Shown piece after piece: positions 1 to 40,751 of a stretch of DNA of 40,751 bases; position 1 is the stretch's first letter; every line of letters begins with the position of its first letter. The stretch covers positions 1 through 40,751 of the forward strand of contig JANYHS010000187.1 of NCBI GenBank assembly GCA_025358945.1, read 5' to 3'. The position numbers were made by a program, and so were the translations under genes. Under the pieces are notes generated by a model. The model was not told where the DNA came from. It did no database searches and saw nothing but the letters and a program-made list of their open reading frames with translations. The stretch comes from Acidobacteriota bacterium (lineage in GTDB: Bacteria; Acidobacteriota; Vicinamibacteria; Vicinamibacterales; CAVVIG01).

Positions 1-3000
1 GTTTCCTGCGCAGCCTGTACGAGGGATGCAAGACCATCTCGCCCGACAGCCTGTTCACCTACGTCAATTTTCCACCGACCGAGTTTCTCGACCTCTCCTT
101 CCTGGACATCTGCGCGTTCAACGTCTACCTGCATCGCGAGCCCGAACTGCGCGCGTACCTCGCGCGGCTGCAGCACATCGCCGGCCAGAAACCGCTATTG
201 CTGGCCGAAGCGGGCGCCGACAGCCTCCGCGAAGGTGAAGTACAGCAGGCTGACATCACGTCGATGCACGTGCGCGCAGCGTTCGAGGAAGGTGCCTGCG
301 GCGCGATCGCGTTTGCGTGGACCGACGAGTGGTGGCGCGGCGGTCATCCGGTCGACGACTGGAAGTTCGGCCTGGTCGATCACCAACGCCGCCTCAAGCC
401 GGCGGCGGCCAGCGTCGCATCCGCTTTCGCGGACGCGCCGTTCTCCCGCGAGCAGCAGCGCGCGTGGCCTCGCGTCTCGGTCGTCGTCTGCGCCTACAAC
501 GCGGCCGACACGCTCGAGGACAACCTGCGATCGCTCGAGCAACTGACATATCCCGACTTCGAGATCATCCTCGTCAACGACGGTTCGAAGGATCGCACGA
601 GCGAGATCGGCCGCAGCTTCGCCAGCGTACGTGTGATCGACACACCGAACGCGGGTCTGAGCGCAGCACGCAACGTCGGTCTCGCCCAAGCCACGGGCGA
701 CATCGTGGCCTACACCGACGCCGACACGCGTGTCGATCGCGACTGGCTGACCTTTCTCGTCCAGCCGTTTCTCACCTCCGACGTCGTCGGCTCCGGTGGA
801 CCGAACGTCGTGCCGGCCGACGATCCGCCGATCGCGCAGTGCATCGCGCGCGCGCCTGGCGGACCCACGCACGTCCTGCTCGACGACCGCATCGCCGAAC
901 ACGTGCCCGGCTGCAACATGGCGTTCCGCCGCGACGCGCTGCTGGCCATCGACGGCTTCAACCCCATCTACCTTCGCGCCGGAGACGATGTGGATGTGTG
1001 CTGGCGGTTGCAGGCGCGAGGCTGGAGAATCGGCTTTGCCTCATCGGCGCTGGTCTGGCATCACCACCGTTCGTCGGTGAAGGCGTACTGGCGGCAGCAG
1101 GTCGGCTACGGCGAGGGTGAGACGTGGTTGATGGCGCATCATCCGGAAAAATTCCTGGACGGGCGCATGCTGTGGCGTGGCCGCATCTACAGTCCGCTGC
1201 CGTTCGTGCGCTCACTGTGGGGCACGCGCATCAACGCCGGCGTCTGGGGCACCGCGGCATTTCCGTCGGTGTACCGCACCGACGTGCATCCGTTCGCGTT
1301 CCTGCCGAATTCGATCAAATGGCAGGTCCTCTCGTATATCCTGACACTCGCAGGCATCGGGGTCGCGCTGACGGGGCAGCACCACTGGACGTCCTATATT
1401 CTGCTCGGCGCCGGCGTCATCGGCGTCGCGGCGACGGTGGCCAAGAACATCGACTACGCGTTACGGTCCGACGTCGACTCGCTGTCCGGCAGCAAGATCT
1501 GGTATCGCCTGACCGTCGCCTACCTCCACTTCATCCAGCCGCTGGCGCGGTTGCACGGGCGCATTCGCGGCGTGCTGTCGCCGCCGCCGGTCGCCGTGCC
1601 GGCCAGCGCGCCGCAGACCAGCCGCGGCCCTCGCCCGTCGCTCGCCGAAGCGTGGCGCGCACTGCTGCTGATCTCCGGAAACGTCACCGAGGATCGGTTC
1701 TGGAGCGAAACCTGGACGTCAGCTGATCGCGTGCTCGCGCGGCTGACCGACTGGCTCCGCCGCTCGAGAGCTGTGCGCTCGATCGAAATCGATGAGGGAT
1801 GGTCCGACGATCGCGACGTCAGCGTCTTCGTCGGCCGCTGGGCATGGGTCGATGTGCGCGCGCTGGTCGAAGAGCACGCGGGCGGCAAAGTGCTGGTCCG
1901 CATCAGCACCCACCTGCGCCCGACCACGTTCGGCTTCGTCGCGGCAATGGGCATCGGCGCGGCGCTGCTGGTTGGCGCCGCATCGCCCGCGCTGATGCAT
2001 TGGCGGCTCCCGGGATCGGTTGGCGCGTTTCTCGCCGGCGCCACATCCAACAGCGTGCTCTTCTGGCGGACCGCCGGAACGATCGTCTCCTCGCTCGCGG
2101 TGGCGCTGATTATCGGCGTCGGGTGGCGCACGGCGCAGACGACGGCGATCGTGCGGCGGGGCATTGCGCGGGTCACGCTCGGCGCGGGCATGGTGGCGAT
2201 GCCCTCGAGCGCAGCGCGTGCGCCGCTCATCGCGCCGTCGCTGCTGCGCATGTACGGCCTGCGCAGCGCGTTCATCTTCGTCCTGATGATCGTCACGCTC
2301 GGCGCCAGCACGTTCATGTTGCGGGAAGCCGCGATCGGCCCGGTGATCGGCGGCCAAAAAGGGTACAGCGGCGACTACGGCTCGCCGATGTACGCGTGGC
2401 TCGACGCGCCCGGCGGTCTCGCGATTGCGCCGAACGGCGATATCTACATCGCCGACTCGAACAACGACGTCATCCGACGCGTCAACGCGAACAACACGAT
2501 CATCGAGCCGATCGCCGGCAACCATGATCTCGGCGCCGGTTTTTCTGGCGACAACGGCCCCGCCATCGTCGCGCAGCTCGACACGCCGGACGGCGTCGCG
2601 ATCGCGCCCGACGGCGATCTGATCGTCGCCGACTCGCACAACGATCGCATTCGTCGCGTGGATCGGCCAACGCGAATCATCACGACCGTGGCCGGGTCCG
2701 GCGAAAACGGCTACGACGGCGATGACAAACCGGCCACCGAAGCGGCACTCAACACGCCGAGCGCGGTCGCGGCCGCGCCTAATGGCGATATCTACATCGC
2801 CGACACGCTGAACTACCGCATCCGGATGATCGACGCAAAGACCGGCCTCATTCACACCGTGGCGGGCGACGGGCTGCCGGGCGATCCGCAGAGCGTCGGC
2901 GACGGCGGACCGGCGACCAGCGCGCACCTGAACATGCCGAGCGACGTCGCCTACGATCCCAAGACCGGCGACCTCTACATCGCCGACATGCATCACAACC

Positions 3001-3404
3001 GCGTGCGCAAGGTCGATGCGAAAACACAGATCATCACCACCGTCGCCGGTAGTGGCAACTGGGGCAACGCCGGCGACGACGGTCCGGCGACAATCGCGCG
3101 GCTGGCGGGACCGGCCGGCATCGCCGTCGTCAACGAGCCGGGCGGCAAGGTGACCCTCTTCATCGCCGACTTCTACAACGGCCACGTGCGCGCGGTCGGC
3201 CCCGATGGCATCATCCGCGACCTCAGCGATGAGGGCCGCGAAGCCTTCGGTGCGCCAACGCGAGTCGCCTATGACCCGCGGCGCGGCTTCCTGTACGTCG
3301 CTGATTCGAGCCAGGATCGGGTCGTGCCGCTGATCATCCCGAAGATTGCGCCCAACCTCGTGCCGCCGAAGCCGGTGTTGCCACCGCGGAGGATCGGCGG
3401 ATGA
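1..3404 (+). CDS. Glycosidase-GT2-membrane-NHL repeat fusion protein (5' partial)
   Basis: The frame is open from base 3 without a start, so the M at 198 in the ORF track is internal and the gene begins outside the window. The visible N-terminus resembles the C-terminal half of a GH2-like TIM barrel: a LLLAEAG strand offering a candidate nucleophile Glu, then FAWTDEWWRGG and an RRLKPAA ending. A GT2 domain follows (track residues about 91-330), with VSVVVCAYNAADT, VNDGSKD, YTDADTRVD (DxD) and GDDVDVCWR. Hydrophobic segments lie near residues 380-415, 575-600, 625-645 and 685-705. At least five NHL-type repeats (IYIADSNNDVIRRV, IVADSHNDRIRRV, IYIADTLNYRIRM) fill residues about 720-1050. I infer a membrane protein that processes and elongates a glycan, with a beta-propeller outside the membrane. 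The ABC exporter gene overlaps its stop. The substrate is unknown. Confidence 0.85.
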   Translation, partial: FLRSLYEGCKTISPDSLFTYVNFPPTEFLDLSFLDICAFNVYLHREPELRAYLARLQHIAGQKPLLLAEAGADSLREGEVQQADITSMHVRAAFEEGACGAIAFAWTDEWWRGGHPVDDWKFGLVDHQRRLKPAAASVASAFADAPFSREQQRAWPRVSVVVCAYNAADTLEDNLRSLEQLTYPDFEIILVNDGSKDRTSEIGRSFASVRVIDTPNAGLSAARNVGLAQATGDIVAYTDADTRVDRDWLTFLVQPFLTSDVVGSGGPNVVPADDPPIAQCIARAPGGPTHVLLDDRIAEHVPGCNMAFRRDALLAIDGFNPIYLRAGDDVDVCWRLQARGWRIGFASSALVWHHHRSSVKAYWRQQVGYGEGETWLMAHHPEKFLDGRMLWRGRIYSPLPFVRSLWGTRINAGVWGTAAFPSVYRTDVHPFAFLPNSIKWQVLSYILTLAGIGVALTGQHHWTSYILLGAGVIGVAATVAKNIDYALRSDVDSLSGSKIWYRLTVAYLHFIQPLARLHGRIRGVLSPPPVAVPASAPQTSRGPRPSLAEAWRALLLISGNVTEDRFWSETWTSADRVLARLTDWLRRSRAVRSIEIDEGWSDDRDVSVFVGRWAWVDVRALVEEHAGGKVLVRISTHLRPTTFGFVAAMGIGAALLVGAASPALMHWRLPGSVGAFLAGATSNSVLFWRTAGTIVSSLAVALIIGVGWRTAQTTAIVRRGIARVTLGAGMVAMPSSAARAPLIAPSLLRMYGLRSAFIFVLMIVTLGASTFMLREAAIGPVIGGQKGYSGDYGSPMYAWLDAPGGLAIAPNGDIYIADSNNDVIRRVNANNTIIEPIAGNHDLGAGFSGDNGPAIVAQLDTPDGVAIAPDGDLIVADSHNDRIRRVDRPTRIITTVAGSGENGYDGDDKPATEAALNTPSAVAAAPNGDIYIADTLNYRIRMIDAKTGLIHTVAGDGLPGDPQSVGDGGPATSAHLNMPSDVAYDPKTGDLYIADMHHNRVRKVDAKTQIITTVAGSGNWGNAGDDGPATIARLAGPAGIAVVNEPGGKVTLFIADFYNGHVRAVGPDGIIRDLSDEGREAFGAPTRVAYDPRRGFLYVADSSQDRVVPLIIPKIAPNLVPPKPVLPPRRIGG

Positions 3405-5281
3405 GCGAGCCGACCAAGCCGGCGGAGGTGAACGCGACCGACGGTCTGCTGCGCTGGATGCTGACGTACCTGCGTCCGTACCGCCCGCGTGTCGCGGTGC
3501 TGTCGGTGCTGCTGGTGTCGGAAATCATCCTCGGCGCGCTGCAGCCGTGGCCACTCGCAATCGTCATCGACTACGTGTTGACGCCGGCGGCGCTCGGTGG
3601 CAAAGCGTTTCCGTCGGCGGTGCAGCCGTGGATCACGGCGCTCACGCACGACAACCGCTTCACGCTGCTCATCGCCGTGGTCGTGGCCGGCGTGGTGCTG
3701 CAGGTGGTGAATCAGTTCGTGTCGGCGTACGGCACGCAAGTGCAGGTGGATACCGGGCAGCGGATGGTCTACGACCTGCGCGGGAAGCTGTTCGCGCACC
3801 TGACGGCGCTCGGCCTGCACCATCACATCACGACCAGCACGGCTGACGCCGTCTATCGCGTGGACGTGGACGCCTACGCGATCGAAAACCTGGTGATGAG
3901 CGGGCTGTTCCCGCTCGCGACGTCGACGATCGCCCTGACGGTGATGTTCGGCGTCCTGCTGCGGATGAACGTGACGATCGCGCTGCTGTCGCTGACCGTG
4001 GTGCCGTTCATGTACCTCTGCCTGCGCTACTACACCAAGACGCTGGTCAACCGCGAGGAGCGCGTCAAGGAATTCGAGGCGAAGTTGATGGGGCGGCTGT
4101 ACGAGACGTTCGGTGCGATGAAGCTGGTCAAGAGCTTCGCGCGCGAGCCGTTCGAGTTGCAGCGCTACGCGACCACCGGCGTGACGACGATGAACGCGCG
4201 GATCAAGCTGACGTGGCAGCAGTCGATCTTCTCGGTCGTCGTCAGCACCATCACCATCCTCGGCACCGCGCTGGTCGTCATCGTCGGCGGCCGCTTCGTG
4301 ATGAGCGGCCGGCTGACCATCGGCGAGCTGACGGTCGTCATCAGCTATCTCGCCGCCGTGTACGGCCCGCTCTCCGCGATCGCGCACACCACGGGACAGC
4401 TGCAGGGCGCCCTCGCGGGCACCAAGCGCGTGCGCGCGATGTTCGCCCTGATCCCGGAGACGGTCGAAGCGCCTGGCGCCATCGACGCAACCGACATCAA
4501 GGGCGACATCCGCGTCGAGGATGTCGGGTTCACGTACCCGAACGGCACGCGCGTGCTGCACGACATTTCGTTCGCGGCCAAGCCGGGCGAAGTGATCGCG
4601 CTGGTCGGCCTCACCGGCGCCGGCAAGACGACGCTGGTCAGCCTGATCCCGCGCTTCTTCGACGCGACCGTCGGACGCGTGACGATTGACGGCGTCGACG
4701 TGCGGCAGTACCGCATACGATCGCTGCGCGAGAAAATCGCCATCGTCTTGCAGGAACCGGTGCTGTTTGCGGGCACCATCGCCGACAACCTGCGCTACGG
4801 CCGCCTCGACGCGACCGACGCGGAGATCGAGCAGGCGGCGCGCGCCGCGCATGCGCACGACTTCATCGCGCGGCTGCCGAAGGGATATCAGACGGAGATC
4901 GCGCAGGCCGGCGGCGGCTTGTCAGGCGGCGAGCGTCAGCGGCTTAGCGTCGCGCGGGCTATCTTGAAGAACGCCCCGATCCTCATTCTCGACGAACCGA
5001 CCTCGTCGCTCGATTCGATTTCGGAAGAGATCGTGTTTTCGGCGCTGCGGCAACTGCGCGCCGGTCGCACGACGATCGTCATCGCGCACCGGTTATCGAC
5101 CGTCCGCGACGCCGATCGCATTCTCGTGCTCGACGGCGGCGAGATTGCCGCGCAGGGACGGCACGAGGAGCTGCTGACGTCGAGTCAGCTCTATCGCCGG
5201 ATGTGCGCGCGGCTGTCGGTTGGCAAGTCCCTCGACGATCCCGAGAGTGTCGACGAGCTGATCGAGGCGGCCAAACGGTGA
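3401..5281 (+). CDS. MsbA-like ABC exporter (fused permease and ATPase)
   Basis: At 626 aa this is the usual size of a half-transporter that works as a homodimer. The N-terminal half (about 25-330) is the type IV exporter membrane domain. The ATPase domain has Walker A GLTGAGKTT (about 402-410), Q-loop LQEPVLFAGTI, signature LSGGERQRL, Walker B ILILDEP with its catalytic Glu, and the switch His in IAHRLSTV, so it should be active. The start ATG overlaps the previous stop by 4 nt (ATGA), which indicates translational coupling. Surrounded by glycosyltransferases, it probably flips or exports a glycolipid or lipid-linked oligosaccharide. That substrate is inferred from context only, because the same fold also serves lipid A, peptides and drugs. 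Confidence 0.93.
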   Translation: MSEPTKPAEVNATDGLLRWMLTYLRPYRPRVAVLSVLLVSEIILGALQPWPLAIVIDYVLTPAALGGKAFPSAVQPWITALTHDNRFTLLIAVVVAGVVLQVVNQFVSAYGTQVQVDTGQRMVYDLRGKLFAHLTALGLHHHITTSTADAVYRVDVDAYAIENLVMSGLFPLATSTIALTVMFGVLLRMNVTIALLSLTVVPFMYLCLRYYTKTLVNREERVKEFEAKLMGRLYETFGAMKLVKSFAREPFELQRYATTGVTTMNARIKLTWQQSIFSVVVSTITILGTALVVIVGGRFVMSGRLTIGELTVVISYLAAVYGPLSAIAHTTGQLQGALAGTKRVRAMFALIPETVEAPGAIDATDIKGDIRVEDVGFTYPNGTRVLHDISFAAKPGEVIALVGLTGAGKTTLVSLIPRFFDATVGRVTIDGVDVRQYRIRSLREKIAIVLQEPVLFAGTIADNLRYGRLDATDAEIEQAARAAHAHDFIARLPKGYQTEIAQAGGGLSGGERQRLSVARAILKNAPILILDEPTSSLDSISEEIVFSALRQLRAGRTTIVIAHRLSTVRDADRILVLDGGEIAAQGRHEELLTSSQLYRRMCARLSVGKSLDDPESVDELIEAAKR

Positions 5282-6396
5282 AAATTCTGTTCGCCGGCAT
5301 CATCGCGCGATATCCGTTCGGCGGCGTCACGTGGTGTTCACTGATGTACCTGCTCGGCCTGCGCGCACTAGGGCACGAGGTCTTCTACATCGAGGACACC
5401 GGCGAGTGTGTCTACGACCCGATCCTGAACACGCGCGCGACCGATCCGATCTACGGCACGACCTACATCAACAACGCACTCGAGCCGTACGGCCTCGGCG
5501 ACCGCTGGTCGTTCGTGAACTACGACGGCGGGTATCACGGCCGGACCGCGGACGAGGTGCGCCGTTTCGCGGCCGACGCGGACCTGTTCATCAACCTGTC
5601 CGGTGGATCGTGGTTCTGGCGAGACGAGTACGTGCGGATTCCGCACAAAGTGTTCATCGACTCGGATCCCGCGTTTACCCAGCTCGCGATCGCGAAGGCG
5701 GAACCATGGTACGTGGACTTCTTCCAGCGTTTCGATCACCTGTTCACGTTCGGGTCGAACATCGGCACGCCGGCGTCGCCGATTCCCACCGGCGCGTTCA
5801 CGTGGCGCAAGACCTGGCAGCCGGTCACCATGGACGATTGGCGGACGGACACGGCGCCGCGCGACCGCTTCACATCGGTGATGACCTGGCAGATTGAGAG
5901 TTTTGCCGACGTCGGCGGCAACAAGGATCAGGAGTTCGTGAAGTTCATCGAGCTGCCGTCGAAGACTCCGCAGCGTTTCGAGCTGGCGATCAACGGCCCG
6001 CAGGCGCTGTTGCGGCAGTACGGATGGGACACCGCGGACGCCATGGCCGTGTCGCGCACGCCGCCCGAGTACCGCGCGTTCATCCAGGAATCGAAGGCGG
6101 AATTCGGCGTCGCCAAGCACACCTACGTCGCCAACCGCTCCGGATGGTTCAGCGATCGGACGGAGTGCTATCTCGCCGCCGGCCGCCCTGCGCTCGTGCA
6201 GGACACCGGCTGGACCGCGCACCTGCCGTCCGGCGAGGGCCTGCTCGCCTTCTCGAACATGGACGAAGCGTTGGCCGGGATTGACCGCATCAACAGCGAC
6301 TACAACATGCACGCGCGTCGCGCGTCCGAAATCGCCCACGCGCACTTTGACGCCCGCGTCGTGTTGCCGCGGCTGCTGGAGACGGCCACGCGATGA
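5278..6396 (+). CDS. GT-B type glycosyltransferase-like protein
   Basis: I choose the GTG at 5278, which overlaps the ABC stop (GTGA). The ATG at 5203 in the ORF track would lie inside the ABC gene. The product is 372 aa. It opens with a Rossmann strand and loop, KILFAGIIARYPFGG, followed by LGLRALGHEVFYIEDTG, the usual GT-B N-lobe layout. The C-lobe has SDRTECYLAAGRPALVQDTG followed by a terminal helix (EIAHAHFDARVVLPRLLE), matching the nucleotide-sugar side of GT-B enzymes. No HPxxE or EAMACG-type motif identifies a family, so donor and acceptor are unknown. The next gene starts within its stop codon. Glycosyltransferase function is likely but rests on fold-level resemblance and the neighbours. 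Confidence 0.75.
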   Translation: MKILFAGIIARYPFGGVTWCSLMYLLGLRALGHEVFYIEDTGECVYDPILNTRATDPIYGTTYINNALEPYGLGDRWSFVNYDGGYHGRTADEVRRFAADADLFINLSGGSWFWRDEYVRIPHKVFIDSDPAFTQLAIAKAEPWYVDFFQRFDHLFTFGSNIGTPASPIPTGAFTWRKTWQPVTMDDWRTDTAPRDRFTSVMTWQIESFADVGGNKDQEFVKFIELPSKTPQRFELAINGPQALLRQYGWDTADAMAVSRTPPEYRAFIQESKAEFGVAKHTYVANRSGWFSDRTECYLAAGRPALVQDTGWTAHLPSGEGLLAFSNMDEALAGIDRINSDYNMHARRASEIAHAHFDARVVLPRLLETATR

Positions 6397-7424
6397 GAAT
6401 CGCCCATATCGCACCCGTCGCCACGACCGTCCCGCCGCCGAAGTCAGGCTCCGTCGAGACGATGACGTCGCTGCTGACCGAAGGACTGGTCGCGCGCGGC
6501 CACGACGTCACGTTGTTTGCGACCGCCGACTCGAAGACGAAAGCGAAGCTGCACGCCATCTACCCGCATGGCTACTGGCACGACGAGCACATGTGGCCGT
6601 GGGAGCTCTACGAGATGCTGAACCTGGCGGCCGCGGTCGAGCGCGCGTCCGAGTTCGACATCATCCACTACGAGGCGGCGTACTACCCGATGTCGCTCGC
6701 CTTCACGCGCCTCTCGTCGACGCCGATCGTCCAGACGCTGCACCACTCACCGAGCGGCGCGGAGGTGAAACTCTGGTCACGTTACCCGGAGGCGCCGTTT
6801 GTCGCCATCTCGAACGAACAGGCCAGCCTGCTCAAGGGCCTCAACGTCGTCGGCAACGTGCTGCACGGCGTCGACACCGACAACTTCACGTTTCAGGAAA
6901 CACCCGAGGACTACCTGCTGTTCCTCGGCCGGTTCACCGACGGCAAAGGCCCGCTGCAGGCGATCGAGCTCGCCAAGCGGATGGACATGAAACTGATCCT
7001 CGCTGCGGCCGAAGACGACTACTATCGCGAGCGCGTGGCGCCGCACGTCGATGGCCGCCGCGTCGTGTATTTCGGCGAGGCCGATTTTCAGGCGAAGGTA
7101 AAGCTGTACGGCGGCGCGCGCGCGCTGCTCTATCCGATTCAGGCCCGCGAGCCGTTCGGGCTGGTGCTGGCCGAAGCGATGGCGTGCGGCACGCCGGTCG
7201 CCGCCCTCGATCGCGGCGCCGTCCGGGAAGTCGTGGACGAAGGCGTCACCGGACTGATCTTCGACGACCTGGAACAGATGGCCAACGGGCTGTCCCGCGT
7301 GTTCGATCTCGATCGTCGCCGCGTGCACGAGCGCGCGGTCGCCCGGTTCGGCACCAAACGCATGGTTGACGAGTACATCGCCGTCTACACCCGCATCGTG
7401 GAGGCCCATCGTGCCCGAGGCTAG
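6393..7424 (+). CDS. GT4 family glycosyltransferase
   Basis: A 343-aa protein that starts in an ATGA overlap with the previous gene. The N-lobe begins MRIAHIAPVATTVPPPKSGS, typical of GT4 enzymes with a Gly-rich acceptor loop, and continues with LVARGHDVTLFATADS. The C-lobe contains the retaining GT-B signature PFGLVLAEAMACGTPVAAL, in which the Glu pair contacts the nucleotide sugar, then GAVREVVDEGVTGLIFDD. It should be a cytoplasmic or membrane-associated retaining glycosyltransferase. It directly follows another GT-B gene, so the two may add consecutive sugars to one chain. The actual sugar cannot be read from the sequence. Confidence 0.92.
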   Translation: MRIAHIAPVATTVPPPKSGSVETMTSLLTEGLVARGHDVTLFATADSKTKAKLHAIYPHGYWHDEHMWPWELYEMLNLAAAVERASEFDIIHYEAAYYPMSLAFTRLSSTPIVQTLHHSPSGAEVKLWSRYPEAPFVAISNEQASLLKGLNVVGNVLHGVDTDNFTFQETPEDYLLFLGRFTDGKGPLQAIELAKRMDMKLILAAAEDDYYRERVAPHVDGRRVVYFGEADFQAKVKLYGGARALLYPIQAREPFGLVLAEAMACGTPVAALDRGAVREVVDEGVTGLIFDDLEQMANGLSRVFDLDRRRVHERAVARFGTKRMVDEYIAVYTRIVEAHRARG

Positions 7425-8223
7425 CGCCGCACTCCCGTTCGCGGGTCGAACCGTCCTCGGCATCTTTGCTCACCCAGACGATGAGTCGCTGGCGTGCGGG
7501 GGCACACTGGCGCGCCTGGCGGACGCCGGCGCGCACGTCGTCGTCGTCTGCGCCTCGCACGGCGAAGCGGGATCGATCAGCGATCCCGCGTTGGTGCCGG
7601 ACGGCGATCTGGGCCGCGTCCGCGTGCGGGAGCTGCGCGACGCCGCGGCCGTGCTCGGCGTCGCCGAGGTCATCGTGCTCGATCACCCCGACGGCGACCT
7701 CCGCTGGGAACACGTCCCGGAGCTGCACGCGGAGATCGTGGCGCTGATTGAACGCTACCGACCCGCGGCGGTGATCACGTTCGCGGAAGACGGACTCTAC
7801 TGGCACCTCGATCACATCGGCGTGCACGAGCGGACCTACACCGCTGTGCTGTCGCTCGGCGCTGCGGCGCCGCCGCTCTACTACGTGACCATGCAGCCCG
7901 GCGTGATGCGCGAAGTGGTCGAAGCCGCGCACGCCAAGGGCGGCGCACCGCCCGATTCCAGCTTCTGGGGCATCGCGCCGGACGCATTCGGTGACGGCGC
8001 GAACCCGCCGACTTTCGTCATCGACGTGCGTGACTGGGCCGCGCGCAAGCTGGCGGCGCTGCGCTGTCACCGGACACAGATGGGCCCCAACAACCCGATG
8101 GCGTGGATCGACGAGGACGAAGCGCGGCGCTGGCTCGGCGTCGAACAGTTCCAGCGCGCGCCCATCGACGCGACTGGTGACGCCGTCCTCGAACATCTCG
8201 GCGAAATCACCCATGCGGATTGA
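7411..8223 (+). CDS. PIG-L/LmbE family deacetylase
   Basis: The product is 270 aa. I place the start at GTG 7411, since GGAGG lies six bases upstream and the ATG at 7366 sits deeper inside the GT4 gene. Zinc-site motifs of the N-acetylglucosaminyl deacetylase family are present: AHPDDE near the N-terminus and HLDHIGVH in the middle, the latter supplying the third metal ligand. Known relatives remove the acetyl group from GlcNAc-containing lipids or small thiol precursors (GlcNAc-PI, mycothiol, bacillithiol). Here it overlaps the GT4 gene by 14 nt and the methyltransferase gene by 11 nt, so de-N-acetylation of a sugar placed by the neighbouring GTs is the simplest reading. A role in a low-molecular-weight thiol pathway cannot be excluded. 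Confidence 0.9.
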   Translation: MPEASAALPFAGRTVLGIFAHPDDESLACGGTLARLADAGAHVVVVCASHGEAGSISDPALVPDGDLGRVRVRELRDAAAVLGVAEVIVLDHPDGDLRWEHVPELHAEIVALIERYRPAAVITFAEDGLYWHLDHIGVHERTYTAVLSLGAAAPPLYYVTMQPGVMREVVEAAHAKGGAPPDSSFWGIAPDAFGDGANPPTFVIDVRDWAARKLAALRCHRTQMGPNNPMAWIDEDEARRWLGVEQFQRAPIDATGDAVLEHLGEITHAD

Positions 8224-9469
8224 GACCCTCGACGTCCTCCGCTGCCCGTACTGCGGCGGACGGCTGTCCCTGGTCGATTCCATTTTTCACCGCCGCACCG
8301 ACAACCAGATCCACGACGGCATCCTCGGCTGCCACTGCTGCATTTTCCCTCTCGTTGACGGCATCCCGGTGCTGCACGTGCTGCCGGCGGCAACGGTCGC
8401 GCGCGATCATCTTCAGGCCGGCCGCCCGGAGCTGGCGCGCCGCGCGATGTTCGGACTGGATAACGACAGCGACGCGGAGGCCTTCGACGCGGTGGCCTCC
8501 TCGAACACCGCAACGTATCGCGACACCGTCGAGGCGCTCGGACCGAATTTCGAGGGCGGCTACTTCCTCTATCGCTTCTCCGACCCCACCTACATCGTCG
8601 CGCAGGCAGTGGCGCGCGCGGTGGGCGCGACAGTACTCGGAGGCAAGCGCCGCGCCATCGACATCTGCGGCGGATCGGGTCACGTGACGCGGACGCTGCT
8701 CGACTTGTCGGAGATGCCGCCGGTGCTCGCGGATCTGTATTTCGCAAAGGTGTGGCTCGCACGACGGTTCACGGCGCCAGGATGCGAGCCCGTCTGCTGC
8801 GACGGCAACGCACCGATGCCATTCGCCCGCGGTACGTTCAGCTTCGCCATGTGCACCGACGCGTTCATGTACATCTGGACGAAGCGGCAGTTCGTCGGCG
8901 AGATGGAGCGGCTGGTTGAGGCGCGCGCGCCAGGGGCCGAACCCGGCGCGGTGCTGATCGGACACACGCACAACGAGCGCACGTGGACGCCGTCGCACGG
9001 ACAGCCGCTGTCGCCCGAGGGCTATCGCGATCTGTTCGAGACCTTCGAGCCGCGGATCTTCGGCGAAGGCAACCTCTTCACCGATGTCGTTGCCGGTGGT
9101 CCGCTGGACCTCTCGCGCCGCGACAGCCAGGACACGCTCGACAAGAGTCCGGCACTAGCCATCGTCGCCAGCCGTCACCCAGGTGTCTTCGCGAAGCATC
9201 CGCTGACGCCGCCGGATACGGCCGCGGGCGAGTTACGGATCAACCCGCTCTACACGCAGGAGGCCGACGGTGACCGCGTGCGCCTGACGCTGGTGTTCCC
9301 GAACGAGGAATATGCGGACGAATACGGTGCGTGCCGTCAGTACCTGCCCGAAGCGCTGACGCTCGACCGCTCGGCGGTCGCCGCGCTGTCCAGCGGCCGG
9401 GTCTCGGGAGAATTCGTCGAACTGCTCCGCAGAAAAGTCATCGTCGATCTGCCGAAGCGCTATTATTAG
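8213..9469 (+). CDS. Zinc-ribbon (Trm112-like) plus SAM methyltransferase domain protein
   Basis: A 418-aa protein starting at ATG 8213, 11 nt before the PIG-L stop. The long ORF-track start at 7991 is inside PIG-L and is rejected. The N-terminal 50 residues form a Trm112-like zinc ribbon: LRCPYCGGRL, then a second pair in GCHCCIFPLVDGIPVLH. The middle (about 125-250) is a class I methyltransferase: RAIDICGGSGHVTRTL is motif I, and PMPFARGTFSFAMCTDAFMYI corresponds to the post-II/IV region. The last 120 residues have no assignment I recognise. Fusions of this type are common in glycan and secondary-metabolite clusters, where they methylate sugars or lipids. The substrate here is unknown. Confidence 0.82.
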   Translation: MRIETLDVLRCPYCGGRLSLVDSIFHRRTDNQIHDGILGCHCCIFPLVDGIPVLHVLPAATVARDHLQAGRPELARRAMFGLDNDSDAEAFDAVASSNTATYRDTVEALGPNFEGGYFLYRFSDPTYIVAQAVARAVGATVLGGKRRAIDICGGSGHVTRTLLDLSEMPPVLADLYFAKVWLARRFTAPGCEPVCCDGNAPMPFARGTFSFAMCTDAFMYIWTKRQFVGEMERLVEARAPGAEPGAVLIGHTHNERTWTPSHGQPLSPEGYRDLFETFEPRIFGEGNLFTDVVAGGPLDLSRRDSQDTLDKSPALAIVASRHPGVFAKHPLTPPDTAAGELRINPLYTQEADGDRVRLTLVFPNEEYADEYGACRQYLPEALTLDRSAVAALSSGRVSGEFVELLRRKVIVDLPKRYY

Positions 9470-9474
9470 CTCCG

Positions 9475-10239
9475 ATGCGTTCGACGTCTGCGGCCCTGCG
9501 CCGCGCCGCCCGCGCCCACTTCACGGACTCTTCCAAACGCCGGGGTCTGTTGATTGCATTCGAGGGGCCCGACGGTTCCGGCAAGACCACCCAGCGAAAA
9601 CTCTTCAAGACCTGGCTCAAATCTGAAGGCTACGACGTCGTCACGACGAAGTGGAACTCGTCGGATCTGATCAAGCCGATCATCAAGAGCCGCAAGGCGG
9701 TTCACGCGCTCAGCCCCGAGGAGTTCTCGCTGCTGCACGCCGCTGATTTCCGCCATCGCGTCGAGGAGGTGATCCTGCCGGCGCTGTGGGAGGGCAAGTT
9801 GGTCATCGCCGACCGATTTCTCTTCACGGGCCTGGCACGCGACGTCGCGCGCGGTCTCGATCTCGATTGGGTGCTGAGGCTGTACCAGCCGCTGCTGTGG
9901 CCGGACCTGGTGTTCTACTTCGCCGTCTCGCCAGGAACATCCGGCAAGCGCGTCACCGCGGTGCGCATGCCGAGCTTCTACGAGGCGGGCCAGGACGTCA
10001 CCCAGGTGGACGATCCGGTCGAAAGCTATCAGCGCTTCATCGGGCGTGTGATTCGCGAGTACGAGTCGCTGGCGCTGATCTTCAACATGATCACTGTGGA
10101 CGCCGAACAGTCGATCGGCGAGCAGCATTATCTGATCCGCCGGCTGTTTCTCGAGGGACAAGACCGCCCGTGGTCCGACTGGAACGCCGACGCTGTCGCG
10201 GAGTGGCTCGCGCTCAAGGGCGACAAGGCGGGCCGGTGA
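9475..10239 (+). CDS. Thymidylate kinase-like P-loop kinase
   Basis: A 254-aa protein starting at ATG 9475, five bases after the methyltransferase stop; the ORF-track start at 9331 lies inside that gene. The Walker A is intact in the dTMP-kinase style: LIAFEGPDGSGKTTQRKLF. DRFLFTGLARD stands where dTMP kinases have DRY. The LID region differs from housekeeping enzymes (SGKRVTAVRMPSFYEAGQ) and the protein has an extra basic N-terminus (RRAARAHF). It ends in an overlap with a second, degenerate copy. Given the company of GTs, a deacetylase and a methyltransferase, I doubt that dTMP is its substrate. A role in phosphorylating a cluster intermediate is inference only. Confidence 0.83.
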   Translation: MRSTSAALRRAARAHFTDSSKRRGLLIAFEGPDGSGKTTQRKLFKTWLKSEGYDVVTTKWNSSDLIKPIIKSRKAVHALSPEEFSLLHAADFRHRVEEVILPALWEGKLVIADRFLFTGLARDVARGLDLDWVLRLYQPLLWPDLVFYFAVSPGTSGKRVTAVRMPSFYEAGQDVTQVDDPVESYQRFIGRVIREYESLALIFNMITVDAEQSIGEQHYLIRRLFLEGQDRPWSDWNADAVAEWLALKGDKAGR

Positions 10240-10763
10240 CGAAGAAGAACACGCCGCCGCAGTTGATCGCGGTCGATGGCGTGGACGCTGCGGCCGTGCA
10301 GGCCGAGGCCAGGATCGCGCTGGGATCGCCCTCGCGCGGCGGCATCAGCCGGTGGGATGCCTCCGGCGTGTTTCAGGAACTGGCGGTCGCCGAAGAGGCG
10401 GCAGGTACGCCGTCGGCGCGCACGCTCCTGTTGCTGTACGCCGCCGATCTCGCGTTCAGGCTGCGCTGGCAGATCCGGCCCGCACTCGCCGAAGGCCGCA
10501 CCGTTGTGGCCGCGCCATACATCGACACCGCGATGGCGTTCGGACGCGCAGCGGGTTTGAAGCCCTCGTGGCTCACCAATCTGTTTCGCTTTGCGCCGCG
10601 CCCGAAGCACCGGCGGTTCGTGGCCCTGAGCAAGGGCCGCGCGGCAGCGGTGAAGGATGGGTTCGTTGGTTTCAGCTCGCAGCGCATCGCGGACCACGCC
10701 GGGGGCTCGCGCCGGCAGATCATCGAAGCGACTGCCGCGCAGTTGCGCCGGCTCGCGCGATAA
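10236..10763 (+). CDS. Degenerate thymidylate kinase-like protein without P-loop
   Basis: The ORF track starts this frame at 9786, inside the previous gene. The real start is probably GTG 10236 in a GTGA overlap, giving 175 aa. The protein aligns by eye with dTMP-kinase-like proteins: LIAVDGVDAAAVQAEARIAL replaces the beta1/P-loop, with no G-x4-GK[ST], and VVAAPYIDTAMAFGRAAG stands where VV-DRY-TA-AYGRA would be, so the DR is gone too. The intervening helix (LLLLYAADLAFRLRWQIRPAL) is well kept and the frame is clean. That argues for a preserved non-catalytic subunit or regulator of the adjacent kinase rather than a decaying gene. It is the last gene of the run. Confidence 0.78.
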   Translation: MTKKNTPPQLIAVDGVDAAAVQAEARIALGSPSRGGISRWDASGVFQELAVAEEAAGTPSARTLLLLYAADLAFRLRWQIRPALAEGRTVVAAPYIDTAMAFGRAAGLKPSWLTNLFRFAPRPKHRRFVALSKGRAAAVKDGFVGFSSQRIADHAGGSRRQIIEATAAQLRRLAR

Positions 10764-10815
10764 CGTTCCGCCTGCTTGATGGCGCACCTCGCCCGATCCG
10801 TCGCGAGCGGGGCGA

Positions 10816-11751
10816 TCAGCATGGGACGCCGTCGTCAGCGCCTGCCTCTGCGGCGCGTCCTTCGGCCGCCGCCTCTCGGATGGTGCGGAACAGTTCCGCT
10901 GCCTCGGCCACCGCCGACGCCTCGGTGACGACGATCGCAACCTCGCGGCGGAAGTCGAGGCTGAGCGCAGCCAGCGCGAGACTGCCAATGACCACCGTCT
11001 CCTCGTCGATGAGCATGATCTTCCCGTGCGATCGCAAATCGCCGAGATGTTTCGCGGAAAACACTTCGACCGTCATGCCCGACGCCCGCTTCGCATTCAG
11101 CAGCGAGACGAGATCGGGATCCGACAACTTCGCGTCGATCAACCGGATGCTGGTCCGCGCCCCTTCAATCAGCGCCGTGAACTGCCGCCGCGCGCGCTCG
11201 GGTCCGACGATTAACCGCTCCGCCAGATCGTCGGGCATCGCCTGACGTGCGCAATCGGCCACCCACAACCGCCGAAGATCGGCCACCACTGCAGGATCGT
11301 ACGTCACCACCAGCGCGTCGCAGGTCTTCTTGAAACACTTCTTCGTGAAGTTCAGCGACGCGACGATAGCCGGGCCGTCATCGGCGACCAGATACTTGGG
11401 GTGATATTTCACGACGGCATCGGTGTAGGAATGCAGCGCCGCACCTGTTTCCTCGAGCGCGTGCCACAGCTGCACCATCTTCTTGCGGCCACCCTTGGCG
11501 CGAGAGGTGACGAGCACTTCGACGATCACGCCGCGCGTCACCGCCGCGGCAAGTTCCTCGAAGACCGCCGTGTCGTTGCAGCGGAAGAGCGACAGCGTGA
11601 TACGCGTGCGCGCGTGGCGAATGACGTCGAGCAACGCGGCCTGGCGATCACCGACCGACGTGATCAGGCGATCCGGCGGCACCGCCCTGGCGGCGTTCAT
11701 GCGCGTTTCCATGTCGGACAAAAGAACGGGGCTTAAGGCTCGTCTCGGCAT
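10816..11751 (-). CDS. Phospholipase D superfamily protein
   Basis: A 311-aa protein with two HKD-type motifs, KYHPKYLVADD and SHGKIMLIDEE, each followed by a hydrophobic strand and Ser/Thr-containing segment (VASLNFTKK, VVIGSLALAA). This is the arrangement of bacterial PLD-fold phosphodiesterases, nucleases and cardiolipin synthases. No signal peptide is evident, so a cytoplasmic role is likely. The ORF-track start at 11769 would be TTG. I prefer ATG 11751, preceded by an AT-rich stretch with TATATT that could be a -10 element; ATGs at 11712 and 11700 are further options. It converges with the glycan cluster and is not part of it. The substrate is unresolved. Confidence 0.85.
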   Translation of the reverse strand: MPRRALSPVLLSDMETRMNAARAVPPDRLITSVGDRQAALLDVIRHARTRITLSLFRCNDTAVFEELAAAVTRGVIVEVLVTSRAKGGRKKMVQLWHALEETGAALHSYTDAVVKYHPKYLVADDGPAIVASLNFTKKCFKKTCDALVVTYDPAVVADLRRLWVADCARQAMPDDLAERLIVGPERARRQFTALIEGARTSIRLIDAKLSDPDLVSLLNAKRASGMTVEVFSAKHLGDLRSHGKIMLIDEETVVIGSLALAALSLDFRREVAIVVTEASAVAEAAELFRTIREAAAEGRAAEAGADDGVPC

Positions 11752-11865
11752 ATTTGTGAGAATCGGCAATATACACTAAGGGAGATCGACCAACGCTGAA
11801 GTACCAAGCTGTGCATCTTGGCGTCCGTCTCTGCCGTTGAAACCCTGATCGAGGTTAATCCATCC

Positions 11866-12771
11866 ATGAAGATCGTCATCGCCGGCGGCACCGGCTTTCT
11901 CGGACGCCCGCTCACCGACGCACTCGCGCGCGACGGCCACGATGTCGTCATCCTGACCCGCGGTCAGAACGGCGGTCGCACCGGCGTGCGACGTGTACCG
12001 TGGAATCCGAACGGTGAACGTGGTCCGTGGGCCGCGGAGATCGACGGCGCCGGCGCCGTCGTCAATCTCGCCGGTGAACCGATCGCGGGGAAGCGATGGA
12101 CGGCCACGCAGAAAGCCTGCATCCTCGACAGCCGCATTCAAGCCACCCGTAGCCTGGCCGCGGCGATCCGCGGCGCAACCGCCGCGCCGCAGGTGTTGGT
12201 CAACGGATCGGCGGTCGGCTACTACGGACCGCGAGGCGACGACGTCGTCACGGAATCGGCGCCTGCCGGATCCGATTTTCTGGCGCAGGTCTGCGTACAG
12301 TGGGAACACGAGGCGCTGCGCGCGGCAAGCGATCGCACGCGCGTCGTCTGCCTCCGGACCGGCATCGTCCTCGAGAAAGACGGCGGCGCGCTGCCGCAGA
12401 TGCTGCCGCCGTTCTGGTTCGGCGCTGGCGGCCCCGTTGGATCGGGCAGGCAGTACTGGCCGTGGATTCACCGTGACGACTGGATCGGGCTCGTGCAATG
12501 GGCGATCGCCTCGCCCGCGGTACGAGGCGCGATCAACGCGACGGCGCCGCATCCGGTGACCAATGCCGAATTCGCGCGCGCCCTCGGCCGCGCGATCCAT
12601 CGCCCGGCGTTCATGCCTGCTCCCGGATTCGCACTGAAGCTGGTGTTGGGCGAGATGGCCGATGCGCTGCTGCTCTCGGGACAGAACGCAGTGCCGGACG
12701 CCGCCAAGCGCGCGGGATTTTCGTTTCGCTACAGCGACGTGAACGACGCGCTGCGCGCGATTTTCTCGTAG
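11866..12771 (+). CDS. TIGR01777 family NAD(P)-dependent epimerase/reductase
   Basis: A 301-aa protein starting at ATG 11866, with a GAGG eleven bases upstream; the track start at 11818 lacks support. It opens with the Rossmann motif MKIVIAGGTGFLGRPLTDAL and contains NLAGEPIAGKRWT, VNGSAVGYYG and WIHRDDWIGLVQWAI, all hallmarks of the YfcH/SulA-like extended SDR subfamily. The C-terminal extension (LKLVLGEMADALLLSGQNAVP) is the usual DUF1731-type tail. These proteins are widespread, and their physiological substrate is poorly defined. The gene stands alone between the PLD gene (divergent) and the anti-sigma gene (convergent). Confidence 0.92.
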   Translation: MKIVIAGGTGFLGRPLTDALARDGHDVVILTRGQNGGRTGVRRVPWNPNGERGPWAAEIDGAGAVVNLAGEPIAGKRWTATQKACILDSRIQATRSLAAAIRGATAAPQVLVNGSAVGYYGPRGDDVVTESAPAGSDFLAQVCVQWEHEALRAASDRTRVVCLRTGIVLEKDGGALPQMLPPFWFGAGGPVGSGRQYWPWIHRDDWIGLVQWAIASPAVRGAINATAPHPVTNAEFARALGRAIHRPAFMPAPGFALKLVLGEMADALLLSGQNAVPDAAKRAGFSFRYSDVNDALRAIFS

Positions 12772-12773
12772 CG

Positions 12774-12828
12774 CAGGGGGTTCAGCCCCCTGTCGCAGCC
12801 CTGAACGGCTGCGCCACACGTCGGTGTG
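12774..12828. terminator. Cluster of three small hairpins between convergent genes
   Basis: Immediately after the epimerase stop come three back-to-back perfect stems: CAGGGGG/CCCCCTG around TTCAG, CGCAGCC/GGCTGCG around CTGAAC, and CACAC/GTGTG around GTCG. There is no T-run, so it is not a textbook intrinsic terminator. It lies between convergent genes (the anti-sigma gene ends at 12834) and could stop or stabilise transcripts in both directions. The sequence style also resembles repetitive extragenic palindromes. The function is inference. Confidence 0.6.
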
Positions 12829-12833
12829 TTGAC

Positions 12834-13628
12834 TCAGTGCGCGAGGCCGACGAGATATTTGTCGCCGGTGGGCGCGGGCATGCCGCCTTCGGGCTCGAGC
12901 GTGACTGCCATCGCTACAGGCGCGGGGATATCCTGCGGGGTTGCAATCGTGGCGTTCACGCGGCCGTCCGCGTCGAGGATCAACATACCGGCGCTGATCG
13001 GCGAGGGCTGAGACGTCAGCACCCAGAGTTGATACGCGCGTCCCGGTGGCGGCTTGGGCAGATTCGCGGCCGTGAAGACGAGACCACGCGATCGACTCCA
13101 GTACGCGCGCGCCGACGCGCGCGGCGCAACCCTCTGACCTGCCAGATCAATGCGCGCCAGATCGGGCGCCGCCAGCACCGCCACCGTCGACCGCAACTCG
13201 AACGACGTCCGCCTGACCTCCGCCACCAGACGCTCGCCGGCATCCGCGCGCAGCGTCGTCTCGCGCAGCCTCGCCTCGAGCGTCGTCACCTGACCCCGCA
13301 ACTGCGACGCATAAGTGCCCAGTCCGACCGCCAGGGCCACTGCTGCGGCCATCGCCAGCCAGTTGGCGTACGACGGCGAACGGCGCGTGTAGACCCTGGC
13401 CAGAAGACCGGCGCGAATCGTTGCGGCAGGGACGGCAGGAGACGGGAGATGGGCCAGCGCCTCGACCACGGGCGCCCAACTGCGCACCTCGGCCGCACAG
13501 TTGGCGCAGGTCGCCAGATGCGCCTCGAACGCCTGGTTCTCGGCAGCGGTCAGCGCGCCCAGGACGTAGGCCGCCGCCTGATCGCCAAGTTGGTCGTGCA
13601 CTCCCACAATAGGCTCTACGGCGCTCAC
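12834..13628 (-). CDS. Zinc-binding anti-sigma factor (RskA-like)
   Basis: A 264-aa protein with a GTG start. Residues about 5-80 form a zinc anti-sigma domain with the HxxxCxxC signature HLATCANC and a preceding helix (AAAYVLGALTAAENQAFEAHL). A single membrane helix follows (NWLAMAAAVALAVGLGTYA, near 125-145), then a coiled-coil-like stretch (QVTTLEARLRETTLRADAGERLVAEV). The extracytoplasmic C-terminal domain is RskA-like: ARAYWSRSRGLVFTAANLPKPPPGRAYQLWV and a GMPAPTGD ending. It should hold the upstream ECF sigma factor at the membrane and release it on an envelope signal. It is the last gene of the sigma-cupin-anti-sigma unit. Confidence 0.9.
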   Translation of the reverse strand: MSAVEPIVGVHDQLGDQAAAYVLGALTAAENQAFEAHLATCANCAAEVRSWAPVVEALAHLPSPAVPAATIRAGLLARVYTRRSPSYANWLAMAAAVALAVGLGTYASQLRGQVTTLEARLRETTLRADAGERLVAEVRRTSFELRSTVAVLAAPDLARIDLAGQRVAPRASARAYWSRSRGLVFTAANLPKPPPGRAYQLWVLTSQPSPISAGMLILDADGRVNATIATPQDIPAPVAMAVTLEPEGGMPAPTGDKYLVGLAH

Positions 13629-13661
13629 TCCGGATGGGATGGCCGCCGCAGAAAGGACAAG

Positions 13662-14141
13662 CTACGCCAGCATGCTGGCGGGCAGGTGCTCTTCGGGTGG
13701 GACGATCAGGATCACCTGCGCGCCCTCGTCCGTCCAGAGCTCGCCATGATCGGTATTGGCGTCGGCGTGCACGAAATCGCCCGGACCCAGCCGCCGCCCA
13801 CACGTAAAGATGCTTCCGGAGACGACGTAGCACTCTTCGGCGCCGCCGTGATGGTGCGACGGAAAGTGGGTCCCTGGCGCCACGTCGAGCAGCAAGGTCG
13901 CGTAGCCGCGCGTCTTGTTCAGCGAGAGAACCTTCATCCTGATGCCAGGCACCGGATGCGCCATCCAGGTATCGGTGTCGGACGCGTGGTGAAACGCGAA
14001 GCCATCGGGATCGGGTGATGCGGCGACGCGCTCCATCAGCCGCTGTTTGACGCTCGAATCCGGCACGACTCCACCCGTCGTCGAGGCGAGCGCCAGCGCC
14101 ACAATTGCGTCGAAGTTCACGATATCGAGGTCGTCGGTCAT
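13662..14141 (-). CDS. ChrR-like cupin protein
   Basis: A 159-aa protein whose start overlaps the sigma factor stop (ATGA). The C-terminal two thirds is a single cupin barrel with a likely metal site: THFPSHHHGGAEECYVVSGSI for motif 1 and DFVHADANTDHGELWTDEG for motif 2. ChrR-type anti-sigma factors join an N-terminal zinc anti-sigma domain to such a cupin, which senses singlet oxygen or organic peroxides. Here the short N-terminus has no Cys/His zinc motif, and the anti-sigma domain is encoded by the next gene. I infer that this is the sensory half of a split ChrR system. A plain metal-dependent dioxygenase is less likely. Confidence 0.85.
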   Translation of the reverse strand: MTDDLDIVNFDAIVALALASTTGGVVPDSSVKQRLMERVAASPDPDGFAFHHASDTDTWMAHPVPGIRMKVLSLNKTRGYATLLLDVAPGTHFPSHHHGGAEECYVVSGSIFTCGRRLGPGDFVHADANTDHGELWTDEGAQVILIVPPEEHLPASMLA

Positions 14142-14701
14142 TGCTCTATGAATACCTGCGACAGCTGCTCGCGCAACGCGAGCATGCCGGTGCGAATCCG
14201 CGTTTTGACAGTGCCGAGCGGGAGCTTGAAACGTTCTGCGAGCTCGGACTGCGTGAGCCCCAGGAAATACGCCTGCTCGATCAACACGCGCTGATCCGGC
14301 GGCAAGGTGTCGAGGGCGCGTGCGACGGCGCGCTGCTGCTCGCTGACGCTCGCCTGCGACTCGGGGCTCTCGACCGGTGCCGGCTCCGGCGCCGACTCCA
14401 CCGCGCGCAGGCGGACGCTATTGGCGCGCAGCCGATCGATGGCGCGGTTGCGCGCGATGCGCACCAGCCAGGCTGCCGGCGGCCCCAGCGAGACGTTGTA
14501 CGTTTCCGCCCGCGTCCAGACGAGGACGAACACTTCCTGCAGCACTTCCTCGGATTCGCTGCGATCGCGAAGAATCCGCAGGATCAAGCCGAAGAGCAGG
14601 CGGCAGTGGCGATCGTACAGATCGGCCACCGCGTGCTCATCGCGCGCGACGATGCGCTCGATGAGGACGATGTCGCCGCGGGCGTCTTCGATGTGCTGCA
14701 C
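14138..14701 (-). CDS. ECF family RNA polymerase sigma factor
   Basis: A 187-aa protein with a GTG start one base after the E1 beta stop. Region 2 is clear (LYDRHCRLLFGLILRILRDRSESEEVLQEVFVLVW, then AWLVRIARNRAIDRLR). Region 4 has LDTLPPDQRVLIEQAYFLGLTQSELAERFKLPLGTVKTRIRTGML, a sigma-70 r4 helix-turn-helix. A Pro/Ala/Glu linker separates them. The cupin gene overlaps its end and the RskA-like anti-sigma gene follows, so the sigma is probably kept inactive by that protein. The GTG has no good ribosome-binding site, consistent with coupling to upstream E1 beta translation or with a start slightly downstream. I could not identify target promoters. Confidence 0.93.
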   Translation of the reverse strand: MQHIEDARGDIVLIERIVARDEHAVADLYDRHCRLLFGLILRILRDRSESEEVLQEVFVLVWTRAETYNVSLGPPAAWLVRIARNRAIDRLRANSVRLRAVESAPEPAPVESPESQASVSEQQRAVARALDTLPPDQRVLIEQAYFLGLTQSELAERFKLPLGTVKTRIRTGMLALREQLSQVFIEQ

Positions 14702-14702
14702 G

Positions 14703-15686
14703 TCAGTACGCGACCAGTGTCCGCAGCGCGGCGGTGATTTTGTCGGTGTTCGGCAGATTGAACGCCTCGAGCACGTGGGAAAACGGCGCGTGGGTATCCG
14801 GATACGTCACGCGGAGCACCGGCGCATCGAGGGCGTCGAACTTCTCTTCCATGATGACGGCCGACAGCTCGGCGCCGAGGCCCAGGGTCTTCACGTCTTC
14901 GTGAACCACCAGCACGCGATTTGTCTTGTCGAGCGATGCGAAGATCGCCGCCTTGTCAAACGGCATCAAGGTGCGCAGATCGATCACCTCCACCTCCACG
15001 CCTTCCTTCGCGAGCCGGTCGGCGGCTTCGAGCGACGGCGTCACCATCGCACCGTAGGTGAGCAGCGTCGCATCGGCGCCCTCGCGTCGCGTGGCCGCCA
15101 CGCCGATCGGCACGATCTCGTCGCCCTCTGGCACCGGCCCCTTCGCGCGACGATACAGATACTTGTGTTCGAGGAACACCACCGGGTTGTCGTCTCGAAT
15201 CGCCGCCTTCAGCAGGCCCTTCGCATCCCAGGCGGTCGACGGCGCCACGACTTTCAGCCCGGGCCGGTGAATGAACCATGCTTCGGGATTCTGCGAGTGA
15301 TACAAGCCGCCACCGACGTTGCCGCCGCTCGGCGCGCGCACCACGATCGGCACCGACGCGCGGCCGCCGTAGCGATAGCGCAGCGTCGCCGCCTGATTCA
15401 CGATCTGATCGAATCCGCACGAGATGAAGTCAGCAAACTGCATCTCCGCCACTGGACGGTAGCCGCGCAGCGCCGCGCCGATACTGACGCCGATGATCGC
15501 CGACTCCGAGATCGGCGTGTCGACCACGCGCATCTCGCCGAACTCATCGTAAAGGCCCTGCGTCACGCCGAACGCGCCGCCGTAGGGGCCCACATCCTCG
15601 CCGAGGACAAAGACCTTCGGATCGCGGCGCATCTCTTCAGCGAGCGCCTCGCGGATCGCTTCGAGGTACGACAACTCCTTGCTCAT
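14703..15686 (-). CDS. 2-oxoacid dehydrogenase E1 component, beta subunit
   Basis: A 327-aa protein beginning MSKELSYLEAIREALAEEM at ATG 15686. The 120-residue extension in the ORF track crosses the intergenic inverted repeat and is rejected. Family marks include VFVLGEDVGPYGGAFGVTQGL, RVVDTPISESAIIGVSIGAAL, VVRAPSGGNVGGGLYHSQNPE and VIDLRTLMPFDKAAI, as in the beta subunits of pyruvate, acetoin or branched-chain 2-oxoacid dehydrogenases. With E1 alpha it binds thiamine diphosphate, decarboxylates a 2-oxoacid and passes the acyl group to an E2 lipoyl domain. No E2 or E3 gene is in the window, so the exact 2-oxoacid is undecided. GGAG ten bases upstream of the start is its likely ribosome-binding site. 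Confidence 0.93.
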   Translation of the reverse strand: MSKELSYLEAIREALAEEMRRDPKVFVLGEDVGPYGGAFGVTQGLYDEFGEMRVVDTPISESAIIGVSIGAALRGYRPVAEMQFADFISCGFDQIVNQAATLRYRYGGRASVPIVVRAPSGGNVGGGLYHSQNPEAWFIHRPGLKVVAPSTAWDAKGLLKAAIRDDNPVVFLEHKYLYRRAKGPVPEGDEIVPIGVAATRREGADATLLTYGAMVTPSLEAADRLAKEGVEVEVIDLRTLMPFDKAAIFASLDKTNRVLVVHEDVKTLGLGAELSAVIMEEKFDALDAPVLRVTYPDTHAPFSHVLEAFNLPNTDKITAALRTLVAY

Positions 15687-15696
15687 GCGATCACAT

Positions 15697-15784
15697 CTCC
15701 ACCGCAGAGGACACAGAGGACACGGGAACACAAATCTTCTCGTACAAGATTCGGCCTCGTAACCTCCGGTCCTCCGTGGTGGAG
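15697..15784 (-). promoter_or_regulatory. Inverted repeat between E1 alpha and E1 beta that could hide the E1 beta ribosome-binding site
   Basis: CTCCACCGCAGAGGAC at 15697-15712 and GTCCTCCGTGGTGGAG at 15769-15784 are inverted copies matching at 14 of 16 positions, separated by 56 bases. In the minus-strand mRNA the downstream arm ends in GGTGGAG, the likely Shine-Dalgarno of E1 beta. Folding would therefore pair it and lower E1 beta translation. The arms also contain the GCAGAGGACACAGAGGAC-style dispersed repeat common in acidobacterial intergenic DNA, so it may simply be a repeat insertion. Confidence 0.55.
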
Positions 15785-15787
15785 CCC

Positions 15788-16771
15788 TTATGCATACAGA
15801 TCCGTCACCGCATCCTCTGGCGCGGGGTCCGGTGCGTTCAGCGCGAACTCCACGGCGTCGTCGATCGTCGTCGTGATGCGCTCCTCGATGGCCTTTTGCT
15901 TGTCGTCGTCGAGTACGTGACGGGCGCGGAGATAGGTGGTGAACGTCGGGATCGGGTCGCGACTCTTCCACATCGCGAGCTCTTCGTCGGTGCGATAGAA
16001 CGCCTTGTCGTGCTCCGAGTGCCCGTGCCAGCGATACGTCTTGCACTCGATGAGGGTCGGGCCGTCACCGGCGCGCGCGCGGGCGATCGCGCCGAGCGAC
16101 GCCTGATACACCGCCAGGACGTCGTTACCGTTAATCGCGACGCCATCGAAGCCGTACCCTTCCGCGCGAATTGCCACGTCGTCGATCGCCATGCTCTTTT
16201 CGAGCGGCACCGAGTACGCGTACTGGTTGTTCTCGCAGATGAAGACGATCGGCAGTTGCTGGACGCCGGCGAAATTCAGCGCCTCGTGAAAGTCACCCGT
16301 GTTGCTCGCGCCCTCACCGAAGTAGGCGACAACGACGTTGTCTACCTTCTCCATCTTGAAGGTGTAGCCGAGCCCGGCGGCGATCGGCAGGTTGGCGCCG
16401 AGCATGCTGGTGTTGCCGAAGATGCCGAGTTCTGTCACGCCGCTATGCAGCGCCGAATCGCGGCCCTTCGACAGGCCCGTCGTCTTCGCGAACATCTGCG
16501 ACATCATCACGCGCGCCTCGACGCCCTTCATCAAAAACGATCCGAGGTCGCGGTGCAGCGGGCAGATGAAGTCCTCTTTGCGCAGCCCGAAGCAGGTGCC
16601 GACGATGATCGCTTCCTGGCCGATGCCGGTATACACGCCGCTGCGGACCTGGCCCTGCTTGACCAGAATGCTGAGGCGCTCGTCAAAGGCGCGGATCAGT
16701 TTCAGCCAATAGAACATCTCGAGCAACTGCTCGGGGGCCAGCTTGAATTTCGTCCGTTTGATCGGGGGCAT
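15788..16771 (-). CDS. 2-oxoacid dehydrogenase E1 component, alpha subunit
   Basis: A 327-aa protein starting at ATG 16771. It contains the thiamine diphosphate motif as FGEGASNTGDFHEALNFAG ending at ICENNQYAYS. Other E1 alpha marks are YTGIGQEAIIVGTCFGL, CPLHRDLGSFLMKG, SALHSGVTELGIFGNTSMLG and KTYRWHGHSEHD. It forms an alpha2beta2 E1 with the downstream beta subunit, in the same order and strand 101 bases apart. The partners E2 and E3 are absent here. Sequence alone does not separate pyruvate from acetoin or branched-chain specificity, though the short length fits the last two groups and many Acidobacteriota enzymes annotated as pyruvate dehydrogenase. Confidence 0.94.
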   Translation of the reverse strand: MPPIKRTKFKLAPEQLLEMFYWLKLIRAFDERLSILVKQGQVRSGVYTGIGQEAIIVGTCFGLRKEDFICPLHRDLGSFLMKGVEARVMMSQMFAKTTGLSKGRDSALHSGVTELGIFGNTSMLGANLPIAAGLGYTFKMEKVDNVVVAYFGEGASNTGDFHEALNFAGVQQLPIVFICENNQYAYSVPLEKSMAIDDVAIRAEGYGFDGVAINGNDVLAVYQASLGAIARARAGDGPTLIECKTYRWHGHSEHDKAFYRTDEELAMWKSRDPIPTFTTYLRARHVLDDDKQKAIEERITTTIDDAVEFALNAPDPAPEDAVTDLYA

Positions 16772-16775
16772 CGCG

Positions 16776-16870
16776 AATCTGCTAATTGAGCAATCTGGTA
16801 ATTGGGTAATTGATCGCCGGATGGCTCAATCCCATGACCAGAGTACCCGAGTACTAGATTACCCGATCCC
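16776..16870. repeat. AT-rich TAATTG/ATTACC intergenic repeat
   Basis: A locally AT-rich block built from GGTAATTGGGTAATTG-type words and their complements (TACCCGAGTAC, AGATTACCC). It includes an inverted pair ATTGAGC/GCTCAAT, and GGGTAAT faces ATTACCC further out. It runs from the E1 alpha start up to and across the HD-GYP stop codon (TAA on minus at 16861-16859). The composition differs sharply from the coding sequence on both sides. It looks like a dispersed repeat element, and it must also contain any E1 alpha promoter. Confidence 0.55.
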
Positions 16871-18247
16871 GACGATCCGTTCGGCGGCGTCCACCGCCTC
16901 GGGCCAGAGCCCTGTGCCGCGCTCACTGCGCAGGATGGCAATCACCTGCTCCGGCGGAAGCTTGCCGCGGTAGGGACGGTCGGCCGACAGCGCATCCAGA
17001 TGGTCGGCCGTGCACAGGATGCGGGCCGACGGCGACAACTGGCCGGCTGGCAGATTGCGGAAATAGCCGCGGCCGTCCAGCCGCTCGTGATGCGCGCTGG
17101 CGTCGAAGGCCAACTCGCCGAACACCGGAACGCGCTCGAGGATCTGATACGTGTAGTACGGGTGCAGCTTCACGACTTCCCACTCGCGCGGCGTCAGCGT
17201 GCCCGGTTTGTCGAGGATGCGGTTCGGCACGCTGAGCTTACCGATGTCGTGCAGGAGCGCCGCGCGCCGGAGCCGCACGATCGTCGGTTCGTCCAGCCCC
17301 AGGTCGCGGCCGATGGAAACGGCAAAATCAGCCACCCGCTCGGAGTGGTGATACGTGAACGGCGACTTCGCGTCGATCACCCACGCGAACGCCGCGGCAA
17401 TGTCGTTCAGCCGCTGCTCGTCGGCGACAATCTCGCGTCCTTCCGGTTCGGCGGCCGCCACGGTGCTGTCGAGCGCCGGCGATCCACACGCCTCCCACAG
17501 ATCGTCCTCGCCACACACGCTCACGAATGCGTCGACGATGTCGGGGTCGAACCAGCTGCCGCGCCGCTGGCGCGCCACGGTGGCCGCACTCGACGGATTT
17601 TTTTCGCTCGCAAAAATCTCCGCCACCTGCGCCAGCCCCACGATGCGCGCGAGGACTGGTATGCCGTCGCGGCGAAGCCCATCCGGATAGCCGCCGCCGT
17701 CCCAGTGCTCGTCCATGCAGCGAATCGCCTGCGCGGTCGGCTGCGAGAAGCCCAGCGTACGCGCGATCTCCGCGCCACGATCGCAGCGCACTTCGAACAG
17801 AATGCGGCGGCTCGCCGGGCCTTTGGCCGCCAGCACCGCGAGGCGGCGCACGCGCTCGAAGAGCTTGCCTTCCGGCTCCGCGTAGTCGAGGACGTACGCG
17901 ATCTGCTCGCGCAGCTTGCGCCAGTCGCGTAGCCAGACACCCCGCTTGGCGACTTGGTCATCGCCACCGAATAACTGAAACACGCGCGCCGAGTTGCTGG
18001 AGCAGCCGGCGTCCTTCAGCAGCAGCGCATAAAACAGGTCTGATTGATCGTCGGGTGACAGGCCCATGGCGGCGCCGATCCGCATCCCGATGAGGCAACT
18101 GCGGGAGGCGTGGCCGCGCGGGTGCCCCTCGGTCAGGTCCAGAGCGTAGGAGAGGCTGGATAGGATCGACGAAAGCTTGACCGTCGTCGCGGTTTCGACA
18201 CCCATCCCGTTGTTGTGCAGATCTAGCACATTCGACTCAACGGACAC
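16859..18247 (-). CDS. Tandem HD-GYP domain protein, first domain degenerate
   Basis: A 462-aa protein with a GTG start at 18247. The C-terminal half (about 290-455) is a full HD-GYP domain: YHHSERVADFA, ALLHDIGKLSVPN, HHERLDGRGYF and CTADHLDALSADRPYR. HD-GYP proteins hydrolyse c-di-GMP and some related cyclic dinucleotides. The N-terminal half shows the same layout (GHASRSCLIGMRIG, ALLLKDAGCSSN, MDEHWDGGGYPDGL), but the HD pair is replaced by KD, so it is probably non-catalytic. No transmembrane or receiver domain is seen, so the protein should be cytoplasmic. It sits 21 bases downstream of the DUF1501 gene on the same strand, possibly in that transcript. Confidence 0.9.
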   Translation of the reverse strand: MSVESNVLDLHNNGMGVETATTVKLSSILSSLSYALDLTEGHPRGHASRSCLIGMRIGAAMGLSPDDQSDLFYALLLKDAGCSSNSARVFQLFGGDDQVAKRGVWLRDWRKLREQIAYVLDYAEPEGKLFERVRRLAVLAAKGPASRRILFEVRCDRGAEIARTLGFSQPTAQAIRCMDEHWDGGGYPDGLRRDGIPVLARIVGLAQVAEIFASEKNPSSAATVARQRRGSWFDPDIVDAFVSVCGEDDLWEACGSPALDSTVAAAEPEGREIVADEQRLNDIAAAFAWVIDAKSPFTYHHSERVADFAVSIGRDLGLDEPTIVRLRRAALLHDIGKLSVPNRILDKPGTLTPREWEVVKLHPYYTYQILERVPVFGELAFDASAHHERLDGRGYFRNLPAGQLSPSARILCTADHLDALSADRPYRGKLPPEQVIAILRSERGTGLWPEAVDAAERIVGIG

Positions 18248-18268
18248 GACGGGAAAACGGATTGGAGA

Positions 18269-19546
18269 CTAGATGAAGCCAATGCCGCTTTTGCGGAAAT
18301 TTCCGCCGAGCAGCTTCGTGGAGTCCGTCGCCAGCCAGTTGTCGATCACCTGGGCGTAGACCGAGCGGAAATCCGTCTCGAAGGCGACGTCGCCCGCACT
18401 GTTTTCGAGCGTCGGGTTTTTCGTGTCCAGGTTCAGGTTCGGCGCGGTGCCGTAGAGCCCGCCGTTCACCTTGCCGCCCATCGCAAACATCACCGACGCA
18501 GCGCCGTGATCGGTGCCGTTGCTGCCGTTTTCGCTGATGCGGCGGCCAAACTCGGAGAAGCTGAGGATCAGCGTATCGTCGAGCAGGCCCTGATTTCTGA
18601 GGTCGTTGTAGAAGGCCAGCAAGCCGTCGCCGAGCGTGCCCATCAGGTTGTAATAGGCCCCACCGGTCGCGTTCACGTTCTGCGCCGAGTGCGTGTCGAA
18701 CCCACCGGTCGTGACGTAGAACACCTTCGTGCCGATGCCGCGCACCATCGCGCCCGCCACGGCCTTCAGCGCCTGGGCGAATCCGTTATTAGCCGCGTAG
18801 TTCGCCGTGCCCGTCAGCGTGCCGGTGTAGGTCGCGACGGTCGCGACGCGATCGAGCGTCGTCAGTGCTGCCTGCGACGTGCCGTAGACGAACGCGAGTT
18901 CCGGACGGTCCACCGGCACATGCGAGGCGATGCGCACCGCTGTCGAACGTTCGATGGTCGCTTCGGTTCCGCTGTTCGGGCTCGAGAACGCGTAGCCGGA
19001 TGGGCTGGCGATCGCCGGCACCGCGGTTCGTCCCTGCAGCACGTGCGGCAGGTTCGCCGTCGTGTTCCAGCCGACGAGCGGGTCGAGCGGCGACGGCAGC
19101 GAATCAAGATACCGGCCGACCCAACCAAACTCCGTCGAGTTGTTCGGATCGCCGGTGGACCAGATGTCCGTGCCGAGAAAATGAGAGCGCGACTGGTTGG
19201 GGTATCCGGTGCGCTGAATGAGCGCGAGCTTGCCCTGATCGAAGATCGTTTTCAAACCGGTCAGACGCGGATGCAGGCCGAGCGCCACTTTCGACGAGTC
19301 CGTGCCGACTTGGAGCACCTGTCCCGCCGGAATCGCCAGCGTCGGCCGGCGGCTCGTATAGAACGGATCGTTATAGGGCGCGAGCATGCTGAGCGAGTCG
19401 TTGCCGCCGCTCAGATTCAGCACGACGAGATTGCGCACATGTCCGCTCTGCGCGAACGCGACGTCGGACAAAAACTCCGGCGCGGCATAGGTCACCGTGA
19501 ACGCGGCAATGCCGCCTTTGACGAACTGGCGTCTGGTGACTTTCAT
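18269..19546 (-). CDS. DUF1501 family protein with Tat signal
   Basis: The start is ATG 19546, inside the stop codon of the DUF1800 gene (ATGA). The extra N-terminus in the ORF track overlaps that gene and is rejected. The product is 425 aa and begins with a twin-arginine signal, MKVTRRQFVKGGIAAFTVT, so it is exported folded, probably with a cofactor or metal. The body has the DUF1501 hallmarks LVVLNLSGGNDSLSMLAPYNDPFY, FYVTTGGFDTHSAQN, LILSFSEFGRRISENGSNGTDHG and VMFAMGGKVNGGLYG. The fold is related to the alkaline phosphatase/sulfatase superfamily. The biochemical function is not established. DUF1800-DUF1501 pairs are conserved in Acidobacteriota, Planctomycetota and others. Confidence 0.92.
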   Translation of the reverse strand: MKVTRRQFVKGGIAAFTVTYAAPEFLSDVAFAQSGHVRNLVVLNLSGGNDSLSMLAPYNDPFYTSRRPTLAIPAGQVLQVGTDSSKVALGLHPRLTGLKTIFDQGKLALIQRTGYPNQSRSHFLGTDIWSTGDPNNSTEFGWVGRYLDSLPSPLDPLVGWNTTANLPHVLQGRTAVPAIASPSGYAFSSPNSGTEATIERSTAVRIASHVPVDRPELAFVYGTSQAALTTLDRVATVATYTGTLTGTANYAANNGFAQALKAVAGAMVRGIGTKVFYVTTGGFDTHSAQNVNATGGAYYNLMGTLGDGLLAFYNDLRNQGLLDDTLILSFSEFGRRISENGSNGTDHGAASVMFAMGGKVNGGLYGTAPNLNLDTKNPTLENSAGDVAFETDFRSVYAQVIDNWLATDSTKLLGGNFRKSGIGFI

Positions 19547-21009
19547 ATCAGCTGATACTCCGGAAGACTCGCCGACAGATGAACGAGGCCGGACGCCTTT
19601 GTCTGGAGCTGCGCGTCGCTGCCGGTCCACGCGCCGTTGGCGTGGACGTAGTTCGACAACTCGATCGCGACGCCGGTGTCGAGAGGCGCCGTGAGGATCT
19701 GGTCCGCGAAATACGCGAGCATCGTCTCGGGCGTCACGCCGGCGCCGGCGGCCTTGACCGCCGTCGCCAGGTTGAACTTCTGGTTACCCGCGAGCGTGGA
19801 CGCGAAATTCATGCGCGCGAGCATGGCGCTGGTCGAAAACCACGCCTGGCCGAGCCGCCAGCCGCTGACGTCCGGCGGCTCGAACAGAATCTGTCCCATG
19901 TTCGCCAGCGGCGTCAGGGCGCTGCCGACTGAAAACCCGTTCCACCCAATGTCTTTGAGCGCGCGAATCACGAACTCCGCCGGCCACGCGTAGCGCGTGA
20001 AATACGCGCTCGAGTCCCAGAATTCCGGCGAGAACAGTACCTCGCGGATCACGGTCCTCATGTCGCCGCCGCTCTGGAGAAACACCGCGCTGACGCGATT
20101 CACGAACGTCACGTTCACCGCGCCGAACTCGGTCACGAAGTAGCGATACAGCTTGGTCGCAAGGTACCGCGCGGTGTTGGGATGCGCGGCCAGGCCCGTG
20201 ATGAAGTCGATGCCGTCCTGCTGGCCGGCCGAGGCCGCCCGCGCCGGAATAGTCTTGCCGCCGTCCGGATACACCGCAAAGCTGAACGTCTTCGCGGTCG
20301 TGTCGTGCGCGTTCGCGTTGTAGATGAATTCGTAGCGCTGGGAGCCTTCGGCTACCGAGCCTGGGCGCGTCAGGTTCCAGCCGGTGAACACGCGCGCCGC
20401 GGCGGCCACGTCGGCCTCGGTGTAGTTGCCGACGCCGACCGTGAACAGCTCCATGATCTCGCGGCCGAAGTTCTCCTGCGGACTCGTCTTCGTGTTCGTC
20501 CGGCCGTCGAGCCAGACGAGCATCGCGGTGTCCTTCGCGATGTTCAGCAGGATGTCCTTGAAGCTGCCGAGGGCGCTCTCGCGGAGCATCTCGATCTGGC
20601 CGCGCACTTGCGCGGGATCGTCCGAAGCCTTTGCCGCAAGATACCGGGTCCCCTCGACGCTGCCGAACGTCCCGGCAATCTTGTTGTAGCCCGTCGCGAA
20701 ATGGTTGTGCCAGAACATCGTCATCTTCTCTTGCAGAGGACGATTGCTGTGCACCATGCGGAACAGCCACCGCTGCCGCGCGTCGGTAATCACCGTGGAC
20801 GGCGAGAACGCGCCGGTCGTCGTCGTGTTGACGTAGCCCGCCTTCCCGATGAACGAATCGACCTCGTCGGGCACCCTTTCGTAGTTCACGAGCGCGTCGA
20901 CCGCCTGCGCGATCGACATCTTGCCGTACGACAGCAATTCGTCGGGACGCGCGCCGAAACCCGCGCGCCGGAGAAGATGCTCAATCTGCGGATCGGATGT
21001 GATGGCCAT
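19543..21009 (-). CDS. DUF1800 family protein
   Basis: A 488-aa protein beginning MAITSDPQIEHLLRRAGFGARPDEL, the typical DUF1800 opening. Diagnostic stretches are MTMFWHNHFATGYNKIAG, WLDGRTNTKTSPQENFGREIMELFTVGVGNYTEADV, AARVFTGWNL and LFEPPDVSGWRLGQAW. No signal peptide is obvious, although its partner is Tat-exported. The gene is translationally coupled to DUF1501 through an ATGA overlap, so the two products are probably made in equal amounts and work together. Family function is unknown. A cell-surface or periplasmic role has been proposed from context only. Confidence 0.93.
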   Translation of the reverse strand: MAITSDPQIEHLLRRAGFGARPDELLSYGKMSIAQAVDALVNYERVPDEVDSFIGKAGYVNTTTTGAFSPSTVITDARQRWLFRMVHSNRPLQEKMTMFWHNHFATGYNKIAGTFGSVEGTRYLAAKASDDPAQVRGQIEMLRESALGSFKDILLNIAKDTAMLVWLDGRTNTKTSPQENFGREIMELFTVGVGNYTEADVAAAARVFTGWNLTRPGSVAEGSQRYEFIYNANAHDTTAKTFSFAVYPDGGKTIPARAASAGQQDGIDFITGLAAHPNTARYLATKLYRYFVTEFGAVNVTFVNRVSAVFLQSGGDMRTVIREVLFSPEFWDSSAYFTRYAWPAEFVIRALKDIGWNGFSVGSALTPLANMGQILFEPPDVSGWRLGQAWFSTSAMLARMNFASTLAGNQKFNLATAVKAAGAGVTPETMLAYFADQILTAPLDTGVAIELSNYVHANGAWTGSDAQLQTKASGLVHLSASLPEYQLI

Positions 21010-21058
21010 GTCGTGTGGTTCCGCCTACATCGTAGAGAGCCAGGGCCTCCTAGACAAC

Positions 21059-21226
21059 GCTTTTCTGGTCAACTGGTGATACCCGGCTCACGATTCGCGC
21101 CGTCGACGAGCGTGGCAATTTCGCGACGATCCGCGAACCGTGAGTACGGGAGGTGCATGGAATTCGCCAGCTCGACACCGATTTCGTAATCGAGTCGCCG
21201 AATCACAGATTTACCAGAGAGAATAA
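21059..21226 (-). pseudogene. Possible C-terminal remnant of an unidentified protein
   Basis: Upstream of DUF1800 the minus strand has an open frame of about 55 codons that is not in the ORF track because it has no good start. It reads SGKSVIRRLDYEIGVELA, then NSMHLPYSRFADRREIATL, ending VDGANREPGITS-stop. Composition and amphipathic pattern look protein-like, with about two thirds G/C at third positions. The frame opens after an in-frame TAG at its upstream edge. I do not recognise the family. It may be a gene remnant or chance. Confidence 0.3.
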
Positions 21227-21380
21227 AAAGCAAACACTTCTAGAAGGCTGCTAAAATCAGGCCTGTTTTTACGAAGCCAAGACATTTGGCGCATGCGCCC
21301 ACTGCCCGTCGCCGGTTGCGTCCCGCCCGTCCGTGTGGGATAGTGGAGCGGCTCCCACGCAACCTCGGCTGCCGGGTTAC
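21227..21380 (+). promoter_or_regulatory. AT-rich leader with possible structured 5' UTR
   Basis: This gap contains an AT-rich stretch (GAGAATAAAAAGCAAACAC, GGCTGCTAAAATCAGG) suited to a promoter. GTGGGA/TCCCAC pair around an 18-base loop, and a smaller AACCTCGG/CCGGGTT stem sits just ahead of ATG 21381. I cannot assign -35 and -10 boxes with certainty, and the structures match no riboswitch class convincingly. Confidence 0.3.
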
Positions 21381-21815
21381 ATGCGATTTACTTCATCGCC
21401 CCTCCGTCCGTTCACCATAGTCGGCAGTGCTGTGCTGCTGCTGTTGCTATCGGTCTGCCATGCCAATGCGGCTCCGCGCCGCGGCACGGCCGGACCGCTC
21501 TGCGATCAGCAAACCCCGGTCGCCCGTAAACTTCCGCGCCACCCGAGGTCGTTCGGCGGCCCGCTCAAAGGACCGTCCAGCCATGCGATGGCTGGCCTGT
21601 CGGACATCACCGTCCGGCTGCGGCGCGGTACGCGCGCCTACCTGGGCGACGGCGTGGCGGCGATTCAGAACGACAGCGCGCCCGCCGGGATCGACACTGA
21701 CGACTGCCTGATCCCGTCACTGCGGCCGCTCGACATTATCGGTTCTCTGGACGTACAGCCTCGCAGCCGCGCGTTCTCCCCGCGGTCGCCTCGCGGCCCT
21801 CCGCTCTCGGCCTGA
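21381..21815 (+). CDS. Hypothetical secreted protein
   Basis: A 144-aa ORF with a clear signal-peptide-like start at ATG 21381: MRFTSSPLRPFTIVGSAVLLLLLSVCHANA followed by APRR. The track start at 21333 adds an unlikely N-terminus. The mature part is rich in Arg, Pro and Ser, has two Cys residues, and shows one stretch that could fold (LSDITVRLRRGTRAYLGDGVAAIQNDSAPAGIDTDD). Third-position GC is high, which supports coding. I recognise no family. It stands alone between the divergent DUF1800 gene and the radical SAM gene, 52 bases before the latter, and could be its leader cistron. Confidence 0.5.
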   Translation: MRFTSSPLRPFTIVGSAVLLLLLSVCHANAAPRRGTAGPLCDQQTPVARKLPRHPRSFGGPLKGPSSHAMAGLSDITVRLRRGTRAYLGDGVAAIQNDSAPAGIDTDDCLIPSLRPLDIIGSLDVQPRSRAFSPRSPRGPPLSA

Positions 21816-21867
21816 CGCTGTTTTTTCCTCTGGTCGTGTGCGGTGTGTCAATTCATTGAGGTGACTG

Positions 21868-23262
21868 ATGCGGGTCGTTCTCGCAGACCTGAAATCGAAT
21901 CGCGGTTTCGTTAGCAAGGATACGGTTGTCGGCGGATACGGATCGCGGCTCGAGCCGTTCACGCGCGTGACGGCGGTGATGGCGTATCTCAAGAAGAAGT
22001 TCCACGACGTGCCCAGCGTGCACATGGCCTACATCGCGGCCATCCTGTCGCGCGCGGGTCACGAAGTGCTGTGGACGCGCGGCGAAGAGGTCCACGGCGA
22101 CGTCGCGCTGGTGCTCTCGTCGCTGGTCGATCACAAGGCCGAGGCGGCGTGGGCCGATCGCATGCGCGCCAAGGGCGTCAAGGTCGGCTTCATGGGCATC
22201 ACGGCGTCGAAAATGCCGGAGCTGTACGACGGCCACTGCGACTTTATCTTCAACGGCGAGCCGGAAGCCGCGGTCATGCGCCTGGCGCAGGGCATCATCC
22301 CGCAGGGTAACGTGATCAGCGAGCAGATCGACGATCTGGATTCGCTGCCATTCCCGCGCTGGGATCTGGTCACCGAGGATCGCTCGAAGATGGGCTTCAA
22401 GTTCTTCACGCGGCCCGTCGGCGGCGGCTACCCGCTTCTCGCCAGCCGAGGCTGCCCGGAATTCTGCACCTACTGCCCGCACCGGATTCTCGCCGGCTAT
22501 CGCATGCGCTCGATCGCGAACATCGTGGACGAGATGGAGCGCCTCTGCAGCCAGGTGTCGCGGCCGTACGTCATCTTCCGCGATCCCCTCTTCACCGAGC
22601 AGCGCGAGCGTGTCGTCGAACTCTGCGACGAGATCAAGCGCCGCGGGCTCAACCTCACGTTCGAGGCGGAGACGCGTCTCGACCGCCTCGACGTGGATCT
22701 GCTGAACCGGCTGTACGCCGCCGGCTTCCGCGCCATGAGCTTCGGCGTCGAATCGCTCGACCCGGCAACGCTGAAGAAATCGGGACGCCGGCCGATCCCA
22801 CAGAGTCATCAGCGCGAGATCATCGACCACTGCCGCAAGCTCGGCATCGTCACCGCGGCGTTCTACGTCCTCGGGTTCCTGCAGGACGACTGGAACTCGA
22901 TCGCGGCGACGATCGACTACGCCACCGACCTGGGATCGACGTTCGCGCAGTTCAAAATGCTGACGCCGTACCCCGGCACGCCGATGTTCAAGCAGCTCGA
23001 ACCGCTGCTGACCGAGACGGACTGGGAACACTACGACGGCTTCTCGCCGACGTTCAAGCACCCGAACCTCACCGATCGCGAGTTGAAGTTCCTGCTCGGC
23101 GCGGCGTACAAGCGCTTCTACATGCGGCCGTCGTATCTCGCGAACTTCCTGAAAATCCAGAACGGCGCGATCCGCGAGTGGGTCAGCCGCATGGATCGCC
23201 GCGTGAACGAGCGGCACGCGCGCGAAGAGATCGCCGATATCTCCCGCCCCGTGGCATGCTGA
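21868..23262 (+). CDS. B12-binding domain radical SAM protein
   Basis: A 464-aa protein with a good ribosome-binding site (GAGGTG) six bases before ATG 21868. The N-terminal region (MAYIAAILSRAGHEVLWTRGE, about 50-140) has the Rossmann layout of the B12-binding domain found in this radical SAM class. The [4Fe-4S] cluster motif is CPEFCTYCP (CxxxCxxC, near residue 195), preceded by LLASRGCP. Later come FEAETRLDRLDVDLLNRLYAAGFRAMSFGVESLD and FYVLGFLQDDWNSI, standard for the barrel. Members methylate or rearrange unactivated carbons in natural products, lipids or cofactors. It overlaps a DegT aminotransferase gene, suggesting modified-sugar or lipid biosynthesis. The substrate is unknown. Confidence 0.92.
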   Translation: MRVVLADLKSNRGFVSKDTVVGGYGSRLEPFTRVTAVMAYLKKKFHDVPSVHMAYIAAILSRAGHEVLWTRGEEVHGDVALVLSSLVDHKAEAAWADRMRAKGVKVGFMGITASKMPELYDGHCDFIFNGEPEAAVMRLAQGIIPQGNVISEQIDDLDSLPFPRWDLVTEDRSKMGFKFFTRPVGGGYPLLASRGCPEFCTYCPHRILAGYRMRSIANIVDEMERLCSQVSRPYVIFRDPLFTEQRERVVELCDEIKRRGLNLTFEAETRLDRLDVDLLNRLYAAGFRAMSFGVESLDPATLKKSGRRPIPQSHQREIIDHCRKLGIVTAAFYVLGFLQDDWNSIAATIDYATDLGSTFAQFKMLTPYPGTPMFKQLEPLLTETDWEHYDGFSPTFKHPNLTDRELKFLLGAAYKRFYMRPSYLANFLKIQNGAIREWVSRMDRRVNERHAREEIADISRPVAC

Positions 23263-24515
23263 CAGCGATCTCGCGCTATGGCGCGCGAGTCCTTCCGATA
23301 ACCGAAGACCTCGTCGCGGGCTGCAGAGCCCGCGGCGAGTTCATCCAGGGCCCCCAGATAGCAGAGTTCGAAGCCGCGTTCGCAGGCCGTCACGGCCTCG
23401 GGCCGGCGCACGCGATCACCGCCGCCTACGGCCGCATCGCGTTCTACTACATGCTCAAGGCGCTCGACCTGCCGCCCGGGTCGGAGATCATCTTTCCCTC
23501 GCTGACCTTCTGGGTCGTCCCCGAACTCGCCCGCGTCGCCGGCCTCACTGTCGTGTTCGCCGATGTCGATCCGAAGACGTTCAACCTGGATCTGGACTCG
23601 GTCGAACGGCTGATCACAGACAAAACGCGCGCGATCGTCCCGACCCATCTCTACGGCCTGCCATGCGACATGGACCGGCTGCTCGCCATCGCCGGCACGC
23701 ACAACCTGATCGTCCTCGAAGACTGCGCGCATGCGCTCGGCGCGACGTACAAAGGCAAGCCGGTCGGTACGTTCGGCGCCGGCGCGCTCTTTAGTTTTCA
23801 AACGCTGAAGCCGCTGAACTGCTACGGCGGCGGGCTCGCGCTGGTGAGCGACCCGGTCGTGGCAGCCAAGGTGCGTGCGATGGTCGACGCCCTGCCGTGG
23901 CCGAGCGAGAAACGCATCACCGGGCGCTTGCTGATGGGACGCCTGCAGCGGATCTTCATGAAGCCGTGGGTGTTTTCGATCTCGCTGTTCCCGGTGCTGT
24001 GGGTCTCCGCGCTGATCGACGCCAACCCTGACGTGTTTTTCTGGGAAAAAATTCGATCGCTGCACCCGCTGCCCGAGCAGTACAGGGAACGGTTTCCCAA
24101 CGTGCAGGCGGCGATCGGCATCGAGGCGCTGAAGCATCTCGACGAATGGACGGCGCAGGTGCAGGCCAACGCGGAGTACGTCAACAGCGCGCTGGCCGGC
24201 ATCCCCGGCATCCAGCGGCCGCTGGCGCCGGCCGATCGCACGCACGCCTATTACCAGTATTGCGTGATCGGACCCGACGGTCCGCAGCGTGACGATCTCG
24301 TCGTGCGGTGCGTGCGCCGCGGCATCGACATCGAGACGCTCCACGTCGACGTGCCGCCAGACATGGAGCTGTTCAGCACCGCGACGGCGGAAGCCGACGG
24401 CGCACGACGCGCCGCGCAGGCCATGCAGATTCCGGTGCACTCGGGCCTGCGCCGCGATCAGATCGAGCGCGTCGCCTCGACCGTCCGTACCGTCCTCGCC
24501 GCTGCCGCACGGTAG
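23256..24515 (+). CDS. DegT/DnrJ/EryC1/StrS family aminotransferase
   Basis: A 419-aa protein starting at ATG 23256, seven bases before the radical SAM stop; the ORF-track start at 23178 lies inside that gene. Family features are GEFIQGPQIAEFEAAFAGRHG, IIFPSLTFWVVPELARVAGL, VPTHLYGLPCDMDRL and IVLEDCAHALGATYKGKPVGTFG. The PLP lysine lies in ALFSFQTLKPLNCYGGG. These enzymes usually aminate keto-sugars bound to nucleotides. Unusual here is a hydrophobic middle segment (MKPWVFSISLFPVLWVSALIDANPDVFFWEK), which may anchor the protein near the membrane or accept a lipid-like substrate. Confidence 0.92.
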   Translation: MLTAISRYGARVLPITEDLVAGCRARGEFIQGPQIAEFEAAFAGRHGLGPAHAITAAYGRIAFYYMLKALDLPPGSEIIFPSLTFWVVPELARVAGLTVVFADVDPKTFNLDLDSVERLITDKTRAIVPTHLYGLPCDMDRLLAIAGTHNLIVLEDCAHALGATYKGKPVGTFGAGALFSFQTLKPLNCYGGGLALVSDPVVAAKVRAMVDALPWPSEKRITGRLLMGRLQRIFMKPWVFSISLFPVLWVSALIDANPDVFFWEKIRSLHPLPEQYRERFPNVQAAIGIEALKHLDEWTAQVQANAEYVNSALAGIPGIQRPLAPADRTHAYYQYCVIGPDGPQRDDLVVRCVRRGIDIETLHVDVPPDMELFSTATAEADGARRAAQAMQIPVHSGLRRDQIERVASTVRTVLAAAAR

Positions 24516-24526
24516 ACTAGCCGTCC

Positions 24527-25048
24527 GTGCTCGTCTACCTGTCGATCTATATCGCCGCGATACTCGAGGGCGAGATCTACTACATCGCAATGTGCATCGC
24601 CGCCGGCGCCGGCAAGGTGAGCTGGGTGGGTGTGTGGATCGCGGGCGCGCTCGGCGGCTCGACCGGCGACCAAATCTGGTTCTACCTGCTGCGCGGCCGC
24701 ATCGACTGGCTCGACCGCTACCCCTGGCTCGCCAGACACCGCGACGCCGTCGTCGATCGCGTGAAGGCGCACCAGATCCTGATGCTGCTGATCAGCCGGT
24801 TTCCGCCGGGCCTGCGCGTCGCGATTCCCGTGGCATGCGCGTATGCTGGCGTTCCGCCGTTTCAGTTCTCGGCGCTGAACTTGATCAGCGGCTTCGCCTG
24901 GGCGGGCTCGATCATGCTCGTGATCATCAAGCTCGGCCCCGGCGCGTTGAGCGCGTTCGGAGTGAACGCCTGGTGGGCGCCGGCGATTCCCGCGGTCCTG
25001 ATCTTCTTGTTCTTCCGCTGGCTGAGCAGACCGAAGCGAACGACGTAG
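24527..25048 (+). CDS. DedA/VTT family membrane protein
   Basis: A 173-aa protein with a GTG start eleven bases after the aminotransferase stop. It shows the DedA pattern: an N-terminal membrane-re-entrant helix with LEGE, ALGGSTGDQIWFYLLRGR, then the conserved ISRFPPGLRVAIPVACAYAGVPPFQFSALNLISGFAWA containing the membrane Arg, and two further helices. DedA proteins are linked to flipping or recycling of phosphatidylethanolamine or undecaprenyl phosphate. It is somewhat shorter than typical members (about 200 aa). Its position after radical SAM and aminotransferase genes suggests that the operon's product is lipid-linked. Confidence 0.88.
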   Translation: MLVYLSIYIAAILEGEIYYIAMCIAAGAGKVSWVGVWIAGALGGSTGDQIWFYLLRGRIDWLDRYPWLARHRDAVVDRVKAHQILMLLISRFPPGLRVAIPVACAYAGVPPFQFSALNLISGFAWAGSIMLVIIKLGPGALSAFGVNAWWAPAIPAVLIFLFFRWLSRPKRTT

Positions 25049-25074
25049 CGCCGCGGCATTTTCGGCGCCATGCC

Positions 25075-25497
25075 TTACAGAAACGCGCGATCGAGCGACG
25101 TGATGAACTGGATCCCCGACACCACCATCCGCGACAGGCGGTCGTCGTTGGTGATGAACAGATCAACGCGTGCATGCGCGGCGCATGCGAGCTGGATGGC
25201 GTCTGGCGCCTTGATTCGTCGATCCTGCTGTATTTCCGCGTACATCGACGCCACGTCCCGATCGAATGGAATCAGCCGCACGTTGTCCGTGAGAACGCGT
25301 TCGTAGGCGGCGGCCAGATCAGCCCGTCGCTCCCTCCTGGGTTTGACCAGGACCTCGCCGAGCGTCAGGCACGACGTGACCAACTGATCATGTCGTTCGA
25401 GCATCCGTTGCCGGATGTGTTCGACCTGATCCGCCCGCGGCCCCCGATCCTCGAGGTAGTAGATGAAGAGGTTCGTATCCCAGAACACGAGGCTCAT
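25075..25497 (-). CDS. PIN domain toxin (VapC-like)
   Basis: A 140-aa PIN-fold ribonuclease. The acidic metal site is present: D in FWDTNLFIYYLED, E in TLGEVLVKP, D in RIKAPDAIQLACA and D in FITNDDRLSRM. VapC toxins cleave tRNA or rRNA when freed from their antitoxin. The start is two bases downstream of the antitoxin stop, with no separate promoter, so the two are co-transcribed. It converges with the DedA gene. Confidence 0.92.
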   Translation of the reverse strand: MSLVFWDTNLFIYYLEDRGPRADQVEHIRQRMLERHDQLVTSCLTLGEVLVKPRRERRADLAAAYERVLTDNVRLIPFDRDVASMYAEIQQDRRIKAPDAIQLACAAHARVDLFITNDDRLSRMVVSGIQFITSLDRAFL

Positions 25498-25499
25498 TT

Positions 25500-26003
25500 C
25501 TACTCCTCACGCAGTTGTCGAACATACTCGTCCGCGTCGACATCGGCCCAGATCTCCTTGCCAAGACCGCGCATCGCCAGAATGGGATCGTCCTTGATGC
25601 GCTGCTTCAATGACCGCGCTCCCGCGTAGTCCGAGCGATACCAGTCGAGAAGCGAACGGAATTCAGAAGGTACTCCTGGCGGCTCAGGAACGATCTTGCC
25701 GGTTCGGCTTGAATCCTGCGGATCGCCGGCCCTGAACAACCGGCGACGTCCCTTCATCGTCTCGAACAGCATTCGGTACTTGCCTGAATTCGGAGTCACA
25801 TTCGCCACGCAGTGTTGGGTGACATGCGCGTAGAGCGTGGTCCTCTGACACGCGCCCAGCCGCGGTTCGGCCAGTACCCGGTCCACGATCTCCTGGAGTC
25901 CGAAATCAGACGATGTGGGATGTTCACGGTGCAGAAGCGCCACCGCTACCCACACAGCATCCGCAACCTTGACCGCGACCGCCGAGGGTGTTTCCGCCTT
26001 CAT
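25500..26003 (-). CDS. Predicted antitoxin with winged-helix-like N-terminus (DUF7669-like)
   Basis: I choose ATG 26003 (167 aa). The ORF-track ATG 26018 lies inside the operator-like palindrome and would add MYYTS. Residues about 10-100 (VWVAVALLHREHPTSSDFGLQEIVDRVL, RTTLYAHVTQHCVANVTPNSGKYRMLFET, RRRLFRAGD) resemble the winged-helix domain recently named DUF7669 and would bind DNA. The C-terminal tail KEIWADVDADEYVRQLREE is the kind of short acidic helix that plugs a PIN toxin. The gene directly precedes the PIN toxin. This antitoxin type differs from the common AbrB, RHH and Phd classes. The antitoxin role is inferred from position and tail. Confidence 0.75.
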   Translation of the reverse strand: MKAETPSAVAVKVADAVWVAVALLHREHPTSSDFGLQEIVDRVLAEPRLGACQRTTLYAHVTQHCVANVTPNSGKYRMLFETMKGRRRLFRAGDPQDSSRTGKIVPEPPGVPSEFRSLLDWYRSDYAGARSLKQRIKDDPILAMRGLGKEIWADVDADEYVRQLREE

Positions 26004-26010
26004 TGAGGTA

Positions 26011-26050
26011 TAATACATTAATACCAGTTATTCATGGTATCGATGTATTA
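26011..26050 (-). promoter_or_regulatory. Large inverted-repeat operator/promoter of the toxin-antitoxin pair
   Basis: TAATACAT..ATACCA at 26011-26026 faces TGGTAT..ATGTATTA at 26035-26050, giving 14 of 16 paired positions per arm around an 8-base centre. It is one of the most AT-rich spots in the window. On the minus strand TATTAT (26015-26010) sits seven bases from ATG 26003, as expected for a -10 box of a leaderless transcript, so a repressor bound here would block transcription. The palindrome also overlaps the stop codon of the acyl-CoA synthetase. Autoregulation by the antitoxin is inference. Confidence 0.75.
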
Positions 26051-27628
26051 CTGCGCCGAGATCGCCGACCGGCGTCCGCGCAACACGAACTTCTGAATCT
26101 TGCCCGTCGCCGTCTTCGGCAGATCGGTGACGGGGTTGAAGCTGTGCGGGCACTTGAAGTGCGCCAGATGCTCCCGCATGAACGCGCGCAGATCCTCAGG
26201 CGTCGCTGACGCGCCAGCCTTGAAGACGATGAACGCGTGCGGCGCCTCTCCCCACTTTTCGTCGGGCATCCCGACGACCGCGGCTTCCTGCACGACCGGG
26301 TGGCGCAGCAGCACGCCCTCCACTTCCACTGACGAAATGTTCTCGCCGCCGCTGATGATCACATCCTTCAGCCGATCGCGAATGTCGACGTAACCATCCG
26401 GATGCACCACCGCGGCGTCACCGCTGTGAAAGAAGCCGCCGCGCATGGCGACCGCCGTCGCTTCAGGGTCGTTGTAGTACCCCTTCATCACCGCGTTGCC
26501 ACGAACGGTGATCTCGCCGACGGTGGACCCGTCATGCGGCACAGGGCGGCCGTTCTCGTCCGCCACGAGAAGTTCACCAGACGTGATCAGTTCCACGCCC
26601 TGGCGCGCCTTGATCACCGCTCGTGCGCCGGCTGACAGCGCCTCGTGCTCCGGCCGGGGCTCGCACACTGTGATGAACGGCGCCGTTTCCGTCAGACCGT
26701 AAATGTGCGTGATCGTCCACCCGAGTTCGCCCTCGATGCGCTCGATCGTCGCCGCCGCAGGCGCCGCGCCACCGGTCACGACTCGCACCCCCTTCGGTGC
26801 GTTCGCCCGGATCTCGGCCGGCGCATTCGCAATGCCGATCAGCACCGTGGGCGCGGCGCAGAGCATCGACACGCGCTCGCCTCGAATCAACTCGAACATC
26901 TTCGCGGGATCGACCTTGCGAAGACAGATGTGCGCCGCGCCGACAGCCGTGACCGTCCAGGTGAACGTCCAGCCGTTGGCGTGAAACATCGGCAGCGTCC
27001 ACAGATAACGATCCGTGATCCGCATCGGCATATGAATCAGCGTACCGACGATGTTCATGTAGGCGTTGCGATGGGTGATCATCACGCCCTTGGGTCGCGA
27101 CGTCGTGCCGCTCGTGTAGTTGATCGTCAGCAGGTCGAGTTCGCCGATTTCCGGCTTCGCGAAATCCGCTGACGCTTCCCGCACTAGCGACTCGTAGTCG
27201 AGCCAGCGGCGGTCGTCGGGACGGCGGCCTTCGAGCGCAATGAAATGCCGGACACCAGGCACCTGTGGCCGGATCGTGTCGAGGCAGTCGAGGTAGTCCT
27301 CGTGCGCGCAGACGACCGTCGCGCCCGAGTGATTGATGATGTAGACGAACTCTTCAGGGCTGAGACGGTAGTTAACCGGCACCAGGACGGCGCCGATCTG
27401 CGGCACGGCGTAGAACGACTCGAGCTGCGCGTGAGTATTGGGCGCGATGTAGGCGATGCGATCGCCCGGCTTCACACCCAGCATCTGCAGGGCGGATGAG
27501 AAACGGTCGCAGCGATCGAACAACTGCGCGTAGGTGAAGCGAAGCGCCCCATCGACGACAGCCTCACGCGCGCCGTAGAGCGCTCGAGCGCGACGGGCGA
27601 ATTCGAGAGGGGTGAGCGCCACTTCCAT
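26048..27628 (-). CDS. AMP-dependent acyl-CoA synthetase
   Basis: A 526-aa member of the ANL superfamily. The adenylate motif is TINYTSGTTSRPKGVMITHRN, followed by IYGLTETAPF, GGFFHSGDAAVVHPDGYVDIRDRLKD, IISGGENISSVEVEG and the C-terminal catalytic Lys in LPKTATGKIQK. It activates a carboxylic acid with ATP and transfers it to CoA. The substrate, a medium- or long-chain fatty acid or an aromatic acid, is not certain; the sequence is close to the FadD13/medium-chain group (MFHANGWTFTWTV). No signal peptide or carrier domain is present. It stands alone on this strand, with the antitoxin operator touching its stop codon. Confidence 0.94.
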   Translation of the reverse strand: MEVALTPLEFARRARALYGAREAVVDGALRFTYAQLFDRCDRFSSALQMLGVKPGDRIAYIAPNTHAQLESFYAVPQIGAVLVPVNYRLSPEEFVYIINHSGATVVCAHEDYLDCLDTIRPQVPGVRHFIALEGRRPDDRRWLDYESLVREASADFAKPEIGELDLLTINYTSGTTSRPKGVMITHRNAYMNIVGTLIHMPMRITDRYLWTLPMFHANGWTFTWTVTAVGAAHICLRKVDPAKMFELIRGERVSMLCAAPTVLIGIANAPAEIRANAPKGVRVVTGGAAPAAATIERIEGELGWTITHIYGLTETAPFITVCEPRPEHEALSAGARAVIKARQGVELITSGELLVADENGRPVPHDGSTVGEITVRGNAVMKGYYNDPEATAVAMRGGFFHSGDAAVVHPDGYVDIRDRLKDVIISGGENISSVEVEGVLLRHPVVQEAAVVGMPDEKWGEAPHAFIVFKAGASATPEDLRAFMREHLAHFKCPHSFNPVTDLPKTATGKIQKFVLRGRRSAISAQ

Positions 27629-27649
27629 GGCGGGGATCTTATCTCACGA

Positions 27650-27692
27650 TCGGATGAAACCGCGGAGACCGCAGACCGCTGAGTCTCCTTTA
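27650..27692. repeat. CGCGGAGACCGCAG-type dispersed repeat fragment
   Basis: The short gap between two minus-strand genes holds AACCGCGGAGACCGCAGACCG followed by CTGAGTCTCC, ending on the stop codon of the PIG-L gene. It belongs to the same loose family (GCGGA-GACGCAGA) as the segments at 15697-15720 and 36058-36115. Assignment to a family is by eye. Confidence 0.4.
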
Positions 27693-30500
27693 GCGTGACG
27701 GCGGCTTGCCCAGAGAGATCAGGTTCGCGAGAATCTGATACGCGCCGTCGGTGCCGACCGGCAGCTGACGCCAGAGCCCGAGGGCGACATACACCCAGCG
27801 GCCCTTGCCATAGTTCGCCTCGACCAGCGCGCCCGTCTTCACGCCCTTGTTGTAGGGGAAGTTATCTTCCATCGTCAGGACGTCGCGGTAGCGCGAATCC
27901 TTGTCCTCGGCGAGGAAATACGTGCCGCGCTCCTGCACCCAGTTCTTCCACGCCGCCTCGCCGATCTCGTTCGGCGTCGTCAGTAACTGACTGTGCGCAG
28001 CCACGGCTTTCACCTCGGCGTTTTCGTCGGTGACCCGGTTCGCACTCACCTTCGCCGGATACGGCCCGTACTGCGCGTCGTTGAACTCGAACTTGTTGTA
28101 CTGCACGATCATCGTGCCGCCCTTGAACACGTAGTCGAGCAGCCGGCTGTTGTTCGCGCGCAGGTCGTCGCGCCGTTCGTACGCGCGCACGCCGGTGACG
28201 ATGGCGCTGAATTTTGCGAGATCGCCCCAGGCAAGATCCTCGGCGGTCAGCAACTGCACCTTGGCGCCGAGCTGCTCGATGGCGGGCGGCACCTGATCAC
28301 CAACGCCCATCACGTAGCCGATCAGCAGGTCCGACGGCGTCCGCACGTTGATCACTTTCAGCGTCGCGTCCGCTTCGTCGTAGATGTGATAGCGCTTGAT
28401 GTGCGGGTACTCGATCACCTGAAAGCCGCGGTTGTACGACTGGCCGGCAGCCGAGACGATCGCCTTGACATGAAACTCGCCCGCGCCGACGCTGGACGAG
28501 GGCTTCAACAGAAAGCGCACCGTCTGCGACTCGTCGGTTCGCGTGAACCTCACCGGCTGCTCTGCAGGCGTGGCGGTCCATCCCTGTGGCAACTCGAGTG
28601 TCACGGACGTCTCGGCGGGGCCCGTCGTGTCGTTGAGCACGGTGACGCGGATTTCGCGATCGGCAGTCGGCGCGCCCCCGGTCGAACGGGCCGCCGCCGG
28701 ACGTGCACCACGCGGCGTCGTCGCTCGTGGCGGCGTCGTGCGAATCGACGAGGCCGGCACGATCGCGACCTGCGGCGTCACGCGGACGGAAAACGCGGGC
28801 ACCACCAACAACTCGGTGCGCTTCTCGCCGCTGAAAATGTCGCCCTCGTAGCGATGCTGGACCGGCAGGCCGGAGATGATCTCTTCGCCGCCTGGCAGAG
28901 TCAGCGTCACCTGAACGTAAAACGGCGAGGGCCGCATCGGCAGGCCGAACGGCGCGTCGGCGTCGAAGGTGTAGCGACCCTGGTCGCCTTTCCGGCGCCA
29001 GTACGGTTCACTGACGCGCGCGCGCGCCGGCACCGTCAGCGTCGGCTCGCAGTGCGCGACCTGATCCTTACGCACGCTCGGCATCGACGACTCTGCGGCG
29101 GCGGGACGGCGATTGGCGCCGGGAAAAGAGAAGCCGCCGCCGCTGAACGCCGTCATCGCGCACGCGCCCGTCTGTCCTGAGCCTGTCGAAGGGTCGAACC
29201 CATCGAACTTCACATTCTTGATCGCCACCTCGCCTGCGCCACGGTTGGCGACGATGACGTTGACCTTCACCGGCTGGCCTGGCACCACGATGCCGTCATC
29301 CGCCAGCGCTTCGATCTTGATGCCGTGCGCGAGAATAATCGCCTGCTGAAACTCGCCTTCCTTCTGACGAAGGCGGACGTCGATCTCGTACTTGCCGGCG
29401 TCATCGATCGCCATCGCGCGAAGCTCGCGGCGCAGCACGCGGACCGCGAACAGCCCGTCGAGCAGCGGCTTCATCGTCGCCTCGTCGCTGACCGCATCGA
29501 AGGCTTTCTGCGCGGCCTGCGTGGCGGTGGTGATCGTCGTCAGGCCGTCCATCAGATCCCTGGGCGCGCGCGCGCCGGCGAACCGCGCGAGGCTGGCCAG
29601 GCTGCTGTCGACGCCGTCAAAGAGCGACGTCTCGTCCTTCTGCATCTGTCCGGGCAGCGTGGCCTCGTCGAGCTGATACGTCGCCACCGAGGCGGGTGAC
29701 GGCAGCGACAGCAGCTGCCCCATGCCCTGGCACTTGTGCATGCTGCGTGCTTCGGTGCCGATCTCGTTGTAGGTCTTGCCCAGGAGCTGGTCGTAGACGC
29801 CCGAGTTCACGCGCAGCGCCCGGCCGATCACTGGCGCCTCGCCGGGGAACCCGAAGGCGGCGAGGTGATACAGCTTCTTGGCCTGCCACGGACGCAGCCC
29901 GTCCTTGATCTGCTCGGGGAACTTCGTCGGATCGCCGGCCAGCTTGTACGCGTCGCGGGTGATCACCGCCGACGCCATGTGGTGCTGCCCGCCCGCGTTG
30001 CCGGTCGGCGGTAACGTGACGATCACGTCGGGACGAATCGTCCGGATCAGTCGCACATAGTCGGCGATGATCTCGTCGCGTCCCCACTTCTCGAACGTCT
30101 CGTCGATGCCGAACGAGTAGCCGAAGTCGACCGCACGCGTGAAGTACTGCTCGGCGCCGTCGAAGCGGTGCAACGCCGCCAGCTCGCCGGTCCGCAGCAC
30201 GCCGAGCGCCTCGAAGATCTCCGCCCCGATCTCGTTCTGCCCACCGTTGCCGCGGGTGGCGGTCGCCAGCGCGGTGCGATAGCCCTGCCCGCGATTCAGC
30301 ATCACCAGCAGCCCGTTGTTCTCGTCATCAGGATGCGCCGTCGTGTGCATGAAGATGCCGGTGTTGGCGAGATGCCGCAACTCCAGGCCCAGGGCGACGT
30401 GTCCCTGCTCCTCGTCGAGCGGGACGACGCGCATTTGCGCTCCGGGGACGGCGAGGAGCGCGGGCAGGAAAACCAGGAAGGAGAGAAGAAGGCGCTTCAT
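27690..30500 (-). CDS. Large secreted PIG-L family deacetylase-like protein
   Basis: A 936-aa protein with signal peptide MKRLLLSFLVFLPALLAVPGAQ. The N-terminal third is a PIG-L/LmbE domain: TTAHPDDENNGLLVMLNRGQG with the metal site, VTLPPTGNAGGQHHMASAVI with the third ligand. The rest contains beta-rich, probably Ig-like/NEW3-type segments (VKVNVIVANRGAGEVAIKNVKF, VTVLNDTTGPAETSVTLELPQGW) and a C-terminal domain with a glutamine-amidotransferase-like look (AKFSAIVTGVRAYERRDDLRANNSRLLDYVFKGGTMIVQYN). It likely acts outside the cytoplasm on N-acetylated glycans. An oddity is an in-frame insertion reading FDPSTGSGQTG, described separately. Confidence 0.9.
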   Translation of the reverse strand: MKRLLLSFLVFLPALLAVPGAQMRVVPLDEEQGHVALGLELRHLANTGIFMHTTAHPDDENNGLLVMLNRGQGYRTALATATRGNGGQNEIGAEIFEALGVLRTGELAALHRFDGAEQYFTRAVDFGYSFGIDETFEKWGRDEIIADYVRLIRTIRPDVIVTLPPTGNAGGQHHMASAVITRDAYKLAGDPTKFPEQIKDGLRPWQAKKLYHLAAFGFPGEAPVIGRALRVNSGVYDQLLGKTYNEIGTEARSMHKCQGMGQLLSLPSPASVATYQLDEATLPGQMQKDETSLFDGVDSSLASLARFAGARAPRDLMDGLTTITTATQAAQKAFDAVSDEATMKPLLDGLFAVRVLRRELRAMAIDDAGKYEIDVRLRQKEGEFQQAIILAHGIKIEALADDGIVVPGQPVKVNVIVANRGAGEVAIKNVKFDGFDPSTGSGQTGACAMTAFSGGGFSFPGANRRPAAAESSMPSVRKDQVAHCEPTLTVPARARVSEPYWRRKGDQGRYTFDADAPFGLPMRPSPFYVQVTLTLPGGEEIISGLPVQHRYEGDIFSGEKRTELLVVPAFSVRVTPQVAIVPASSIRTTPPRATTPRGARPAAARSTGGAPTADREIRVTVLNDTTGPAETSVTLELPQGWTATPAEQPVRFTRTDESQTVRFLLKPSSSVGAGEFHVKAIVSAAGQSYNRGFQVIEYPHIKRYHIYDEADATLKVINVRTPSDLLIGYVMGVGDQVPPAIEQLGAKVQLLTAEDLAWGDLAKFSAIVTGVRAYERRDDLRANNSRLLDYVFKGGTMIVQYNKFEFNDAQYGPYPAKVSANRVTDENAEVKAVAAHSQLLTTPNEIGEAAWKNWVQERGTYFLAEDKDSRYRDVLTMEDNFPYNKGVKTGALVEANYGKGRWVYVALGLWRQLPVGTDGAYQILANLISLGKPPSR
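29171..29200 (-). repeat. In-frame STGSGQ dispersed repeat inside the PIG-L gene
   Basis: TCCTGAGCCTGTCGAAGGG reads on the minus strand as CCCTTCGACAGGCTCAGGA, a short repeat seen very widely in bacterial intergenic DNA. Here it lies in the coding sequence in frame and encodes DPSTGSGQ between two beta-rich segments, so it must sit in a tolerant surface loop. The flanks (KFDGFD and TGACAM) resume normal protein character. Confidence 0.75.
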
Positions 30501-30512
30501 AGATAAATCTTA

Positions 30513-30660
30513 AGTCAGGCGGGTCGCGTGGGTCAGGTTGGTCTGGTGGGTGGGACTGATGGGTCGGATGAGCAGCGTGCTTACTCACCCGACCTACCCG
30601 ACCTACCTGACCTACCTGACCTACCTGACCTACCTGACCTACGTGACCTACCTGACCTGT
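30513..30660. repeat. 9-bp minisatellite (CTGACCTAC)n with an opposing GGGTC/GGTGG-rich arm
   Basis: From 30589 to 30660 there are eight consecutive 9-bp units: two CCGACCTAC, four CTGACCTAC, one GTGACCTAC and one decayed unit that runs into the TonB receptor stop codon. The 70 bases before it are G/T-rich on + (GGTCTGGTGGGTGGGACTGA) and look like an older, degenerate inverted copy. TGGGTCGG/CCGACC could pair at the junction. ORFs through the array on either strand are artefacts. Confidence 0.85.
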
Positions 30661-33578
30661 TAGAACCTGACTTTGAAACCCAACTGGAACTTGCGCTGTT
30701 CGTAGCCCGACGGATTCACGAACAGGTACGGGTCGGTCGGAATCGGCGTCGTCGGATTGCCGAGCGAATCGATCACCGTCGTGGTGTTGATGCCGGACAT
30801 CTGCTCCGTGTTGAACACGTTCTTCAGCTCCGCGATGATCTCCGCGCGGGTCGACCCATGCAGCGGAATCCAGCGTGTGTAACGAAGGTCGACGTTCTTG
30901 CGTGCCGGCAGATACAGTGCGCCCCGCGGCACGCCGATCGGACGATCGCTGCCGATACCGTCGCCGTTCAAGTCGCCGACCGCCGAGATGTTCAGCGGCA
31001 GGCCGCTGTTCACCTGAATCAGGATGCCGATCTCGTTGCCGCTCAGCAACTGGCGAACGACCGCGTTCGACGCGTGGCTCTCCGATGTGTAGACGACGTT
31101 GCCGTTGAGGCTGTGACGGATGTCGAGCGGGTTCGGGCCGAGGTCGCGATCGAGGTTGGTCGGGTCGGAGCGGCCCGATTCAGCCTGCACCGTCAACTGG
31201 GTGAGCAGCGGCGTGTTGTCCAGGCCTTTGCCGAGTGAGTACTGCACGTTCATCGAGAGCCCCTTGGAGAGGCGCTTGTTGAGCGCGACAGTCGTCGACT
31301 TGAAGGTCGACTCGCCGATTGACTGCACCTGCTGAATCAGGTTGAAGCGCGGATCGAGCCGCGTCGTGGCGTTGACGGCCGTGCTGAAGATCGGTCGACC
31401 GTCGGCGAGCGTGCCGATCGGATTGATCGGGTTGATGTTGGTCACGACCGGCAGGTCGGAGCCCTTCGCGTACATCCCGCTGACCGACACCGTGAAGTCG
31501 CGCGCGAACGCGCGCTCGACCTGCAGACTGGTCTGCGCGGTGTGCGCCACCACGAAATTGGGATCGACGGCCCACGGCGACTGCGCCGCCAGCGTGCCGC
31601 TCGAGACGCCGTTGGGGAACGCCGGCGCACCGGCCGACGAGCCGCTGAACGAGTAGACCGGCGCCTTCGGCGAACCGGACAACTGCAGCGCCTGTTCGTA
31701 GCCGCCGAGGATCGGCTGGTCGTACATCAGCCCCATGCTCGCCCGCAGCACCGTCTGCGCATCAATTGACCAGGCCACGCCGGCGCGCGGTCCGAAATTG
31801 TTCTTGTCGATGTTGAAGCTCTGGGTCGACGTGAGCGGCGCGTTGGCGAGGCCGTCCGGATACTTGTAGAGATCGTAGCGGACGCCGTAGAGAACCTTCA
31901 CCGACGGCGCGATCTGCCAGTCGTCCTGCACGAACGCGCTGAACACGTTGGTGCTCATATTGAAGGCCAGGTCGCCCGTGATCTGCGACATCGTCGTGTA
32001 ACCGCGCGGCGTCGTGCCGGCTTTCGCCGCCAGGAAGGCCGTCGTCGTCGGGAACGTGTACGAGAACTGCGGTGCGGCCGTCCGTTCGTCGTAGATGTTC
32101 TGCATGTCGAAGCCGAACTTATAGCTGTGCGACGCGCGGATGTAGGTGAAGTTGTCGATCACCTGCGTGATGTTCTGTTTGAAGTCGAATCCGGCGTTGC
32201 CCTGCCCGGTGCCGCCGAGCGGCGCGCCGAACGAGATCGCCGGGCTCGAGATCGCCACCGCGGGACCCGTGCCGGAATCGCCGTTGGCCACCGACTGCTG
32301 ATTCCGGTGCGCGTACTGAAAGCGCAGCTCGTTCAGCTTGTTCGAACCAATGGACGACACGAGCTGCGTCGCCGACGAGTCCATCGCGTCGAGAAAGTCC
32401 GTCGCTCGCTCGAGGGTGGCCGTGCCGCCGCCGCTGTTGTACGGCGCGTCGTTGTGGAACCGGATCCAGCGCGCCGTCAGACGGTTGTTGCCGTTGATCT
32501 GGTAGTCCGCCTTGGCAATCAGGAACTTCGCGGTCTGGACGTTCGGCGCCGCGTCGGGCTGCGCCTTGAGGCCAACCTGCTCGACCAGCGTCGGCGTGAC
32601 CGTAATCAAACTGTTGGCCGACAGGTCGCGGCGCGTCTGCTCCCAGCCGCCGTAGAAGAACAACTTGTTCTTCAAGATCGGCCCGCCGATATCCGCGGTG
32701 CCGGTGTCGACCTTCGTCGCCGGCAGAACAGCGCCAGCCGCGCGCTCCGGGCAGTTGACGGCGGCCGTCGTGCTGCCGCAACCGAAGAAAAACGGAAATG
32801 CGCTGAACGCGTTGCGGCGGAACAGGTAGCTCGCTTCGCCCTTGTACTTATTCGTGCCCGACGGTGTCACCGCGTTGTACACCATCCCCATCGTCTGCCC
32901 GAACTCGGGCGCGAAGCCGGTGGTGACGACCTTCACTTCCTGAATCATGACCTCCGACATCGGCAGCATGCGCAGGCCGGCGCGGTCTTTCTCGGTGTTC
33001 GTGTTGCCGTCGATCTGGTAGTTGATGCGCATCGCCGCGCCGTTGGCGGCCAGACGCGGCACGCCGAACTCGACGTTCTCGATGCCGGTGACCCCGGGCT
33101 GCACCAGCGCGAAGTTGTACGGGTTGCGCGCGACCAGCGGCAGGTTGTGCACCTCGAGGTCGCTCATCGTGTGGCCGATGTCGATGCGCGCGACGTCGAG
33201 CGTGGGCAGATCAGATCCGCTGACCGTGATCGTCTCGCTCATCTGGCCGACGGTGAGCGTGGCGTTGACGACCGCCGTCCGGCCGACCGACAGCTGGATG
33301 CCGCTGCCTTCGAACTTCTTGAATCCCTGCAGCTCGGCGACGACGCTGTACTTGCCGAGCGTCAGGAGCGGTGCGCGGTAGAGGCCCTTTTCGTTGGTGA
33401 CCACCGTGCGCGACGCACCGGTGTCGAGGTTGGTGATGGTGACGGTGACGCCGGGCAGCACACCGCCCGAGCTGTCTGAAACCGTACCTTCAATGGCGCC
33501 GTTGGCGCCCTGCGACTGTGCGAACGCCGGTGCGGTCAGCGACAGCGACAGCAGGGCCGAAAGAATGAGTTTAAGCAT
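30660..33578 (-). CDS. TonB-dependent receptor, Oar-like, with carboxypeptidase-regulatory-like N-domain
   Basis: A 972-aa outer-membrane protein. Signal peptide MLKLILSALLSLSLTAPAFAQ is followed by a CarboxypepD_reg-like beta-sandwich (GAIEGTVSDSSGGVLPGVTVTITNLDTGASRTVVTNEKGLY, about 27-110). The plug comes next (VHNLPLVARNPYNFALVQPGV, INYQIDGNTNTE, VVTTGFAPEFGQTMGMVYNAVTPSGTNKYKGEASYLF). The rest is a 22-stranded-type barrel rich in aromatic residues and ending in the terminal aromatic signature KFQLGFKVRF. Such receptors are expanded in Acidobacteriota and import oligosaccharides or other polymers with TonB energy. The ligand is unknown. No TonB/ExbB/ExbD or SusD-like partner is nearby. 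Confidence 0.95.
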   Translation of the reverse strand: MLKLILSALLSLSLTAPAFAQSQGANGAIEGTVSDSSGGVLPGVTVTITNLDTGASRTVVTNEKGLYRAPLLTLGKYSVVAELQGFKKFEGSGIQLSVGRTAVVNATLTVGQMSETITVSGSDLPTLDVARIDIGHTMSDLEVHNLPLVARNPYNFALVQPGVTGIENVEFGVPRLAANGAAMRINYQIDGNTNTEKDRAGLRMLPMSEVMIQEVKVVTTGFAPEFGQTMGMVYNAVTPSGTNKYKGEASYLFRRNAFSAFPFFFGCGSTTAAVNCPERAAGAVLPATKVDTGTADIGGPILKNKLFFYGGWEQTRRDLSANSLITVTPTLVEQVGLKAQPDAAPNVQTAKFLIAKADYQINGNNRLTARWIRFHNDAPYNSGGGTATLERATDFLDAMDSSATQLVSSIGSNKLNELRFQYAHRNQQSVANGDSGTGPAVAISSPAISFGAPLGGTGQGNAGFDFKQNITQVIDNFTYIRASHSYKFGFDMQNIYDERTAAPQFSYTFPTTTAFLAAKAGTTPRGYTTMSQITGDLAFNMSTNVFSAFVQDDWQIAPSVKVLYGVRYDLYKYPDGLANAPLTSTQSFNIDKNNFGPRAGVAWSIDAQTVLRASMGLMYDQPILGGYEQALQLSGSPKAPVYSFSGSSAGAPAFPNGVSSGTLAAQSPWAVDPNFVVAHTAQTSLQVERAFARDFTVSVSGMYAKGSDLPVVTNINPINPIGTLADGRPIFSTAVNATTRLDPRFNLIQQVQSIGESTFKSTTVALNKRLSKGLSMNVQYSLGKGLDNTPLLTQLTVQAESGRSDPTNLDRDLGPNPLDIRHSLNGNVVYTSESHASNAVVRQLLSGNEIGILIQVNSGLPLNISAVGDLNGDGIGSDRPIGVPRGALYLPARKNVDLRYTRWIPLHGSTRAEIIAELKNVFNTEQMSGINTTTVIDSLGNPTTPIPTDPYLFVNPSGYEQRKFQLGFKVRF

Positions 33579-33630
33579 ACCCGCGAGTATACAAAGAATT
33601 GACGCTCACGAAGCGCCGGCGGGTGCTGAA

Positions 33631-34842
33631 TCAGCGATGAAACTCGAAGATGCTGTCGGTAGGATCCATTTCGCCGAAGTGTTGACGAACGAGGATCTTG
33701 CTCGCCAGATAAGCGCCGGTGACACCCTGACTGGCGTCGCCGAGTGCGAACAGATGGTGCGGGTAGTTTCGATGGGGACCAATGCAGGGTAAACCGTTGG
33801 TCGTACGAGCATAATCCGACGCCCATCCAAACGCCGGCTGCACGCCGGAGATGTCCGGATACAAAATCGAGAGTTCGTACATCAACTGGCCGGTCCGCTG
33901 GACGATGACTTTGTCCCGCAAGCGGACACGGGGTGCGTCGGCGTCGGCCCCGCCGACAAGCACACGGCCGTCAGCGGTCCATCGCATGACATGCGGGGGG
34001 ACGGCACTGTCGCGCAGCATGAACGTCCGCGTCCCCATCTGCTGGCGGATCTTCGCCGGCACCGGTTCAGTGAGCGCGAAATACGCCGTGCGAAAACAGA
34101 AGTGGCGGACCAGCGCCTTGTAGAGGGGCGTCGGCATGCCGGTCGCGACGATCACACGGTTGGTGTGGATGCGACCGTTGGCCGTGATCACCTCCGCTGA
34201 TTTTCGATTGAAGGTGACCTTGGTGACCGGTGTGCGCTCGAAGATCACCGCGCCGCGATTCGCAGCCGACACCGCGAGGCCCAGGCACGCGCGGTACGGA
34301 TCGAGCGTCGCGCCATCCTTCGATCGCAGCGCCGGCGCCTGCAGCGCCACCTCGCCGGCGATCGCGTGCGCGGTCAACAGCGTCGCGTCGAGACCGGCCG
34401 CGCGCCGCGCTTTCTGCTCGCGCTTGAGTCCCAACACCTGATCCGGCGTCACGGCCACCGTCACGGCCGGGCGCGCCTCGATGAAACATTTCACGTCGAG
34501 CCGGCGCAGCAGCGCGACGAGATCCAACGCCGCCCGGCGCCAGCTCTGGAACACGCGCTTGGCGCTCCGGCCACCGACCAGACGCTCGAGATCGGCGTAG
34601 CCGACCCCGGGATCCTCGTTGATCCACCCAGACGATGACCCGCTGGAGCCGCGGCCGATCTGCGCCGCTTCGAGCAGTGTGACCTTTGCGCCGGCCGCCG
34701 CCAACGCGTACGCCGTCGCACAGCCGGTCAGCCCGCCGCCGATGATCACGACGTCGGTCGCCATCGCGCCTCGCTGGCGAGGAAACGCGGGCACCCGGGT
34801 CGCGGGAAACTGATCGATCCACGGAGAGTGGTAGTTGGTCAT
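33631..34842 (-). CDS. FAD-dependent oxidoreductase (DAO family)
   Basis: I choose ATG 34842 (MTNYHSPWIDQFPATRVP, 403 aa), because the nine extra residues to 34869 look unrelated. The Rossmann FAD motif is TDVVIIGGGLTGCATAYALAAAGAKVTLLEA, followed by the flavin loop GRGSSGSSSGWINEDPG. The C-terminus has the second FAD contact (YPDISGVQPAFGWASDYARTTNGLPCIGP and FALGDASQGVTGAYLASKIL). DAO-family enzymes oxidise amines or amino acids such as glycine, sarcosine or gamma-glutamylputrescine. The substrate is not evident. It lies upstream of the TonB gene on the same strand with a 52-base gap, and need not be related. Confidence 0.9.
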   Translation of the reverse strand: MTNYHSPWIDQFPATRVPAFPRQRGAMATDVVIIGGGLTGCATAYALAAAGAKVTLLEAAQIGRGSSGSSSGWINEDPGVGYADLERLVGGRSAKRVFQSWRRAALDLVALLRRLDVKCFIEARPAVTVAVTPDQVLGLKREQKARRAAGLDATLLTAHAIAGEVALQAPALRSKDGATLDPYRACLGLAVSAANRGAVIFERTPVTKVTFNRKSAEVITANGRIHTNRVIVATGMPTPLYKALVRHFCFRTAYFALTEPVPAKIRQQMGTRTFMLRDSAVPPHVMRWTADGRVLVGGADADAPRVRLRDKVIVQRTGQLMYELSILYPDISGVQPAFGWASDYARTTNGLPCIGPHRNYPHHLFALGDASQGVTGAYLASKILVRQHFGEMDPTDSIFEFHR

Positions 34843-34884
34843 AGGTCGTTTCGTCGCTGGTCGTCGCACATTCTAGTGGATTCC

Positions 34885-34912
34885 TTTGGACCTGACCCAC
34901 CCGCCCTACGTG
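34885..34912. repeat. Degenerate GACCTGACCCACC repeat at the Ada stop
   Basis: TTTGGACCTGACCCACCCGCC followed by CTACGTGG resembles the minisatellite units at 30589-30660 (GACCTACCTGACC) in a decayed form, and it overlaps the stop codon of the ada-like gene. It is too short to be sure it shares an origin. Confidence 0.3.
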
Positions 34913-35994
34913 GCCTCGCTGTTGAGTAACGCCTTCTTGCGCGCCACGCCCCACCGATAGCCGCCATGTCCACCCGCAGCCGGCACCACGCGATGACACG
35001 GGATCGCCAGCGCCACCGGATTGGTCGCGCAGGCGCGCGCCACGGCGCGGACCGCTTTCGGCCGGCCAATCGACGAAGCGACCTCCGAATACGTGCGTGT
35101 CTCCCCATACGGAATCGACGCCAGCGCCTGCCAGACCTGCCACTGAAACGCGGTCGCCTGGACGTCGAGCGGCAGATCGAGGCGGGGCGAACGTCCCGCC
35201 AGATGCGCGAGGATCGCGCGCGTCCACCGCGTGATCGCGCCGCTGTCGGGCGTGATCGTCGCCGCCGGAAACTCGCGCGACAGCGCCCGCGTCAACTCGC
35301 CGTCCGAGGATCCCATCGACACCGCGCAGACGCCGCGCGGCGTCGCCGCCACCAGCAGGCGTCCCAGCGACGCGTTCGACGAATCCACGATCGCGTAGCC
35401 GATCGTCATGCCCGCGCCGCCTCGACGGTACACAGACGGCGCCATCCCCAACTTCGGCACTGCGCGCTCGTAAAAACGACTGCTCGATCCGTATCCCGCC
35501 TCCAGCATCGCCCCCGTGATGTCCCCGGTCTGGCGCAACGTCCCCTTCACTTTTCGCAAGCGGACCGCGTCTGCGTACTCACGCGGCGATACGCCGACGA
35601 GCCGTTTGAAATTGCGCTGCAGGTGATACGGGCTGCCGCCCAGACGAGCCGCCAATGTCGCCAGCGCCGGATGACCCTCGACGTTGGAGAGATACACACA
35701 CGCCCGTCGGATTTTTTCGATCCACGGGTCGGCTGCCGTCACAGTGGCATCCGGATGGCAGCGCTGGCACGCGCGAAAACCGCCTTCGCGCGCGCCGGCC
35801 GGCGTCTCGAAAAAGGTGACGCGATCGCGGCGCGGGCGGCGGCTGGGACACGACGGCCGGCAATAGATGCCGGTCGAGCGGACAGCGTAGACGAACAACC
35901 CGTCGGCGGAGCGATCGTGCCCGAGCACGGCGTCCCACCGCGCGTCAAAGGCTGCCGCCACTTTCTCTGCTGATCTCTTCGTCAAAGCATTCAT
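34906..35994 (-). CDS. ada: Ada: bifunctional transcriptional activator / O6-alkylguanine-DNA alkyltransferase
   Basis: A 362-aa protein with the full Ada layout. I use ATG 35994, as the ORF-track start is TTG. The N-terminal zinc domain has FVYAVRSTGIYCRPSCPSRRP (methyl-acceptor Cys and second ligand) and GFRACQRCHPD. An AraC-type DNA-binding domain follows (GSPYHLQRNFKRLVGVSPREYADAVRLRKVK). The C-terminal alkyltransferase has FQWQVWQALASIPYGETRTYSEVA and active-site Cys in NPVALAIPCHRVV. It repairs phosphotriesters and O6-methylguanine and, when methylated, activates transcription. Divergent from the PanE-like gene. No Ada box or AlkA/AlkB gene was recognised next to it. Confidence 0.95.
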   Translation of the reverse strand: MNALTKRSAEKVAAAFDARWDAVLGHDRSADGLFVYAVRSTGIYCRPSCPSRRPRRDRVTFFETPAGAREGGFRACQRCHPDATVTAADPWIEKIRRACVYLSNVEGHPALATLAARLGGSPYHLQRNFKRLVGVSPREYADAVRLRKVKGTLRQTGDITGAMLEAGYGSSSRFYERAVPKLGMAPSVYRRGGAGMTIGYAIVDSSNASLGRLLVAATPRGVCAVSMGSSDGELTRALSREFPAATITPDSGAITRWTRAILAHLAGRSPRLDLPLDVQATAFQWQVWQALASIPYGETRTYSEVASSIGRPKAVRAVARACATNPVALAIPCHRVVPAAGGHGGYRWGVARKKALLNSEAT

Positions 35995-36057
35995 GCGCCA
36001 AGAATGGACCAACCGGCCAGCGCCCGCTATCCGCAGCTTGCGGTCAAATTATGAATG

Positions 36058-36115
36058 ATTTCGCAGAGTAAGAATCTCCTTTTCTGCGGGTTTCGCGAGT
36101 TCTGCGTCGATCGTC
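36058..36115. repeat. CGCAGA-type dispersed intergenic repeat
   Basis: The divergent gap between ada and the reductase holds CGCAGAGTAAGAATCTCC, then TTTTCTGCGGGTTTCGCGAG and TTCTGCGTCGA. The complement (ACGCAGAACTCGCGAAACCC then GCAGAAAAGGAGA) is the familiar GACGCAGA-type filler repeat of many bacterial genomes. CGCAGA at 36062 and TCTGCG at 36083 and 36106 give inverted halves. Any promoters of the two flanking genes must lie beside or within it. Confidence 0.5.
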
Positions 36116-36159
36116 CCGGAGCGCGAAGGCTTTCGCCGAGCGTGGTACGATCCCCGGCC

Positions 36160-37077
36160 ATGCGGATCGCGATCGTCGGCAGCGGCGGCGTCGGCGGATA
36201 CTTCGGCGGACGCCTGGCTGCGGCCGGCACCGACGTCACGTTTCTTGCGCGGGGCGCACATCTCGACGTGATGCGCGCGCGCGGGCTTCGCATCACCAGC
36301 CCGAAGGGCGACCTGCACCTCCCGCACGTCAAAGCGGAAAGCGATCCGGCGGCTGTCGGTCCGGTCGACATCGTGTTTTTTGCGGTCAAGCTGTACGACA
36401 CGGACAGCGCGCTGGCGCTGCTCCCGCCGCTGCTCGGCCCACACACGGTCGTGATCGGATTTCAGAACGGTGTGGAAACGATCGGCATGCTGACCCGCGC
36501 CGTCGGCGCGGCGCATACGGCGGGCGGGGTGTCGTACGTGTCGGCGGTGATCGCGGAGCCCGGCGTGATCAAACACACCGCGATGGATCACTTGATCTTC
36601 GGTGAGCAGGACGGTTCGCGCTCCCCGCGGCTCGAGGCACTGCTCGATGCATGCCGCGCCGCTGGATTCCAATCCACGCTCAGCACCGACATCACCGTGG
36701 AGATCTGGACGAAGTTCGTCCGCCTCTCTGTCTTCAGCGGCATGACCGCCGTCACCCGCGGTCCGATCGGCGTCATCGTCAACGACCCCGAGCTGCTCGA
36801 GATGCTGAAGGCCGCGGTGCGTGAGACGCTGTCGGTCGCGCACGCCAAGGGCGTGATGGTCGCGAGCGGCATCGATGAAGACGTGGCGAGGGCCTACAAG
36901 GCGCTGCCGCCGCAGGCGAAGGCATCGATGCTCGAGGATCTCGAGCGCGGCCGCCGGATCGAATTGCCGTGGCTGAGCGGCGCGGTAGTCCGATTGGGGA
37001 AGGAAGTCGGCGTCCCGACGCCGACGCACAGCTTCATCACGACCGTGTTGAAGCCTTACGTGAACGGCGCGGCCTAG
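36160..37077 (+). CDS. Ketopantoate reductase family (ApbA/PanE) protein
   Basis: A 305-aa protein from ATG 36160; the track start at 36055 runs through the intergenic repeat. The NADP Rossmann motif is MRIAIVGSGGVGGYFGGRLAAAG. IVFFAVKLYDTDSAL and VIGFQNGVETI follow, the catalytic Lys is in VEIWTKFVRLS, and the substrate Glu is in SMLEDLERGRRIELPWLSG. PanE reduces 2-dehydropantoate to pantoate for CoA synthesis. The usual substrate Asn (NG after the Glu segment) is Ser here (SG), and many paralogues of this family act on other 2-keto acids. I therefore give no gene symbol. Confidence 0.9.
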   Translation: MRIAIVGSGGVGGYFGGRLAAAGTDVTFLARGAHLDVMRARGLRITSPKGDLHLPHVKAESDPAAVGPVDIVFFAVKLYDTDSALALLPPLLGPHTVVIGFQNGVETIGMLTRAVGAAHTAGGVSYVSAVIAEPGVIKHTAMDHLIFGEQDGSRSPRLEALLDACRAAGFQSTLSTDITVEIWTKFVRLSVFSGMTAVTRGPIGVIVNDPELLEMLKAAVRETLSVAHAKGVMVASGIDEDVARAYKALPPQAKASMLEDLERGRRIELPWLSGAVVRLGKEVGVPTPTHSFITTVLKPYVNGAA

Positions 37078-37193
37078 CGGGCGTCGGTCTTCAGATACAG
37101 CACATCGCCGGCGAGCAGCGCGAAGAACAGAGCGCCGGCGTAGAGACCAACGCCGCCGAACATCCTCTTGGACGTCATCGGCCCCACGGGATG
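37074..37193 (-). pseudogene. Remnant of a TfoX N-terminal domain protein
   Basis: This stretch is not in the ORF track. Directly after the serine hydrolase stop, in the same frame, the minus strand reads HPVGPMTSKRMFGGVGLY, then AGALFFALLAGDVLYLKTDAR and a TAG at 37074. This is the core of a TfoX/Sxy N-terminal domain, whose members read RMFGGVGLY-DG-FFALIADDVLY-KVD. About 15-20 residues are missing at the front and the second half of the domain is lost. From ATG 37178 it could still make 34 aa, but a functional protein is unlikely. TfoX proteins are linked to competence regulation in gammaproteobacteria. Confidence 0.75.
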
Positions 37194-38435
37194 CTATCTC
37201 GCGGGAACCTGCGCCGCCGTGTTCGGCAGCGTCTTCATCGACGCCATCACCTTCGCGATCACCTCGTTCAACTGCTTGTCGCCGCGAATCCAACGGAACA
37301 CCGCGACGATGTCGTTGTCCCAGTCGATGTAGATGATGTTGGATCCGTTGCCGACGAAACGCACCGCCGTCTCGGGTGCCGCCGGCAGCGGTTTGCGATC
37401 GGTGTTCAGGTACCAGTTCGCATAGCCGTAGGTCTTGTTGTCCGACCCCGGCGTGCGCGCCATCTGAATCCACCTCTCGGAGACGATCCGCTTGTCCTTC
37501 CACGTGCCGTTGCGGAGGAACAGGTAGCCGAAGCGTCCCATGTCGTACGAGTTCATGAACATGCCGCCGCCCCAGTGGCCGCCGCCGCTCACCGACTGGA
37601 TCTTCTTGCCGTCAACCTCGACCCACGAGTTCTCGTAGCCGTACCACCGCCACGTGGATGAAGCGCCGATCGGCTCCATGACTTCCTCGCGCAGGACTTC
37701 CGGCAGCGGCCGGCGCCACACCTGCAGCGCGGCGAGCGCCATCACGTTCACGCGCACGTCGTTGTACTTGAAGTGCGATCCCGGCTCGTAGAGCTTGCGG
37801 TTCGCCCAGTCGTCCGGCTTCTCGCCCACGGGACGATCGGCCCAGTCCGGTTTGCCCCACAACGTTCCCTGCCAGTCGCTGGTCTGCCGCAGCAGGTGAT
37901 CCCACTTGATGTTCTGATTGTGCGGTGCATCGAATAGATCGACGTGCGGCGGCATGTAGTCGCGTGCGAAGTCGTTCACGTCCTTGATCAACCCACGTTG
38001 CCACGCCAGCCCCACCACCGTCGTCAGAAACGTTTTCGTGACGCTGTTGACGATATCCGCGCGGTTCGGCTCGCCCCACTGCGCGACGACGTAACCGTGG
38101 CGCGTGATGATGCCGCTGGCCGGGCCGCGATCCTTCACCGGACCGACGAGCGTGTCGAATGGTTCCTTGCCGAAGCTGTTCTTGAGAAACAGCGTCATGT
38201 CGTGGGTACCTGGCGTGTCGGCGGCAATCGCGAGTTGCACCGCCTCGTTGACGAGCGCCGAGTTCATGCCCACGTCTTCTGGCGTCTTGTGCTGCCAGTC
38301 GAGCCGTTCGGGGAAGTAGGTCGCTGCCGCTGGCGCCGCGGGCCGTTGGGCCGGCGCCGGCCGCTGGCCGGTCTGCGCAAGAACGGGCGCGAGGACGAGA
38401 GCGGCGAGAACGATCGGAAGCGCACGTCGCAGCAT
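37194..38435 (-). CDS. Secreted serine hydrolase (beta-lactamase/class C-like fold)
   Basis: A 413-aa protein with a strong ribosome-binding site (AAGGAG nine bases upstream of ATG 38435) and signal peptide MLRRALPIVLAALVLAPVLA, followed by a Pro/Ala-rich linker. The SxxK nucleophile motif is NSVTKTFLTTVVG, and the YxN motif is KYNDVRVNVMAL. GGGHWGGGMFMNSYDMGRFGYLFLRNG is typical of the esterase/D-aminopeptidase-like branch. It should act in the periplasm on an ester, amide or peptide substrate. True beta-lactamase activity cannot be concluded. Its stop is followed by the TfoX remnant, and its start is divergent from the FGE-like gene. Confidence 0.92.
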   Translation of the reverse strand: MLRRALPIVLAALVLAPVLAQTGQRPAPAQRPAAPAAATYFPERLDWQHKTPEDVGMNSALVNEAVQLAIAADTPGTHDMTLFLKNSFGKEPFDTLVGPVKDRGPASGIITRHGYVVAQWGEPNRADIVNSVTKTFLTTVVGLAWQRGLIKDVNDFARDYMPPHVDLFDAPHNQNIKWDHLLRQTSDWQGTLWGKPDWADRPVGEKPDDWANRKLYEPGSHFKYNDVRVNVMALAALQVWRRPLPEVLREEVMEPIGASSTWRWYGYENSWVEVDGKKIQSVSGGGHWGGGMFMNSYDMGRFGYLFLRNGTWKDKRIVSERWIQMARTPGSDNKTYGYANWYLNTDRKPLPAAPETAVRFVGNGSNIIYIDWDNDIVAVFRWIRGDKQLNEVIAKVMASMKTLPNTAAQVPAR

Positions 38436-38475
38436 CAGTTATCTCCTTGCGAAGGCTGCAGTATAGTGCAGGGCT

Positions 38476-40152
<1,677 letters not shown>

Positions 40153-40560
40153 GCGACGCCGACTCGGGCACGACGAACGCGTAATGGAACTGATCGGTCA
40201 CCACACCGTTCTTGATCGCGCTGCGGCGCAACCGCGCCTCCAGCGCGTAGCCGGCTTTCTCCAGCACACGGCACGACGCGGCATTCGAGGCGAACGGCAG
40301 CGCGTAGATCCGGGTCAGGGCGTGCGTGGCGAGCGCGTAATCGGTCACCGCGATCGCGAACGTCGTCTCCGGCGCGCGGTTGCGGACGGACTTGATGAAC
40401 TCGCGCGCGTCGTGGAGAGTGTAGGGATGCGGGAACGCGTCGCGCAGGTTCAGCCAGATCTTGTAGTTGTTGGCATGGTGCGCGAGCGGTTCGACGTCGG
40501 CCACCTTCCACGATCGCACCGCGCAGGAGGTCAGGGTCAGCTGCATGTCTGGCATTGATC

Positions 40561-40751
40561 CTAGAGGCGCTTCGGCCATCGCTGCCGTCCGTGAAAGACC
40601 GCAATGATCTCCAGCCGTTCGCCACGCACTCTGTACGGAATCACGTACGGCGTGGACGGAACGACCAGCTCCCGGGTCCCAGACACCCGGCCAGGTCGAC
40701 CGATGTTCGGCAGCTTCGCAAGGCGCTCGACGGCGGCCAGAAGCACTGTGG
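40561..40751 (-). CDS. RelE/ParE family toxin (5' partial)
   Basis: The last 62 or so residues of a RelE/ParE toxin: AAVERLAKLPNIGRPGRVSGTRELVV, TPYVIPYRVRGERLEIIAVFHGRQRWPKRL. The frame stays open to the window edge, and full-length relatives are about 95 aa with an N-terminal helix pair, so the GTG in the ORF track is not the true start. These toxins cleave ribosome-bound mRNA (RelE) or poison gyrase (ParE) and normally follow an antitoxin gene, which would lie beyond the window. Confidence 0.88.
   Translation of the reverse strand, partial: TVLLAAVERLAKLPNIGRPGRVSGTRELVVPSTPYVIPYRVRGERLEIIAVFHGRQRWPKRL

Follow-up and report, generated by a model that had tools for sequence, protein, structure and literature searches.

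Enzymes with a thymidylate-kinase-like fold have been linked to polyphosphate chemistry; two-domain PPK2 proteins (e.g. PA3455 of P. aeruginosa) join an active and an inactive copy of this fold (PMC8776046), and ST1543 of Sulfolobus tokodaii (PDB 2plr, 4nzy, 4rzx, 5h70), which was deposited as a dTMP kinase, is among the structures nearest to PPK2 outside PPK2 itself (PMC4748334). Members of the Sulfolobales accumulate polyphosphate although neither PPK1 nor PPK2 is known from them, and its synthesis in this order, as in many bacteria that lack PPK1, has yet to be explained (PMC6864096, PMC7831078). The Sulfolobales maintain a conserved SixA-PPX-dTMP kinase-CHAD gene cluster, in which the dTMP kinase is not necessarily ST1543 (PMC10892726), and CHAD is a polyphosphate-binding module (PMC6537752). 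In streptococci, clostridia and bifidobacteria, genes for CotH, a poly-phosphate polymerase and DUF4956 are clustered, for example beside Pel loci (PMC7112168). In older papers, the name "PPK3" refers to PPK2 homologues or to an actin-related protein, and in the literature consulted we found no earlier proposal of a thymidylate-kinase-like polyphosphate synthase or pseudokinase.

The stretch of Acidobacteriota DNA analysed here (40,751 nucleotides, hereafter the window) contains two overlapping genes, tmkA and tmkB (Table 1), and elsewhere in the same genome lies a second tandem of the same subfamily, designated A'/B'. With canonical thymidylate kinases (TIGR00041, PF02223), TmkA has the fold, the P-loop and the DR motif in common, but it differs from them in belonging to a separate clade (support 100/92), in its acceptor-site motifs, in its pseudokinase partner and in its gene neighbours. 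With two-domain PPK2, the likeness consists of an active plus an inactive copy of a thymidylate-kinase-like fold; however, PPK2 is a single chain with the inactive half first and prefers using up polyphosphate, whereas here there are two genes with the active copy first. Neither TmkA nor TmkB belongs to the PPK2 family PF03976, which gave zero matches in the genome encoding both tandems. The link to the Sulfolobales drawn below is based on the PDB sequence of ST1543 and on the papers cited above.

An active thymidylate-kinase-like protein is encoded beside a partner without P-loop

TmkA is a member of the thymidylate kinase family. Its score of 91 bits for PF02223 lies well over the cut-off of 27, and with 101.6 bits it also exceeds the cut-off of 83.25 set for TIGR00041, the NCBI dTMP-kinase profile. 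The P-loop and the DR motif, both features of a functional dTMP kinase, are present in TmkA and absent from TmkB. When sequences were aligned, the canonical acceptor-site motifs of dTMP kinases (ADR/ANR, AY and a REPGG-type motif) were found to be missing from TmkA, A' and ST1543, which instead have in common WNSS for the REPGG-type motif, ADF for ADR/ANR and AR for AY. We take the altered positions to be dTMP contacts in ordinary thymidylate kinases, the arginine of ADR/ANR presumably being the canonical acceptor-phosphate arginine. An ordinary thymidylate kinase is also encoded elsewhere in the window's genome, and it retains ANR and AYG.

Table 1. Features of the tmkA/tmkB locus (positions within the window)
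Feature	Position	Strand	Description	Basis
tmkA	9475-10239	+	active member of the thymidylate-kinase family, 254 aa	profile matches, motifs
GPDGSGKTT	9565-9591	+	Walker A motif (P-loop) of tmkA	
TTKWNSS	9643-9663	+	in tmkA; signature of the subfamily including ST1543	alignment
HAADF	9736-9750	+	in tmkA; F where ordinary thymidylate kinases have the ADR/ANR arginine	alignment
ADR(F)	9808-9819	+	DR motif of tmkA	
GTGA	10236-10239	+	tmkB GTG start overlapping the tmkA stop (translational coupling)	
tmkB	10236-10763	+	pseudokinase, 175 aa; predicted thymidylate-kinase fold, lacks both the P-loop and the DR motif	
GVDAAAVQ	10278-10301	+	at the P-loop place of tmkB	
SRWDAS	10347-10364	+	in tmkB; WDAS invariant, counterpart of WNSS in tmkA	
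YAADLAFRLRW	10437-10469	+	most conserved helix of tmkB	
AAPY	10509-10520	+	at the xDRY place of tmkB	
PLD-superfamily gene	10816-11712	-	convergent with tmkA/tmkB; two HKD motifs	only neighbour in 18 of 18 loci
HGKIMLIDE	11002-11028	-	HKD motif of the PLD gene	
HPKYLVADD	11377-11403	-	HKD motif of the PLD gene	

TmkB stayed below the PF02223 cut-off of 27, with a match of 23 bits over residues 56-125. Comparison of a tmkA-family profile with a tmkB-family profile nevertheless gave a probability of 97.7% (E=2e-12), and the structure predicted for TmkB (pLDDT 85.5, pTM 0.84) has a thymidylate-kinase fold; all 50 PDB matches listed for this model were thymidylate kinases, and the best eight were all ST1543 chains. 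An initial annotation, which had proposed a kinase and a pseudokinase of one fold from an intact Walker A motif in the first protein, the replacement of P-loop and DR motif in the second and a GTGA overlap of the two genes, was thus borne out on each of these points.

The pair and its motif losses are conserved

We assembled 18 tmkB loci, namely the window, seven relatives in public acidobacterial genomes and ten from a survey of 396 Acidobacteriota genomes. The P-loop and the DR motif were both missing from tmkB in all 18, and in none of them was the reading frame interrupted; an intact tmkA, with its P-loop, lay directly upstream in every one of the 17 loci that extend far enough in that direction. 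Recurrence of the same two losses at all 18 loci makes the observation more than chance. Among tmkB sequences at about 40% identity, WDAS, the YAADLAFRLRW helix and AAPY are invariant or nearly so, and pairwise dN/dS ranged from 0.08 to 0.38 for tmkB, compared with 0.07 to 0.16 for tmkA. The orthologous loci without the motifs, together with these ratios, indicate that tmkB is not decaying; tmkA/tmkB is a conserved kinase/pseudokinase pair, in which the motif loss is conserved across orthologues and under selection.

TmkA is related to ST1543

ST1543 is the nearest solved relative of TmkA (154.6 bits, the next scoring 66.7 bits), is the closest fold match of the TmkB model, and shares the WNSS, ADF and ARD motifs with TmkA. 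To our knowledge ST1543 has no pseudokinase partner, in which it differs from TmkA. In a phylogenetic tree, tmkA, tmkB, A' and B' each formed one clade, and together with ST1543 they were set apart from ordinary thymidylate kinases (100/92). A single clade for both pseudokinases (B plus B') was weakly rejected (AU p=0.026), with tmkB on a long branch; a tree in which B was grouped with A was not rejected (p=0.064). Since B and B' have no clear common clade, the pseudokinase subunit may have arisen twice.

A second, Ppx-linked tandem replaces PPK1

The second tandem of the window's genome (L062:4228-5674, i.e. G000:C5:4228-5674) lies in a neighbourhood of Ppx, CHAD and SixA genes and carries GIDGSGKT in A' and GTDGVGRS in B'. 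The Walker lysine (GxGK) was present in every A' found, and an arginine took its place (GxGR) in B' of 35 out of 35 genomes; genes of the Ppx/GppA, CHAD or SixA-like families, as assigned by Pfam, adjoined A'/B' in 25 of 35. Such an arrangement had initially been considered rare for this family; B' was, however, found in 40 of the 396 Acidobacteriota genomes.

In the same survey PPK1 was found in 229 genomes and PPK2 in 238, four marginal matches being left out. PPK2 mainly uses polyphosphate. Five genomes had both the tandem and PPK1, 35 the tandem only, 224 PPK1 only and 132 neither (Fisher p=6e-10), and the corresponding numbers for PPK2-bearing genomes were 5, 27, 194 and 12 (p=2e-21); these p-values are inflated by shared ancestry, although seven families contain both states. 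Expressed differently, A'/B' occurred in 27 of 39 genomes with PPK2 and without PPK1, as against 5 of 199 with both; the other 12 of the 39, several of them incomplete, had no A'/B' either. Stratification by family preserved the exclusion (z=-4.75). In the seven mixed families (f1, f3, f31, f37, f40, f50 and f68), members with the tandem had no PPK1, with one exception in f3, and members without the tandem mostly had PPK1. CHAD proteins were encoded in 178 of 224 genomes with PPK1 only, 31 of 35 with the tandem only and all 5 with both, but in just 7 of the 132 that had neither, so that the tandem is as good a predictor of polyphosphate machinery as PPK1. Together these data indicate that, from genome to genome, the second tandem takes the place of PPK1 and is accompanied by CHAD proteins.

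In the window's genome, profile searches found no PPK1 (PF13089), PPK2 (PF03976) or VTC, and a CHAD gene adjoins the second tandem. The distribution of the window-type pair was of another kind; of the 11 surveyed genomes that contain it, nine had PPK1 and two the second tandem. As it mostly coexists with PPK1, the window-type pair cannot be needed as a sole polyphosphate synthase.

A PLD-superfamily gene is the constant neighbour of the window's pair

Besides the invariant PLD-superfamily gene, genes for CotH, a phosphate-selective porin O/P and DUF4956 were each found near the pair in 14 of 18 loci, and the cluster order DUF4956-PLD-porin-CotH recurs across the phylum, either convergent or divergent relative to the pair. 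CotH is a protein kinase family. At the window's own locus the PLD gene has been kept and CotH, porin and DUF4956 have been lost, while a remnant of CotH is still present at locus L006. To the C-terminal domains of PPK1 the PLD protein had only sub-threshold similarity, as is the case for PLD-fold proteins. Upstream of the pair, positions 3401-9469 of the window contain ABC transporter, glycosyltransferase, PIG-L-type deacetylase and Trm112/methyltransferase-like genes, an order that is conserved with L006 and partly with L054, both close kin only; this region is a glycan cluster conserved at family level and has no tie to the kinase pair.

When compared with the CotH/DUF4956/VTC clusters of other bacteria, the likeness resides in the CotH and DUF4956 genes around the window-type pair; what sets the window type apart is the presence of the kinase pair, along with genes for a PLD-fold protein and a porin, and the lack of a VTC gene, none being found in the 11 surveyed genomes with a window-type pair. 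The DUF4956 and VTC profiles matched the same 3 of 14 control genomes. The window's genome does have a stand-alone gene for a DUF4956 membrane protein, at a distance from the pair (G000:C46:23476-23826, L102), and at L009 (4504-5503) the PLD gene is broken over two frames, which reflects either an assembly error or a real loss.

A proposed role in polyphosphate metabolism

We propose, with a probability of about one half, that TmkA/TmkB and A'/B' serve polyphosphate metabolism as heteromeric kinase/pseudokinase enzymes; the Ppx-linked type would be a candidate for the missing polyphosphate synthase and the window's pair its paralogue. According to this proposal, tmkA and tmkB would encode two subunits of a single phosphotransferase, the first catalytic and the second not. 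The enzyme would presumably be a heteromer, the initial annotation having suggested a heterodimer, and would come from a thymidylate-kinase-fold subfamily in which Sulfolobus ST1543 and the Ppx/CHAD-linked tandem are also placed. TmkA would bind the nucleotide donor in its intact P-loop and would be the only subunit to hold it; TmkB, which appears to have lost the donor site and kept the fold, the WDAS motif and a central arginine-rich helix, may have been retained as a structural or acceptor-binding partner, by analogy with the inactive half of two-domain PPK2. TmkB would then shape or hold the acceptor, presumably phosphate or polyphosphate; the direction of the reaction, like the acceptor, is a matter of inference, and the enzymes would act in phosphate/polyphosphate metabolism rather than in dTMP synthesis.

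For the Ppx-linked pair, the likeliest activity would be the making of polyphosphate in PPK1-less genomes, a claim for which we see roughly even odds. The window's pair would be a paralogue whose partner is the PLD-fold enzyme, joined in most genomes by CotH, DUF4956 and the phosphate-selective porin; that its role is related to polyphosphate, and is not identical to that of the Ppx-linked tandem, appears to us evenly balanced. More tentatively, and with the odds somewhat against it, the tandem might represent a third kind of prokaryotic polyphosphate synthase, a two-subunit enzyme of thymidylate-kinase fold that replaces PPK1 in about one-tenth of Acidobacteriota; its relative ST1543 would mark the synthase long sought in the Sulfolobales, and the PLD-linked pair of the window would be a paralogue, its pseudokinase probably of independent origin, that substitutes for the VTC polymerase within a CotH/DUF4956 cluster. 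The genomic pattern provides a concrete two-gene candidate for polyphosphate synthesis without PPK1, and a pseudokinase subunit is documented in a kinase family to which annotation pipelines would give no label beyond "dTMP kinase".

Counting against the proposal are the exceptions to the pairing and the uncertain domain placement in a fused model, both described below, the 12 genomes with PPK2 that have neither PPK1 nor A'/B', the frequent coexistence of the window's type with PPK1, the loss of CotH, porin and DUF4956 from the window's locus, the score of TmkA above the dTMP-kinase cut-off and the deposition of ST1543, its closest solved structure, as a dTMP kinase. The latter two points favour a different reading, in which TmkA is a dTMP (or other nucleoside monophosphate) kinase supplying dTDP, TmkB is its regulatory dead partner and the polyphosphate neighbours are incidental; we regard this as unlikely, given that the genome already has an ordinary thymidylate kinase, that TmkA and ST1543 have lost acceptor-site features which the ordinary copy keeps (ADR/ANR to ADF, AY to AR, REPGG-type to WNSS), and that the distribution of the sister tandem tracks PPK1 and CHAD, not nucleotide metabolism. 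It is a real, if doubtful, possibility that the pair acts jointly with the PLD-fold enzyme and the CotH kinase to phosphorylate an acceptor in the envelope, such as a lipid or a protein, and that the polyphosphate link holds for the second tandem only. The presence of a PLD-superfamily gene as the sole invariant neighbour, the membership of CotH in a protein kinase family and the co-occurrence of the window's type with PPK1 in 9 of 11 genomes are all in keeping with an envelope acceptor; the phosphate-selective porin and DUF4956 neighbours, the close relation of the window's type to the Ppx/CHAD-linked type and the presence of a polyphosphate synthase, or its candidate, in 11 of 11 genomes speak against it.

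That the pair consists of sugar or glycan kinases of the adjoining glycosyltransferase cluster is very unlikely. This setting, in which the initial annotation had placed the pair, is suggested by the glycosyltransferase, deacetylase, methyltransferase and ABC transporter genes upstream, but these accompany the pair only in its close kin L006 and L054, whereas PLD, CotH, porin and DUF4956 genes persist elsewhere; of that annotation's reading, the conserved pairing stood (18 loci), and the glycan setting and the rarity did not. An anti-phage function is still harder to credit. Among the named families in PADLOC and NCBIfam, DrmC of DISARM comes closest to the PLD protein, yet the PLD protein scored 55.8 bits for DrmC (NF038319) against a cut-off of 133, no other DISARM or defence gene was recognised beside it, TmkA and TmkB had marginal or zero matches, and the cluster persists across orders, as a defence island would not. 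Least probable, and to be dismissed for practical purposes, is that tmkB is a decaying duplicate without function; its rate of evolution reaches about four times that of tmkA, but decay is refuted by the orthologues, none of which has a P-loop and all 18 of which are open with an invariant WDAS and a central helix conserved to about 40% identity, as well as by dN/dS well below 1 and a confidently predicted fold.

Exceptions to the pairing and same-frame A'/B' genes

Pairing of the two subunits is not absolute; in G131 a window-type tmkA (L068:6683-7462) has no tmkB beside it, and in G237, where the contig provides 935 bases upstream of a B' gene (L098:3207-3902), no A' was recognised in them. 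At L011 (7202-7873) the tmkA frame is shorter than in the nearly identical L012, probably owing to an assembly base error. Spread of the second tandem on plasmids was considered and rejected, as a tblastn search of A' against 72,556 plasmid records returned zero matches.

A fused A'/B' protein was modelled as the putative read-through product of a same-frame pair in G068, with TGA translated as Ser for the sole purpose of linking the two chains; the alignment supplied consisted of three fused rows plus A' rows, since single-subunit B rows had all aligned to the A half. The model contained two good domains (pLDDT 82) without confident mutual placement (pTM 0.52). In G068, and likewise in G165 and G123 (L082:2981-4360, L083:1765-3399 and L084:1726-3360, respectively, all on minus strands), B' lies in frame right behind the A' stop codon, which is TGA in each of the three.
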